Source: Alphaproteobacteria bacterium (GTDB taxonomy: Bacteria > Pseudomonadota > Alphaproteobacteria > GCA-2731375). From it: DNA of 47,385 nt. A program made the position numbers and the translations under genes. Positions 1 through 47,385 of this stretch are shown piece after piece; position 1 is the first letter of the stretch; each line of letters starts with the position of its first letter. The notes beneath the pieces are model-generated. The model was not told the DNA's origin. It searched no databases and was given only the letters and a program-made list of their open reading frames with translations. The stretch spans positions 1 through 47,385 of the forward strand of contig JAJFGG010000099.1 in NCBI GenBank assembly GCA_021776235.1. Reading direction: 5' to 3'.

Positions 1-652
1 GGTTCTCCCGTACCCGGTCGTAAACTACCACGGTGTCGTTGATGGAATAACCAACGATGGTCAACAGCGCGGCGATGGTGGACAGGTTGAACTCCATCTG
101 CGTGATGGCGAACATGCCAACGGACAGGGCCACGTCATGGACCAGGGCAACCACGGCGCCAACACCGAAATGCCACTCAAAGCGGAACCAAATGTAGATC
201 AGCATCAGAACCACGGCCAAGGCAATGGCCATGGCACCGGCTTCGATCAATTCACCACTGACCTTGGGCCCGACAAATTCGGTGCGGCGATATTCCAGAC
301 CGTTGCCCAGGGCGGCCCGCACCTTTGCCACCGCCGTCTGCTGGGCCGTGGCGTCGCCGGGTTGTTTCTCTATGCGGATCAAAACCGTGTCATCGGCGCC
401 GAATTCCTGCAAGGACACCTCGCCCAGACCCATTCCGCCGAGGTTGGCGCGCATATCACGCAGATCGGCCGGACCCTCGGTCTTCACCTCGATCAGAATG
501 CCGCCGCGGAAATCGATGCCGAAATTCAGTCCCGGCGCAAAGGCCATGATGACCGAGAACAATACCAATGCCGCTGAAATGGCCATGGCGGGTTTGCGCC
601 AGCTGATGAACGGAATAGAGGTCTTGGTGGGGACAAGTTTGATTTGAAACAT
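1..652 (-). CDS. secF: Protein translocase subunit SecF (partial, C-terminus beyond window)
   Basis: SecF works with SecD in the inner membrane, using the proton gradient to help exported proteins leave the SecYEG channel on the periplasmic side. The visible 217 codons start at an ATG at 652 and run off the window start. The translation shows a first membrane segment near residues 20-38, the motif FGIDFRGG just after it, a periplasmic domain, then membrane segments ending in the conserved stretch VGYSINDTVVVYDRVRE at the window edge. It lies 11 bp downstream of secD on the same strand, the usual yajC-secD-secF order. No frameshift is seen in the visible part. The missing C-terminus should hold the last membrane helices. 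Confidence 0.95.
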   Translation of the reverse strand, partial: MFQIKLVPTKTSIPFISWRKPAMAISAALVLFSVIMAFAPGLNFGIDFRGGILIEVKTEGPADLRDMRANLGGMGLGEVSLQEFGADDTVLIRIEKQPGDATAQQTAVAKVRAALGNGLEYRRTEFVGPKVSGELIEAGAMAIALAVVLMLIYIWFRFEWHFGVGAVVALVHDVALSVGMFAITQMEFNLSTIAALLTIVGYSINDTVVVYDRVREN

Positions 653-663
653 CCTGATCGCCC

Positions 664-2286
664 CTATATCGGCAATGCCGCGGGCCGGGAGCGGCGCAAC
701 CACAGCACCAGCATCAACCGGGTCACCACCACGGCGGTAAAGACCGAGGTGACAATGCCGATACCCAAAGTGACGGAAAAGCCCTTGATCGGACCGGATC
801 CCATGACAAACAGGATCACGGCGGCGATGAAGGTGGTGATGTTGGCGTCCAGGATGGTGCCCAGGGCCCGTTGATAGCCGGCTTCCATGGCCGCGAACGG
901 CGTCTTGCCCGTGCGCACCTCTTCGCGAATACGCTCGAACACCAGGACATTGGCATCCACCGCCATGCCGATGGTCAGCACGATGCCCGCGATGCCGGGC
1001 AGGGTCAGCGTAGCCTGCAACAGCGACAAGGCACCCATGATCAGGAACAAATTTATTAAAAGCGCGATGTCGGCGGCGAGGCCGAAGATGCCGTAGGACA
1101 GCACCATGAAGACCATGACGGCGACAAAGGCGATGATACAGGCGATCTTGCCGGCGGCAATGGAATCAGCCCCCAAAGCCGGCCCCACGGTCCGCTCTTC
1201 CAATATCTTCAAAGGCGCGGGCAAGGCACCGGCGCGGAGCAACAGGGACAGATCCTGTACTTCCTGGACCGTGAAATTGCCGCTGATGATGCCGGTGCCG
1301 CCCAGGATCGGCTCGCGGATCACCGGGGCGCTGATCACCCGGCGGTCAAGCACAATGGCGAACGGCTTGCGGACGTTCTTGGCGGTGGCATCGCCAAAGC
1401 GCTTGGCGCCAACGGAATCAAAGCGGAACGAGACAACGGGCATGTTGTCCTGAAAGGTCGCGGCCGAATCCACCAGCGTATCGCCGCTGACCATGACCCG
1501 CTTGCGCACCACGTACATGTCAACCGGGCTGCCGTCAGGATTTCGTTCGTCGGATTCCAATAATTCCGAACCGGGAGGTGTCCGTGCGCCGGCCAGGATC
1601 TCGGCCGGCGAGGTGGTCACGTCAACCAGGCGAAAAACCATCTTGGCCGTCTTGCCCAGGATGGCCTTCAGCCGCTCAGGGTCTTGCAATCCCGGTACCT
1701 GAACCAGAATTCGCTCGTCCCCCTGGCGTTGAATGGTCGGCTCCCGTGTGCCCAGTTCGTCGATGCGACGGCGCACGATCTCGATCGACTGTTCGATCGC
1801 CGAACGGCGTCTCTCGCGGATCGCCTCCTCGGTCAAGGTAACGCTGATTTGATTGCCATTGACCACTTCGACCTCGATATCCTGGCCGCCCGCGATACCG
1901 GCCACGGCATTGCCCTGTACCGGCACCGCCAATTTGCGGATTTCCTCGAGCGCCAGCTGCAATTGTTCGGGTTTGCGAATGGTCACGGTGACAGCGTTGT
2001 TGCGTTCCCCAAGATCGCGGTAACCGATGCGCTTACCGCGCAAGGCGGGGCGAACCGAATCCACCAGGGCGTTCAGGCGTTCCTGCACCACCACGCCGGC
2101 CTCGACCTCCAACAGCAGGTGCGAGCCGCCCTGCAAATCCAGACCCAGGTTAACCTGTTTATGGGGCAGCCAGCTGGGCAGGTCCTCGGCGGTCTTTTCA
2201 GGCAGGAAATTCGGGATCGTAAAAACCAGGCCGAGCAGACACAGAACAACAACCAGGGCGACTTTCCAAGGGGCGAAATACAGCAT
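664..2286 (-). CDS. secD: Protein translocase subunit SecD
   Basis: This is the larger partner of SecF in the Sec export machinery. The 540-residue product has an N-terminal membrane segment (about residues 7-28), the conserved motif VNLGLDLQGGSHLL at 45-58, a large periplasmic region (P1), and a C-terminal block of five hydrophobic segments. The conserved membrane motif GMAVDANVLVFERIREE lies at about 440-456. The length is close to that of other alphaproteobacterial SecD proteins, which are shorter than the E. coli one (about 615). The gene sits 18 bp after yajC and 11 bp before secF, so the three are very likely one transcript. The start is an ATG at 2286. Confidence 0.97.
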   Translation of the reverse strand: MLYFAPWKVALVVVLCLLGLVFTIPNFLPEKTAEDLPSWLPHKQVNLGLDLQGGSHLLLEVEAGVVVQERLNALVDSVRPALRGKRIGYRDLGERNNAVTVTIRKPEQLQLALEEIRKLAVPVQGNAVAGIAGGQDIEVEVVNGNQISVTLTEEAIRERRRSAIEQSIEIVRRRIDELGTREPTIQRQGDERILVQVPGLQDPERLKAILGKTAKMVFRLVDVTTSPAEILAGARTPPGSELLESDERNPDGSPVDMYVVRKRVMVSGDTLVDSAATFQDNMPVVSFRFDSVGAKRFGDATAKNVRKPFAIVLDRRVISAPVIREPILGGTGIISGNFTVQEVQDLSLLLRAGALPAPLKILEERTVGPALGADSIAAGKIACIIAFVAVMVFMVLSYGIFGLAADIALLINLFLIMGALSLLQATLTLPGIAGIVLTIGMAVDANVLVFERIREEVRTGKTPFAAMEAGYQRALGTILDANITTFIAAVILFVMGSGPIKGFSVTLGIGIVTSVFTAVVVTRLMLVLWLRRSRPAALPI

Positions 2287-2304
2287 GGTGTGGGCGGTCG
2301 AGAC

Positions 2305-2757
2305 CTACTTTTTGGAGCCGAAGCTAAATAATGACTTCTTTTGGGCCGGGGCGTCGCCGCCACCCGAATTGTCATCGCCGTCAGCGTTGCTGTCAGATTT
2401 GCTGTCAGACTTGGCCTCTGATTTGCCGCCGCCGCCCGCCACCGGCGCGCCTTTGCTAAGCACGTCCGACAGGGTCGATGAAATCACCTTGACTCGGACA
2501 TTTTCGGCCAGTTCCACCTGCACCGTATTATCATCGACGACCTTGGTCACCTTGCCCAACATGCCACCGCCCGTAACCACCTGATCGCCACGGCGTACAT
2601 TCGACACCATTTCGCGATGGTCCTTGGCCTTTTTTTGCTGTGGCCGGATCAAAAAGAACCAAAAGACGACGAAAATCAGCAACAGCGGCATCAATTGAAT
2701 AAACATGTCACCGCCGGGCGCACCGCCGGCCTGCGCATAAGCGGGCGAAATCAGCAT
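2305..2757 (-). CDS. yajC: Sec translocase accessory subunit YajC
   Basis: YajC is a small inner-membrane protein that associates with SecDF. The 150-residue product has a single hydrophobic segment at about 20-40, followed by the family hallmark LIRPQQKKAKDH and the conserved cytoplasmic segment with GDQVVTGGGMLGKV. The C-terminal third, rich in Gly, Ser, Asp and Lys, is an unstructured-looking extension that makes it longer than the E. coli protein (110). A good ribosome site (GGAG, 7 nt before the ATG) supports the start at 2757. It is the first gene of yajC-secD-secF; its promoter must lie in the 208-bp gap shared with the divergent DUF815 gene. Confidence 0.95.
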   Translation of the reverse strand: MLISPAYAQAGGAPGGDMFIQLMPLLLIFVVFWFFLIRPQQKKAKDHREMVSNVRRGDQVVTGGGMLGKVTKVVDDNTVQVELAENVRVKVISSTLSDVLSKGAPVAGGGGKSEAKSDSKSDSNADGDDNSGGGDAPAQKKSLFSFGSKK

Positions 2758-2965
2758 GAATTTTCTCCGGTATCTATCTTGGGGCGGGCGGACTATAGCC
2801 CCGCCGTTGTGGATTGCAAATGCTAAAGCATTGTATCAGGTGCCGTTTCACTCGTCACAATTTTAGACCCCAGCCAGCATCAAGCGTCATTCAGACCGTT
2901 GACCGCCACGGCTGTGATGATTAGGTTCCCGCCCTTCCCATACCATATGGCCAAATAGGAACCCG

Positions 2966-3853
2966 ATGTCCGCTTCGAAGTCCGACCCGACGCCTACAGC
3001 GAACCTTGAACTCGTCCCCCTGCTAGGCCGTATCGCCGATGCCCTGGATCGGCTCTCGCCCCCGCCTGCCGGACGCTTAGATCTGGATGGCGCCGATGCT
3101 TTCGTCTGGCATGCGGACGAGGCGACGCTGGAACCGATTGCCAAAGTAAGCCGCATCGATCTGCATCTGTTGCAGGGCATCGAGAGCCAATGCGACATCC
3201 TGACGGAAAATACCCGCCGTTTTGCGGCCGGGCTACCGGCCAACAACGCCCTGCTTTGGGGCGCCCGCGGCATGGGCAAAAGCAGTCTGGTAAAGGCGAT
3301 CCATGGCGCCATCGTCGAGGCGGCGCCGGGCAGTTTGAAGCTGGTGGAAATTCATCGCGAGGATATTCCCACCCTGCCCCGCCTGTTGAAATTGTTGCGC
3401 CACGGCAGTCATCGCTTTGTCCTGTTTTGCGACGACCTGTCCTTCGACAACGATGATGCCTCATATAAATCCCTCAAGGCGGTGCTCGAGGGCGGCATCG
3501 AAGGCCGGCCCAGCAACGTCATTTTTTACGCCACATCCAACCGCCGGCACCTGATGCCCCGGGACATGATGGAGAACGAACGCTCGACGGCAATCAATCC
3601 ATCGGAAGCAGTGGAGGAAAAAGTGTCTCTGTCCGACCGTTTTGGTCTGTGGCTGGGGTTTCACAATTGCAGCCAGGAAGAATTCATTGCCATGCTGGAC
3701 GGCTATTGCCGCCATTACCATCTGTCGATTGGACAGAAGGAACTGCGCGCCGAAGCCATCGAATGGTCGGTGACCCGCGGCGCCCGCAACGGACGGGTGG
3801 CATGGCAATTCATCCAGGATTTAGCCGGCCGTCTGGGTGTCAATATCGACTGA
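2966..3853 (+). CDS. DUF815-type AAA+ ATPase
   Basis: This 295-residue protein belongs to the DUF815 family of P-loop ATPases, whose cellular role is not established. The Walker A loop GARGMGKSS lies at 99-107, a Walker B-like FVLFCDDLSF at 151-160, and a sensor-like segment with YATSNRRHL at 188-196. There is no signal peptide or membrane segment, so it should be cytoplasmic. The gene diverges from yajC and converges with the NlpD-like lipoprotein gene; the same neighbourhood is common in alphaproteobacteria. The start ATG at 2966 has an AGGA element 8 nt upstream. The family assignment is firm; any more specific function would be guesswork. Confidence 0.9.
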   Translation: MSASKSDPTPTANLELVPLLGRIADALDRLSPPPAGRLDLDGADAFVWHADEATLEPIAKVSRIDLHLLQGIESQCDILTENTRRFAAGLPANNALLWGARGMGKSSLVKAIHGAIVEAAPGSLKLVEIHREDIPTLPRLLKLLRHGSHRFVLFCDDLSFDNDDASYKSLKAVLEGGIEGRPSNVIFYATSNRRHLMPRDMMENERSTAINPSEAVEEKVSLSDRFGLWLGFHNCSQEEFIAMLDGYCRHYHLSIGQKELRAEAIEWSVTRGARNGRVAWQFIQDLAGRLGVNID

Positions 3854-3904
3854 TATCAATGCACGGCTAACCTTATGGAAACAGGGTTGGAATACCGATG
3901 GCCC

Positions 3905-4939
3905 TTATGATTCGGTTGTGCCGGGCCGGTTAGAACCATCCCGGGCAGCGGCCTTGATTTTTGCCAGGTGCCGGGCCGGATTGACGGCCTTGCGGCCCCG
4001 ACGGATTTCAAAATGAAGCTGCGGACGGGAGATATTGCCGGTACTGCCCGAAACCGCGATCCTTTGCCCCCGGCGCACCACATCGCCGACTTTCACCATC
4101 AGGGACTGATTATGGCCATAGGCGGTCAGCCAGCCGCCGCGATGGCGCAGCAGCAACAGATTGCCAAAGCCGCGTAGTTCGTTGCCTGCATAGACCACCA
4201 CGCCATTTTCCGCCGCCCGGACAGCAGTTCCCTTTTCCACCGCGATATTGATGCCGTCGTTATGCAGGCCATTGGGTTTGACGCCAAAGCGGGAGATGAC
4301 CCGGCCTTTGACGGGCCAGGCAAAACGGCCCGCGGCGCGCGCCGGCGGCCGGGTCGTAACGGGGCGCCTGGCTTTGGTCCGGGCCTTGGGCCTGGGTTTG
4401 TCCCGTGGCACGGGAACGGCGGAAACCGCAGAGTCTGCGACGGATTTGTTGCCGGCCCCAGGCGCCACACCTGGCTGCGCCTGGCCAGGGGCGTCGCTGG
4501 CGGGGAGGCGCAGGCGGTCCCCGGGCCGGATCTTATAGGGTGGTGGCACCTGATTGTTTCGGGCCAGGGCGTAAAGCGAGACGCGATGCCGGCGCGAAAT
4601 GGAATACAGGGTCTCGCCGGCGGCAACCCGATGATAACGCACGGCGGGAATTTGCAAATGTTGACCCTGGCGCAATCGATAGGGTGGCGCCAGGCTGTTG
4701 GCCGCGATCAGGTCCCGCAAGGCGACGCCGGAGCGTCGGGCAATGGCATAAAGCGTTTCGTCCGCCGCCACCGTGTAGTCGCCGGCAGCCAGGGTATTTG
4801 CCACAGCCTGCTTGACCGGCCTGTCTTTGCCGCTGCCTTGCGTGCCATAAACTACCGGGGCCGGGACCGACCGGGCGCAGGCCGCCAGCAAAACCAGCGT
4901 CCCCAGTAAAAGCGTCGTTTTGACCAGAATCGCCCACAT
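3905..4939 (-). CDS. NlpD-like lipoprotein, LysM repeats plus degenerate LytM (M23) domain
   Basis: The 344-residue product starts with a lipoprotein signal ending in LLAAC (Cys21), so it should be anchored by lipid, probably at the outer membrane. Two LysM peptidoglycan-binding repeats follow (about 52-97 and 98-145), then a Pro/Lys/Arg-rich linker and a C-terminal LytM/M23 domain. The zinc ligands look degenerate: the usual HxGxD reads NDGIN, and the usual HLHFE reads QLHFE. This resembles NlpD/EnvC-type amidase activators rather than an active endopeptidase (inference). I prefer the ATG at 4939, with GAGGGGGT upstream, over a TTG at 4975. It follows pcm, as nlpD does in many proteobacteria, but a palindromic element now separates them. 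Confidence 0.9.
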   Translation of the reverse strand: MWAILVKTTLLLGTLVLLAACARSVPAPVVYGTQGSGKDRPVKQAVANTLAAGDYTVAADETLYAIARRSGVALRDLIAANSLAPPYRLRQGQHLQIPAVRYHRVAAGETLYSISRRHRVSLYALARNNQVPPPYKIRPGDRLRLPASDAPGQAQPGVAPGAGNKSVADSAVSAVPVPRDKPRPKARTKARRPVTTRPPARAAGRFAWPVKGRVISRFGVKPNGLHNDGINIAVEKGTAVRAAENGVVVYAGNELRGFGNLLLLRHRGGWLTAYGHNQSLMVKVGDVVRRGQRIAVSGSTGNISRPQLHFEIRRGRKAVNPARHLAKIKAAARDGSNRPGTTES

Positions 4940-4998
4940 ACCCGGACGATACCCCCTCACCGCCCTGCTCGGCAAACCCTGGCTCGCGCTACAGCCAT

Positions 4999-5267
4999 AA
5001 TTAGAGCACTTCCGGGCTATTGTGAGTCATTTGATGGTGACCATAAGCCATTCGGGTAGGCGCGTCGCGTAACGCGATGTGGTTCATCGGGCAAGCGGCG
5101 CAACACATCCGAATGGCTTAGGGACGCCACCGAAGGCCGTCCACCAAGGCCCCGTGGCGGCGTTGCGGTTCTTGGACGATGAACCACATCGACCTGCAAA
5201 CCGCGCCTACCCACGGGGCCTTGGTGGACGGTCAAATGACTCACAATAGCCCGGAAATGCTCTAATT
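4999..5267. repeat. 269-bp palindromic repeat element with 36-bp terminal inverted repeats
   Basis: The two ends, 4999-5034 and 5232-5267, are inverted copies of each other with one mismatch in 36. Inside are four more pairs of perfect or near-perfect inverted arms: 5044-5055 with 5109-5120 (12 bp), 5054-5064 with 5202-5212 (11 bp), 5075-5089 with 5177-5191 (15 bp) and 5137-5157 with 5211-5231 (21 bp). It has no convincing gene, so it resembles a MITE or REP-type element that would be moved by enzymes encoded elsewhere. I see no clear target-site duplication beyond possible 1-2 bp. It lies between pcm and the NlpD-like gene. The arms allow two alternative folds (see findings). Confidence 0.88.
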
Positions 5268-5903
5268 CCGCCCGATTGGCATGCCATCCATCAGGGGCAC
5301 GAAGCGGACGTCCAGCAAAGTCTCTTCGTGGAAGCCCTCACTGTCCCGGGTAAGGCGGACCAGGGTCTGATCACCGGACGGGCCCACGGGCACAACCATA
5401 ATACCGCCTTCAGCCAACTGATCGGCCAGAGTCACCGGCATTCGCGGCGCGGCGGCGGTTACGATGATGCGGGCGAATGGCGCCAATTCCGGCCAGCCGC
5501 GGTTACCATCGCCCAATCGGGTGGTGATGTTGTGGAGCTTTAGCGCCTCGAAGCGGGCTTCCGCCTGGGCGAGAAGAGAGCGGTACCGTTCTATGGTGCA
5601 GACCCGCCGGCATAATTTCGACAGCACGGCGGCCTGATAACCCGATCCCGTACCGATTTCCAGGACCCGGTCTCGCGGTCCCAGTCGCAGGGCCTGGGTC
5701 ATATAGGCGACGATGAACGGCTGCGAGATCGTTTGCCCCTGGCTGATCGGCAGGGGCAAATTTTCATAGGCTTCCGAGCGCAGAGCTTCCGGCACGAACA
5801 ACTCCCGGGGCACCCTTTCGACAGCGCCCAAGACCTGTTTATCGGTAATGCCCTGTTTGCGCAGCTCCATGATGAGGCGGATCTTGTTCGCCTCGTAGGT
5901 CAT
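5262..5903 (-). CDS. pcm: Protein-L-isoaspartate O-methyltransferase
   Basis: Pcm repairs damaged proteins by methylating L-isoaspartyl residues with S-adenosylmethionine. The open frame is longer, but the protein family begins at the ATG at 5903 (MTYEANKIRLIMELR), giving 213 residues, the normal length. Seen in the sequence: the substrate-site segment PISQGQTISQP, the SAM-binding motif VLEIGTGSGYQAAVL and the later GDGNRGWPE. Its last residue (Asn) and its TAG stop lie inside the right end of the 269-bp repeat, so the insertion set the present C-terminus. It follows surE by 23 bp, matching the conserved serS-surE-pcm order. Confidence 0.96.
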   Translation of the reverse strand: MTYEANKIRLIMELRKQGITDKQVLGAVERVPRELFVPEALRSEAYENLPLPISQGQTISQPFIVAYMTQALRLGPRDRVLEIGTGSGYQAAVLSKLCRRVCTIERYRSLLAQAEARFEALKLHNITTRLGDGNRGWPELAPFARIIVTAAAPRMPVTLADQLAEGGIMVVPVGPSGDQTLVRLTRDSEGFHEETLLDVRFVPLMDGMPIGRN

Positions 5904-5926
5904 AGCAAAGATCCTTGATACTATCC

Positions 5927-6709
5927 CTAAAACGCCGCCTTGAGTTGCTTCAAGGCCTTGTTTTCTGTCAGATCTAAATGCAGCGGTGTGATGGCGATAC
6001 GCCCCGCCTCGGTGACCGCCAGGTCCGTGCCGGCCTTTGGTACGCCCTGGATGGGGCGAAAGCCGATCCAATAATAGGGCTGCTCCCGCGCATCGACCCG
6101 TTGCTCTATATTCAAGGCCGAGAAGTCGCGCCGGCCTTGACGGCAGACCTCGATACCCTGCACATCGCCGGGCAGGACATCCGGAAAATTGACATTCATC
6201 AACACATCCTTGGACCAACCCAGGGCCACCAAACGGCGGATCACGGCGCCTGCATGCTTTTCCGCCGTGGGCCAATGCATCACCTTACGGTTGGCGAACG
6301 ACTGGCTTAAGGCAATGGATGGCACCCCGACCAGGGTGCCTTCCATGGCGGCGGCGATGGTGCCGGAATAGGTCACGTCCTCTCCCATGTTGGCGCCCCG
6401 ATTGACACCGGACAGCAGCAGGTCCGGGCGCTTATCGGCCATCACCTGGTTCAACGCCATCATGACGCAATCGGTCGGCGTTCCGCGCACGGCGAATTTC
6501 CGGGCGGAAATCTTGCGCAACCGCAACGGCGCGGTCAAAGTCAGGGAATGACCGGCACCGCTATGTTCGTCCTCCGGCGCCACCACCCAGACATCGTCGG
6601 ACAGGGTCTTGGCGATGCGCTGCAACACCTTCATACCCGGGGCATTGATGCCGTCATCATTGGTCAGCAAAATACGCGTACGCCGTAGATCGGCAAGTTT
6701 TCGAGCCAT
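5927..6709 (-). CDS. surE: 5'/3'-nucleotidase SurE
   Basis: SurE is a metal-dependent phosphatase acting on nucleoside 5'- and 3'-monophosphates, linked to stationary-phase survival. The 260-residue product has the N-terminal motif ILLTNDDGINAPGM (Asp18-Asp19 are expected metal ligands), the EDEHSGAGHSLTL segment with the conserved Ser, and LLSGVNRGANMGED with the conserved Asn. The start at 6709 lies 2 bp after the serS stop, so the two genes are almost certainly cotranscribed; pcm follows. The few residues before ILLTNDD are a normal variation. No oddities seen. Confidence 0.96.
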   Translation of the reverse strand: MARKLADLRRTRILLTNDDGINAPGMKVLQRIAKTLSDDVWVVAPEDEHSGAGHSLTLTAPLRLRKISARKFAVRGTPTDCVMMALNQVMADKRPDLLLSGVNRGANMGEDVTYSGTIAAAMEGTLVGVPSIALSQSFANRKVMHWPTAEKHAGAVIRRLVALGWSKDVLMNVNFPDVLPGDVQGIEVCRQGRRDFSALNIEQRVDAREQPYYWIGFRPIQGVPKAGTDLAVTEAGRIAITPLHLDLTENKALKQLKAAF

Positions 6710-6711
6710 GG

Positions 6712-7980
6712 TTAGCCGATCCTCGTCATTCCGCCCAAATAAGGTTGCAAAGCGTCCGGTATGGCAAAGCCGCCGTCCGCAAATTGATAATTTTCCATCA
6801 CCGCGATCAACGTCCGACCTACCGCCAGGCCGGAGCCATTCAGGGTATGGACAAAATTCGTGCCCTTACCCTGCTTCGGCTTGAACCTCGCCCCCATGCG
6901 CCGGGCCTGGAAGTCGCCGCAGTTGGAGCAGGAAGAAATCTCGCGGTAGCAATTCTGCCCCGGCATCCAGCCCTCCAGATCATAGGTCCGTTGCGCGGAA
7001 AAACCCATATCGCCGCTGCTCAACAACATCGCCCGATAGGGAATGCCAAGGCGCTGCAGAATGGTTTCCGCACAGGACGTCATGCGTTCAAGCTCGTCCT
7101 TGGAGTGCTCGGGATGGCTGATGGAAACCATTTCGACTTTATAAAATTGATGCTGGCGCAACATGCCCCGCGTATCGCGGCCCGCGGCGCCGGCTTCAGA
7201 GCGAAAACAGGGCGTATGGGCAACAAAACGCAGCGGTAGATCCGATTCCGCCAGGACATCATCGCGGACCAGATTGGTCAGCACCATCTCGGCCGTCGGA
7301 ATCAGGTAAAATCCATCGGTGGTCTTGAACAGGTCGTCTTCGAATTTCGGCAGGTTACCGGTGCCAAAGGCCGTGTGCTCGCGCACCAGCAAAGGCACGG
7401 AGGTTTCCGTATATCCGAATTCAGAGCCATGAATATCCAGCATGAAAGCAGCCAGGGCGCGTTCCAGCCGGGCCAGGGCGCCGCGCAGGACCACAAAGCG
7501 CGAGCCGGACAATTTCGAAGCCGCCTCGAAATCCATCAACCCCAAAGCCTCGCCAATTTCGAAATGCTGCCTCGCCTCGAAATCAAACACCCGCGGTGTG
7601 CCATGGCGGCGCACTTCAACATTGAAGTCCTCGTCCGCCCCCACGGGCACATCGGCTTCCGGTTGATTGGGCAAGCCTGAAAGCGTTTCCCGCAAACTTT
7701 GGGACAACGTCCGCTCCACCTCTTCACCAGCTTGCAAGGCGCCTTTCAACTCGCCCACTTCGTTGATCAGGCCGGCCGCGTCCTGCCCTTTGGATTTAGC
7801 GGCGCCAATCTGTTTCGACAGCTCATTTCGGCGATTCTGAATCTCTTGCAGGTTGGTACGATTGGCTCGGGCCTCGGCATCCGCAGCCAGGACTTCAGAC
7901 GCCAGCGGGGCAACCCCACGGGCCGCCAAACCGGCATCAAAGGCATCGGGATTATCGCGGATCCAGCGCAGATCATACAT
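6712..7980 (-). CDS. serS: Serine--tRNA ligase
   Basis: This class II aminoacyl-tRNA synthetase charges tRNA-Ser (and tRNA-Sec). The 422-residue protein has the typical N-terminal helical arm (about 30-105, rich in Glu, Lys and Arg), which grips the long variable arm of tRNA-Ser. The catalytic core shows motif 2 ([17 protein letters not shown] with the QHQF segment) and motif 3 ([16 protein letters not shown]). The length is standard. It is the first gene of the serS-surE-pcm run, and the 218 bp upstream (7981-8198) should hold the promoter. I see no tRNA or T-box element there. Confidence 0.97.
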
Positions 7981-8198
7981 GGCGTCGTATCTCTGATTTG
8001 CTTTGCTTTAATCGAGATCTATCAATCAGGATTTGGCGGTTGGCAAATGGTGGTTGGCATCTGATGGTTTGCAGGCTCAACGAAGCCGAAGCCGGAAAAT
8101 GGCCAGGCCACGGAAGAGCGCGCCTTGTATACGCCCAAGGCCCTTCCCCGTCCAGGGCTGCCCCGCCGAACAGCTGAACAAGGCAGAATTATGCCCGG

Positions 8199-8837
8199 TT
8201 ACGGTGCGTCGGGCTGCAGTTCGGGGGCCGCCTTGGCAAAGGCGTCAAGGGCCTGGCAGGCCGCATCGATGTGAGACAGGGTTGGATATCGCGACAGATC
8301 GATGTCGAAGCGCCGGGCATTGTAGAGCTGCGGCACCAGGCACAGGTCGGCCAGGCTGGGTTGATCGCCATGGCAGAACTGGCCGGTGCCTGGATTATGC
8401 ACCACCAGGCCCTCCAAGGCGGCCAGGCCCTGATCCACCCAATGCCGGTACCAGGTCAATCGGCCGTCTTCGGACACGCCCAACGTACCGGTAAGATATT
8501 TAAGAACCTTCAGATTATCGATCGGGTGAATGTCACAGGCCACCACCTGGGCCAATTGGCGCACCCGGGCCCGGCCAACCGGATCCGGGGGCAGCAGGGC
8601 CGGTTGTGGATAAACCTCGTCAAGATATTCCAGAATGGCCAATGACTGACTTAGCCGTACTTCGCCATCGATCAGCGTCGGGACCAGACCTTGGGGATTA
8701 AGCGCCAGATAACCGTCGCTGCGTTGCCTGCCATCAGACAGGGCGATGAATTCCTCCTCCACCGTCAGGTCTTTCAGGTTCAGGCCGATCCGGACCCGAT
8801 AGGCCGCCGATGACCGCCAATAGCCGTAAAGTTTCAT
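8199..8837 (-). CDS. maiA: Maleylacetoacetate isomerase (zeta-class glutathione transferase)
   Basis: This enzyme isomerises maleylacetoacetate to fumarylacetoacetate with glutathione, the penultimate step of the homogentisate branch of tyrosine degradation. From the ATG at 8837 the product is 212 residues, the family's usual size. The N-terminal motif YWRSSAAYRVRIGLNLK fits the zeta-class signature; the Cys that often follows the two Ser is Ala here, a change also tolerated in bacterial members. The thioredoxin-like half carries VPTLIDGEVRLSQSLAILEYLDE (split by position about 53-75), and the helical half has the usual CDIHPIDNLKVLKYL. hppD lies 2.5 kb away on the other strand, which supports the role. 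Confidence 0.93.
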   Translation of the reverse strand: MKLYGYWRSSAAYRVRIGLNLKDLTVEEEFIALSDGRQRSDGYLALNPQGLVPTLIDGEVRLSQSLAILEYLDEVYPQPALLPPDPVGRARVRQLAQVVACDIHPIDNLKVLKYLTGTLGVSEDGRLTWYRHWVDQGLAALEGLVVHNPGTGQFCHGDQPSLADLCLVPQLYNARRFDIDLSRYPTLSHIDAACQALDAFAKAAPELQPDAP

Positions 8838-8913
8838 GTTCCCGTCTTTCCCAATATGCTTCCGTTCCCGGCCCCTGGTGTCAGAGAACGCCGGGCTAGA
8901 TTTTGAACACGGA

Positions 8914-10218
8914 CTAACCCAGAACCGAAAAACTGCTGTCCGGATTGATCTCCCGATTGCGCGAGAAGAAGCCGATGTTGGCGCGCCGTTTGGTATAGAC
9001 ATAGTCAAAGTTGACCGGCTCGGCATCATGATCATGGCCGGCCTGACAACGGCTGACCAGTTCCGCCATCATGGCGCCGGCGACCGGGGCATTCTTGAAC
9101 TGATTGCCGGAGGTTCCGACCGCCATGTAAAAGCCCGGCAAATCCGAACGATCATAAATCGGAATCCAATCATCGGTGACGTCATACAGAGAGACAACGC
9201 CCGTGGCCTGAGATGGGATCCGCAGACTGGGAATGCGCTGTCCCGCCCGCAAGGCCTGGGCCTGCCACTGGGCCGTGAACTCGGTGTTGTAATTGTCGGG
9301 ATCCACCCATTCCCGCTCGTCGCATTCGGGGTCCTCGCTGCCGAACAGTATATGGTTACCCACCTCGGGCCGGCTGTAACAGGAAATATCGCTGTCGGAT
9401 GTCACCGGACCATGGCTGATGTAGTCGAACCCTTCCGGCGACGGCAGGTGCACGACTTCCTGACGCAGCGCGCGGGTCTTGATTTTCATGCTCTGATCCA
9501 CGCCGGCCATCTGGTTGATCTTGGCTGAATGGGGCCCGGCCACGTTGATCACCACCGGCGCATGGATTTCGTCCCCGTTGGCCAGCGTAATGCCGCGAAC
9601 CTTGCCCTCGGCCCGCCGGATCGCGGTCACATCCGCATTGAAACGAAAACGCCCGCCCGCCGCTTCGGCCGCGACCTGGATATTATGGGTGGCCAATTGC
9701 GGGTCGCCGATATAGCCCGCCTGAGGTGTAAAAACAGCACCCGACATGGCCGCTCCCGTGACCTGGCCAAAGTCCGGATCATCCAGCCTTTTGGCGGGCG
9801 CGAAACAGCGCAAATCATAGATCGGCAGGCGTTGGCGCAGGGTTTCGTTGTCCCAATCTTCCCACGCGATCCCCAGGTGGTCGAGGTTGCCGCAGATTGA
9901 CGCCATATAGCCATTGGCGGGGGTTTTCATTACCGCGCAACCGACTTCCTCGAACCCGGCCATGCCCCTGTCGTCCACTACGCCCAGATACTCGGCCCAG
10001 TGGCTCCAGTAATGATAACCCTCGAAGGCCAGAGCGGTCCCGTCCAGAGTGGAATAATGGCTGCGAATAATTGCGCATGAGGCGGAGGTTGAGCCATAGC
10101 CGGCGGCGGGCAGGCGGTCCACATTCAGGGCCCGCCAGCCACGGCGGGCCAGTTCCAGGCCAACGGCGGCGCCGATGATCCCCGCTCCGATGATGACCGC
10201 ATCAAATTGTTCCGCCAT
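8914..10218 (-). CDS. FAD-dependent oxidoreductase, DAO/sarcosine-oxidase type
   Basis: The product (434 residues from the ATG at 10218) begins with a dinucleotide-binding motif, IIGAGIIGAAVGLELARRG (about 9-27), followed by the acidic/Arg end of the second strand. Its overall pattern is that of the D-amino-acid oxidase/glycine oxidase/sarcosine oxidase beta family, including the C-terminal GFYMAVGTSGNQFKNAPVAG, which contacts FAD. The substrate cannot be told from sequence; an amine or amino acid is likely. An earlier ATG at 10245 exists, but a purine-rich GGGGGTCAGG element sits properly before 10218. The gene is adjacent to maiA and diverges from the FkbM-like gene. Family assignment is firm, the specific reaction unknown. 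Confidence 0.88.
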   Translation of the reverse strand: MAEQFDAVIIGAGIIGAAVGLELARRGWRALNVDRLPAAGYGSTSASCAIIRSHYSTLDGTALAFEGYHYWSHWAEYLGVVDDRGMAGFEEVGCAVMKTPANGYMASICGNLDHLGIAWEDWDNETLRQRLPIYDLRCFAPAKRLDDPDFGQVTGAAMSGAVFTPQAGYIGDPQLATHNIQVAAEAAGGRFRFNADVTAIRRAEGKVRGITLANGDEIHAPVVINVAGPHSAKINQMAGVDQSMKIKTRALRQEVVHLPSPEGFDYISHGPVTSDSDISCYSRPEVGNHILFGSEDPECDEREWVDPDNYNTEFTAQWQAQALRAGQRIPSLRIPSQATGVVSLYDVTDDWIPIYDRSDLPGFYMAVGTSGNQFKNAPVAGAMMAELVSRCQAGHDHDAEPVNFDYVYTKRRANIGFFSRNREINPDSSFSVLG

Positions 10219-10323
10219 GGCACCTGACCCCCGCATTAAATTCAAGCCGCTACGCCATCCTTAACGCGACCTTAATCAAAATCAAATACCAAGACGATAC
10301 AGGCCGCTCGACGAGGAAGAAGT

Positions 10324-11307
10324 ATGGACCAGCTTGAAGCTGCGGTGCGCACATTCGCCGACACCAAACCATGGCAGGGCGAAGTGCCCCAGGGCTATTT
10401 TCCCAACTACCTTGGTGTCATGACGGAATTGGCTTTCGTCGCCGACTACCCGCCGTCCAATCATCTCTTGCCGGTGAATGGCTTCGCCAACAGCACACCG
10501 GCGCCGGCCTTCGATAACGGCGAAATATTTTTCGAGCAAGCGGCCATCCATAGGGCGGTCATGGCAGCCCAAGAGCAGTTTACCATGGTCGAATTGGGCG
10601 GCGGCTTCGCGGCCCGAACCGTGGATGCGCACGCCGCGCTACAACGTTATAATCCCCTGCCCTGCCGTTTCGTGGTGGTCGAGGCCGAGCCAACCCACTT
10701 CGCATGGGCGCAAAGACACATGCGCACGAACGGCATCGACCCGGAGGCCCATTGGCTGATCAACGCCTTGGTCGGTACCGACAATCTGCCGAAACTGTTC
10801 ATGCTGGGCGAAGGCTATTATGGCAACGCCGTGGTATCAGAGGGCGATATTTCCCAACTGATGAAGAATTTGCGGAGCGGCAATTCCACCGATCAGGCGC
10901 TGCAGGGGCTGTTACTCAATGGGCGCTGCGGCGTACAGCAACCCTATAGTGTTGCCGATGGCACCCGGCATTTTGATTTTGGCTTCGTCTCCAGCATGCC
11001 CCTGAAGGATATCCTGCAGCCCCTTGATCATGTCGATCTGATGGATATCGATATTCAGGGGGGAGAGAGCGAAGTTCTGCCCGCGGCCATGGACGTGCTC
11101 AACAAAAAGGTCAAACGCATTCACCTCGCCACCCATGGCGCCCAACGGCATCAAGAGATGTGGGACCTGTTCTTCGAACATGAATGGCTGTGCGAAGCGG
11201 ATTACGCCCCGAATTCTGAACACCGGTCGGAATGGGGCCATTTCAAAAACAGTGACGGCATCCTGGATCTGGTCAATTTGCAGTTAGAGCACCACCCGGC
11301 CCGATAG
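10324..11307 (+). CDS. FkbM-like SAM-dependent methyltransferase
   Basis: The 327-residue product carries a Rossmann-type methyltransferase core: VELGGGFAARTVDAHAAL (glycine-rich SAM loop, about 90-107), FVVVEAEPTHFAWAQRHM (acidic end of strand 2, about 119-136), and DLMDIDIQGGESEVL (about 238-252), which is the signature of FkbM-type O-methyltransferases. These often modify sugars or polyketide-like molecules. The N-terminal 85 residues are an extension I do not recognise. It has a GAGGAAG ribosome site before the ATG and is followed 63 bp later by hppD on the same strand. No glycan biosynthesis gene is nearby, so the substrate is unknown. Confidence 0.75.
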   Translation: MDQLEAAVRTFADTKPWQGEVPQGYFPNYLGVMTELAFVADYPPSNHLLPVNGFANSTPAPAFDNGEIFFEQAAIHRAVMAAQEQFTMVELGGGFAARTVDAHAALQRYNPLPCRFVVVEAEPTHFAWAQRHMRTNGIDPEAHWLINALVGTDNLPKLFMLGEGYYGNAVVSEGDISQLMKNLRSGNSTDQALQGLLLNGRCGVQQPYSVADGTRHFDFGFVSSMPLKDILQPLDHVDLMDIDIQGGESEVLPAAMDVLNKKVKRIHLATHGAQRHQEMWDLFFEHEWLCEADYAPNSEHRSEWGHFKNSDGILDLVNLQLEHHPAR

Positions 11308-11370
11308 GGGCCGCAATGGCTTCCTATCCGCGCGGCCTGGCATTAGTCTTGGCCTGGAAGGGACCTTGCC

Positions 11371-12450
11371 ATGGCCGATCTGTTCGAAAACCCGTTGGCT
11401 CTGGACGGCTTCGAGTTCGTCGAGTTCGCCGGCCCCGAGACCGGCATCCTCGAGGGCGTGTTCGCCAACCTGGGCTTTCAGGCCGTTGCCCAACACCGCT
11501 CCAAGGATGTCACCTTGTACCGACAGGGCGGCATCAATTTCATCATCAACCGCGAACCGAAAAGCCCGGCCGCATTTTTTGCCGAAGAACACGGCCCATC
11601 CGCCTGCGGCATGGCCTTCCGGGTCCGGGATTCCCACCTGGCTTACGACCTGCTGTTGAAGCGTGGAGCCCAGCCCATCGATATTCCGACCGGCCCTATG
11701 GAATTGAAGCTGCCCGCCATCAAGGGGATCGGCGGCGCCCCGATCTATCTGATCGACCGCTATGAAGATGGCTCCAGCCTTTATGACATCGATTTCAAGT
11801 TTCTGCCGGGCGTGGAACACCGCCCGCCCGGCTGCGGGCTGCTGCAGATTGATCATCTGACCCATAATGTCTATCGCGGGCGCATGAGCCATTGGGCCGC
11901 GTTTTACGAGCGCTTGTTCAATTTTCGGGAATTCCGCTATTTCGACATCAAGGGCGAATACACCGGCCTGCATTCACGCGCCATGGCCGCGCCCGACGGC
12001 CGTATTCGCATTCCGCTGAATGAAGAAGCCTCCAAAGGCGCCGGCCAGATTGAGGAATTCCTGATGCAGTTCAATGGCGAGGGTATCCAGCATATCGCCC
12101 TCTCGACGGCGGACATCTACGCCAGCATCGATCAGTTGCGGGCCAATGGCGTGCCTTTCATGGAAGCGCCACCCCAGACCTACTACGAACTACTGTCGAG
12201 CCGCCTGCCCGATCATGGAGAACCCGTCGGAGCCCTGCAACAGCGGGGCATTTTGCTGGACGGCAGCACCCGCGATGGCGACCCGCGCATCCTGCTGCAA
12301 ATATTCACTCAGACCCAATTGGGCCCGGTGTTTTTCGAGATCATCCAGCGCAAGGGCGATGAAGGTTTCGGCGAGGGAAATTTCCAGGCCCTGTTCGAAT
12401 CCATCGAGCGGGATCAACTGCAACGCGGTGTGCTGCAGACCGATCCGTAG
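11371..12450 (+). CDS. hppD: 4-hydroxyphenylpyruvate dioxygenase
   Basis: This Fe(II) enzyme converts 4-hydroxyphenylpyruvate to homogentisate in tyrosine degradation. The 359-residue product has two vicinal-oxygen-chelate domains. The three expected iron ligands are visible: His162 in DHLTHNV, His241 in GIQHIAL and Glu323 in [10 protein letters not shown], followed by the C-terminal helix with [18 protein letters not shown]. Spacing matches the well-studied Pseudomonas enzyme nearly residue for residue. A GGAAGGG element 9 nt before the ATG supports the start. It is close to maiA, but homogentisate dioxygenase and fumarylacetoacetase are not in the window, so the pathway is only partly represented here. 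Confidence 0.96.
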
Positions 12451-12482
12451 TACCGCCATGTGAACACGGCCAAATTAGGTGC

Positions 12483-14072
12483 CTATTTACTCTCCTCCAC
12501 CTCGAGGGTAGAGGTGCGGTAGAGCTGTTTGCCGGTTTGGTGATCCATGCCCGACAGGGTCACGTCATAGCCCCACAATTGGCGGATATACTTCAAGACC
12601 TTGCCGCGGCTGTCTTCCGCCAGGCCGACGCCTTGTCGCACGCTATGTTCCAGAAACAGTTGCCGATCGCCGCGCAGATCCGCGTCGACGACCTGAATAT
12701 CGGCGTCAATGTGGGCCGGATCATAGTTGTTGGCCAGGGCGTCGCGAACCTTGCGATAGCCCTGTTCGTCGTGAATGGCGCCAACCGTGTAGTGGGGATC
12801 ATCGGCATTGTCGGTCAGATCGAACAGTTTCAACTTCCGGATCAGATGCGGGCTGAGGTACTGGCGGATGAAGCTTTCATCCCGATAGTTAGCCCAGGCG
12901 TGCCGCAGGGCCTCGCGCCAATCTTCGGATCCGGCCAGATCCGGGAACCATTCCCTGTCCTCGTCCGTGGGCTCGGTGCAGATACGGCGGATATCGCCCA
13001 TCATGGCGAAACCCAGCGCGTAGGGGTTGATACCGTTGAAACGCGGGTCATCGAAATCGGGCTGGGTCAGGACGTTGGAATGGGAATGCAGAACCTCCAA
13101 CATTGCCCCTTCGCTGATCTGTCCGCGGTCATACAGGGCATTCATGATGTAGTGGTGGGTGAAGGTGGCACAGCCTTCGTTCATCACCTTGGTCTGGCGT
13201 TGCGGATAAAAATACTGGGCCACGTTGCGCACGATGGACAGGATTTCGCGCTGCCAGCCTTCCAGAATGGGGCTGTTGTTCTCCAGGAAGAACAGCAAAT
13301 TCTCTTCCGGCAGCTTCAACTGATGCCGCCGTTCAATCTTCATCTTCTCGGCTTCCGAGATGTCTTCCGCACGCGCCGAGTCCGGCACTGTGCGCCACAG
13401 ATCGTTGAAGGTGCGCTCGCGGTATGCCTCGATCTCGCGCTTGCGGGTCTGGCGCTGCTCGGTGGTCAGCTCCGGTGCCCGGCGATAGCGGAACACGCCC
13501 TGGTCCATAATGGCATGGGCCGCATCCAGCACCTCTTCCACCGCGGTCAGGCCGTGGCGTTCCTCGGCCCCGGCAATGAAGGCCTTGGCATACTGAAAAT
13601 AGTCCAGCACCCCATCCGCATCGGTCCACTGCCGGAACAGGTAATTGTTCTTGAAGAAATGGTTATGGCCAAAGGCCGCATGCGCCATGACCAGCGTCTG
13701 CAAGGCCATGGTGTTGTCTTCAAGATTATAGCTGATGCAGGGATTGGCATTGATGACGATTTCGTAGGCCAGGCCGCTATGGCCCTGGCGGTAGGATTTT
13801 TCCTCCCGGGCGAAGTGTTTGCCGAAGGACCAATGGCGGTACATCAAGGGCATGCCGAACGAGGAATAGGCGTCCAGCATCTGTTCGGTGGAAATGATCT
13901 CCACCTGGTTGGGATAAACATTCAGGCCAAGATCGTCCAACGCCACCCGTTCGATGGCGTTGTAGGTCCGCGACAGGGTTTTGAAGCTCCAATCGGCGCC
14001 ATCAAACAACAACGGCCCTGGGTCTGTCTCGGGAGAGGTCTCGTCGAGATGTTTTTCGGTTGCGGTGTCCAT
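12483..14072 (-). CDS. spoVR: SpoVR family protein
   Basis: This is a 529-residue member of the SpoVR/YcgB family, named for a Bacillus spore-cortex mutant but widespread in non-sporulating bacteria; the biochemical activity is not known to me. Family-typical stretches include PNQVEIISTEQMLDAYS, a segment with HWSFGKHF, NPCISYNLEDNTM and MNEGCATFTHHYIMN, the last with a His/Glu-rich pattern suggestive of metal binding (inference). It starts 1 bp after the yeaH stop, so translation is probably coupled. It is the last gene of prkA-yeaH-spoVR, an association known from many proteobacteria. It ends 32 bp from the convergent hppD; I see no strong terminator between them. Confidence 0.93.
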   Translation of the reverse strand: MDTATEKHLDETSPETDPGPLLFDGADWSFKTLSRTYNAIERVALDDLGLNVYPNQVEIISTEQMLDAYSSFGMPLMYRHWSFGKHFAREEKSYRQGHSGLAYEIVINANPCISYNLEDNTMALQTLVMAHAAFGHNHFFKNNYLFRQWTDADGVLDYFQYAKAFIAGAEERHGLTAVEEVLDAAHAIMDQGVFRYRRAPELTTEQRQTRKREIEAYRERTFNDLWRTVPDSARAEDISEAEKMKIERRHQLKLPEENLLFFLENNSPILEGWQREILSIVRNVAQYFYPQRQTKVMNEGCATFTHHYIMNALYDRGQISEGAMLEVLHSHSNVLTQPDFDDPRFNGINPYALGFAMMGDIRRICTEPTDEDREWFPDLAGSEDWREALRHAWANYRDESFIRQYLSPHLIRKLKLFDLTDNADDPHYTVGAIHDEQGYRKVRDALANNYDPAHIDADIQVVDADLRGDRQLFLEHSVRQGVGLAEDSRGKVLKYIRQLWGYDVTLSGMDHQTGKQLYRTSTLEVEESK

Positions 14073-14073
14073 G

Positions 14074-15390
14074 TCAATTCCTCTCGCCCTGGCGCAGGAA
14101 CAACTCCCGAAAAACCGGATAAATATCGGCCGGCCTGGTTACCCGTTTCATGGCGAAGTTCTCGCGTTCCGCCGCCACGTCGCGGTAGGAACGCCAGAGC
14201 GCGGCCCCGGCGTCGGGATTGCCAAACAACTCGAACTCCCGCTCGTCCAGGATCTCCACATAGGCATAATATTGGCAGACGGGGATCACCTCCTCCATCA
14301 GCAATCTGGAGCAGGTCTCGCTGTCACCGGAAAAATTCTCGCCGTCCGAAGCCTGGGCGGCATAGATGTTCCAGGCATCGGTCGGATAGCGCTCGCGCAC
14401 CACTTTCATCATCTCGGTCAGCGCGGTGGAGACCACGGTGCCGCCACTTTGCCGGCTGTAGAAGAAAGTCTCTTCATCCACCTCCTGCGCCTCGTGGGTA
14501 TGGCGGATGAAAACAACTTCGATGCGCTCATAGCGGCGCTTCAGGAACAGATGCAGCAAGATGAAGAAACGCTTGGCCAGATCCTTTTCCCGCTCGCCCA
14601 TGGAACCGGAGACGTCCATCAGGCAGAACATCACCGCCTGTGTATTGGGCAGAGGCACCGGTTCGCGCTGGCGGAAGCGCACATCGACCGGGTCAATGTA
14701 GGCAACGATCTTTTGCCGCCGCTGCAATTCTTCCAATTCCTCGTACAGCGCTTCCAGCCGCCCGCGGTCTTCGGCCACGGGCTCTGTTTTCGCCTCCAAC
14801 GCCGTGATCTCATCTTCCAGGGCCGCCACCAGCTTTTTGTCAGGCCGGTCCAGGGCAATGCGCCGGCCCAGGCTGTTGCGCATGGTCCGCATGACATCCA
14901 TGTTTGAGGGTGAGCCATCGCGGGCGAAACCGGCCCGCCGATAGGCGATGGAAGTGGTTTCGCGCAGGTCGGTCTTGACCAGATCAGGCAGTTCAAGGTC
15001 CTCGAAAAACAAATCCAGAAACTCGTCCCGGCTCAGGGTAAAGCGAAACTCATCCTCACCCTCGCCTTCCTCGGCACCTTCCTTGCCGGCACCGCCGCCG
15101 CCCTTGGGCGGTTTCTTGACATGATCGCCGGTCACGAATTCCTTGTTGCCCGGCAGCACCCGGGCCCGGCGCCCTTCGTTGCTGCTGCTGCGCAGGCGCG
15201 GCTCGGTGATGCCTTTGGTCGGTATGGACAAATCCTCGCCGTTGGCGACATCGCCGAGTTTACGGTTCCGGATGGATTTATCCAGAGCTTCCTTGATCTG
15301 GGAGCGGGCCCGGCGAATGAACCGTTGGCGATTTCCCAGACTGCGGTCACTTGGATTTTGCCGCCGGTCGATGAAATGGTGCATAGCCAT
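14074..15390 (-). CDS. yeaH: YeaH/YhbH family protein (DUF444, VWA-like)
   Basis: The 438-residue product matches the DUF444 family (E. coli YeaH, Bacillus YhbH). A metal-ion-dependent adhesion-like site, MDVSGSMGEREKDLAKRFF (DxSGS at 259-263), marks a von Willebrand A-like fold. The N-terminal region is basic and followed by a Gly/Lys/Glu-rich low-complexity stretch at about 92-114, probably flexible. A helical, likely coiled-coil segment covers about 185-228. It starts 10 bp after the prkA stop and abuts spoVR. In enterobacteria yeaG (prkA) and yeaH are cotranscribed and stress-regulated; the arrangement suggests the same partnership here. Confidence 0.93.
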   Translation of the reverse strand: MAMHHFIDRRQNPSDRSLGNRQRFIRRARSQIKEALDKSIRNRKLGDVANGEDLSIPTKGITEPRLRSSSNEGRRARVLPGNKEFVTGDHVKKPPKGGGGAGKEGAEEGEGEDEFRFTLSRDEFLDLFFEDLELPDLVKTDLRETTSIAYRRAGFARDGSPSNMDVMRTMRNSLGRRIALDRPDKKLVAALEDEITALEAKTEPVAEDRGRLEALYEELEELQRRQKIVAYIDPVDVRFRQREPVPLPNTQAVMFCLMDVSGSMGEREKDLAKRFFILLHLFLKRRYERIEVVFIRHTHEAQEVDEETFFYSRQSGGTVVSTALTEMMKVVRERYPTDAWNIYAAQASDGENFSGDSETCSRLLMEEVIPVCQYYAYVEILDEREFELFGNPDAGAALWRSYRDVAAERENFAMKRVTRPADIYPVFRELFLRQGERN

Positions 15391-15400
15391 TATCGAACTC

Positions 15401-17335
15401 CTACCCGGCCTTATTCACCCGCATGTACCATTCGACCAAACGCCGGACCTGACGCTGGGTGTAGCCACGCTCCACCAGACGATCGACAAATTCGGCATGC
15501 TTGCGGTCGCTGTCACTGTCCTTTTTCGAACCGAAACTGATCACCGGCAGTAGATCCTCAACCTGGCCGAACATCCGCTTTTCAATCACTTCGCGCAGCT
15601 TTTCATAGCTGGTCCAGGATGGATTGAGGCCGTCGTTATTGGCCCGGTGGCGCAACGCGAATTTCACCACTTCGTTACGGAAGTCCTTAGAATTGGCTAC
15701 GCCGGCCGGTTTTTCGATCTTGCTCAGTTCCGTCTCCAGAACCTCGCGGTCGAAAATCTGCCCCGTATCGGGATCCCTGAAATCCTGCTCCTCGATCCAG
15801 GCATCGGCATAGGCAATGTAGCGGTCGAACAGGTTCTGGCCGTACTCGGTATAGGATTCCAAATAGGCTTTCTGGATTTCATTGCCGATAAACTCCGCAT
15901 ACCGCGGCGCCAATTCCGCCTTGATGAACTCCAGATAGTTCTTCTCGGTTCCTTCTGCGTACTGCTCCCGCTTCACGGCCTGTTCCAGCACATACATCAG
16001 ATGCACGGGATCGGCCGCAACCTCTTCGTTATCGTGGTTGAAGGTTTCCGACAGCACCTTGAAGGCAAAGCGCGTGGAGACGCCCGTCATGCCCTCGTCC
16101 ACGCCGGCGGCGTCATGATACTCCTGGGGCGATTTTGCCTTGGGATCGGCTTCCTTGATGTTTTCGCCGTCGTAGACCCGCAATTTGGAATACAGGTTGG
16201 AGTTTTCGTGTTCCCGCAGCCGGGTTAGAACGCAAAACTTGGATAACATATCCAGGGTTTCAGGCGCGCATTTGGCCCCATGCAGTTCGCTGTTTTCCAA
16301 CAGTTTGTGGTATATTTCGGCTTCTTCGGTGACGCGTAGGCAATAAGGCACCTTGACCACGGAAATCCTGTCCAGGAAGGCTTCGTTGTTCTTGTTGTTG
16401 CGAAACTGCTGCCACTCCGCCTCGTTGGAATGGGCCAGAACGATGCCCTGGAAGGGGAAGGCGCCGAAATTCTCGGTGCCCACGTAGTTGCTTTCCTGGG
16501 TCGCGGTCAGCAGGGGATGCAGCACCTTGATCGGCGCCTTGAACATTTCCACGAATTCCAACATGCCCTGGGTGGTGCAGTTCAGGCCGCCGGAATAGGA
16601 ATAGGCATCCGGGTCGGCCTGGCTGAAATGCTCTAGCTGGCGAATGTCCAGCTTGCCCACCAGGGCCGAGATATCCTGGTTGTTTTCGTCGCCCGGCTCG
16701 GTCTTGGCGACGCAGATTTGACGCAGCTTGGAAGGCATCATCTTCAAGACCGTGAAGCGGGACAAATCGCCGTCGAATTCATCCAGCCGCTTCACCGCCC
16801 AGGGCGACATCAGGCCCGTAAGCCGCCGCCGCGCGATGCCGTATTTCTCCTCCAGCAGATCGCCAAAACGCTCCGGATCGAACAGGCCCAAGGGAGATTC
16901 AAAAATCGGGCTGGTCTGATCACCGGCTTTCAGGACATAGACCGGATAGGTCTCCATCAGGCTTTTCAGGCGCTCGGCCAGACTTGACTTGCCGCCACCC
17001 ACCGGGCCCAACAGATAGAGGATCTGCTTGCGCTCCTCCAGGCCCTGGGCGGCATAGCGGAAATAACCGACGATCCGCTCGATCGTCTGTTCCATGCCGT
17101 AAAAGCCTTTGAAGGCGGGATAGCGCTTGATGGTACGGTTCAAAAAGATGCGGCCCAGGCGGGGATCGGTCGAGGTATCGATTACATCTTCCTCGCCGAT
17201 GGCGGCGATCATGCGCTCCGCCGCGCTGGCATACATCATGGGGTCTTCGCGGCAACCCTGCAAATAATCCTGCAAGCTTAATTCTTCCGCCGCTTGACGA
17301 TGATATTCGTCCGTGAAGGCTTGGAATACGTTCAT
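15401..17335 (-). CDS. prkA: PrkA-type serine protein kinase / AAA+ protein
   Basis: PrkA (E. coli YeaG) has an N-terminal AAA+ domain and a C-terminal region described as a serine kinase. The 644-residue product shows Walker A GPVGGGKSS at 110-118, a conserved GLNCTTQGMLEFVEMFKAP segment typical of this family, and a C-terminal domain with the family's usual length. I start it at the ATG at 17335 because GGGAGG lies five bases upstream; a GTG two codons earlier would overlap that ribosome site. It heads the prkA-yeaH-spoVR operon and is preceded by an unusually long AT-rich upstream region. The operon is linked to stress and stationary-phase physiology in other bacteria. Confidence 0.95.
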   Translation of the reverse strand: MNVFQAFTDEYHRQAAEELSLQDYLQGCREDPMMYASAAERMIAAIGEEDVIDTSTDPRLGRIFLNRTIKRYPAFKGFYGMEQTIERIVGYFRYAAQGLEERKQILYLLGPVGGGKSSLAERLKSLMETYPVYVLKAGDQTSPIFESPLGLFDPERFGDLLEEKYGIARRRLTGLMSPWAVKRLDEFDGDLSRFTVLKMMPSKLRQICVAKTEPGDENNQDISALVGKLDIRQLEHFSQADPDAYSYSGGLNCTTQGMLEFVEMFKAPIKVLHPLLTATQESNYVGTENFGAFPFQGIVLAHSNEAEWQQFRNNKNNEAFLDRISVVKVPYCLRVTEEAEIYHKLLENSELHGAKCAPETLDMLSKFCVLTRLREHENSNLYSKLRVYDGENIKEADPKAKSPQEYHDAAGVDEGMTGVSTRFAFKVLSETFNHDNEEVAADPVHLMYVLEQAVKREQYAEGTEKNYLEFIKAELAPRYAEFIGNEIQKAYLESYTEYGQNLFDRYIAYADAWIEEQDFRDPDTGQIFDREVLETELSKIEKPAGVANSKDFRNEVVKFALRHRANNDGLNPSWTSYEKLREVIEKRMFGQVEDLLPVISFGSKKDSDSDRKHAEFVDRLVERGYTQRQVRRLVEWYMRVNKAG

Positions 17336-17841
17336 GACCACCTCCCTGCACAGTCAGCCTGAGTATTGCGTGAGGTAGCTGCGGTCATATACATAAGAAT
17401 CAAATCTCCTCAAAGTTCTGTTAAGGACAGATCATCTCCAAGTCTTCTCGTTGCCGTCTTCCTGTATTTTTTTATTAACACACTGTTAGTTACTGATTCG
17501 TGCTTGTCATAATATATGTATTTAACATAATTAACTTATATTTATTTGGTTAAAACTTCCTTTATTGCCAATGATTTTTGTTCACTTTTTCCTCATCGGG
17601 TTATTTTGGGACCCATTGCGCTCATCGGTGAGGCTGGCAATCCAAACAAACATGGGCTGAAAAGAAGGCAGAATCATGGTGGTTTTCCGGCCTTGCAGCC
17701 AGGCACCGGCGCTTCCAATTCGCGCAGTTGTCACGGGCTGTTTGTTTTGTCAGGCAGGCTTTCGGCCCGTCGGCACAGATGGCACGACTATTCTTATGGG
17801 GATCGCCGGCGGCTATTGGCAAAGGTCATGGGTATCAGGCC
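17336..17841. other. AT-rich intergenic region upstream of prkA
   Basis: These 506 bases contain no gene I can support; short open frames on either strand lack ribosome sites and family-like sequence. The part from about 17380 to 17610 is much richer in A and T than the rest of the window. On the minus strand a possible promoter for prkA is TTGAGG (17410-17415) with ATATGA 17 bases downstream (17387-17392), but the -10 match is weak. A 12-bp direct repeat (17819-17830 and 17846-17857) spans the 3' end of the neighbouring flavin-enzyme gene. Confidence 0.5.
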
Positions 17842-18696
17842 TCAAGCAAAGGTCATGCGGGCGAATTCATCCAGGGCTGCCTTGGTTTCGCCAATCTCGC
17901 GCATGGGCACCATGTGCAATACCTGTTCCACGCCGGCGTCTTCTAGGCGCCGGCAACGGTCCGCGTTGGGCCGGCGGTTGGGCAGAGTATAGATCTTCAC
18001 CTCGTCCGGGGCGCGGCCCCGCGCCGCCAGAAAACGGTGCAGGGTGGCGATCCGCTCCGGAATATCCTCGGCCTCTATATTGGCGCCCATCCAGCCCTGG
18101 GCCAAATTTGCCACCCGGCGCAGGGCGGCATCGCCCTCGCCGCCGACAAAGATTGGTGGATGCGGGGTCTGTACCGGTTTTGGATACATTATGCTTGGCG
18201 GCAATTTGTAAAGTTCGCCGTCATAGCTGGAGGTCTCGTCACACCACAACGATTTCATCACCGCGATATGGTCGTCGGCGCGCTGACCGCGCCGCGCCCA
18301 CGGCACCTGCAGGGCGGCGAACTCCTCCTTCAGCCAACCCAGACCGATGCCAAAGTTGACCCGGCCATTCGACAGAAAATCCAGGTCCGCGACCTGCTTG
18401 GCGGTATAGACCGGGTTGCGTTGCCCGACCAAGCAGATGGCTGTGCCCAGACGCACCCGGGTGGTATGGGCGGCCAGGAAGGTCAGGGCCGCGAAAGGCT
18501 CCATCATGCCCTTGCCGAAACCGCCGATGCGGCCGTCCCGGGAATAGGGATAATTGGGTTCGTAATCCTCGAACAGGACCACGTGCTCCGGCACCCAGAT
18601 GGCATGAAAGCCCCGTTCCTCAATGGCGCCGGCCGCTTCGGCGATAAAGGCCGGCGGGGTGGTATCGTTCAGACCCAAGAAGACTCCGGCTTCCAT
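17842..18696 (-). CDS. LLM-class flavin/F420-dependent oxidoreductase
   Basis: The 284-residue product is a luciferase-like monooxygenase fold protein, in the group usually annotated as F420-dependent LLM-class oxidoreductases. Recognisable parts are GFHAIWVPEHV near the N-terminus, the segment VRLGTAICLVGQRNPVYTAKQ, RVNFGIGLGWLKEEFAAL (family-typical GIGxGW), and PPIFVGGEGDAALRRVA later on. Whether it uses F420 or FMN cannot be told here. GGGAG precedes the ATG at 18696. It lies 29 bp after the crotonase gene on the same strand, so the two probably form an operon. Its last codons are duplicated just downstream. Confidence 0.85.
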   Translation of the reverse strand: MEAGVFLGLNDTTPPAFIAEAAGAIEERGFHAIWVPEHVVLFEDYEPNYPYSRDGRIGGFGKGMMEPFAALTFLAAHTTRVRLGTAICLVGQRNPVYTAKQVADLDFLSNGRVNFGIGLGWLKEEFAALQVPWARRGQRADDHIAVMKSLWCDETSSYDGELYKLPPSIMYPKPVQTPHPPIFVGGEGDAALRRVANLAQGWMGANIEAEDIPERIATLHRFLAARGRAPDEVKIYTLPNRRPNADRCRRLEDAGVEQVLHMVPMREIGETKAALDEFARMTFA

Positions 18697-18725
18697 GGCA
18701 ACACTCCCAAAAATATAAACTTCGA

Positions 18726-19409
18726 TTAAGCATCCAATTCCGCGTGCAGGCTGGCGCGGATCAAGGCCTCGCGGGCAGCGCGCAGACGCCGTTTTGCCAA
18801 AACATAGGCTTCCCTGTCCAAGGCCTGCAGCTGCGCGGCTTTCGCAGCCAGCGCGGCCTTGAAATTGCCGGGCCGCTCGGCCTGATCCAGATAGCCCACG
18901 GCCGCCGCCGTGGTCGGCGGATACAGTTCCGCGCCCAATGTCGCCATGTTCAGATGGCGGTTGTCCAGACGGTCGCGGGCCAGTTCCAGACCAAAAGTCG
19001 GCAGGCTGAGACCAATGGCGGTTTCATTCAGGCCGATCTTGTAATCGCCGGACACCCCGATGCGGTAATCGCCGGCGCATAGCAGCAGGGCGCCGGCGGC
19101 AACCGCGTGGCCGGTGCAGGCGATGATGACGGGCTGGGGATGCAGATAGGTTTTCAGCAGCAATTCCGCCCCCGCCTCGACCATGGCGCGGACGCCGGCC
19201 CTGGGGCCATTGATAACCTTGAGGTCAAAGCCGGCACTCAGCAGACCCGGCCGGCCCACAATGACCACCACATCCGCCAATGCGGCGGCCCGGTCCAAAC
19301 CGGCGGTAAGGGCCGCCATCATCTCCATACCAAAGGCATTCGCCTTGCCGTCGTCCATGGTCAATGTGGCAACGCCATCCTGCAACCGGTACTCCACGAA
19401 ATCGCTCAC
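18726..19409 (-). CDS. Crotonase / enoyl-CoA hydratase family protein
   Basis: The product (about 227 residues) has the crotonase fold: an oxyanion-hole segment LLSAGFDLKVINGP, the second one in GHAVAAGALLLCAGDYRIG, and NETAIGLSLPTFGLEL, where the Glu sits at one of the two catalytic positions of classical hydratases. The first catalytic-loop pattern is short, so the exact reaction is uncertain (hydratase, isomerase or hydrolase). I choose the GTG at 19409 because GGGAGG lies six bases upstream; the longer ATG start at 19433 would place that ribosome site inside the gene. It probably leads the operon with the LLM enzyme, and diverges from the dimethylformamidase-like gene. Confidence 0.85.
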   Translation of the reverse strand: MSDFVEYRLQDGVATLTMDDGKANAFGMEMMAALTAGLDRAAALADVVVIVGRPGLLSAGFDLKVINGPRAGVRAMVEAGAELLLKTYLHPQPVIIACTGHAVAAGALLLCAGDYRIGVSGDYKIGLNETAIGLSLPTFGLELARDRLDNRHLNMATLGAELYPPTTAAAVGYLDQAERPGNFKAALAAKAAQLQALDREAYVLAKRRLRAAREALIRASLHAELDA

Positions 19410-19699
19410 TGCGTTCCTCCCATCATGGTTCATATAACCGGGCTCATTTCATTGCGTCGCAATCGCTGCGCCGCCCTTGGCGACCAGTTCCGCCTTGCCC
19501 GACGAGGGCGCGGTGCAAAAGTCAATCATCCGGCATTCCTTGTTGCGTGCCTGCCATCTTATACCAAGCGGCCCCAATGGGTCTGCATTGGGGCGCGGTG
19601 CTATCAATTCAGCGCGCGGGAGATGGCCATGCATCGGCTTTGCCGCTAACCTATGCGGCCAAGCAAAGATTCTGTTTCCGCCTTTGGGGAGTTTCCCGC

Positions 19700-21850
19700 G
19701 TGATCCCATTAATCGGTTATTGCGACCATCTGTCCGGCCGCCCGGGCGATACCATCGAATTCAAGGTCAGTTCCATTTCAGACCAGCCTTTCACGGCAGA
19801 GCTGTACCGTTCCATATCCGCCGATCCCAATCCGGCCGGGCCGGGCATCATCGAACGGCGCGTCGCCTCCGCCATGGATGGCGCCTACCCCTCGCGGCTG
19901 CAAGAATTCCATCCCGGCTCCTACGGCATCGCGGACAACGAGCTGCCGGAAACGCTCAGCCGCGGATTTCGCCTCAGCGCCATTGTCTGGCCCACCCTTT
20001 TGCGCAAAGCCGGCATGGTAACAACCGGCGGCCAGGCCATTCTGACCTGCGGCGGCATCACCTTGATGATCGACGAAAGCGGCGCCATCGCGGCACAGGC
20101 GGGCGAACGGCAGGTAAGCAGCAACGAACCCATGAATATCCGCGCCTGGTATCGTGTCTCCCTGTCCTATGACGCCGACAGCGGCGCTCTTACCGTCAGC
20201 CAGGAGCCCATCAAGCATGGCCATGAGGCCCACGGCACCATTGTCGCACCGGGCCTGAGCCTGGCCGGCAGGCCGATCATCGCGGCCATGGAGAATGTCC
20301 CGGGTCCCCGCCTGGGCGATATCCCCAAGGCAATCGGGGCACATTTCAATGGCAAGATCGAGGCCCCCGCCATTCACGATGGCGCCGGCAACCTGGTGGC
20401 CGCCTGGGATTTCAGCCGGGGCATTTCCAGCACGCGAATAGAGGATACCGGGCCCCATGGCCTGCACGGACAATTGATCAATCTGCCGGCCCGGGCCATG
20501 ACCGGTTCGGCCTGGAACGGGGACGAGATGTGCTTTCGCCATTGCCCCGAACATTATGGCGCCATTCATTTTCACGAAGACGATATCTATGACTTCCAAT
20601 GGGACACCGATTTCAGCTTCACCATTCCAGACGATCTGCCCTCGGGCGCATACCTGGCCCGCATCCACTGTGGCGGCCATGAAGATGCCATACCGTTCTT
20701 TGTCTGCCCGCCCCTGGGCAAAGCAAGCGCCAGGCTGTGCGTCCTGGTTTCCACCTTTACCTACGTCATCTACGGCAACTACGCTCGCCCGGCCTATCAC
20801 GAATCCTGGCATAGCCGGGTGGCGGAATGGGACGCCTATCCCTGGAACCCGGCGGTGCATCCCGAATATGGCCTGTCCACCTATAATTTTCACAGCGACG
20901 GCAGCGGCGTTTGCCACGCCTCGCACAAACGGCCGCTGTTCAATGTCCGGCCCGGATTTCTGACCACGGGCATTGGCGAGGATTCGGGCCTGCGGCATTT
21001 CCCGGCGGACGGTCACCTGTTGACCTGGCTGGAATCTGAAGGCATCGATTATGACATCATCACCGATCAGGAATTGCACGACGACGGCATCGCCGCCATC
21101 GCCCCCTACCAGGTCCTGACCACCGGCAGCCACCCGGAATATCACACCGCCAGGACCCTGGACGCCATCGAGGCCTATCGCGATCAGGGGGGCAATTTCA
21201 TGTATCTGGGGGGCAATGGTTTTTATTGGCGCATCGCCCAACATGAAAGCGAGACCGGCGCCCTGGAGATCCGCCGCGGCGAAGGCGGCATCCGCGCCTG
21301 GGCCGCCGAACCGGGGGAGTATTTCAACGCTTTTGACGGCGCCTATGGGGGCATGTGGCGGCGCAACGGCCGGCCGCCGCAATCCATCGCCGGTTTGGGA
21401 TTTACCGCTCAGGGCAATTTCACCGGCAGCTACTACCGCCGTTTGCCGGCCTCGAAAGACCCTGAGGTCGCCTGGATCTTCGAAGGTATCGGGGACGAGA
21501 TCATCGGCGATTTCGGATTGAGCGGCGGCGGTGCCGCGGGCTTCGAGTTGGACCGCGCCGATGTCCGCCTGGGCACACCTGAAAATGCGGTCATCATCGC
21601 GCGCTCGGAAAATCATGATGACGAGACCATCATGGTGCCCGAGGAAATGCTGACCCACATCGTCAACTGGTCGCTGCAAACCACTAAGGACCTGATCCAC
21701 GCCGACATGATCTACTTCAAGACACCCGCCGGCGGCCAGGTCTTCGCCACCGGCTCCATCACCTATTGCGGCAGCCTCCCCTGGCAGAGCGGCGACAACA
21801 ATATCTCGCGCCTGACCCGCAATGTGCTGCAACGATTTCTGGGGGATTGA
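19700..21850 (+). CDS. N,N-dimethylformamidase large-subunit-like protein
   Basis: The 716-residue product resembles the large (beta) subunit of N,N-dimethylformamidase, an iron amidohydrolase that splits dimethylformamide into dimethylamine and formate. The N-terminal half contains a beta-rich, LamG-like carbohydrate-binding-type fold (about 130-260, with AWDFSRGISSTRIED), and the C-terminal half holds the family domain with FVCPPLGKASARLCVLVSTFTYV, DYDIITDQELHDDG and NFMYLGGNGFYWRI. I start at GTG 19700, seven bases after GGGGAG, where family homology begins; upstream codons are not gene-like. No small (alpha) subunit gene is next to it, so the natural substrate could be another amide. A GFA gene follows after 3 bp. 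Confidence 0.82.
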   Translation: MIPLIGYCDHLSGRPGDTIEFKVSSISDQPFTAELYRSISADPNPAGPGIIERRVASAMDGAYPSRLQEFHPGSYGIADNELPETLSRGFRLSAIVWPTLLRKAGMVTTGGQAILTCGGITLMIDESGAIAAQAGERQVSSNEPMNIRAWYRVSLSYDADSGALTVSQEPIKHGHEAHGTIVAPGLSLAGRPIIAAMENVPGPRLGDIPKAIGAHFNGKIEAPAIHDGAGNLVAAWDFSRGISSTRIEDTGPHGLHGQLINLPARAMTGSAWNGDEMCFRHCPEHYGAIHFHEDDIYDFQWDTDFSFTIPDDLPSGAYLARIHCGGHEDAIPFFVCPPLGKASARLCVLVSTFTYVIYGNYARPAYHESWHSRVAEWDAYPWNPAVHPEYGLSTYNFHSDGSGVCHASHKRPLFNVRPGFLTTGIGEDSGLRHFPADGHLLTWLESEGIDYDIITDQELHDDGIAAIAPYQVLTTGSHPEYHTARTLDAIEAYRDQGGNFMYLGGNGFYWRIAQHESETGALEIRRGEGGIRAWAAEPGEYFNAFDGAYGGMWRRNGRPPQSIAGLGFTAQGNFTGSYYRRLPASKDPEVAWIFEGIGDEIIGDFGLSGGGAAGFELDRADVRLGTPENAVIIARSENHDDETIMVPEEMLTHIVNWSLQTTKDLIHADMIYFKTPAGGQVFATGSITYCGSLPWQSGDNNISRLTRNVLQRFLGD

Positions 21851-21853
21851 ACG

Positions 21854-22294
21854 ATGCCCGAGACGACCGGTGGCCAACGATTTCACGGCAGCTGCCACTG
21901 CGGCAATATCCGCTTCCTGTTTGACTGGCCCGGCCAGTCACCGGTCATTCCGGTACGGGCTTGTGGTTGCAGTTTCTGCCAAAAACATGGCGCTGTCTGG
22001 ACCTCGAACCCTGACGGCCAATTTCAACTGACGATCGCTGACCCCTCGCAGGCCGTACCCTATCGCTTCGGCACCAAGACGGCAGAATTCCATCTTTGCA
22101 CGGCCTGCGGTGTCCCACCCATTGTCACTTGCACGATGGATGGGCGGCGTTACGCCGTGTTGAACATAAACACATTCAATGACGTCGATGCATCGATGTT
22201 CGATCGATCCCCGACGAATTTCGACGGCGAGACCGTCGACTCCCGCCTCGCCCGCCGGCAACGCAACTGGACCCCCGAAGCGGTCGGCGGCTAG
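21854..22294 (+). CDS. GFA family (glutathione-dependent formaldehyde-activating-like) zinc protein
   Basis: The 146-residue product has the zinc-binding cysteine pattern of the GFA/Mss4-like family: CHC at 14-16, CGCSFC at 37-42 and CTAC at 82-85. Glutathione-dependent formaldehyde-activating enzyme is the name-giving member, though most family members have no proven activity. Translation is likely coupled to the dimethylformamidase-like gene, whose stop is 3 bp upstream. Degradation of N-methylated amides would release C1 units, so a formaldehyde link would fit, but that is inference. The start ATG at 21854 lies close behind the previous stop. Confidence 0.85.
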   Translation: MPETTGGQRFHGSCHCGNIRFLFDWPGQSPVIPVRACGCSFCQKHGAVWTSNPDGQFQLTIADPSQAVPYRFGTKTAEFHLCTACGVPPIVTCTMDGRRYAVLNINTFNDVDASMFDRSPTNFDGETVDSRLARRQRNWTPEAVGG

Positions 22295-22313
22295 CCTTTT
22301 GTATTTGCTGGCA

Positions 22314-22352
22314 GCCATCACCTCGCGGATGCCGGCGATGACGCGGTTGCGG
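22314..22352. repeat. Copy 1 of 39-bp direct repeat (remnant of E1-beta 3' end)
   Basis: This stretch matches 23134-23172 at 37 of 39 positions in the same orientation. The second copy is the 3' coding end of the E1-beta gene; this one, on the minus strand, encodes the same residues (RNRVIAGIREVMAA versus RNRIIAGIREVMAA) but is not part of a gene. The two copies bracket the higBA module, 820 bp apart. Confidence 0.9.
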
Positions 22353-22385
22353 CACATCAACTCACGCAAATTTGTTATTATTTTC

Positions 22386-22413
22386 TTGTTCCCGTAACGG
22401 GAACTGCTATACA
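22386..22413 (+). promoter_or_regulatory. Predicted higBA promoter with palindromic operator
   Basis: A -35-like TTGTTC (22386-22391) and a -10-like TATACA (22408-22413) are separated by 16 bases. Between them lies a perfect palindrome, TTCCCGTAACGGGAA (22389-22403). This is where a HigA-type antitoxin would be expected to bind to repress its own operon. The higB ATG begins 7 bases after the -10 box, so the mRNA may start at or next to the start codon. Confidence 0.6.
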
Positions 22414-22419
22414 GTGCCA

Positions 22420-22710
22420 ATGCGGATCATCGCCAAGAGAACGCTTCGGGAGTTTTGGCGGATACGCCCGGATTCAGAACAACCGCTCAAAGCGTGGCAT
22501 CAAGAAGCTGCACGCGCGGATTGGTCGAATCCCGCCGAGGTAAAGGCGCTATACCGCAATGCATCCCCGGTCGGTGATCGCGTGGTGTTCAACATCGCCG
22601 GCAACAAGTATCGGCTGGTGGTTTGGATCAATTATCCACACCGCATTGTTTACGTTAAATTTATTGGCACACACAAAGACTACGACAAGATCGACGTTAG
22701 GACGGTGTAG
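22420..22710 (+). CDS. higB: HigB-family mRNA interferase toxin
   Basis: The 96-residue product belongs to the HigB branch of the RelE/ParE-like toxins, which cut mRNA on the ribosome. It shows the family's AWHQEA segment at 25-30, DRVVFNIAGNKYRLVVWINY at 53-72, and the C-terminal VKFIGTHKDYDKID with His85 and Tyr88 likely near the active site. I take the ATG at 22420, since upstream codons overlap the promoter. higA follows 4 bp later. Toxin first, antitoxin second is the typical higBA order. No sign of truncation. Confidence 0.92.
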   Translation: MRIIAKRTLREFWRIRPDSEQPLKAWHQEAARADWSNPAEVKALYRNASPVGDRVVFNIAGNKYRLVVWINYPHRIVYVKFIGTHKDYDKIDVRTV

Positions 22711-22714
22711 AACG

Positions 22715-23083
22715 ATGACCTTATCTATCAAGCCGATCCGTTCGGAAGCGGACTACGACGCGGCGCTCGAAGCCATCACCGGACTGATGGAGGCCGAACA
22801 GGCCACCGAGGACGGCGATGTCCTGGATGTGCTTGCCACTCTGGTCGAAGCCTATGAGGCAAAACACCACCCCATTGGCCCACCCGACCCCATCGAAGCA
22901 ATAAAGTTCAGGATGCAGCAGGCCGGTCTCAACCAGGCCGGCCTCGTGCCCTTCATAGGGCCGAAAGGCCGGGTCTCGGAAGTGCTGTCGCGCAAGCGCC
23001 CACTGACACTTGCCATGATTCGCAGGCTCAATGCCGGCCTCGGCATTCCCGCAGACGTCCTTATCGCCGAGCCGGAAAGCTAA
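22715..23083 (+). CDS. higA: HigA-family antitoxin, XRE-type helix-turn-helix
   Basis: The 122-residue product is the antitoxin that should bind and silence HigB and repress the operon. The N-terminal half is acidic and helical (about 10-50); the C-terminal half is a helix-turn-helix domain: IEAIKFRMQQAGLNQAGLVP then GRVSEVLSRKRPLTLAMIRRL (about 60-105). This layout fits the COG5499-type HigA proteins. The ATG at 22715 is 4 bp after the higB stop, so the genes are cotranscribed and probably translationally coupled. It converges with the E1-beta gene, whose stop is 40 bp away. Confidence 0.92.
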   Translation: MTLSIKPIRSEADYDAALEAITGLMEAEQATEDGDVLDVLATLVEAYEAKHHPIGPPDPIEAIKFRMQQAGLNQAGLVPFIGPKGRVSEVLSRKRPLTLAMIRRLNAGLGIPADVLIAEPES

Positions 23084-23123
23084 TTGCACCACGACTGCGG
23101 CCCAAAGCGGTCCCACCCCTGAT

Positions 23124-24089
23124 CTAACCCGCCGCCATAACCTCGCGGATGCCGGCGATGATGCGGTTGCGGTCGGGGAAGACATGGTTTTCCAGATCGG
23201 GGCTGTAGGGTATGGGCACCTGCAGGGCGCAGACCCGTTTCAGGGGCGCCTTCATGGCTTTGAAAGTCGCCGGGTCTTCGGTCACCAGGGCGGCGATTTC
23301 GGCTGAGGCGCCGGCCGTGGGCCCGGCCTCGTCGGCGATCACCAGGCGGCCGGTTTTTTGCACCGAAGCGCGGATGGTTTCGTTGTCCATGGGAAACAGG
23401 GTCCGCGGGTCGACCACTTCGACGGAAACGCCTTCTTTTTCCAGTTCTTCGGCCGCGGCCAGGGCCTCGTGCACGAGCCAGGCGAGGGCGACGACAGTGA
23501 TATCACTGCCCGTACGCTTAACATCGGCAACGCCCAAGGGAACCGTGTAATCCTCGTCCGGCACTTCGCCTTTCAGGCCCATCAGCCGGGTGGATTCGAA
23601 CGACAGCACCGGATTGTTGTCCCGGATAGCCGACTTCAACAGGCCCTTCATATCGTAAGGGGTCGAGGGCAGGATCAGCTTCAGGCCGGCCAGGTTCATG
23701 AACATCGAATAAGGACTTTGTGAGTGCTGCGCCGCCAACGAGGTACCGCCGCCCACCGAAGAGCGAAAGACGATGGGAAAGGTCTGCTGGCCGCCAAACA
23801 TGTAGTGAATTTTCGAAGCCTGATTGACGATCTGATCCATGGCGACAAAGCAGAACGTCACCATGGACCAATTGACGATGGGACGCAGGCCGGAGCCGGC
23901 GGCGCCAATGGCAATGCCTGAAAAGGCGTTTTCGGCAATGGGCGTGGCGCGGATCCGCGCCTCGCCGAATTCCTCCACCAGGGAGGGCGGTGCGTCGGTC
24001 GCCAGATGCAACGTGGTGGGATCGCGGCGCATTTCCTCTACCAATGCCTCCATGCCGGCCCGGCCATAAGATATTTCCCGCATGCTCAT
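23124..24089 (-). CDS. 2-oxoacid (pyruvate-type) dehydrogenase E1 component, beta subunit
   Basis: The 321-residue product is the beta subunit of a heterotetrameric thiamine-diphosphate E1 enzyme (pyruvate, acetoin or branched-chain type). Typical segments: ATPIAENAFSGIAIGAAGSG, with the Glu that activates the cofactor, a region with FRSSVGGGTSLAAQHSQS, and VEVVDPRTLFPMDNETI. AGGAGG precedes the ATG at 24089, 9 bp after the alpha-subunit stop. It ends the minus-strand operon nitroreductase-MaoC-E1alpha-E1beta. No E2 or E3 gene is present, so the substrate and complex are unknown. Its 3' end is duplicated beyond higBA. Confidence 0.92.
   Translation of the reverse strand: MSMREISYGRAGMEALVEEMRRDPTTLHLATDAPPSLVEEFGEARIRATPIAENAFSGIAIGAAGSGLRPIVNWSMVTFCFVAMDQIVNQASKIHYMFGGQQTFPIVFRSSVGGGTSLAAQHSQSPYSMFMNLAGLKLILPSTPYDMKGLLKSAIRDNNPVLSFESTRLMGLKGEVPDEDYTVPLGVADVKRTGSDITVVALAWLVHEALAAAEELEKEGVSVEVVDPRTLFPMDNETIRASVQKTGRLVIADEAGPTAGASAEIAALVTEDPATFKAMKAPLKRVCALQVPIPYSPDLENHVFPDRNRIIAGIREVMAAG
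23134..23172. repeat. Copy 2 of 39-bp direct repeat (3' end of E1-beta gene)
   Basis: This is the intact gene copy of the repeat at 22314-22352. One of the two mismatches is silent (Val codon) and the other changes Ile to Val, so the second copy could derive from a related E1-beta gene rather than from this one. Confidence 0.9.
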
Positions 24090-24098
24090 CTCGCCCTC

Positions 24099-25067
24099 CT
24101 AATCCGCGAACACATCATCCAGCGCCGCCTCGGGCGCCGGAAACGGGCTGGCTTCGGCAAAGGCGACCGAAGCCTCGACGGCCGCCATCACATCATCATC
24201 CAGGGCCTGGAATTCAGCGTCGCTGTACTGGCCCTGCTGCTGTTTCAGATCGTCAACCAGCTTTTGGATGGGATCCCTGGCCATCCATGAAGCGATCTCC
24301 TCCGCCGGCCGCGGATCGACGGCGCCGGGGCGTTCCGTATGGGCCCGCCAGCGGTAGGTCTTGCATTCGAGCAAGGTCGGCCCCTCGCCGGCCCGGGCCC
24401 GGGCCACCGCCTCTGTCGCCGCCTCGTACACCGCCAGCACGTCATTGCCATCGACCACCACACCGGGAATGCCATAACCGGCGGCCCGGCCGGCGACGTC
24501 CGTTTGGGCATGGGTCATCACGCTGGAGGTATTGGCGGCCCAGGAATTATGCTCGCAGACATACAGCATGGGCAGTTTCCAACTGGCCGCGATATTCAGG
24601 GATTCATGGAACGAGCCGGCGTTCGAGGCGCCGTCGCCAAAAAAGCAAACGGCAACCCGGCCCTGGCCCGCCATCTGGGCCGCCAGCCCGGCCCCGGTGA
24701 CGATGGACAGACCGCCCCCCACGATGCCGTTGGCGCCCAGCATGCCGATGGAGAAGTCCGCGATATGCATGGAGCCGCCCTTGCCCTTGCAATAGCCGTC
24801 CTGGCGGCCATACAGCTCCGCCATCATGCGGTTCAGATCCGCGCCCTTGGCGATGCAATGGCCGTGGCCACGATGGTTGGAAATGATCTGATCGTCATTG
24901 TTCAAGGCCGAGCAGACACCGACGGCCACCGCCTCCTCGCCGATATAGCAATGCACCACGCCATAAATGGCGCCATTCTGATAATCGTCCGAGGCGCGCT
25001 CTTCAAAGCGGCGAATGGTCTGCATCTGGCGCAACATCTGGCGTTGCAGTTCAGGTGAGGCTGGCAT
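24099..25067 (-). CDS. 2-oxoacid (pyruvate-type) dehydrogenase E1 component, alpha subunit
   Basis: The 322-residue protein is the thiamine-diphosphate-binding alpha subunit. The cofactor motif begins with GDGASNAGSFHESLN at 144-158 and closes near CEHNSWA at 171-177. Earlier parts, such as YIGEEAVAVGVCSAL and NHRGHGHCIAKGAD, carry the conserved His residues of the E1 active site. It has none of the long N-terminal extension of homodimeric E1 enzymes. It is 9 bp upstream of the beta subunit. Acetoin dehydrogenase and pyruvate dehydrogenase alpha subunits are hard to tell apart without comparison, so I give no symbol. Confidence 0.93.
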   Translation of the reverse strand: MPASPELQRQMLRQMQTIRRFEERASDDYQNGAIYGVVHCYIGEEAVAVGVCSALNNDDQIISNHRGHGHCIAKGADLNRMMAELYGRQDGYCKGKGGSMHIADFSIGMLGANGIVGGGLSIVTGAGLAAQMAGQGRVAVCFFGDGASNAGSFHESLNIAASWKLPMLYVCEHNSWAANTSSVMTHAQTDVAGRAAGYGIPGVVVDGNDVLAVYEAATEAVARARAGEGPTLLECKTYRWRAHTERPGAVDPRPAEEIASWMARDPIQKLVDDLKQQQGQYSDAEFQALDDDVMAAVEASVAFAEASPFPAPEAALDDVFAD

Positions 25068-25194
25068 GGCGGCTGTCCCTCGATGGTGATGGTCCGTTAT
25101 ATGGCCGGCGCATGACGGCCGGCGGTTGCCATAGTTTGCGTGCGATGGCAGCCGGACGCAATAGGCCGGCGGTTGCGCAGTGGCCCAGTGCCGC

Positions 25195-25674
25195 TCAGGC
25201 TTTCTTCGGGAACCACATGTTCAAATACTCCACATAGGCGGCGGGGCCGTCCAGTCCCTCGACTTCGATGTGGTGAGAGGTGGTGAACAGGCGCTTGCCA
25301 TCCCCCTTGTCCACCACCTTCATCAAGCCGATGCGGTCGCGCACCCGGATGCCGTCGCCGATCACCACGGGCTGTAGAACGCGGGCCTTGTCCATGCCGT
25401 AGTTCAACGAGGTGGAGCCGTCCGCGGGATCGATGCCCCCTATTCTGACGAAATAGGTGATCAGGCTGATCAGGAAAAAACCGTGAATGATTGTGCCGCC
25501 ATAAGGGCTTTCCCGCGCCGCCCGGTCGCGGTCGTTGTGCATCCAGGTGGGCCAGCGCGTGACCTCGCCAAAAATATTCACCTGCATTTGATCGATATCG
25601 AGCCAATCGGTCAGGCCGATTTCCCGGCCGACGAACTCGTGCGCATTGCTAAGAAGAATATCCGCATTCGCCAT
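25195..25674 (-). CDS. MaoC-type hot-dog-fold dehydratase
   Basis: The 159-residue product has the hot-dog fold of MaoC/(R)-specific enoyl-CoA hydratases. The catalytic pair is visible as Asp48 in WMHNDRDRA and His64 in GGTIIHGFFLIS, the arrangement of active family members. Small size and the NodN-like pattern suggest a single hot-dog subunit that acts as a dimer. It would hydrate an enoyl-CoA, but chain length is unknown. It lies 24 bp after the nitroreductase gene and upstream of the E1 genes, so it is likely part of the same transcript. AAGGA precedes the ATG. Confidence 0.87.
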   Translation of the reverse strand: MANADILLSNAHEFVGREIGLTDWLDIDQMQVNIFGEVTRWPTWMHNDRDRAARESPYGGTIIHGFFLISLITYFVRIGGIDPADGSTSLNYGMDKARVLQPVVIGDGIRVRDRIGLMKVVDKGDGKRLFTTSHHIEVEGLDGPAAYVEYLNMWFPKKA

Positions 25675-25698
25675 ATTGCCGTGTCCTTCCTGAAGCCA

Positions 25699-26367
25699 TC
25701 AGTCCTTGGCGAAGACCGGGCCGTCAAAGCGTTCCCGGGTGGCTATATCCGCCACCGGTTTGCGGCGCAGTTTGGTCAATTGCTTCACCGGTTTGCCCAG
25801 GGGCACCACGGCGGCGACGGCGAATTCGCTGGGAATATTCAACAGCGCCTGCACCTCTCCCTCCCGGGCCGCAGCCAGGGTTGTGATGGTGCCGCCGAAG
25901 CCGGCCTGGCGGGCGCCCAGCAGAACGTTCCAGACAAAGGGATAGATCGAGGCACCGGAGATCATGCCAATACGGTCCAGATCCTGATCCATGGAGGCAA
26001 CAAGGCGCAAATCGACCGCGAAGACCAGCACGACGGAGGCATCCCGGAAGGAATTCGTCAGCATACCGGGGGCCGGTGTGGCTTCGATCTCGGCCGCCGT
26101 GACCTTTGTGGGCGTGACCGCGTTCCAGGGGCTCTCTCCGGCCTTGGTCTGGGCCATGTAACGTTTGGCCGCCGGTTCCGCCAACCGGGCCAATTGTTCG
26201 CGGGTCGCCGGGTCGCGCACCACGATGACCCGGTTGCCCTGGCGATTGCCGCCCGAGGGGGCAAACCGCGCGTTTTCGATCAAATCGTAGATCAGGTCGT
26301 CCGGCACCTCTTCGCCACTGTACTCACGGGCCGAAAAAGTGGTCCGCATGACATCGTAAAGTTCCAT
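25699..26367 (-). CDS. Nitroreductase family flavoprotein
   Basis: The 222-residue product has the N-terminal FMN-binding segments of the nitroreductase family, RTTFSAREYSGEEVPDDLI (about 8-26) and FAPSGGNRQGNRVIVV (about 35-50), and GARQAGFGGTITTLAA near the C-terminal flavin loop. Family members reduce nitro groups, quinones or enones with NAD(P)H; the substrate is not evident. GGAGAGG sits well upstream of the ATG at 26367. It leads the nitroreductase-MaoC-E1alpha-E1beta run. The Hen1-like gene upstream is on the same strand but 78 bp away. Confidence 0.88.
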   Translation of the reverse strand: MELYDVMRTTFSAREYSGEEVPDDLIYDLIENARFAPSGGNRQGNRVIVVRDPATREQLARLAEPAAKRYMAQTKAGESPWNAVTPTKVTAAEIEATPAPGMLTNSFRDASVVLVFAVDLRLVASMDQDLDRIGMISGASIYPFVWNVLLGARQAGFGGTITTLAAAREGEVQALLNIPSEFAVAAVVPLGKPVKQLTKLRRKPVADIATRERFDGPVFAKD

Positions 26368-26445
26368 TGCTTTCGCCTCTCCATTTGTTGCCGCGAAGCT
26401 TGGGGCGGGAAGGCCGATCCCGTCAAGCGTCTCGTCAGGCCCCGC

Positions 26446-27051
26446 TCAAGCTTCGAGCCGGATGAAAAGCGCCATTTGGCTTGGCGAGCCCAGGTTCGGA
26501 TGGGCCGGCCCGAGGCCGGCGAAGCTCGCTTCATAGCCATTCCGGGCGGCTACCCCCTGGGCCCAGGCCTCGAACTTCGCGCGGCTCCATTCGAACGTGT
26601 GGCCCGGGTGGCGCAGGCGGTGGGCCGGGACACCCAGGATCTCGTTACATTCCTGATTCGGCGTGGTGATCAAAACCGTAGCAGGGCGAAAGCCGTTGAA
26701 CACGGCCCGCTCGACCCTTGATAACCGGTCGGGGGGAATATGTTCGATGGTTTCCAGCAAAACAGCAGCGTCAAAGCCCGTGAAGCGTGTGTTCGCCTCG
26801 GCAAAGGAGTCGTTCAGTAACTGCACGCGCCGGTCCTGGGGAATTTCAGCGCTCCGCAAATGACGGGCACACTCTTCCAGCGCCTTGCGGGAAATATCAA
26901 GACCCACGATTTGCTCGAAATAGGGATTCCGCGCCAACGCCACCAACAGCGCTCCCGTGCCGCAGCCAAGGTCAAGCACCCGCCGGGCGCCCCTCGCCTG
27001 CAGGCTTTCAATGACGAATTTCAGGCGCTCCTGATGCAGCGAGGTCGGCAT
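26446..27051 (-). CDS. hen1: Hen1-type RNA 3'-terminal 2'-O-methyltransferase (methyltransferase domain only)
   Basis: The 201-residue product matches the methyltransferase domain of Hen1, which methylates the 2'-OH at RNA 3' ends using SAM and a metal ion. Seen: LDLGCGTGALL at 27-37 (SAM loop), VGLDISRKALE at 49-59, LLETIEH with Glu100, Glu103 and His104 as expected metal ligands, and RLRHPGHTFEWSRAKFEAWA with His148/151 and the diagnostic FEW. The bacterial N-terminal ligase-like domain is absent, and no pnkp gene is nearby. I start at the ATG at 27051, where family similarity begins; another ATG at 27102 is possible. Ribosome sites are weak for both. Porin gene diverges from it. Confidence 0.85.
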   Translation of the reverse strand: MPTSLHQERLKFVIESLQARGARRVLDLGCGTGALLVALARNPYFEQIVGLDISRKALEECARHLRSAEIPQDRRVQLLNDSFAEANTRFTGFDAAVLLETIEHIPPDRLSRVERAVFNGFRPATVLITTPNQECNEILGVPAHRLRHPGHTFEWSRAKFEAWAQGVAARNGYEASFAGLGPAHPNLGSPSQMALFIRLEA

Positions 27052-27335
27052 AATCCAGATTTTAACACGCCCTGCCGCCCGGATACTGTGAAAACTGGTC
27101 ATAGGATTTACAGCAGGCCGCCGGGCCTGCAAAATCAGGTGCGCAATGGCCGCCGGCAGAATTTCATTTCTGCGGCGGCTGGACTTTGCTATGGTTTGCA
27201 GCAATTTGATGGGCCATTTGGGAATGTCGTTTCAACAAGATCTGACTGGTCGTGAGTTTCAAGAATAGGCAATGTTTTCCAGCGTGTGGCTGGCCTGCGG
27301 GGAATCCGCACGCGGCGAAGAATGGGAGAGGCCGA

Positions 27336-28793
27336 ATGCGACGCATATCCGTCAAGGCCATATGGCTGAGTGCCGTATTCGTTTTATCAACGGTCCCCTT
27401 TGGAGCCGCAGCTCAATCGGACTCCGAGGCGTTGGCCGAACTTAAACGCATTATCGAGCAACAGCAGAAAATGATCGAGGCCCAATCCAGGGCGCTCAAA
27501 TCACTGACAACCAAGGTCGAAGCGTTGTCGGCAAAACGCCAGGAACAACAGGATGTTGCGCAACCTGTAACGAAGATCGAATCATTATCGGCGCAAAACC
27601 AGGCCGAGCAGGAAACGCCGGCGATCCCAACAAAGATCGAAAAACTGTTGACGGAAAGCAAGGGCGACCAGGTCGCGCCGTCTACGGACAAGCTCGTGGC
27701 CTCGGGCGAGGACAACATCGCGCTTTCCCTGTCCGGTCAGGTCAATCGCGGCATACTCATTTACGATGACGGCACCGACAGCGACACTTTTCATGTCGAT
27801 AATGCAAATTCATCGACCCGGTTTCGGATGATTGGCACGGGCAAAATTAGTAGCGACATGACCCTCGGCGCCCAGATCGAAGTGCAAATGCAGTCGAATT
27901 CAACGACCCGGGTTAGTCAGATAAGCGGCAATGATATCGGTGGCCTCAGCTTTACCGAGCGCAAATTGGAAGTTTATTTCGATAGCAAACGTCTGGGGCG
28001 GGTCTGGCTTGGGCAGGGTGATACGGCATCCAACGGCACATCGGAATTTGATCTATCGGGCACCAGCGTGATCAATTATTCAAGTATTGCCGATATGGCG
28101 GGCGGCCTGTTCTTTCGGGACAACACCCCCATCGAAACCACCGACCCTCAGATCAAGGATGTCTTCAGCAACCTGGATGGGTTGAGCCGCGATGACCGAA
28201 TTCGCTATGACACACCCGAATTCGCCGGTTTTACCGCTTCCACCTCGCATATCTCGGGTGGCGGCTGGGACGTGGCACTGCGATACGCCGCAAATTTCGA
28301 GAAGGTCGGCATCAAAACCGCCGGCGCCATCGGCTATGCGGATGCCTCGGACATCAAGAACCCTGATTTTGGTGTCAGAAACGCCGCGGGCTTCCTTACT
28401 TCGGATGGCTCGGACTCCAGCAAGTTCGACAATCAACTGGCTGGTTCCGTGTCGCTTTTGCATCGAAGCGGGATCAATGGAACCTTCGCGACCGGCACCC
28501 GTAGCCTGGAAATTGCGGGCCGCGATGATGTGACTTACATTTATGGCAAGATTGGTTATGTCGCCGACCTTGTCGCCTTCGGGAAGACGGCATTTTCGAT
28601 TGATTACATAAAAGCCGACGATGTTGCCGCGACAGGAGACGAGGCAACGGCCTATGGCTTTTTTGCGGTTCAGAAGTTGCCGAAATTCGGCACCGAATTA
28701 TACGGCGGTATCCGCAACCACGAGTTGGACCGTCCCGGTGGGAATTTCGACGATGTACAGGCCGTTCTTCTCGGTACCCGGGTGAAGTTTTAG
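27336..28793 (+). CDS. Porin with N-terminal coiled coil and 20-residue tandem repeats
   Basis: The 485-residue product has a signal peptide (about 1-26, ending AAAQ), a helical coiled-coil region (about 28-115) and then a beta-rich, Gly/Ser/Asp-rich domain from about 125 to the end, as expected for an outer-membrane trimeric porin. The C-terminal residues VLLGTRVKF end in Phe, the usual signal for barrel insertion. Within the coiled coil the sequence TK(V/I)E recurs exactly every 20 residues (59, 79, 99). GGGAGAGG precedes the ATG at 27336. A small lipoprotein gene follows after 13 bp. The porin's substrate is unknown. Confidence 0.85.
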   Translation: MRRISVKAIWLSAVFVLSTVPFGAAAQSDSEALAELKRIIEQQQKMIEAQSRALKSLTTKVEALSAKRQEQQDVAQPVTKIESLSAQNQAEQETPAIPTKIEKLLTESKGDQVAPSTDKLVASGEDNIALSLSGQVNRGILIYDDGTDSDTFHVDNANSSTRFRMIGTGKISSDMTLGAQIEVQMQSNSTTRVSQISGNDIGGLSFTERKLEVYFDSKRLGRVWLGQGDTASNGTSEFDLSGTSVINYSSIADMAGGLFFRDNTPIETTDPQIKDVFSNLDGLSRDDRIRYDTPEFAGFTASTSHISGGGWDVALRYAANFEKVGIKTAGAIGYADASDIKNPDFGVRNAAGFLTSDGSDSSKFDNQLAGSVSLLHRSGINGTFATGTRSLEIAGRDDVTYIYGKIGYVADLVAFGKTAFSIDYIKADDVAATGDEATAYGFFAVQKLPKFGTELYGGIRNHELDRPGGNFDDVQAVLLGTRVKF

Positions 28794-28806
28794 AGAGGCT
28801 GTTCTC

Positions 28807-28989
28807 ATGCAGAAAACAAGGCTCCTGCGGAGCCGGCTGGCATCTGCCGCGGTCGTCGCTGCATTGGCGATTGTCTTAACGGCCTGCGGTAAGGCGAAAC
28901 CGCTGGACTACACCCAGACCGGAGAAATTCCGCCCGGGCCAGGACTATTCAGCGGCGATGATGGAAGATTTGTCGTGTTTCGGAAATAG
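28807..28989 (+). CDS. Small lipoprotein
   Basis: A 60-residue product with a basic N-terminus, a hydrophobic stretch and a lipobox LTAC (Cys27), so the mature protein would be only about 34 residues, ending GLFSGDDGRFVVFRK. Short lipoproteins with this kind of tail occur in alphaproteobacteria; I know of no assigned role. It follows the porin gene by 13 bp, so it is likely cotranscribed and may serve the outer membrane. The ribosome site (GAGAGG) is rather far upstream. Confidence 0.7.
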   Translation: MQKTRLLRSRLASAAVVAALAIVLTACGKAKPLDYTQTGEIPPGPGLFSGDDGRFVVFRK

Positions 28990-29240
28990 CGGCCCGAACG
29001 ATTTTAACTATCATCTAAACGCAGGGCCGGCTTACAGATAGCCTTTACAAGACAACATTCACCGACATTTGAATTGAGCGCCAGGCGACGCCCACCAATC
29101 GACGCAGTGACTATGCCGGCCAGCATGCCGGCAGGCCCCCAGCGTCCGGAACATTTCCGGGCTATTCTGGGCCATTTGTCCGATGATATGGTGAATTCCA
29201 GATAGCAGTGCGCCGACATGAATATAAGGGGAGCACCTAC
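28990..29240. other. Intergenic region with hairpin and a repeat-like fragment
   Basis: This gap holds a perfect 7-bp hairpin (29114-29120 with 29127-29133, loop of 6) without a following T-run. At 29150-29178 lies a stretch matching the end of the 269-bp repeat (CATTTCCGGGCTATT is identical). An AAGGGGAG ribosome site for the next gene is at its end. Confidence 0.5.
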
Positions 29241-29783
29241 ATGGTTGACCGAATTGTTGAACCGGTAAGCCTGCGCGATGCGGATGCTGACGCCCGCGCG
29301 GTGCTTGACCGCCTGCGAAAGACCTACGCCAAGGTCCCGGTCTCCTTCGCCTATATGGCGGCACAACCAAAGGCGTTGGCGGCGTTTTCAGCGTTCCTGC
29401 AGGAGGTGATGGCTGATCCGCGCCTGGATGAAAAGTACCGTGAATTGGCCTATCTCAAGACCGCGATGCTGGCTGACTGCAAACTCTGTATCGCCAATCA
29501 CTCGGTCGCCGCCAAAGGCGTTGGTCTTAGCGAAGAGCAGATTGGAGCCATGGGCGATTTTGCCTGCAGCGACGCCTTCGATGCACTGGAAAAAGCCATC
29601 CTGCAATATGTCGAGCATGTCGCCTGCCAGCCAGGCAAGTCCCCAGCACCGCTGCTAAAACAACTGCGGCAGGGGCTTGGCAATGATGGCGTCATCGTGC
29701 TGACCCAGGTGATCGGTATCGCCAATCTGTTTTCCCGGTTCAACAACGCGCTGCAAACCTATTCGAGCGAAGATTACGCCTAG
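29241..29783 (+). CDS. Carboxymuconolactone decarboxylase / AhpD-like protein
   Basis: The 180-residue all-helical product belongs to the AhpD/CMD family. The redox motif CKLCIANH (Cys80, Cys83, His87) is the CxxCxxxH pattern of alkylhydroperoxidase-like members, so a thiol-based peroxide or disulfide activity is plausible, rather than decarboxylation. AAGGGGAG lies 9 bases before the ATG at 29241; a longer frame upstream lacks a ribosome site. It stands alone between the lipoprotein gene and the convergent acyl-CoA dehydrogenase gene. Substrate unknown. Confidence 0.87.
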   Translation: MVDRIVEPVSLRDADADARAVLDRLRKTYAKVPVSFAYMAAQPKALAAFSAFLQEVMADPRLDEKYRELAYLKTAMLADCKLCIANHSVAAKGVGLSEEQIGAMGDFACSDAFDALEKAILQYVEHVACQPGKSPAPLLKQLRQGLGNDGVIVLTQVIGIANLFSRFNNALQTYSSEDYA

Positions 29784-29868
29784 ACGGCCACGCGGGTTGG
29801 TATTACCACTGCAAATGATGGAAATATCCGAAATCACAACAAGGGTGGCGGTTAAATCCCGGCGAAAC

Positions 29869-31659
29869 CTACGCCGCCAGGGCCTGGGCCGTGGCCAGAT
29901 CGACCTTACCATCGCCTAGCAGGGCCGCGACTGCTTTTGTATTGTCATCGTCGATGGCCAGGGGGTCGCCGGCGCGCAGGCGGTGATCCATCACCATGCG
30001 GGCCAGGATCAGACGCCGGGCGTCTTCACCCATAGCGCCCAACCTCGCACCCTCGGTCGCCAGCAAAACGGCCGAGGCGACGTGGTACAGGGCGTCGGCC
30101 GCCTTGCGGGCCATGGGCTCGTTGCCGGTCAGGGCAACCTGCTCGGCAAAGGACACGGCGCGGTCGACGGTGCTGTCCAATTCGCCCTTGAATTGACCCG
30201 GCAGTCCCTGGGTTTTTGCCAGCATGTCGTGCAGCGCCTCGGCCAGATTGACGTGGGCGCCCACCTTGGCAATCGCCCGCTTGGTTACATCCAGGGCATT
30301 GATATTGGAAGTGCCCTCCCACAGCACGCCCGTATGGGCATCGCGCACCAGTTTCGGGTTGATCCAGTCCTCTATGAAGCCGTTGCCGCCGCGCACTTCC
30401 ATGGCGCCCGTCGCCACCGTAATGTTGTCGCGGCAGGAACGGAACTTCAACAACGGTGTCAGAATACGCGCCAGCTTTTCCGCCCTCTGGTCGCCAGCCT
30501 CGGATAGTTCCAACTGCCGGCCGACAAACAGAGCCATGGACAGGACCTGTTCGGTGGGCACCATCAGCTTCATCAATTGGCGGCGCAGCAGCGGCTTGTC
30601 GATAATCTTTTCGCCAAAGGCGATGCGGCTGTGGGCCACCACCAGGGCTTCGTTCAGACAGCGGCGCATCATGGCAGCGGCGCGGACGCCATGGGACAGC
30701 CGCGACATGTTGACCTGATCCATCATCATCTTCAGGCCGTTGTTGACACCATTCTTCACATTGCGGCCCACCTCGCCCAGGGGGTGGGCGATGGCGCCCG
30801 CAAAGACAATCTCGCCCGAGGCCATGGATCTGGTGCCCAGTTTGTCCTTCAAACGCACGATGCGATAGGCGTTGCGGCTGCCGTCATCCAGATGCCGGGG
30901 CAGGGCAAACAAGGCCAGACCGTTGTTGCCGTCAACCGCGCCGGCGGGGCGGGCCAGCAGCAAGGCGACATCGCCATCGGCACAGGAACAGAACCACTTT
31001 TCACCATACAGGCGCCAATTACCGTCTTCGTAGCGCGCTTCCAGCTCCAGGTTCGAGACGTCGGACCCTCCCGTTTTCTCGGTCATGAACTGGGCGCTCT
31101 TCAGGATCTTGGTCATATCCTGGCTGGTCATGCCGGGCAGGTATTTCCGCTTTATCTCTTCACTGGCGTAGCGCTCAATCAGCAGCGCCGAGGTATCGGT
31201 GACGGAAATTGGGCACATCAGGCCAAATTCGCTTTGTACGAACAGGTACTGGAAAACATACTTGGCCAGGGCCGGCACCACGCCTTGCCAGCCCAGGACA
31301 CCCGGCTTGCGCGACATGCAATGGATACCGAAATCGCCATAGCCGATCTTCTCCATTTCGCGATAGGCGGGGTGGAATTCCACCCATTCCTCATCCACGC
31401 CCCGGCGGTTGCGGGCATGCAGGACGGGGTCGTGACGGTCGGCGAGACGGGACAATTCATCCAAACGACCGCCGGCAATTGCGCCCAGACGGCGGTAGTG
31501 GGGCAGCATGTGGTCACGCAGATCGTCGTCCAGATACAGCTTCAACAGGCCTTGCAGGCTTTGATCCATGTCATAGAAATTCTCACCCTGACAATCGGGC
31601 GCCACCCAGTCGTTGGTTTCCATGGCTTCGATTGTTGCCGCCAATGCCCCGTTGCTCAT
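29869..31659 (-). CDS. Acyl-CoA dehydrogenase family protein (AidB/long type)
   Basis: The 596-residue flavoprotein resembles the longer acyl-CoA dehydrogenases. The FAD-binding and substrate segments include AQFMTEKTGGSDVSNLE, GEKWFCSCADGDVALLLARP, the central MMDQVNMSRLSHGVRAAAMM, and MEVRGGNGFIEDWINPKLVRD near the catalytic region. A C-terminal helical extension of about 120 residues follows, as in AidB and related long forms. GGGGAG precedes the ATG at 31659. A LysR gene diverges from it across 115 bp containing a 12-bp palindrome, suggesting control by that regulator. The exact acyl substrate is unknown. Confidence 0.9.
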   Translation of the reverse strand: MSNGALAATIEAMETNDWVAPDCQGENFYDMDQSLQGLLKLYLDDDLRDHMLPHYRRLGAIAGGRLDELSRLADRHDPVLHARNRRGVDEEWVEFHPAYREMEKIGYGDFGIHCMSRKPGVLGWQGVVPALAKYVFQYLFVQSEFGLMCPISVTDTSALLIERYASEEIKRKYLPGMTSQDMTKILKSAQFMTEKTGGSDVSNLELEARYEDGNWRLYGEKWFCSCADGDVALLLARPAGAVDGNNGLALFALPRHLDDGSRNAYRIVRLKDKLGTRSMASGEIVFAGAIAHPLGEVGRNVKNGVNNGLKMMMDQVNMSRLSHGVRAAAMMRRCLNEALVVAHSRIAFGEKIIDKPLLRRQLMKLMVPTEQVLSMALFVGRQLELSEAGDQRAEKLARILTPLLKFRSCRDNITVATGAMEVRGGNGFIEDWINPKLVRDAHTGVLWEGTSNINALDVTKRAIAKVGAHVNLAEALHDMLAKTQGLPGQFKGELDSTVDRAVSFAEQVALTGNEPMARKAADALYHVASAVLLATEGARLGAMGEDARRLILARMVMDHRLRAGDPLAIDDDNTKAVAALLGDGKVDLATAQALAA

Positions 31660-31715
31660 CTCGATCTCCCCAGTATATTGCCGTTGAGCAGGTAATTTGG
31701 CGCAATAGGGTATCC

Positions 31716-31766
31716 TTGACAAACGATAAGAAATTCCCTTTTGATTGAGTCTTTCTCAATCAAAAG
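31716..31766 (+). promoter_or_regulatory. Divergent promoter region with LysR-type palindromic operator
   Basis: A perfect 12-bp inverted repeat, CTTTTGATTGAG (31738-31749) and CTCAATCAAAAG (31755-31766), has a 5-bp centre. It lies between the divergent acyl-CoA dehydrogenase and LysR genes, ending 8 bp before the LysR ATG. A perfect -35-like TTGACA (31716-31721) precedes it, so a -10 box would fall inside the left arm; the best candidate there is TTTGAT (31740-31745, 18-bp spacing). This is the expected place for a LysR-type autoregulator to bind. Confidence 0.65.
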
Positions 31767-31774
31767 TATTCCAA

Positions 31775-32677
31775 ATGCCAGTTATACCGTCAACGAATGC
31801 CCTATTAGCCTTCTGCGCCGCAGCCAAACATTTGAGTTTTCTGCAAGCAGCACAGGACCGTAACGTAACCCCCGGCGCTATCAGCCGGCAAATTCAGACC
31901 CTGGAGCAGATGCTCGGCACACAGCTGTTCCTGCGCCGGCACAAGCAGGTGGAATTGACCCCCCAGGGCCGGGATTATCTGGCGGAAATCACCCCCCCGC
32001 TCGACCTTCTCGCGGCCGCCACGGCGCGCATGCAAGGCGAACAGAACAGCGGCGCCATCTCTATCTGCGCCTATCCCACATTTGCCATTCGCTGGCTGCT
32101 GCCGCGCTGGGGCCGCTTCTACGATCGCCATCCGGAGGTCGATGTCCGCTTGACCACGTCTCTCAATCCGGTGGACTTCGGCCGCGACGACTACGACCTG
32201 GCCATTATGGTACTGGCCGACGGCGCCCAGGCCCCCGGGCTGCAGACCCGGAAACTCATGGGCGTCGATACCTTTCCCGTCTGCAGCCCGGCCCTGGCCG
32301 AACGGATCCGCCAGCCCGGGGATCTGGCGCGGCAGACCCTGTTGCACAGCGCCCCCCGCCCCGCCGATTGGCGGCGCTGGTTGACGGCGGCGGGATGGCC
32401 GACCCTCAACGGCGCCAGGGACCTGCGCTTTGAAAGCCTGAACCTGGCCATTCAGGCGGCCATTGAAGGCATCGGCGTCGCCATCGGCATCGAGGCGCTG
32501 TTGCAGGAAGACCTGGAACAGGGACGACTGGTGCGGCTGTTTGCGGTGGAGCGCCGTTCAGACCACCCCTTCCAACTGGTCTATCCCGCCGGCAAATCGC
32601 AGGACAAGCGCCTGATCGCCTTTCGCGACTGGTTATTGGAAGAAGCGGCCATAAACAACGCCGATGACAAGCTATAG
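31775..32677 (+). CDS. LysR-type transcriptional regulator (GcvA-like)
   Basis: The 300-residue product has an N-terminal winged helix-turn-helix (about 8-65: LSFLQAAQDRNVTPGAISRQ) and a periplasmic-binding-like effector domain (about 90-295). The pattern is close to the GcvA group. The ATG at 31775 is chosen because upstream codons run through the operator palindrome. It diverges from the acyl-CoA dehydrogenase gene, the likely target. Its TAG stop overlaps the stop of the convergent alpha/beta hydrolase gene in the palindrome CTATAG. The effector is unknown. Confidence 0.9.
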   Translation: MPVIPSTNALLAFCAAAKHLSFLQAAQDRNVTPGAISRQIQTLEQMLGTQLFLRRHKQVELTPQGRDYLAEITPPLDLLAAATARMQGEQNSGAISICAYPTFAIRWLLPRWGRFYDRHPEVDVRLTTSLNPVDFGRDDYDLAIMVLADGAQAPGLQTRKLMGVDTFPVCSPALAERIRQPGDLARQTLLHSAPRPADWRRWLTAAGWPTLNGARDLRFESLNLAIQAAIEGIGVAIGIEALLQEDLEQGRLVRLFAVERRSDHPFQLVYPAGKSQDKRLIAFRDWLLEEAAINNADDKL

Positions 32678-33433
32678 GGCCAGGCCGTCCAGGAATTGCC
32701 GCACAGCCTGATTGAATGCGGCGGGCTGATCCATATTGGCTTCGTGACCGGCATTATCGATCATGACCTTCGTCGCGCCAGCGATCTTACCCGCCATATA
32801 GTCCGTGGCCGGATGAAACTTGACGTCATCGGAACCGACCAGAACCAGGGTTGGCACGGCGATGCCGGGCAGGCTTTGGATCATCTTGTCATCGAACTGG
32901 GCCAGCATGCCACGGGCGGCATGGGCCAGTCCGGTGGCATCACGGTGACCGGCAATGCGCAAGGCCGGGGCATCGCCCAGAGCGTCCAGGCCCTTTGCTT
33001 CAAAACTGGCGGCGCGTGCATGGGCCGTTTCATTCCAGGCCGCCCGTGCCGCATCCTTTCTGAAACCGGGTCCGGTATCAAACAGCATCAGGCCCGATGT
33101 GCGGCCGGGATGATGACGATGAAACGCCAGGGAGGCGCAACCACCCAGGGACAGCCCCCCGATCACCGCCTGTTGCAGACCGCAGGCATCCAGAATGGCG
33201 GCCATGTCGGCGACGCTATGAGCCTCGGAATAGGCGTCCGGGTCCTCCGGATAATCGCTTTGCCCGTGGCCCCGCATGTCCCAGGTCATCACCCGATAGC
33301 GGTCCTGCAGCGCGTCGACCTGTGCCCGCCACATGGTGGACGAGGCGCTAAAGCCGTGGCTTAACAAAACGCCAGGGCCAGTCCCATGATCCTCAAAATA
33401 AACTTTCACGCCGTCCCGCTCGATATAGGCCAT
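32672..33433 (-). CDS. Alpha/beta-fold hydrolase
   Basis: The 253-residue product shows the alpha/beta-hydrolase pattern: oxyanion loop SHGFSASSTMW (about 25-35), MTWDMRGHGQSDYP, nucleophile elbow GLSLGGCASLAF (Ser in GxSxG, about 94-105), the acid in LVGSDDVKFHP and the catalytic His in DNAGHEANMDQP. It lacks a signal peptide. The substrate, probably an ester or lactone, is unclear; 3-oxoadipate enol-lactonase-like enzymes share this pattern. GGGAG precedes the ATG. It converges with, and overlaps by 6 bp, the LysR gene, and follows the SDR gene on the same strand after 74 bp. Confidence 0.88.
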   Translation of the reverse strand: MAYIERDGVKVYFEDHGTGPGVLLSHGFSASSTMWRAQVDALQDRYRVMTWDMRGHGQSDYPEDPDAYSEAHSVADMAAILDACGLQQAVIGGLSLGGCASLAFHRHHPGRTSGLMLFDTGPGFRKDAARAAWNETAHARAASFEAKGLDALGDAPALRIAGHRDATGLAHAARGMLAQFDDKMIQSLPGIAVPTLVLVGSDDVKFHPATDYMAGKIAGATKVMIDNAGHEANMDQPAAFNQAVRQFLDGLAL

Positions 33434-33507
33434 GGGCCACTCCCTATGTATGCAATTTCGGCGTCAAGCTACGCGGCTGATCGTTGCTGTCAACAGTAAG
33501 CCGGCGA

Positions 33508-34272
33508 TTACATCATGACCTGACCGTCATCGAGGGGAATCAGCGTCCCAGTCATATAATCCGATTTCTCCGAAGCCAATAACAGCAACAGGCCGTCCAT
33601 GACCTCCGGCGTGCCGATCCGGCGGCGGGGCATGGCTTCGATCATGGCCTGTCCGGCCGGCGTCTGCCATAGATCGACATTCATTTCGGTTTCGATATAC
33701 CCGGGACAGATAGCGTTGACCTGGATGTCATGGCGGGCCCATTCCAGGGCCAGTTGTTTGGTCATCTGGGCGATGGCCGCCTTCGACATGGCGTAAAGCG
33801 CCAGTTTACCGAATACCCGCAGGGCCATCATCGAAGCGATATTGATGATTTTGCCGCCCTTTCCGCGTTTGATCATCCCCCGCCCCACGGCCTGGGCCAG
33901 AAAAAACGGCCCCTTGACATTGGTTTCCTGGACATAGTCATAGTCCTCCGGGGTGAAGTCCTCGGGCCGTTTCACCACGGAAACACCGGCGTTGTTGACC
34001 AAAATATTAATCGGCCCCAGGGCCGCTTCGACCTGCCCCACCACCTCGTCAATGGCGGCGCTGTCGCGTACATCCAGGGCAAAGGGCACAGCCCGTCCGC
34101 CCGCGCCAGTGATCTGCGCCGCCAGCGCTTCCAGACGGTCGGTGCGCCGCGCCGTAACCGCCACCGCCGCGCCCGCCCGGGCCAAGGCCAACGCCGCCTG
34201 ATGTCCCAGGCCGGACGACGCCCCGGTCACCAAGGCCACCTTTGCGTCCAGGTTGTAGGTTTCGTCGACCAT
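33508..34272 (-). CDS. Short-chain dehydrogenase/reductase
   Basis: The 254-residue product is a classical SDR: cofactor motif TGASSGLGHQAALALA (about 16-31), NNAGVSVV (about 90-97), the catalytic Ser in INIASMMAL, Tyr and Lys in YAMSKAAI, and a C-terminal Gly-rich end. The strand-2 segment TARRTDR suggests NADP(H) preference (inference). It probably oxidises or reduces an alcohol or 3-oxoacyl group in the nearby CoA catabolism. GAGGA precedes the ATG at 34272. It lies upstream of the hydrolase gene on the same strand. Confidence 0.92.
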   Translation of the reverse strand: MVDETYNLDAKVALVTGASSGLGHQAALALARAGAAVAVTARRTDRLEALAAQITGAGGRAVPFALDVRDSAAIDEVVGQVEAALGPINILVNNAGVSVVKRPEDFTPEDYDYVQETNVKGPFFLAQAVGRGMIKRGKGGKIINIASMMALRVFGKLALYAMSKAAIAQMTKQLALEWARHDIQVNAICPGYIETEMNVDLWQTPAGQAMIEAMPRRRIGTPEVMDGLLLLLASEKSDYMTGTLIPLDDGQVMM

Positions 34273-34426
34273 ATTTCATCCTCACCAAGCCACAAATGCC
34301 ATGAAAAACAGATTATACCACTTTGCCCTGCCAAGAACCCATTGCGACGGTCAGCAAAGGAGCCTTCCGTAAACAGGTTATTAACTGTGTCCGCATAAGC
34401 TTGCTGCACAGAAGGAGACACGGCCT

Positions 34427-35740
34427 ATGCACGCCAGCGCGCGGGTTCTACTTTACAGTGACACGGATGATGCCGGCGGCTTGGCGGGCAGACTTGAACA
34501 ACATGGCTTCCGGCCATTGCCGGCCAGTTCACGCGATGATGCTTTGCGTATCGTCACGGGGCGGCATCCCGACATCGCGATCATAGATGCGGCCAAGGCC
34601 GCGGAAAGCGTACGCTTCCGCCAGGATCTACAAGCCCTGCACCCAGACGATTGCATGCCCATGATCGTCATTGGCACGGCGGATGAAACGCCCGATGACT
34701 CCCTGCAAATCGAGTATTTGCCGGCGCCGTTTCGCGACGCCGAATTATTCTCCCGGCTGGAAACACTGGCCCGCCTGGTAACGATGCAGGGCGAATTGGT
34801 CCTGCGGTCGGAAACCTCCCAGCTCTATGGTCTGGACGTTCCCAGCCATGTGGCGCCGGCCACGGAAGTCAGCGATTCCCGTATCCTGATGATTACCGGG
34901 GACGCCGACGTTCCGCCGAAGGTGACAGAGACGATCGCCCCTATTGCCACGACCGACACAGTCAACCAGCCTTATGAGGCGATTGAGCGTTTGTTACAGG
35001 AATCCTTTGACGCTGTGGTGGCGTTCCCTGCCAACGGCGTGGACGGGCTTTTGGATTTCTGCCGGACCCTACGCAACCATGTAAACCTGTACAACATGCC
35101 GCTGCTGGTCCTAAGCGACGGCGATGATCCTGGGGCCCGCGATCAGGCCTATGAAGCCGGCGCCTCGGACGTTCTGGATCTGGCTACTGAAGCGGCGCGT
35201 CTTCAGCCCCGGTTGGAACATCTGGTGCGCCAACAGCGTTATCGCCAGGCCATGCAGGAGGTCTACCGTGAAGGCCGCCACTATGCCGGCACCGATGCCC
35301 TGACCGGGTTGTTCGGCCACAGCTATTTGCACACCCATTTGCAGAAACAGATCACGGAATGTCAAAGCCGCGAAAAGGATCTGGCCATCGGCTTTTTCGA
35401 TATCGAGAATATGACCGGAGTTAACGGTGAATTTGGTTACGAGGCAGGTGACCGCCTCCTGCGCCAGATCGGCGGCGCCATCGGCAGCCTGGTCCGGGCC
35501 GAGGACTTGCCGGCCCGTTATAGCGGCGACAAGTTCTGTATCGTCCTACCGGACAGCAGCCAGGATTCCGCGCGCCCCGTATTGCAACGTATTGCCGGTG
35601 TGATCAATTTTACCGAGTTCGCGATCAAGAACATTAGCGGACCAGTCAAGGTGCATCTGCAAACCGGTTGCGCAACCGTACAGGCCGGGGACAGCGCCGA
35701 AAGCTTGATTGCCAGAGCACGGGCAGAAATCAATAACTGA
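34427..35740 (+). CDS. PleD-like protein with degenerate receiver and GGDEF domains
   Basis: The 437-residue product has the receiver-receiver-GGDEF layout of PleD. Receiver 1 (about 5-120) keeps a possible phospho-Asp (Asp54, DIAIIDAAKA) but has Ala where the conserved Lys is expected (YLPAPF). Receiver 2 (about 150-270) lacks the Asp. The GGDEF domain (about 285-437) retains DIEN and the Asn/Asp nucleotide residues, but its signature reads SGDKF (366-370); the inhibitory c-di-GMP site RAED (357-360) is intact five residues before. So it may bind c-di-GMP without making it (inference). AAGGAG precedes the ATG. It stands alone between the SDR and FrnE-like genes. Confidence 0.88.
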   Translation: MHASARVLLYSDTDDAGGLAGRLEQHGFRPLPASSRDDALRIVTGRHPDIAIIDAAKAAESVRFRQDLQALHPDDCMPMIVIGTADETPDDSLQIEYLPAPFRDAELFSRLETLARLVTMQGELVLRSETSQLYGLDVPSHVAPATEVSDSRILMITGDADVPPKVTETIAPIATTDTVNQPYEAIERLLQESFDAVVAFPANGVDGLLDFCRTLRNHVNLYNMPLLVLSDGDDPGARDQAYEAGASDVLDLATEAARLQPRLEHLVRQQRYRQAMQEVYREGRHYAGTDALTGLFGHSYLHTHLQKQITECQSREKDLAIGFFDIENMTGVNGEFGYEAGDRLLRQIGGAIGSLVRAEDLPARYSGDKFCIVLPDSSQDSARPVLQRIAGVINFTEFAIKNISGPVKVHLQTGCATVQAGDSAESLIARARAEINN

Positions 35741-35827
35741 CAAAAAGCGGGCGTTCGGAGCGGCACACCAGGTTGATCATCGGCAAAGGCTCTTAACCTT
35801 GGCCTAAAGGACGCGTATCATGGCGAA

Positions 35828-36541
35828 ATGATTCACGTGGATATCATTTCCGATACGGTTTGCCCGTGGTGTTACATCGGCAAACGGCGATTCGAGCAGG
35901 CCGTCGCCCTGCGCCCCAATTATGAATTCCAGATCGGCTGGCGGCCCTTTCAATTGAACCCGGAGATGCCCCCCGCCGGCATGCCACGGCAGGAATATCT
36001 AAAAGCGAAATTTGGCGGCGTCGATCGGGCGGACCGGGTTTACGAGGCAGTCAGCATCGCCGGTGAGGAGGTCGGTCTTTCATTCGATTTCCGCAGTATT
36101 CCTCAACAGCCCAACACCTTCGATTCGCATCGGCTGGTCCGCTGGTCTGAATCCGCCGGTGTACAGGATGCCGTGGTCGAGGCCCTGTTCCGGCGCTATT
36201 TCATCGACGATGTGGACGTAGGTGATCAATCAGCCCTGGTAGAAATCGCGAAAAGTTGCGGTATGGACGGGGATCTGGTGCGCGAACTGTTCGAGCGCGA
36301 TGCCGACCGTGATCTGGTCATGGCCGAAGAAGGCGTCGCCCGGCGCATGGGCATCAACGGTGTGCCCTGTTTTGTGATCGATCACAAATACGCTATTTCA
36401 GGGGCCCAGGAACCCTCGGTCCTGACCCATGTGTTCGACCTGGCCCTGCAAGACAAAGTGCCAGAGGAGGCAGGCGCCGCCAAGCCGCACGAGGCGCCGC
36501 AGAAGCCCACTCAAGAAACCAAGGACGCCGGGGCCGATTAA
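35828..36541 (+). CDS. FrnE-like DsbA-family oxidoreductase
   Basis: The 237-residue product has the thioredoxin-like DsbA fold of the FrnE/2-hydroxychromene-carboxylate isomerase group. The redox motif CPWC is at 12-15, and the cis-proline loop appears as GVPCFVID. There is no signal peptide, so it should act in the cytoplasm, unlike DsbA itself. The C-terminal 30 residues are Glu/Lys/Pro-rich and probably disordered. FrnE proteins are linked to oxidative-stress protection in some bacteria. Its TAA stop overlaps the stop of the convergent mfd gene by 4 bp (TTAA). Confidence 0.9.
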   Translation: MIHVDIISDTVCPWCYIGKRRFEQAVALRPNYEFQIGWRPFQLNPEMPPAGMPRQEYLKAKFGGVDRADRVYEAVSIAGEEVGLSFDFRSIPQQPNTFDSHRLVRWSESAGVQDAVVEALFRRYFIDDVDVGDQSALVEIAKSCGMDGDLVRELFERDADRDLVMAEEGVARRMGINGVPCFVIDHKYAISGAQEPSVLTHVFDLALQDKVPEEAGAAKPHEAPQKPTQETKDAGAD

Positions 36542-39500
36542 AGCACGTCAGTGGTATTCGCCAGTTTAGCCAACTGCCTGATCAGATAATTCGCCCCTTT
36601 TAGCCGGTCTCCCGCCTCTTCCCATTGTCTTTGATAAACCAGTTTATGGTCCGGGCGCAGCTTGGCGGCGCCCTTGTTGTCGTTGATGAAGGCCACGAGG
36701 CCGCCAGGATTGGCGAATTGGTCATTGTGAAAAACCACGCTGGCCCCGCCGGGCCCGGCATCGATCTTGGCCACATTCGCCGCCCGGCAAAGACGCTTGA
36801 TGGTGATGATGGCCAACAGATTTTCGACCTCTTCGGGCAGGGTGCCAAAGCGGTCGATCAATTCGGCGGCAAAGGCGTCAATCTCCGCCTCGTCCTCCAA
36901 ATGGGCCAGACGGCGGTACAAACCCAGGCGGACGCCAAGGTCGGCGACATAATGTTCCGGGATCAGAACAGCCGTACCCAGATTGATCTGCGGTGACCAG
37001 TCCTGGGTACCCGTTGCAACTTCCCCCGCTGCGCCGCTACGCGCCGTCGCCAACGCCTCTTCCAGCATCTGGTTGTAAAGCTCGAAACCCACCTCGCGAA
37101 TATGACCGGATTGTTCCTCGCCCAACAAATTGCCGGCGCCGCGAAGATCCAGATCGTGGCTGGCCAGACTGAACCCGGCGCCCAGAGAGTCCAGGGATTG
37201 CAGGACTTTCAGACGCTTTTCCGCCGCCTCCGTCGGACGGGCCCGGGGCGGCAACGTGAAATAGGCATAGGCCCTGACCTTGGAGCGCCCGATACGGCCG
37301 CGCAACTGGTAGAGTTGCGAGAGGCCGAAACGGTCGGCCCGGTGCACGATCAGGGTATTGGCGGTAGGAATGTCCAAACCGGATTCAATGATCGTTGTGG
37401 ACAACAAGACATCATAGGTGCCGTCGTAAAAGGCGCTCATCACGTCTTCCAGCTGACGCGGCGCCATACGGCCATGGGCGGTGACAAACTTGACCTCCGG
37501 CACCTGGCTGCGCAGGAATTCCTCCGCTTCCGGCAGATCCAGGATGCGGGGACAGACGTAAAAGCTTTGCCCGCCCCGGTAATGCTCGCGCAGTATCGCC
37601 TCGCGCATGACCACGGGATCAAAGGGCATGACGAAGGTGCGCACGGCCAGACGGTCGACAGGCGGCGTTGCGATCAGGCTCAACTCCTTGACGCCTGAGA
37701 AAGCCATTTGCAAGGTACGCGGGATCGGCGTGGCAGTCAGGGTCAGGACATGAACGTCGCTGCGCAATTGTTTCAGCCGTTCCTTATGGGCGACGCCAAA
37801 ATGCTGCTCTTCGTCGATCACCAGCAGGGTCAGATTGTGAAAGCCGATCTTTTTGCCCAGCAAGGCGTGGGTGCCGATCACAATGTCGACCTGGCCATTG
37901 GCCATGCCCTCGCGGGCCGCTGCCGCGTCCGCCGGGCTGACCAGACGCGATAGCTGGCGGATATGGACAGGCAGGTCCGAAAAACGTTCGGAAAAGGTCC
38001 GAAAATGCTGCCGGCACAACAGGGTGGTCGGCGCCACGATGGCAACCTGTCCGCCGGTCATGACGGCGGCAAAGGCGCCGCGCAGGGCGACTTCGGTTTT
38101 GCCAAAGCCGACGTCGCCGCAAACCAGACGATCCATGGGCGTGCCCCGTTGCAAATCGCCGAACAGATCCTCTATGGCGCCCAATTGGTCTTCCGTTTCC
38201 TCATACGGAAAACGGGCGCAGAACTCTTCGTACAGGCCATCGGGGCGTTCGATACTGGGTGCGGTTCGCAGGACCCGCTCCGCCGCCACCTTGATCAGTT
38301 GATCGGCCATGTCGCGAATATGCTGCTTCAACCGCGCCTTGCGGGCCTGCCAGGCCGCCCCGCCCAGACGGTCCAGGGCTACGCCGGCATCTTCAGAACC
38401 ATAGCGGGACAGCAACTCGATATTTTCAGCCGGCAGGAACAGCTTGTCGTTGCCGTCGTAATGGATTTCCAGGCAATCGTGGGTACCGCCGCCAATCTCG
38501 ATGGTCTGCAAACCTTGGTAACGGCCGATACCATGCTCTACATGCACCACCAGATCGCCATGGGACAGCTGGCTCTGTTCGGTCAGAAATTCCTCCGCCC
38601 GCCGGCTGCGCCGCCGCCGGGCCAGACGATCGCCCAGGACATCCTGCTCGGATATGATCGCCAGGTCCGCCGTCTCGACGCCTTGTTCCAGGTTCAGCAC
38701 CACCATCGCCGGTATGCCGGGCGGCAGGGCCATGACCGCCGGCCAGTGTTCAACCCGTTGTACGCCGTCAATGTCGTGATCCTGCAAAAGCAGGGCCATG
38801 CGTTCCGCCGAACCCTGGCTGAAGGCGGCAAAGACCACGCGGCGGCCCAGGTGGCGCTGTTCATTAACGTGGCCGCGCAGGGCATCGAAGACATTGACCT
38901 CTGCCTGCCCTCTCTCGGCGGCGAAACTGCGGCCCTGGCGGCCGGCAAAATTAATAACCTGGCGGCTTTCCGGTGCGGCAAAGGGCGAAAAGGCGCCGCC
39001 TGGCCGTCCCGTCAGCGCCCCCTCCCAGGATTTTGCCTCAAGGAACAGGTGCTCAGGCGGCACCGGCTTATACAAAGGCGCGGCGCCATATGGGTTCTTC
39101 CGGGCCTCGACGCGGGCCTGATAATAATCCTCTATCTGCGCCAGGCGGTCATCGCGGGCCTCGAGGCACAAATGATCCAGGGTAACCACCCCCTCGGCGA
39201 CATAGTCGAACACCGTTTCCAGACCATCATGAAAAAGCGGCAACCAATGTTCCATGCCTGGATGCCGCCCGCCGGCACTGATCGCGGCATACAGCGGGTC
39301 GTCGTCGGTAACAGCGCCAAACATGTCACGGTAGCCCTGTCGGAAACGCGCCGTGCTCTCCTGCGTCAGCTGCACTTCCGAGACCGGCACCAGATCCACG
39401 CTTTGGCCGGTACCAATGGTAATCTGGGTCAGGGGATCGAACAGCCGTACGCTGTCCAGGGTATCTCCGAAGAAATCCAGCCGCACCGGGGTCTCGGCCC

Positions 39501-40029
39501 CGGCGGGAAAAATATCGACGATGCCGCCACGGGTGGCGAATTCGCCTGGCTCCATCACCGTGCCGCTGCGGCTGTAACCGTTGCGGACAAGAAACTCAAG
39601 CAACGCCGCCACTTCAACTACGGCGCCCACACCGGCCTGAAAGGCCGCGCCTTCGATGGAACAGCGCGGCGGCAAACGCTGTAGCGTGGCATTGACCGTG
39701 GTCAGCAGGATGGCCGGCGCCTTGGGCGGCGGCTGTCCGACCAGACGGGCCAGGGTATTCATGCGGGTGGCGGAAATCTCGGCGTTGGGCGAAACCCGAT
39801 CATAGGGCAAGGTGTCCCAGGCGGGCAGACGCAGGACCAGGGTGCCAGGGGCAAAAAATGCAATCCCCTCGGCCAGGCTTGCCATCCGCCCTTCGTCCCG
39901 GGCGACGTGCAACAACCAGCCCGCCGCGCCCTGGGCCAATTCGGCCAGGCACAGGGCATCCAGGCCCTCGGGGACGCCGGTCAGCTCAAATCTGGAATCT
40001 CCAGATAATATTTTATCGTTATAATTCAA
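36538..40029 (-). CDS. mfd: Transcription-repair coupling factor Mfd
   Basis: Mfd removes stalled RNA polymerase from damaged DNA and recruits the UvrA repair protein. The 1163-residue product has the UvrB-like N-terminal domains, the RNA-polymerase-interaction region, and the RecG-like helicase core: GDVGFGKTEVALRGAF near residue 640 (Walker A) and DEEQHFG near 739, then the C-terminal TRCF domain. The only usable upstream start is TTG at 40029; the region before it is AT-rich with no clear ribosome site. It starts 4 bp after the sdhE stop, so the two are cotranscribed. sdhE-mfd opposite recG is a common alphaproteobacterial arrangement. Confidence 0.95.
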   Translation of the reverse strand: MNYNDKILSGDSRFELTGVPEGLDALCLAELAQGAAGWLLHVARDEGRMASLAEGIAFFAPGTLVLRLPAWDTLPYDRVSPNAEISATRMNTLARLVGQPPPKAPAILLTTVNATLQRLPPRCSIEGAAFQAGVGAVVEVAALLEFLVRNGYSRSGTVMEPGEFATRGGIVDIFPAGAETPVRLDFFGDTLDSVRLFDPLTQITIGTGQSVDLVPVSEVQLTQESTARFRQGYRDMFGAVTDDDPLYAAISAGGRHPGMEHWLPLFHDGLETVFDYVAEGVVTLDHLCLEARDDRLAQIEDYYQARVEARKNPYGAAPLYKPVPPEHLFLEAKSWEGALTGRPGGAFSPFAAPESRQVINFAGRQGRSFAAERGQAEVNVFDALRGHVNEQRHLGRRVVFAAFSQGSAERMALLLQDHDIDGVQRVEHWPAVMALPPGIPAMVVLNLEQGVETADLAIISEQDVLGDRLARRRRSRRAEEFLTEQSQLSHGDLVVHVEHGIGRYQGLQTIEIGGGTHDCLEIHYDGNDKLFLPAENIELLSRYGSEDAGVALDRLGGAAWQARKARLKQHIRDMADQLIKVAAERVLRTAPSIERPDGLYEEFCARFPYEETEDQLGAIEDLFGDLQRGTPMDRLVCGDVGFGKTEVALRGAFAAVMTGGQVAIVAPTTLLCRQHFRTFSERFSDLPVHIRQLSRLVSPADAAAAREGMANGQVDIVIGTHALLGKKIGFHNLTLLVIDEEQHFGVAHKERLKQLRSDVHVLTLTATPIPRTLQMAFSGVKELSLIATPPVDRLAVRTFVMPFDPVVMREAILREHYRGGQSFYVCPRILDLPEAEEFLRSQVPEVKFVTAHGRMAPRQLEDVMSAFYDGTYDVLLSTTIIESGLDIPTANTLIVHRADRFGLSQLYQLRGRIGRSKVRAYAYFTLPPRARPTEAAEKRLKVLQSLDSLGAGFSLASHDLDLRGAGNLLGEEQSGHIREVGFELYNQMLEEALATARSGAAGEVATGTQDWSPQINLGTAVLIPEHYVADLGVRLGLYRRLAHLEDEAEIDAFAAELIDRFGTLPEEVENLLAIITIKRLCRAANVAKIDAGPGGASVVFHNDQFANPGGLVAFINDNKGAAKLRPDHKLVYQRQWEEAGDRLKGANYLIRQLAKLANTTDVL

Positions 40030-40033
40030 CGCA

Positions 40034-40297
40034 TTATGGTTTTATTTTAAAGTCTAAAATCATCTGCATGATGTGATGGTCATGTTCCTGCGGCAGGGCT
40101 TCCCGGCCAGCCAGCCAGGCATAAATATCATGTTCGTTCTCGTTCAGGATGGCTTCGTATAGGTCCATTTCGGCTTCGTTCATGGCCGGCAAATGTCGTT
40201 CGGCGAATTGACCCAATACCAGGTCCAGTTCCTTGGTGCCGCGGTGCCAGCTGTGATAGCGCAGGCGTTTGCGCCGAATATCCTGATCCTCTTGCAT
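40034..40297 (-). CDS. sdhE: Succinate dehydrogenase assembly factor SdhE
   Basis: SdhE (SdhAF2/YgfY) helps attach FAD covalently to succinate dehydrogenase. The 87-residue product has the family hallmark RGTKELD (the RGxxE motif) in HSWHRGTKELDLVLG, and further conserved segments such as EAEMDLYEAILNENEHDIYAWLAG. GGAGGAGG precedes the ATG at 40297. It leads the sdhE-mfd pair and diverges from recG, the usual neighbourhood in alphaproteobacteria. The size and spacing are normal. Confidence 0.94.
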   Translation of the reverse strand: MQEDQDIRRKRLRYHSWHRGTKELDLVLGQFAERHLPAMNEAEMDLYEAILNENEHDIYAWLAGREALPQEHDHHIMQMILDFKIKP

Positions 40298-40384
40298 CGC
40301 TATCCACCTCCTCCGGCACAGGATATAACGTACCCTTCATAACCACGCCAGCGCCTGGGCGTAAAATCGAAGACCATCGAAGAC

Positions 40385-42484
40385 ATGCGACCAGAAATAC
40401 TGTTTCCACTGTTCAAGCCGGTCACCGCACTGAAGGGCGTCGGACCGCGTCTGGGCAAATTGATCGAGAAACTGGCCGGCGGCCGGCTGGTGGATCTATG
40501 CTGGCATCTGCCCACGGGTCTGATCGACCGCCGCTTTCGCCCTAGCGTCGCCGATGCCCCGGATGGCGCCGTGGTAACCCTGACCGTCACTGTGGACGAG
40601 CACCATGTGCCCAGCAACCGTCGTCTGCCCTACAAGGTGCTATGCAGCGATGAAAGTGGAACGGTCAGCCTCGTCTTCTTCAATGCCAAGGAGGATTACC
40701 TGCACCAGATCCTGCCCATCGGCGCGACACGGGTGGTCTCGGGCCGGGTCGGCCATTATGGCCCGGAAATTCAGATGCCCCACCCCGACCATATCGTATC
40801 ACCCGAAGGGGCGTCGGAGCTGCCGGCGGTGGAAGCGACCTATCCCTTGACCACCGGCCTGACCGCGAAACCCCTGCACCGGGCCATTCATGGCGCGCTT
40901 GACCAGGCGCCCGGGTTGCCGGAATGGCAGGATCCCGCCTGGCTGGCCCGGGAACAGTGGCAGCCCTGGCGCCAGGCCCTGCTGACCGTCCACGAACCGG
41001 ATAGCCAGGCCGCGTTGGAGCCCGGCCATGACGCCCGCCGCCGTCTGGCCTATGATGAACTACTGGCCAATCAACTGGCCCTGGCCATGATCCGTGCCGC
41101 CAACCGGGGCCGTGCGGGCCGCGCCATCGAGGGTGACGGCCGGCTGCGCCGCGCCTTGCGGGCTGCCCTGCCCTATCATCTGACCGAAGGGCAGGAACAG
41201 GTGCTGGTCGAAATCCAGACGGACATGGCGCAGGGGCAACGCATGTTGCGCCTGTTGCAAGGTGATGTCGGCAGTGGCAAAACCGTCGTCGCCCTGTTGG
41301 CCATGCTGGGGGCGGTCGAAATCGGGGCCCAGGCCGCCTTCATGGCGCCCACGGAAATTCTTGCCCGGCAGCATTTTGATACCCTGTCGGCGTTGTGCCA
41401 GGATTTGCAGCACGGCGATCTTCCCGTCCGGATCCAGGTTCTGACCGGACGCAGCAAAGGGCGACCGCGGCAAGCCCTGCTGGACGATCTGGCCCGGGGC
41501 GAGATCAACATTCTGATTGGCACCCACGCCTTGTTCACCGAAGACGTGATCTTCGACGATCTGGCCCTGACGGTAATCGACGAACAACACCGCTTCGGCG
41601 TTCATCAGCGGCTTACTCTGGGCGACAAGGGCGCGGCGGCGGATGTTCTGGTGATGACGGCAACGCCGATCCCGCGCACCTTGAGCCTGACAGTCTATGG
41701 CGACATGGATATCTCGCTGCTCAAGGGCAAACCGCCGGGCCGGGAGGCGGTGGATACCCGGGCCATGCCCCTCTCGCGCCTGGACGAGGTCGCCGCTGGC
41801 GTGCAACGCGCCGTCAACCGGGGCGCGCGGGCATTTTGGGTCTGCCCCCTGGTAGAGGAAAACGAGCAACTGGACCTGGCCGCGGCCGAGGAACGCCACG
41901 CCACTCTGGCTGGGATACTCGGACCTGATCAGGTTGGCCTGGTGCATGGCCGTATGAAGGCAAAGCAGAAAGACCTGGCCATGCAGGCCTTTGTCAGCGG
42001 CCAGACCAGGGTGCTGGTGGCCACAACGGTAATCGAGGTCGGCGTGGATGTACCCGAGGCGACGATCATGGCGGTGGAACATGCCGAACGTTTCGGCCTG
42101 GCGCAATTGCACCAGTTGCGCGGCCGGGTCGGCCGCGGCGGCCAACGGGGCCATTGTCTGCTGCTTTATGCCGAACCTTTGGGCGAGACGGCCAAGGCGC
42201 GCATCGCCATCATGCGGGAGACCGATGACGGTTTCCGTATTGCCGAGGAAGACCTGCGTCTGCGCGGCACAGGCGAATTGCTGGGTACCCGGCAAAGCGG
42301 CTTTCCCGCGTTCCGCCTCGCCGACGCAACGGCGCATCGGGATTTGATGGAAGTTGCCAGGGACGACGCCCGCCTGATCCTGGACCGCGACCCGGCCCTG
42401 GAAACCCCACGCGGCCAGGCCTTGCGCGCCTTGCTGTACCTGTTCGAACGGGATGCGGCGGTGAAATTGCTGCGCTCGGGTTAG
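40385..42484 (+). CDS. recG: ATP-dependent DNA helicase RecG
   Basis: RecG remodels stalled replication forks and branched DNA. The 699-residue product has an N-terminal wedge/OB domain (about 1-170), helicase motif I GDVGSGKTVVALLAML near 292-307, motif II DEQHRFG near 398-404, TATPIPRTLSLTVYGDMD (motif III), and the C-terminal helicase motifs with QLHQLRGRVGRGGQRGHC. The length is typical. It diverges from sdhE-mfd across an 87-bp gap that should hold both promoters. Two hairpins lie downstream, before katG. Confidence 0.96.
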   Translation: MRPEILFPLFKPVTALKGVGPRLGKLIEKLAGGRLVDLCWHLPTGLIDRRFRPSVADAPDGAVVTLTVTVDEHHVPSNRRLPYKVLCSDESGTVSLVFFNAKEDYLHQILPIGATRVVSGRVGHYGPEIQMPHPDHIVSPEGASELPAVEATYPLTTGLTAKPLHRAIHGALDQAPGLPEWQDPAWLAREQWQPWRQALLTVHEPDSQAALEPGHDARRRLAYDELLANQLALAMIRAANRGRAGRAIEGDGRLRRALRAALPYHLTEGQEQVLVEIQTDMAQGQRMLRLLQGDVGSGKTVVALLAMLGAVEIGAQAAFMAPTEILARQHFDTLSALCQDLQHGDLPVRIQVLTGRSKGRPRQALLDDLARGEINILIGTHALFTEDVIFDDLALTVIDEQHRFGVHQRLTLGDKGAAADVLVMTATPIPRTLSLTVYGDMDISLLKGKPPGREAVDTRAMPLSRLDEVAAGVQRAVNRGARAFWVCPLVEENEQLDLAAAEERHATLAGILGPDQVGLVHGRMKAKQKDLAMQAFVSGQTRVLVATTVIEVGVDVPEATIMAVEHAERFGLAQLHQLRGRVGRGGQRGHCLLLYAEPLGETAKARIAIMRETDDGFRIAEEDLRLRGTGELLGTRQSGFPAFRLADATAHRDLMEVARDDARLILDRDPALETPRGQALRALLYLFERDAAVKLLRSG

Positions 42485-42530
42485 GCTGCCGGTTCAATTG
42501 GCGGCGGGCTCCCGCAACCATTCCATCACA

Positions 42531-42572
42531 AAAAGCCCGGCAACCTCAATGAGATGGCGGGTTTCATTTTAT
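42531..42572 (+). terminator. Possible terminator after recG
   Basis: AAAGCCCG (42532-42539) can pair imperfectly (with G-T pairs) with CGGGTTT (42558-42564) around an 18-base loop, and a T-rich tract follows. The stem is short, so the call is tentative; the stronger hairpin lies 70 bp further on. Confidence 0.4.
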
Positions 42573-42632
42573 CTTGGAAAACCAGCTCCAATAAAAACAA
42601 CGGGCTGGATGGGATCTACCCGAGAATTAGCA

Positions 42633-42676
42633 CTCGGGCGCAGCTAGGCTTTAACTGCGCCCGAGAGTCCTTTTGT
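42633..42676 (+). terminator. Strong hairpin between recG and katG
   Basis: A perfect 11-bp stem, CTCGGGCGCAG (42633-42643) with CTGCGCCCGAG (42655-42665), has an 11-base loop. On the plus strand it is followed by AGTCCTTTTG, so it could end recG transcription; on the minus strand it lies just past the katG stop, where it could serve as a 3' hairpin without a T-run. Confidence 0.6.
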
Positions 42677-42683
42677 CCCGAGA

Positions 42684-45099
<2,416 letters not shown>

Positions 45100-46026
45100 A
45101 TGATAAATTTTACCTTCAAGCAGCTTCGCTATTTCGACGCGTTGGCACGTCTTGGCCACTTTGGACGCGCAGCGGACATTTGCGCGATCTCTCAGCCTGC
45201 ATTGTCGATGCAAATCAAGGAACTGGAGGAATCACTGGGAACAGTGCTTTTTGAAAGGGGCGCGCGACAAATCCGGCTGACCAGCTTCGGAGAAGAATTC
45301 GCCCTGCGCGTCCGCGATATTCTGCGTTCAGCTGATGATCTGGGAGATTTGGCGCGCGCTTCGCAGGACCGGCTGGTGGGTCAGCTGCGCATGGGCGTGA
45401 TCCCAACGATTGCGCCCTATCTGCTGCCTACAATAATCGGCGACCTAACCCGCATATATGCCGGCGTTGACTTTCATGTGCGTGAAACGCTGACATCGAA
45501 ACTGCTTCAAGAGTTGGCGGAAGGTTGGCTTGATACAGCTGTTGTTGCACTGCCAATTTCAGAACCCTCGTTTACAGAAGTTGCGCTGTTTACTGAGAAT
45601 TTTCTGCTGGTCCGGCCTGGTGAGGACAAGGGAAAGCCCGTACCCAGCAAAGAAATGTTACGTGAGATGAGGTTGCTGTTACTGGAAGAAGGCCACTGCT
45701 TCCGCGATCAGGCTCTGTCGTTCTGCAACATTCAATCGGCGCCGCCACGGGGAGAACTGGATGTAACCTCTCTATCCACACTTGTCCAGATGGTCGGTGC
45801 CGGCATCGGCATCACGTTGATTCCGGAAATGGCGGTGGCGGTTGAGACACGTTCGGCACCTGTTTCCGTCGCGCGCTTCAAAAGCCCTCAACCCTCGCGA
45901 ACAGTTGGTATGATCTGGCGCAAGACAAATCCTCTGGCCAGCCAGCTCTTGCAGATTTCTGAAATTGTTCGCCACTCAGCTGGTGCGTTGCGTGACGAGC
46001 ACAATCAAGCAATGTCGTCGCGCTGA
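45100..46026 (+). CDS. oxyR: Peroxide-sensing LysR-type regulator OxyR
   Basis: The 308-residue product is a LysR-type regulator with an N-terminal helix-turn-helix (FGRAADICAISQPALSMQI, about 21-39) and an effector domain. The redox pair is visible as Cys200 and Cys209 in EEGHCFRDQALSFC, matching the Cys199/Cys208 spacing of E. coli OxyR, so it should be activated by peroxide through a disulfide. The start ATG at 45100 fits the normal N-terminus; upstream codons are not homologous. It diverges from katG, the classical target. Local base composition is less GC-rich than the window average. Confidence 0.95.
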   Translation: MINFTFKQLRYFDALARLGHFGRAADICAISQPALSMQIKELEESLGTVLFERGARQIRLTSFGEEFALRVRDILRSADDLGDLARASQDRLVGQLRMGVIPTIAPYLLPTIIGDLTRIYAGVDFHVRETLTSKLLQELAEGWLDTAVVALPISEPSFTEVALFTENFLLVRPGEDKGKPVPSKEMLREMRLLLLEEGHCFRDQALSFCNIQSAPPRGELDVTSLSTLVQMVGAGIGITLIPEMAVAVETRSAPVSVARFKSPQPSRTVGMIWRKTNPLASQLLQISEIVRHSAGALRDEHNQAMSSR

Positions 46027-46141
46027 CTCATAACCTGACGACCCTCTTCCGCCCTACGCTGAGCCATGAGTACGCCGCAAAGCCACCACGAAAGCTGCAC
46101 TTGGTTGCGAGCCGAGGATTTCATACCAATGGTCCTTGGTG

Positions 46142-46954
46142 TTATTGTTTGACGTGGAAGGCAACGCAGTCGATGCCATTACCCTTCAAGGTGTTGCAGG
46201 CACCGTCGGCGGCGCTTTGGCTGGCGTATTGATTGACGATTATGAGTGTCAGCCTACGGCCATTCTTCAGGGGCTTGGACATGACGTACTGGACCTTGGC
46301 ATCGCTCAGTTCAACCGCCATCGGGTTCGCGAGAAAGGCAGCCCAGGCTTCTTCGGCCCCGGGGCGTGTCTTGTACGCCCCCAGTTGAATACCCCAGAAC
46401 GGTGCCCCTGGATGCTTCCCAGTTGGCGCGGAGCCTTTCGGTGCGGCATTTCGCTCCTGTTCCGCCGTCTTTGCCAGTTCCAGTTTCAGCTTGGCCAACT
46501 CTTCGGGCACGTTTTCCACATGCCCGGTCAGTTCATGGACCCGCTCCGAGAGCGCTTCGACACGCGCCGAAAGGCTGTGAATACGCTCGTTAACCGCCAA
46601 CATTTCCTTGTCAAAAAACAACCTGGACACGCCCGAGGCCTGATCGCGATTGGAACCGGCCTTGGACAGGTCCTGTTCCAGTGCTTTCTTCGTCGCGGCA
46701 AATTTATTGTCCTCTGATTTCTCTTCCTGCCTTTCCTTCTTCATTTCCCTCGCTTCATTTGCATGCGCCTGTTTGTCCGCCGCTTTCGCTTCCTGTACCC
46801 CCTTTGACGCCATATCGGCGTTCATGGCGGGATCGGCGTCATCTGACAGCGAACTTGAAATCTGCGCGCATGACGGCAAAAATATTATCAATGTGAGGGC
46901 AAAAGATCGTACCGCAAATCGGCGGATTTTGCCGAGCTTCAATAGGTCGGACAT
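46142..46954 (-). CDS. SPOR-domain lipoprotein with coiled coil
   Basis: The 270-residue product has a lipoprotein signal ending LPSC (Cys29), a long charged helical region (about 45-165, very rich in Glu, Lys and Ala, likely coiled coil) and a C-terminal domain (about 185-270) of SPOR type: FWGIQLGAYKTRPGAEEAW and YASQSAADGACNTL fit the family's beta-alpha-beta repeat. SPOR domains bind denuded glycan strands at division sites, so a septal or envelope role is plausible (inference). It converges with oxyR. Less GC-rich than most neighbours. I see no specific named orthologue. Confidence 0.78.
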   Translation of the reverse strand: MSDLLKLGKIRRFAVRSFALTLIIFLPSCAQISSSLSDDADPAMNADMASKGVQEAKAADKQAHANEAREMKKERQEEKSEDNKFAATKKALEQDLSKAGSNRDQASGVSRLFFDKEMLAVNERIHSLSARVEALSERVHELTGHVENVPEELAKLKLELAKTAEQERNAAPKGSAPTGKHPGAPFWGIQLGAYKTRPGAEEAWAAFLANPMAVELSDAKVQYVMSKPLKNGRRLTLIIVNQYASQSAADGACNTLKGNGIDCVAFHVKQ

Positions 46955-47256
46955 GGAAACTCAACATCCTTTTCCAAAAATGAACTCATGCCCAAAAGGT
47001 ACTGGTGCAGGTTTGAGCTGGATTTGCCGGGACGTAACACTTGAGTGCTGAAAGTCCTACGCCCGGGGCCATATCAATCTGACCGATTAGGGTAAATATT
47101 TCGTTGGCACGGCCATCAGAAAATTGCGCCTGCCCGCCAACCGGCAACCCGCGCTTGCGGCCTTCCAGAGCATGGCCGAGCCCGTTGCTGGCCGGTTTCT
47201 TCGCATTGGTTTAGATTGGAGAGATCGTCCACCTGCCTGACGGCGCAAAGATCACA
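46955..47256. other. Intergenic region between SPOR lipoprotein and DCC-family gene
   Basis: These 302 bases hold the start regions of two divergent genes. I find no convincing gene, RNA or strong promoter in it. A short minus-strand open frame from 47328 overlaps the DCC-family gene and looks like a shadow. Confidence 0.4.
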
Positions 47257-47385
47257 ATGCACGCTGCCAACACACCCGACAATAAGGCCGCGCCGGATGA
47301 CAATTGGTCGCTGGTCTATGATCGGCAATGCCCGGCCTGCGACCTCTATTGCCGGCTGATCTGCCGGGGTGGTGCCAGCGGTCGG
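47257..47385 (+). CDS. DCC-family (DUF393) thiol-disulfide-like protein, partial
   Basis: Only 43 codons are visible before the window ends. The sequence LVYDRQCPACDLYCRLI carries the YDxxCPxC motif of the DCC/DUF393 family, which resembles thioredoxin-like proteins with a CxxC redox pair. The ATG at 47257 has no strong ribosome site, so the true start might differ slightly. It diverges from the SPOR lipoprotein gene. Family call rests on this one motif only. Confidence 0.6.
   Translation, partial: MHAANTPDNKAAPDDNWSLVYDRQCPACDLYCRLICRGGASGR

Follow-up and report, generated by a model that had tools for sequence, protein, structure and literature searches.

Among the repeats that most resemble the element described in this work are bacterial MITEs, with which it has in common a short length, terminal inverted repeats, TA ends, many dispersed copies and target duplication (the last in one related subfamily), although here the terminal repeats vary between families whilst a two-lobed core is conserved, and no parent IS was found in the genomes searched. 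The RIMEs of Rhizobium are intergenic palindromic mosaic repeats of the Alphaproteobacteria; blastn of plasmid records with the element gave matches only in Agrobacterium and Thalassospira, and none in Sinorhizobium or Rhizobium. REP dimers and REPINs likewise pair two hairpins in inverted orientation and carry a GTAG-like tag, but our element adds enclosing terminal repeats and a TA or TNA duplication, and has no association with a RAYT. The CIRs of Caulobacter and Brucella, as listed in PMC2229807, are likewise intergenic alphaproteobacterial elements with TA termini and two arms joined by a linker. That listing, however, gives them about 110 bp, a GANTC in one loop and no listed terminal repeat, as opposed to the 263 bp and 33-bp terminal repeats seen here, so that the two are set apart by description. 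GANTC occurs inside the arms in eight of our 74 representative elements and anywhere in 30 of them, with no CIR-like conservation. The Bru-RS, described as palindromic repeats of about 103–105 bp from the same class (PMC2267715), are likened to our element by that description. IS711 of Brucella, which is reported to duplicate TA in YTAR (PMC2266754), is alike in its target and differs in having a transposase, of which the element has none. None of the titles and abstract openings retrieved from the literature describes the element, and an earlier description under the name of CIR or RIME is possible.

In the window (the whole 47,385-nt stretch of contig JAJFGG010000099.1 that was analysed) the element occupies positions 5002–5264, with no strand assigned. 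Its ends, TAGAGC...GCTCTA with TA on both sides, were set from comparison with 48 full copies, a count that leaves out L028, a repeat listing of the window copy (two of 50 rows); the same comparison places the outermost pairs of the initial annotation (4999–5001/5265–5267) in the flank. The left (5002–5034, + strand) and right (5232–5264, − strand) terminal inverted repeats are the 5′ and 3′ arms of stem A, by the evidence of copies, pairing and covariation. They enclose lobe 1 (5034–5129), with its head sense on the + strand and arm B inside, a short linker of no assigned strand (5130–5136, from the MFE and consensus folds), and lobe 2 (5137–5232), with its head sense on the − strand and arm E inside. 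Both lobes are supported by covariation and by R1, a covariance model of lobe 1 made from 26 hand-picked lobes (96 positions, 22 pairs), which matches the window at 5034–5129 on + (88.5 bits) and 5137–5232 on − (69.9 bits), and a third time, weakly and antisense, on lobe 1 (19.7 bits). By these matches, lobe 2 is an inverted relative of lobe 1. No ORF of 80 or more amino acids lies within 5002–5264, and neither the window, searched against Rfam at gathering score, nor the phage records gave any match to the element; in E-value mode, Rfam returned seven matches for eight loci, all under their gathering scores (e.g., MIR918, 60 versus 268 bits).

The element is dispersed throughout its own genome (6.36 Mb in 174 contigs), where the scoring of 40 of 155 candidates gave at least 84 matches, amounting to at least 40 distinct places after merging strand matches, 17 of them full length. 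Relatives were found in 13 of 60 other genomes (14 of 61 with its own), that is, in 10 of 11 genomes of the genus, its own included, in three of four from other genera of the family and in one of 46 beyond. The initial annotation had called for such a search of host and relatives, and the copies found in both bear out its idea of an evolved, multi-copy structured element, with internal arms that the other copies retain. Elements are often found at contig ends (in the own genome, in relatives and at loci carrying the conserved head), hence the assemblies are broken and these copy numbers are lower bounds. A second subfamily, with ends ATACCAATGGTCCTTGATATTGACC... and the same two-lobed core, is present in the own genome (L127, L128 and L131, on contigs C60, C116 and C172). 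An 86-bp derivative (L071 2216–2301, equivalent to C25:93215–93300) retains the two termini together with a portion of a single lobe, and is probably an internal deletion, whilst L068–L076 contain pieces resembling the terminal repeat at YTAR-like sites with no recognisable second end, which are perhaps remnants. Shorter TA-ended versions also exist (L156, L205 of 137 bp and L211 of 161 bp), of which L156 and L205 are too short for two lobes; all three may be monomers or deletion products.

Beyond these close copies, it is the core that recurs. The head, GATGTGGTNCATCGGGCAAGC, is present with two or fewer mismatches in 12 of 21 genomes and its reversed pattern in none, and an exact scan of contigs found it in at least 106 stretches. 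The 80 matches listed out of these belong by title to alphaproteobacterial groups, including Hyphomicrobiales, Rhizobiaceae, Anderseniella, Pelagibius, Inquilinus limosus, Hoeflea poritis, Oryzicola mucosus and others, except for two titled only Proteobacteria. Inverted arms ending in TA are seen at 116 of 190 head sites. The 105 distinct elements were thinned to 74 representatives (73 distinct, L055 being included in both orientations). Their terminal repeats are unrelated, yet one plan recurs, in which a stem encloses a lobe, a short linker and a second, inverted lobe. In some families about 300 nt long, a small third hairpin is added. Within the class, R1 has matches in 30 of 289 genomes, representing 26 of 223 genera, and in the phylum in 23 of 299 genomes, 16 of the latter outside the class, with some matches near threshold; a 50-kb stretch of pSymB from S. 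meliloti gave no E-value below 0.36. Enclosing arms were sought at 11 of the 16 out-of-class loci fetched and found at every one, inverted, 24–38 nt long and 203–227 nt apart, and seven of 17 out-of-class loci show both lobes in opposite directions at an E-value of 0.01 or less, R1 E-values being rough. Four in-class loci were tested likewise; L358 and L359 have enclosing arms, L360 and L361 none.

These properties, namely terminal inverted repeats at conserved boundaries and many dispersed copies without a transposase gene, make it likely, in our opinion, that the element is a non-autonomous MITE with 33-bp terminal repeats and a YTAR target, moved in trans, and with a core of two inverted homologous lobes. 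At 141 of 156 ends the element is preceded by a C or a T, which points to YTAR as the target, with the TA likely duplicated; for the TAG subfamily of the window this duplication is probable. In the related TACC subfamily, on the other hand, a clean duplication is directly visible. The plasmid of Agrobacterium sp. MA01 (L319) has a filled site, ...ATGC-TGA-[TACC...GGTA]-TGA-AGCCC..., whereas the related plasmids of Agrobacterium RAC06 and Rhizobium rosettiformans have empty ones (...ATGC-TGA-AGCCC... and ...ATGC-TGA-GGCCC..., respectively), and insertion was precise with a 3-bp duplication of TGA. For the TAG subfamily, joining the flanks of 114 elements gave six unconvincing spanning matches as candidate empty sites, all from the aberrant 161-bp L211. 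TA and TNA target duplications are grouped with the IS5 family, and this type of target suggests that the partner transposase is probably IS5-like. A transposase acting in trans would thus move the element, inserting it at YTAR and probably duplicating the TA.

The partner itself was searched for in several ways. No transposase gene bearing the element's ends was present at the 22 Y1, 26 DDE_3 and 83 DUF4096 or DDE_Tnp_1 loci of the genomes searched, and in these genomes no ends were common to the element and a transposase-bearing IS of the same genome. The nearest end match links a DUF4096 IS of the window's genome (L277, C157) to a two-lobed element of another class (L354, G352); two looser ones involve one Y1 and one IS630 locus. 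A lobe is found at one of the 83 IS5-type loci (L297). A link to IS630 was rejected, as the head is absent from all 26 DDE_3 loci and the scattered loose end matches (up to six mismatches in 20) were judged to be chance. Also set aside was a pair of end-like sites 1419 bp apart (G000:C56), which holds no recognised transposase frame and is putatively larA/larC-like by reading alone. No large copies with heads and a transposase were seen among 58 of the 126 head sites without a short element, several of which had little flank.

As for the structure, the five pairs of inverted arms reported in the initial annotation are all present, far beyond what shuffled sequences offer. Stem A pairs at 32 of the 33 positions inside the element, C (5054–5064/5202–5212) at 11 of 11, D (5075–5089/5177–5191) at 15 of 15 and E (5137–5157/5211–5231) at 21 of 21, and B (5044–5055/5109–5120), which sits within a 26-nt arm pair, at 12 of 12 when read directly. 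The crossings and overlaps described there hold as well, with D straddling both B and E, C overlapping B at 5054–5055 and the 3′ arm of C overlapping that of E at 5211–5212. Folding of both strands, as had been proposed, gives MFEs of −183.2 and −186.4 kcal/mol (287 nt; z −16.0 and −16.8), each far more stable than its shuffles, none of 200 being as good. The two folds that can be drawn from these arms are not predicted to be near-equal: A+B+E reaches −178.1 kcal/mol versus −163.3 for a forced A+C+D with RNA parameters, and −108.2 versus −93.0 with DNA parameters, so that the former is favoured by about 15 kcal/mol in both models. Amongst the 74 related elements the single long hairpin is the MFE fold in five on the + strand and seven on the − strand, all the rest having at least two side domains; by these predictions, the element may form the long hairpin transiently.

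Which fold is kept can be read from the changes that copies have accumulated. In an alignment of 23 representatives hand-picked from the window's family out of the 74 (A1), 95.6% of the A+B+E cells are paired and 39 of 105 pairs have changed on both sides (15 of 33 in stem A), with none of 500 shuffles as high on any measure, whereas slid controls have only 33.5–40.1% of cells paired and 7–12 pairs changed on both sides. RNAalifold, unaided, arrives at A+B+E. On a tree of 36 distinct 263-nt copies out of the 48 full ones, compensating double events number 33 in A (16 pairs), 21 in lobe 1 (12 pairs) and 35 in lobe 2 (14 pairs), and pair-breaking events number 38, 16 and 41, respectively, their frequency in A and lobe 2 being a point against the favoured reading. 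The conserved fold is nevertheless, with strong support, the one in which stem A closes and B and E form side lobes, and this closed stem with its two lobes would be the working fold. Selection, or repair copying between arms, would keep stem A and both lobes paired whilst their sequences change.

The initial annotation had seen in the alternative pairing either nested past inversions or selection for a structural switch between A+B+E and A+C+D. Such a switch could draw on the fact that 99.2% of C cells and 91.8% of D cells are paired in the copies, on the occasional elements for which the long hairpin is optimal, and on three of the five measures, for which C+D scores slightly higher than shuffles do (paired cells, cells with changes on both sides, and covariation score, with 11, 12 and 7 of 500 shuffles as high), an excess that may come from relatedness, as the tool itself warns. 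Yet compensating changes, the check proposed at the outset, come out strongly for B and E and negatively for C and D. C+D alone has two of 26 pairs changed on both sides, where shuffles average 1.9 and 465 of 500 reach as many, and of the 24 of 99 such pairs in A+C+D as a whole, 19 lie within the helix of A and its extension. On the tree, C has no compensating event and D three (two pairs), against two and 21 pair-breaking ones, and D is broken in one relative, L035, whose lobe 1 has changed its apical stem and compensated within the lobe. The + strand arm of C (5054–5064) is part of the conserved head, with no double change in its 11 pairs, and that of D (5075–5089) forms the apical hairpin of lobe 1 in the main fold, by pairing and covariation. 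Kinship of the two lobes in inverted orientation makes their conserved heads complementary, and C and D arise without any selected switch; the second fold, also the weaker one, is best explained as a by-product of this homology. We therefore regard a selected switch as improbable, and of the nested inversions only the part concerning an inverted lobe, enough in itself to create C and D, seems right.

A more serious rival concerns the origin of the pairing in A, B and E. Quasipalindrome correction is DNA repair copying between arms, and it is conceivable, if doubtful, that this alone keeps the arms paired with no selection for a folded function. Stem A fits it, with 33 double compensating events exceeding 13 single pair-keeping ones, and with no strand preference in the changes from Watson–Crick pairs on the + strand (13 to G-U, 18 to A-C). 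The core fits it less, since families whose stems are unrelated share the conserved head sequence and lobe 1 prefers G-U on the + strand (22 versus 2); lobe 2 has 19 versus 24 and hence no clear bias in tree events. RNA folding energy favours the head-sense strand in both lobes (62 versus 3 in lobe 1 and 55 versus 10 in lobe 2) and not clearly in stem A (34 versus 22, p 0.16), in a set of 68 of the 73 elements with two clear lobes that are not independent, the head being inherited. These are hints that the core may act as single-stranded RNA or DNA. The idea of a REPIN-like REP pair mobilised by a RAYT, suggested by the two inverted hairpins and by a GTAG-like tag in many lobes, seems to us very improbable: head, terminal repeat and linker are absent from all 22 Y1 loci, which offer three short GTAG-like matches only; two genomes with elements (G002 and G005, both incomplete assemblies) have no Y1 match; neither the enclosing terminal repeats nor the target duplication agrees with it; and the tag is not invariant, as the T before AGG varies in an alignment of 26 lobes. 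That the element is a mere chance rearrangement can practically be dismissed, being refuted by the shuffles and by conserved copies in many genomes, with nothing found in its favour. A broader reading, which we mention tentatively, is that the core is an independent, phylum-wide nucleic-acid module, repeatedly re-flanked and riding different IS5-like transposases, and acting as a single-stranded, lobe-sense 3′ UTR hairpin; each lobe would then have its own sense direction, and any gene reading in would get one correctly oriented hairpin.

Returning to the favoured MITE, its insertions bear a clear relation to stop codons. The initial annotation rightly placed the element downstream of pcm, and it is in fact the right end of the element that supplies the TAG stop of this gene (5262–5264, − strand), as the ORF end and the PCMT domain show. 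The surrounding gene order is surE-pcm-nlpD-like, and the element separates pcm from a LysM/M23 gene; surE, pcm, the element and the LysM/M23 peptidase gene (nlpD-like) follow one another on one strand at 3905–6709 (−), and the element is likely inside a co-transcribed group. At 70 element ends a clear long frame runs into the repeat; in 46 cases it stops exactly at the element's TAG, as opposed to 9 and 15 cases for the other two frames, and a further 86 ends show no such frame. Counted by element, 37 of 75 coincide with a stop codon, 17 are entered by a long frame that does not stop at the TAG and 21 by none, whilst amongst YTAR sites that do not fall in the interior of a gene 170 of 848 are stops in L139–L244 and 10 of 51 in the window, the per-element and YTAR counts being approximate as they come from a simple ORF caller. 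Stop codons are thus enriched, either by target choice or by survival. Upon insertion into TAR, the TA and the first G of the element would rebuild a TAG stop, which is how such insertions would spare the protein, leaving it intact and placing the core in the 3′ UTR.

MITEs are usually viewed as decayed ISs whose inside is of no importance. Here it is the inside that is conserved and the ends that vary. The results also correct a natural misreading, since two homologous inverted lobes resemble a two-state switch. If the core is functional, this would be a structured element of wide distribution, which searches with a covariance model can recover from many genomes, and a transposon inserting at stop codons could give genes a structured 3′ UTR with no damage to their proteins.
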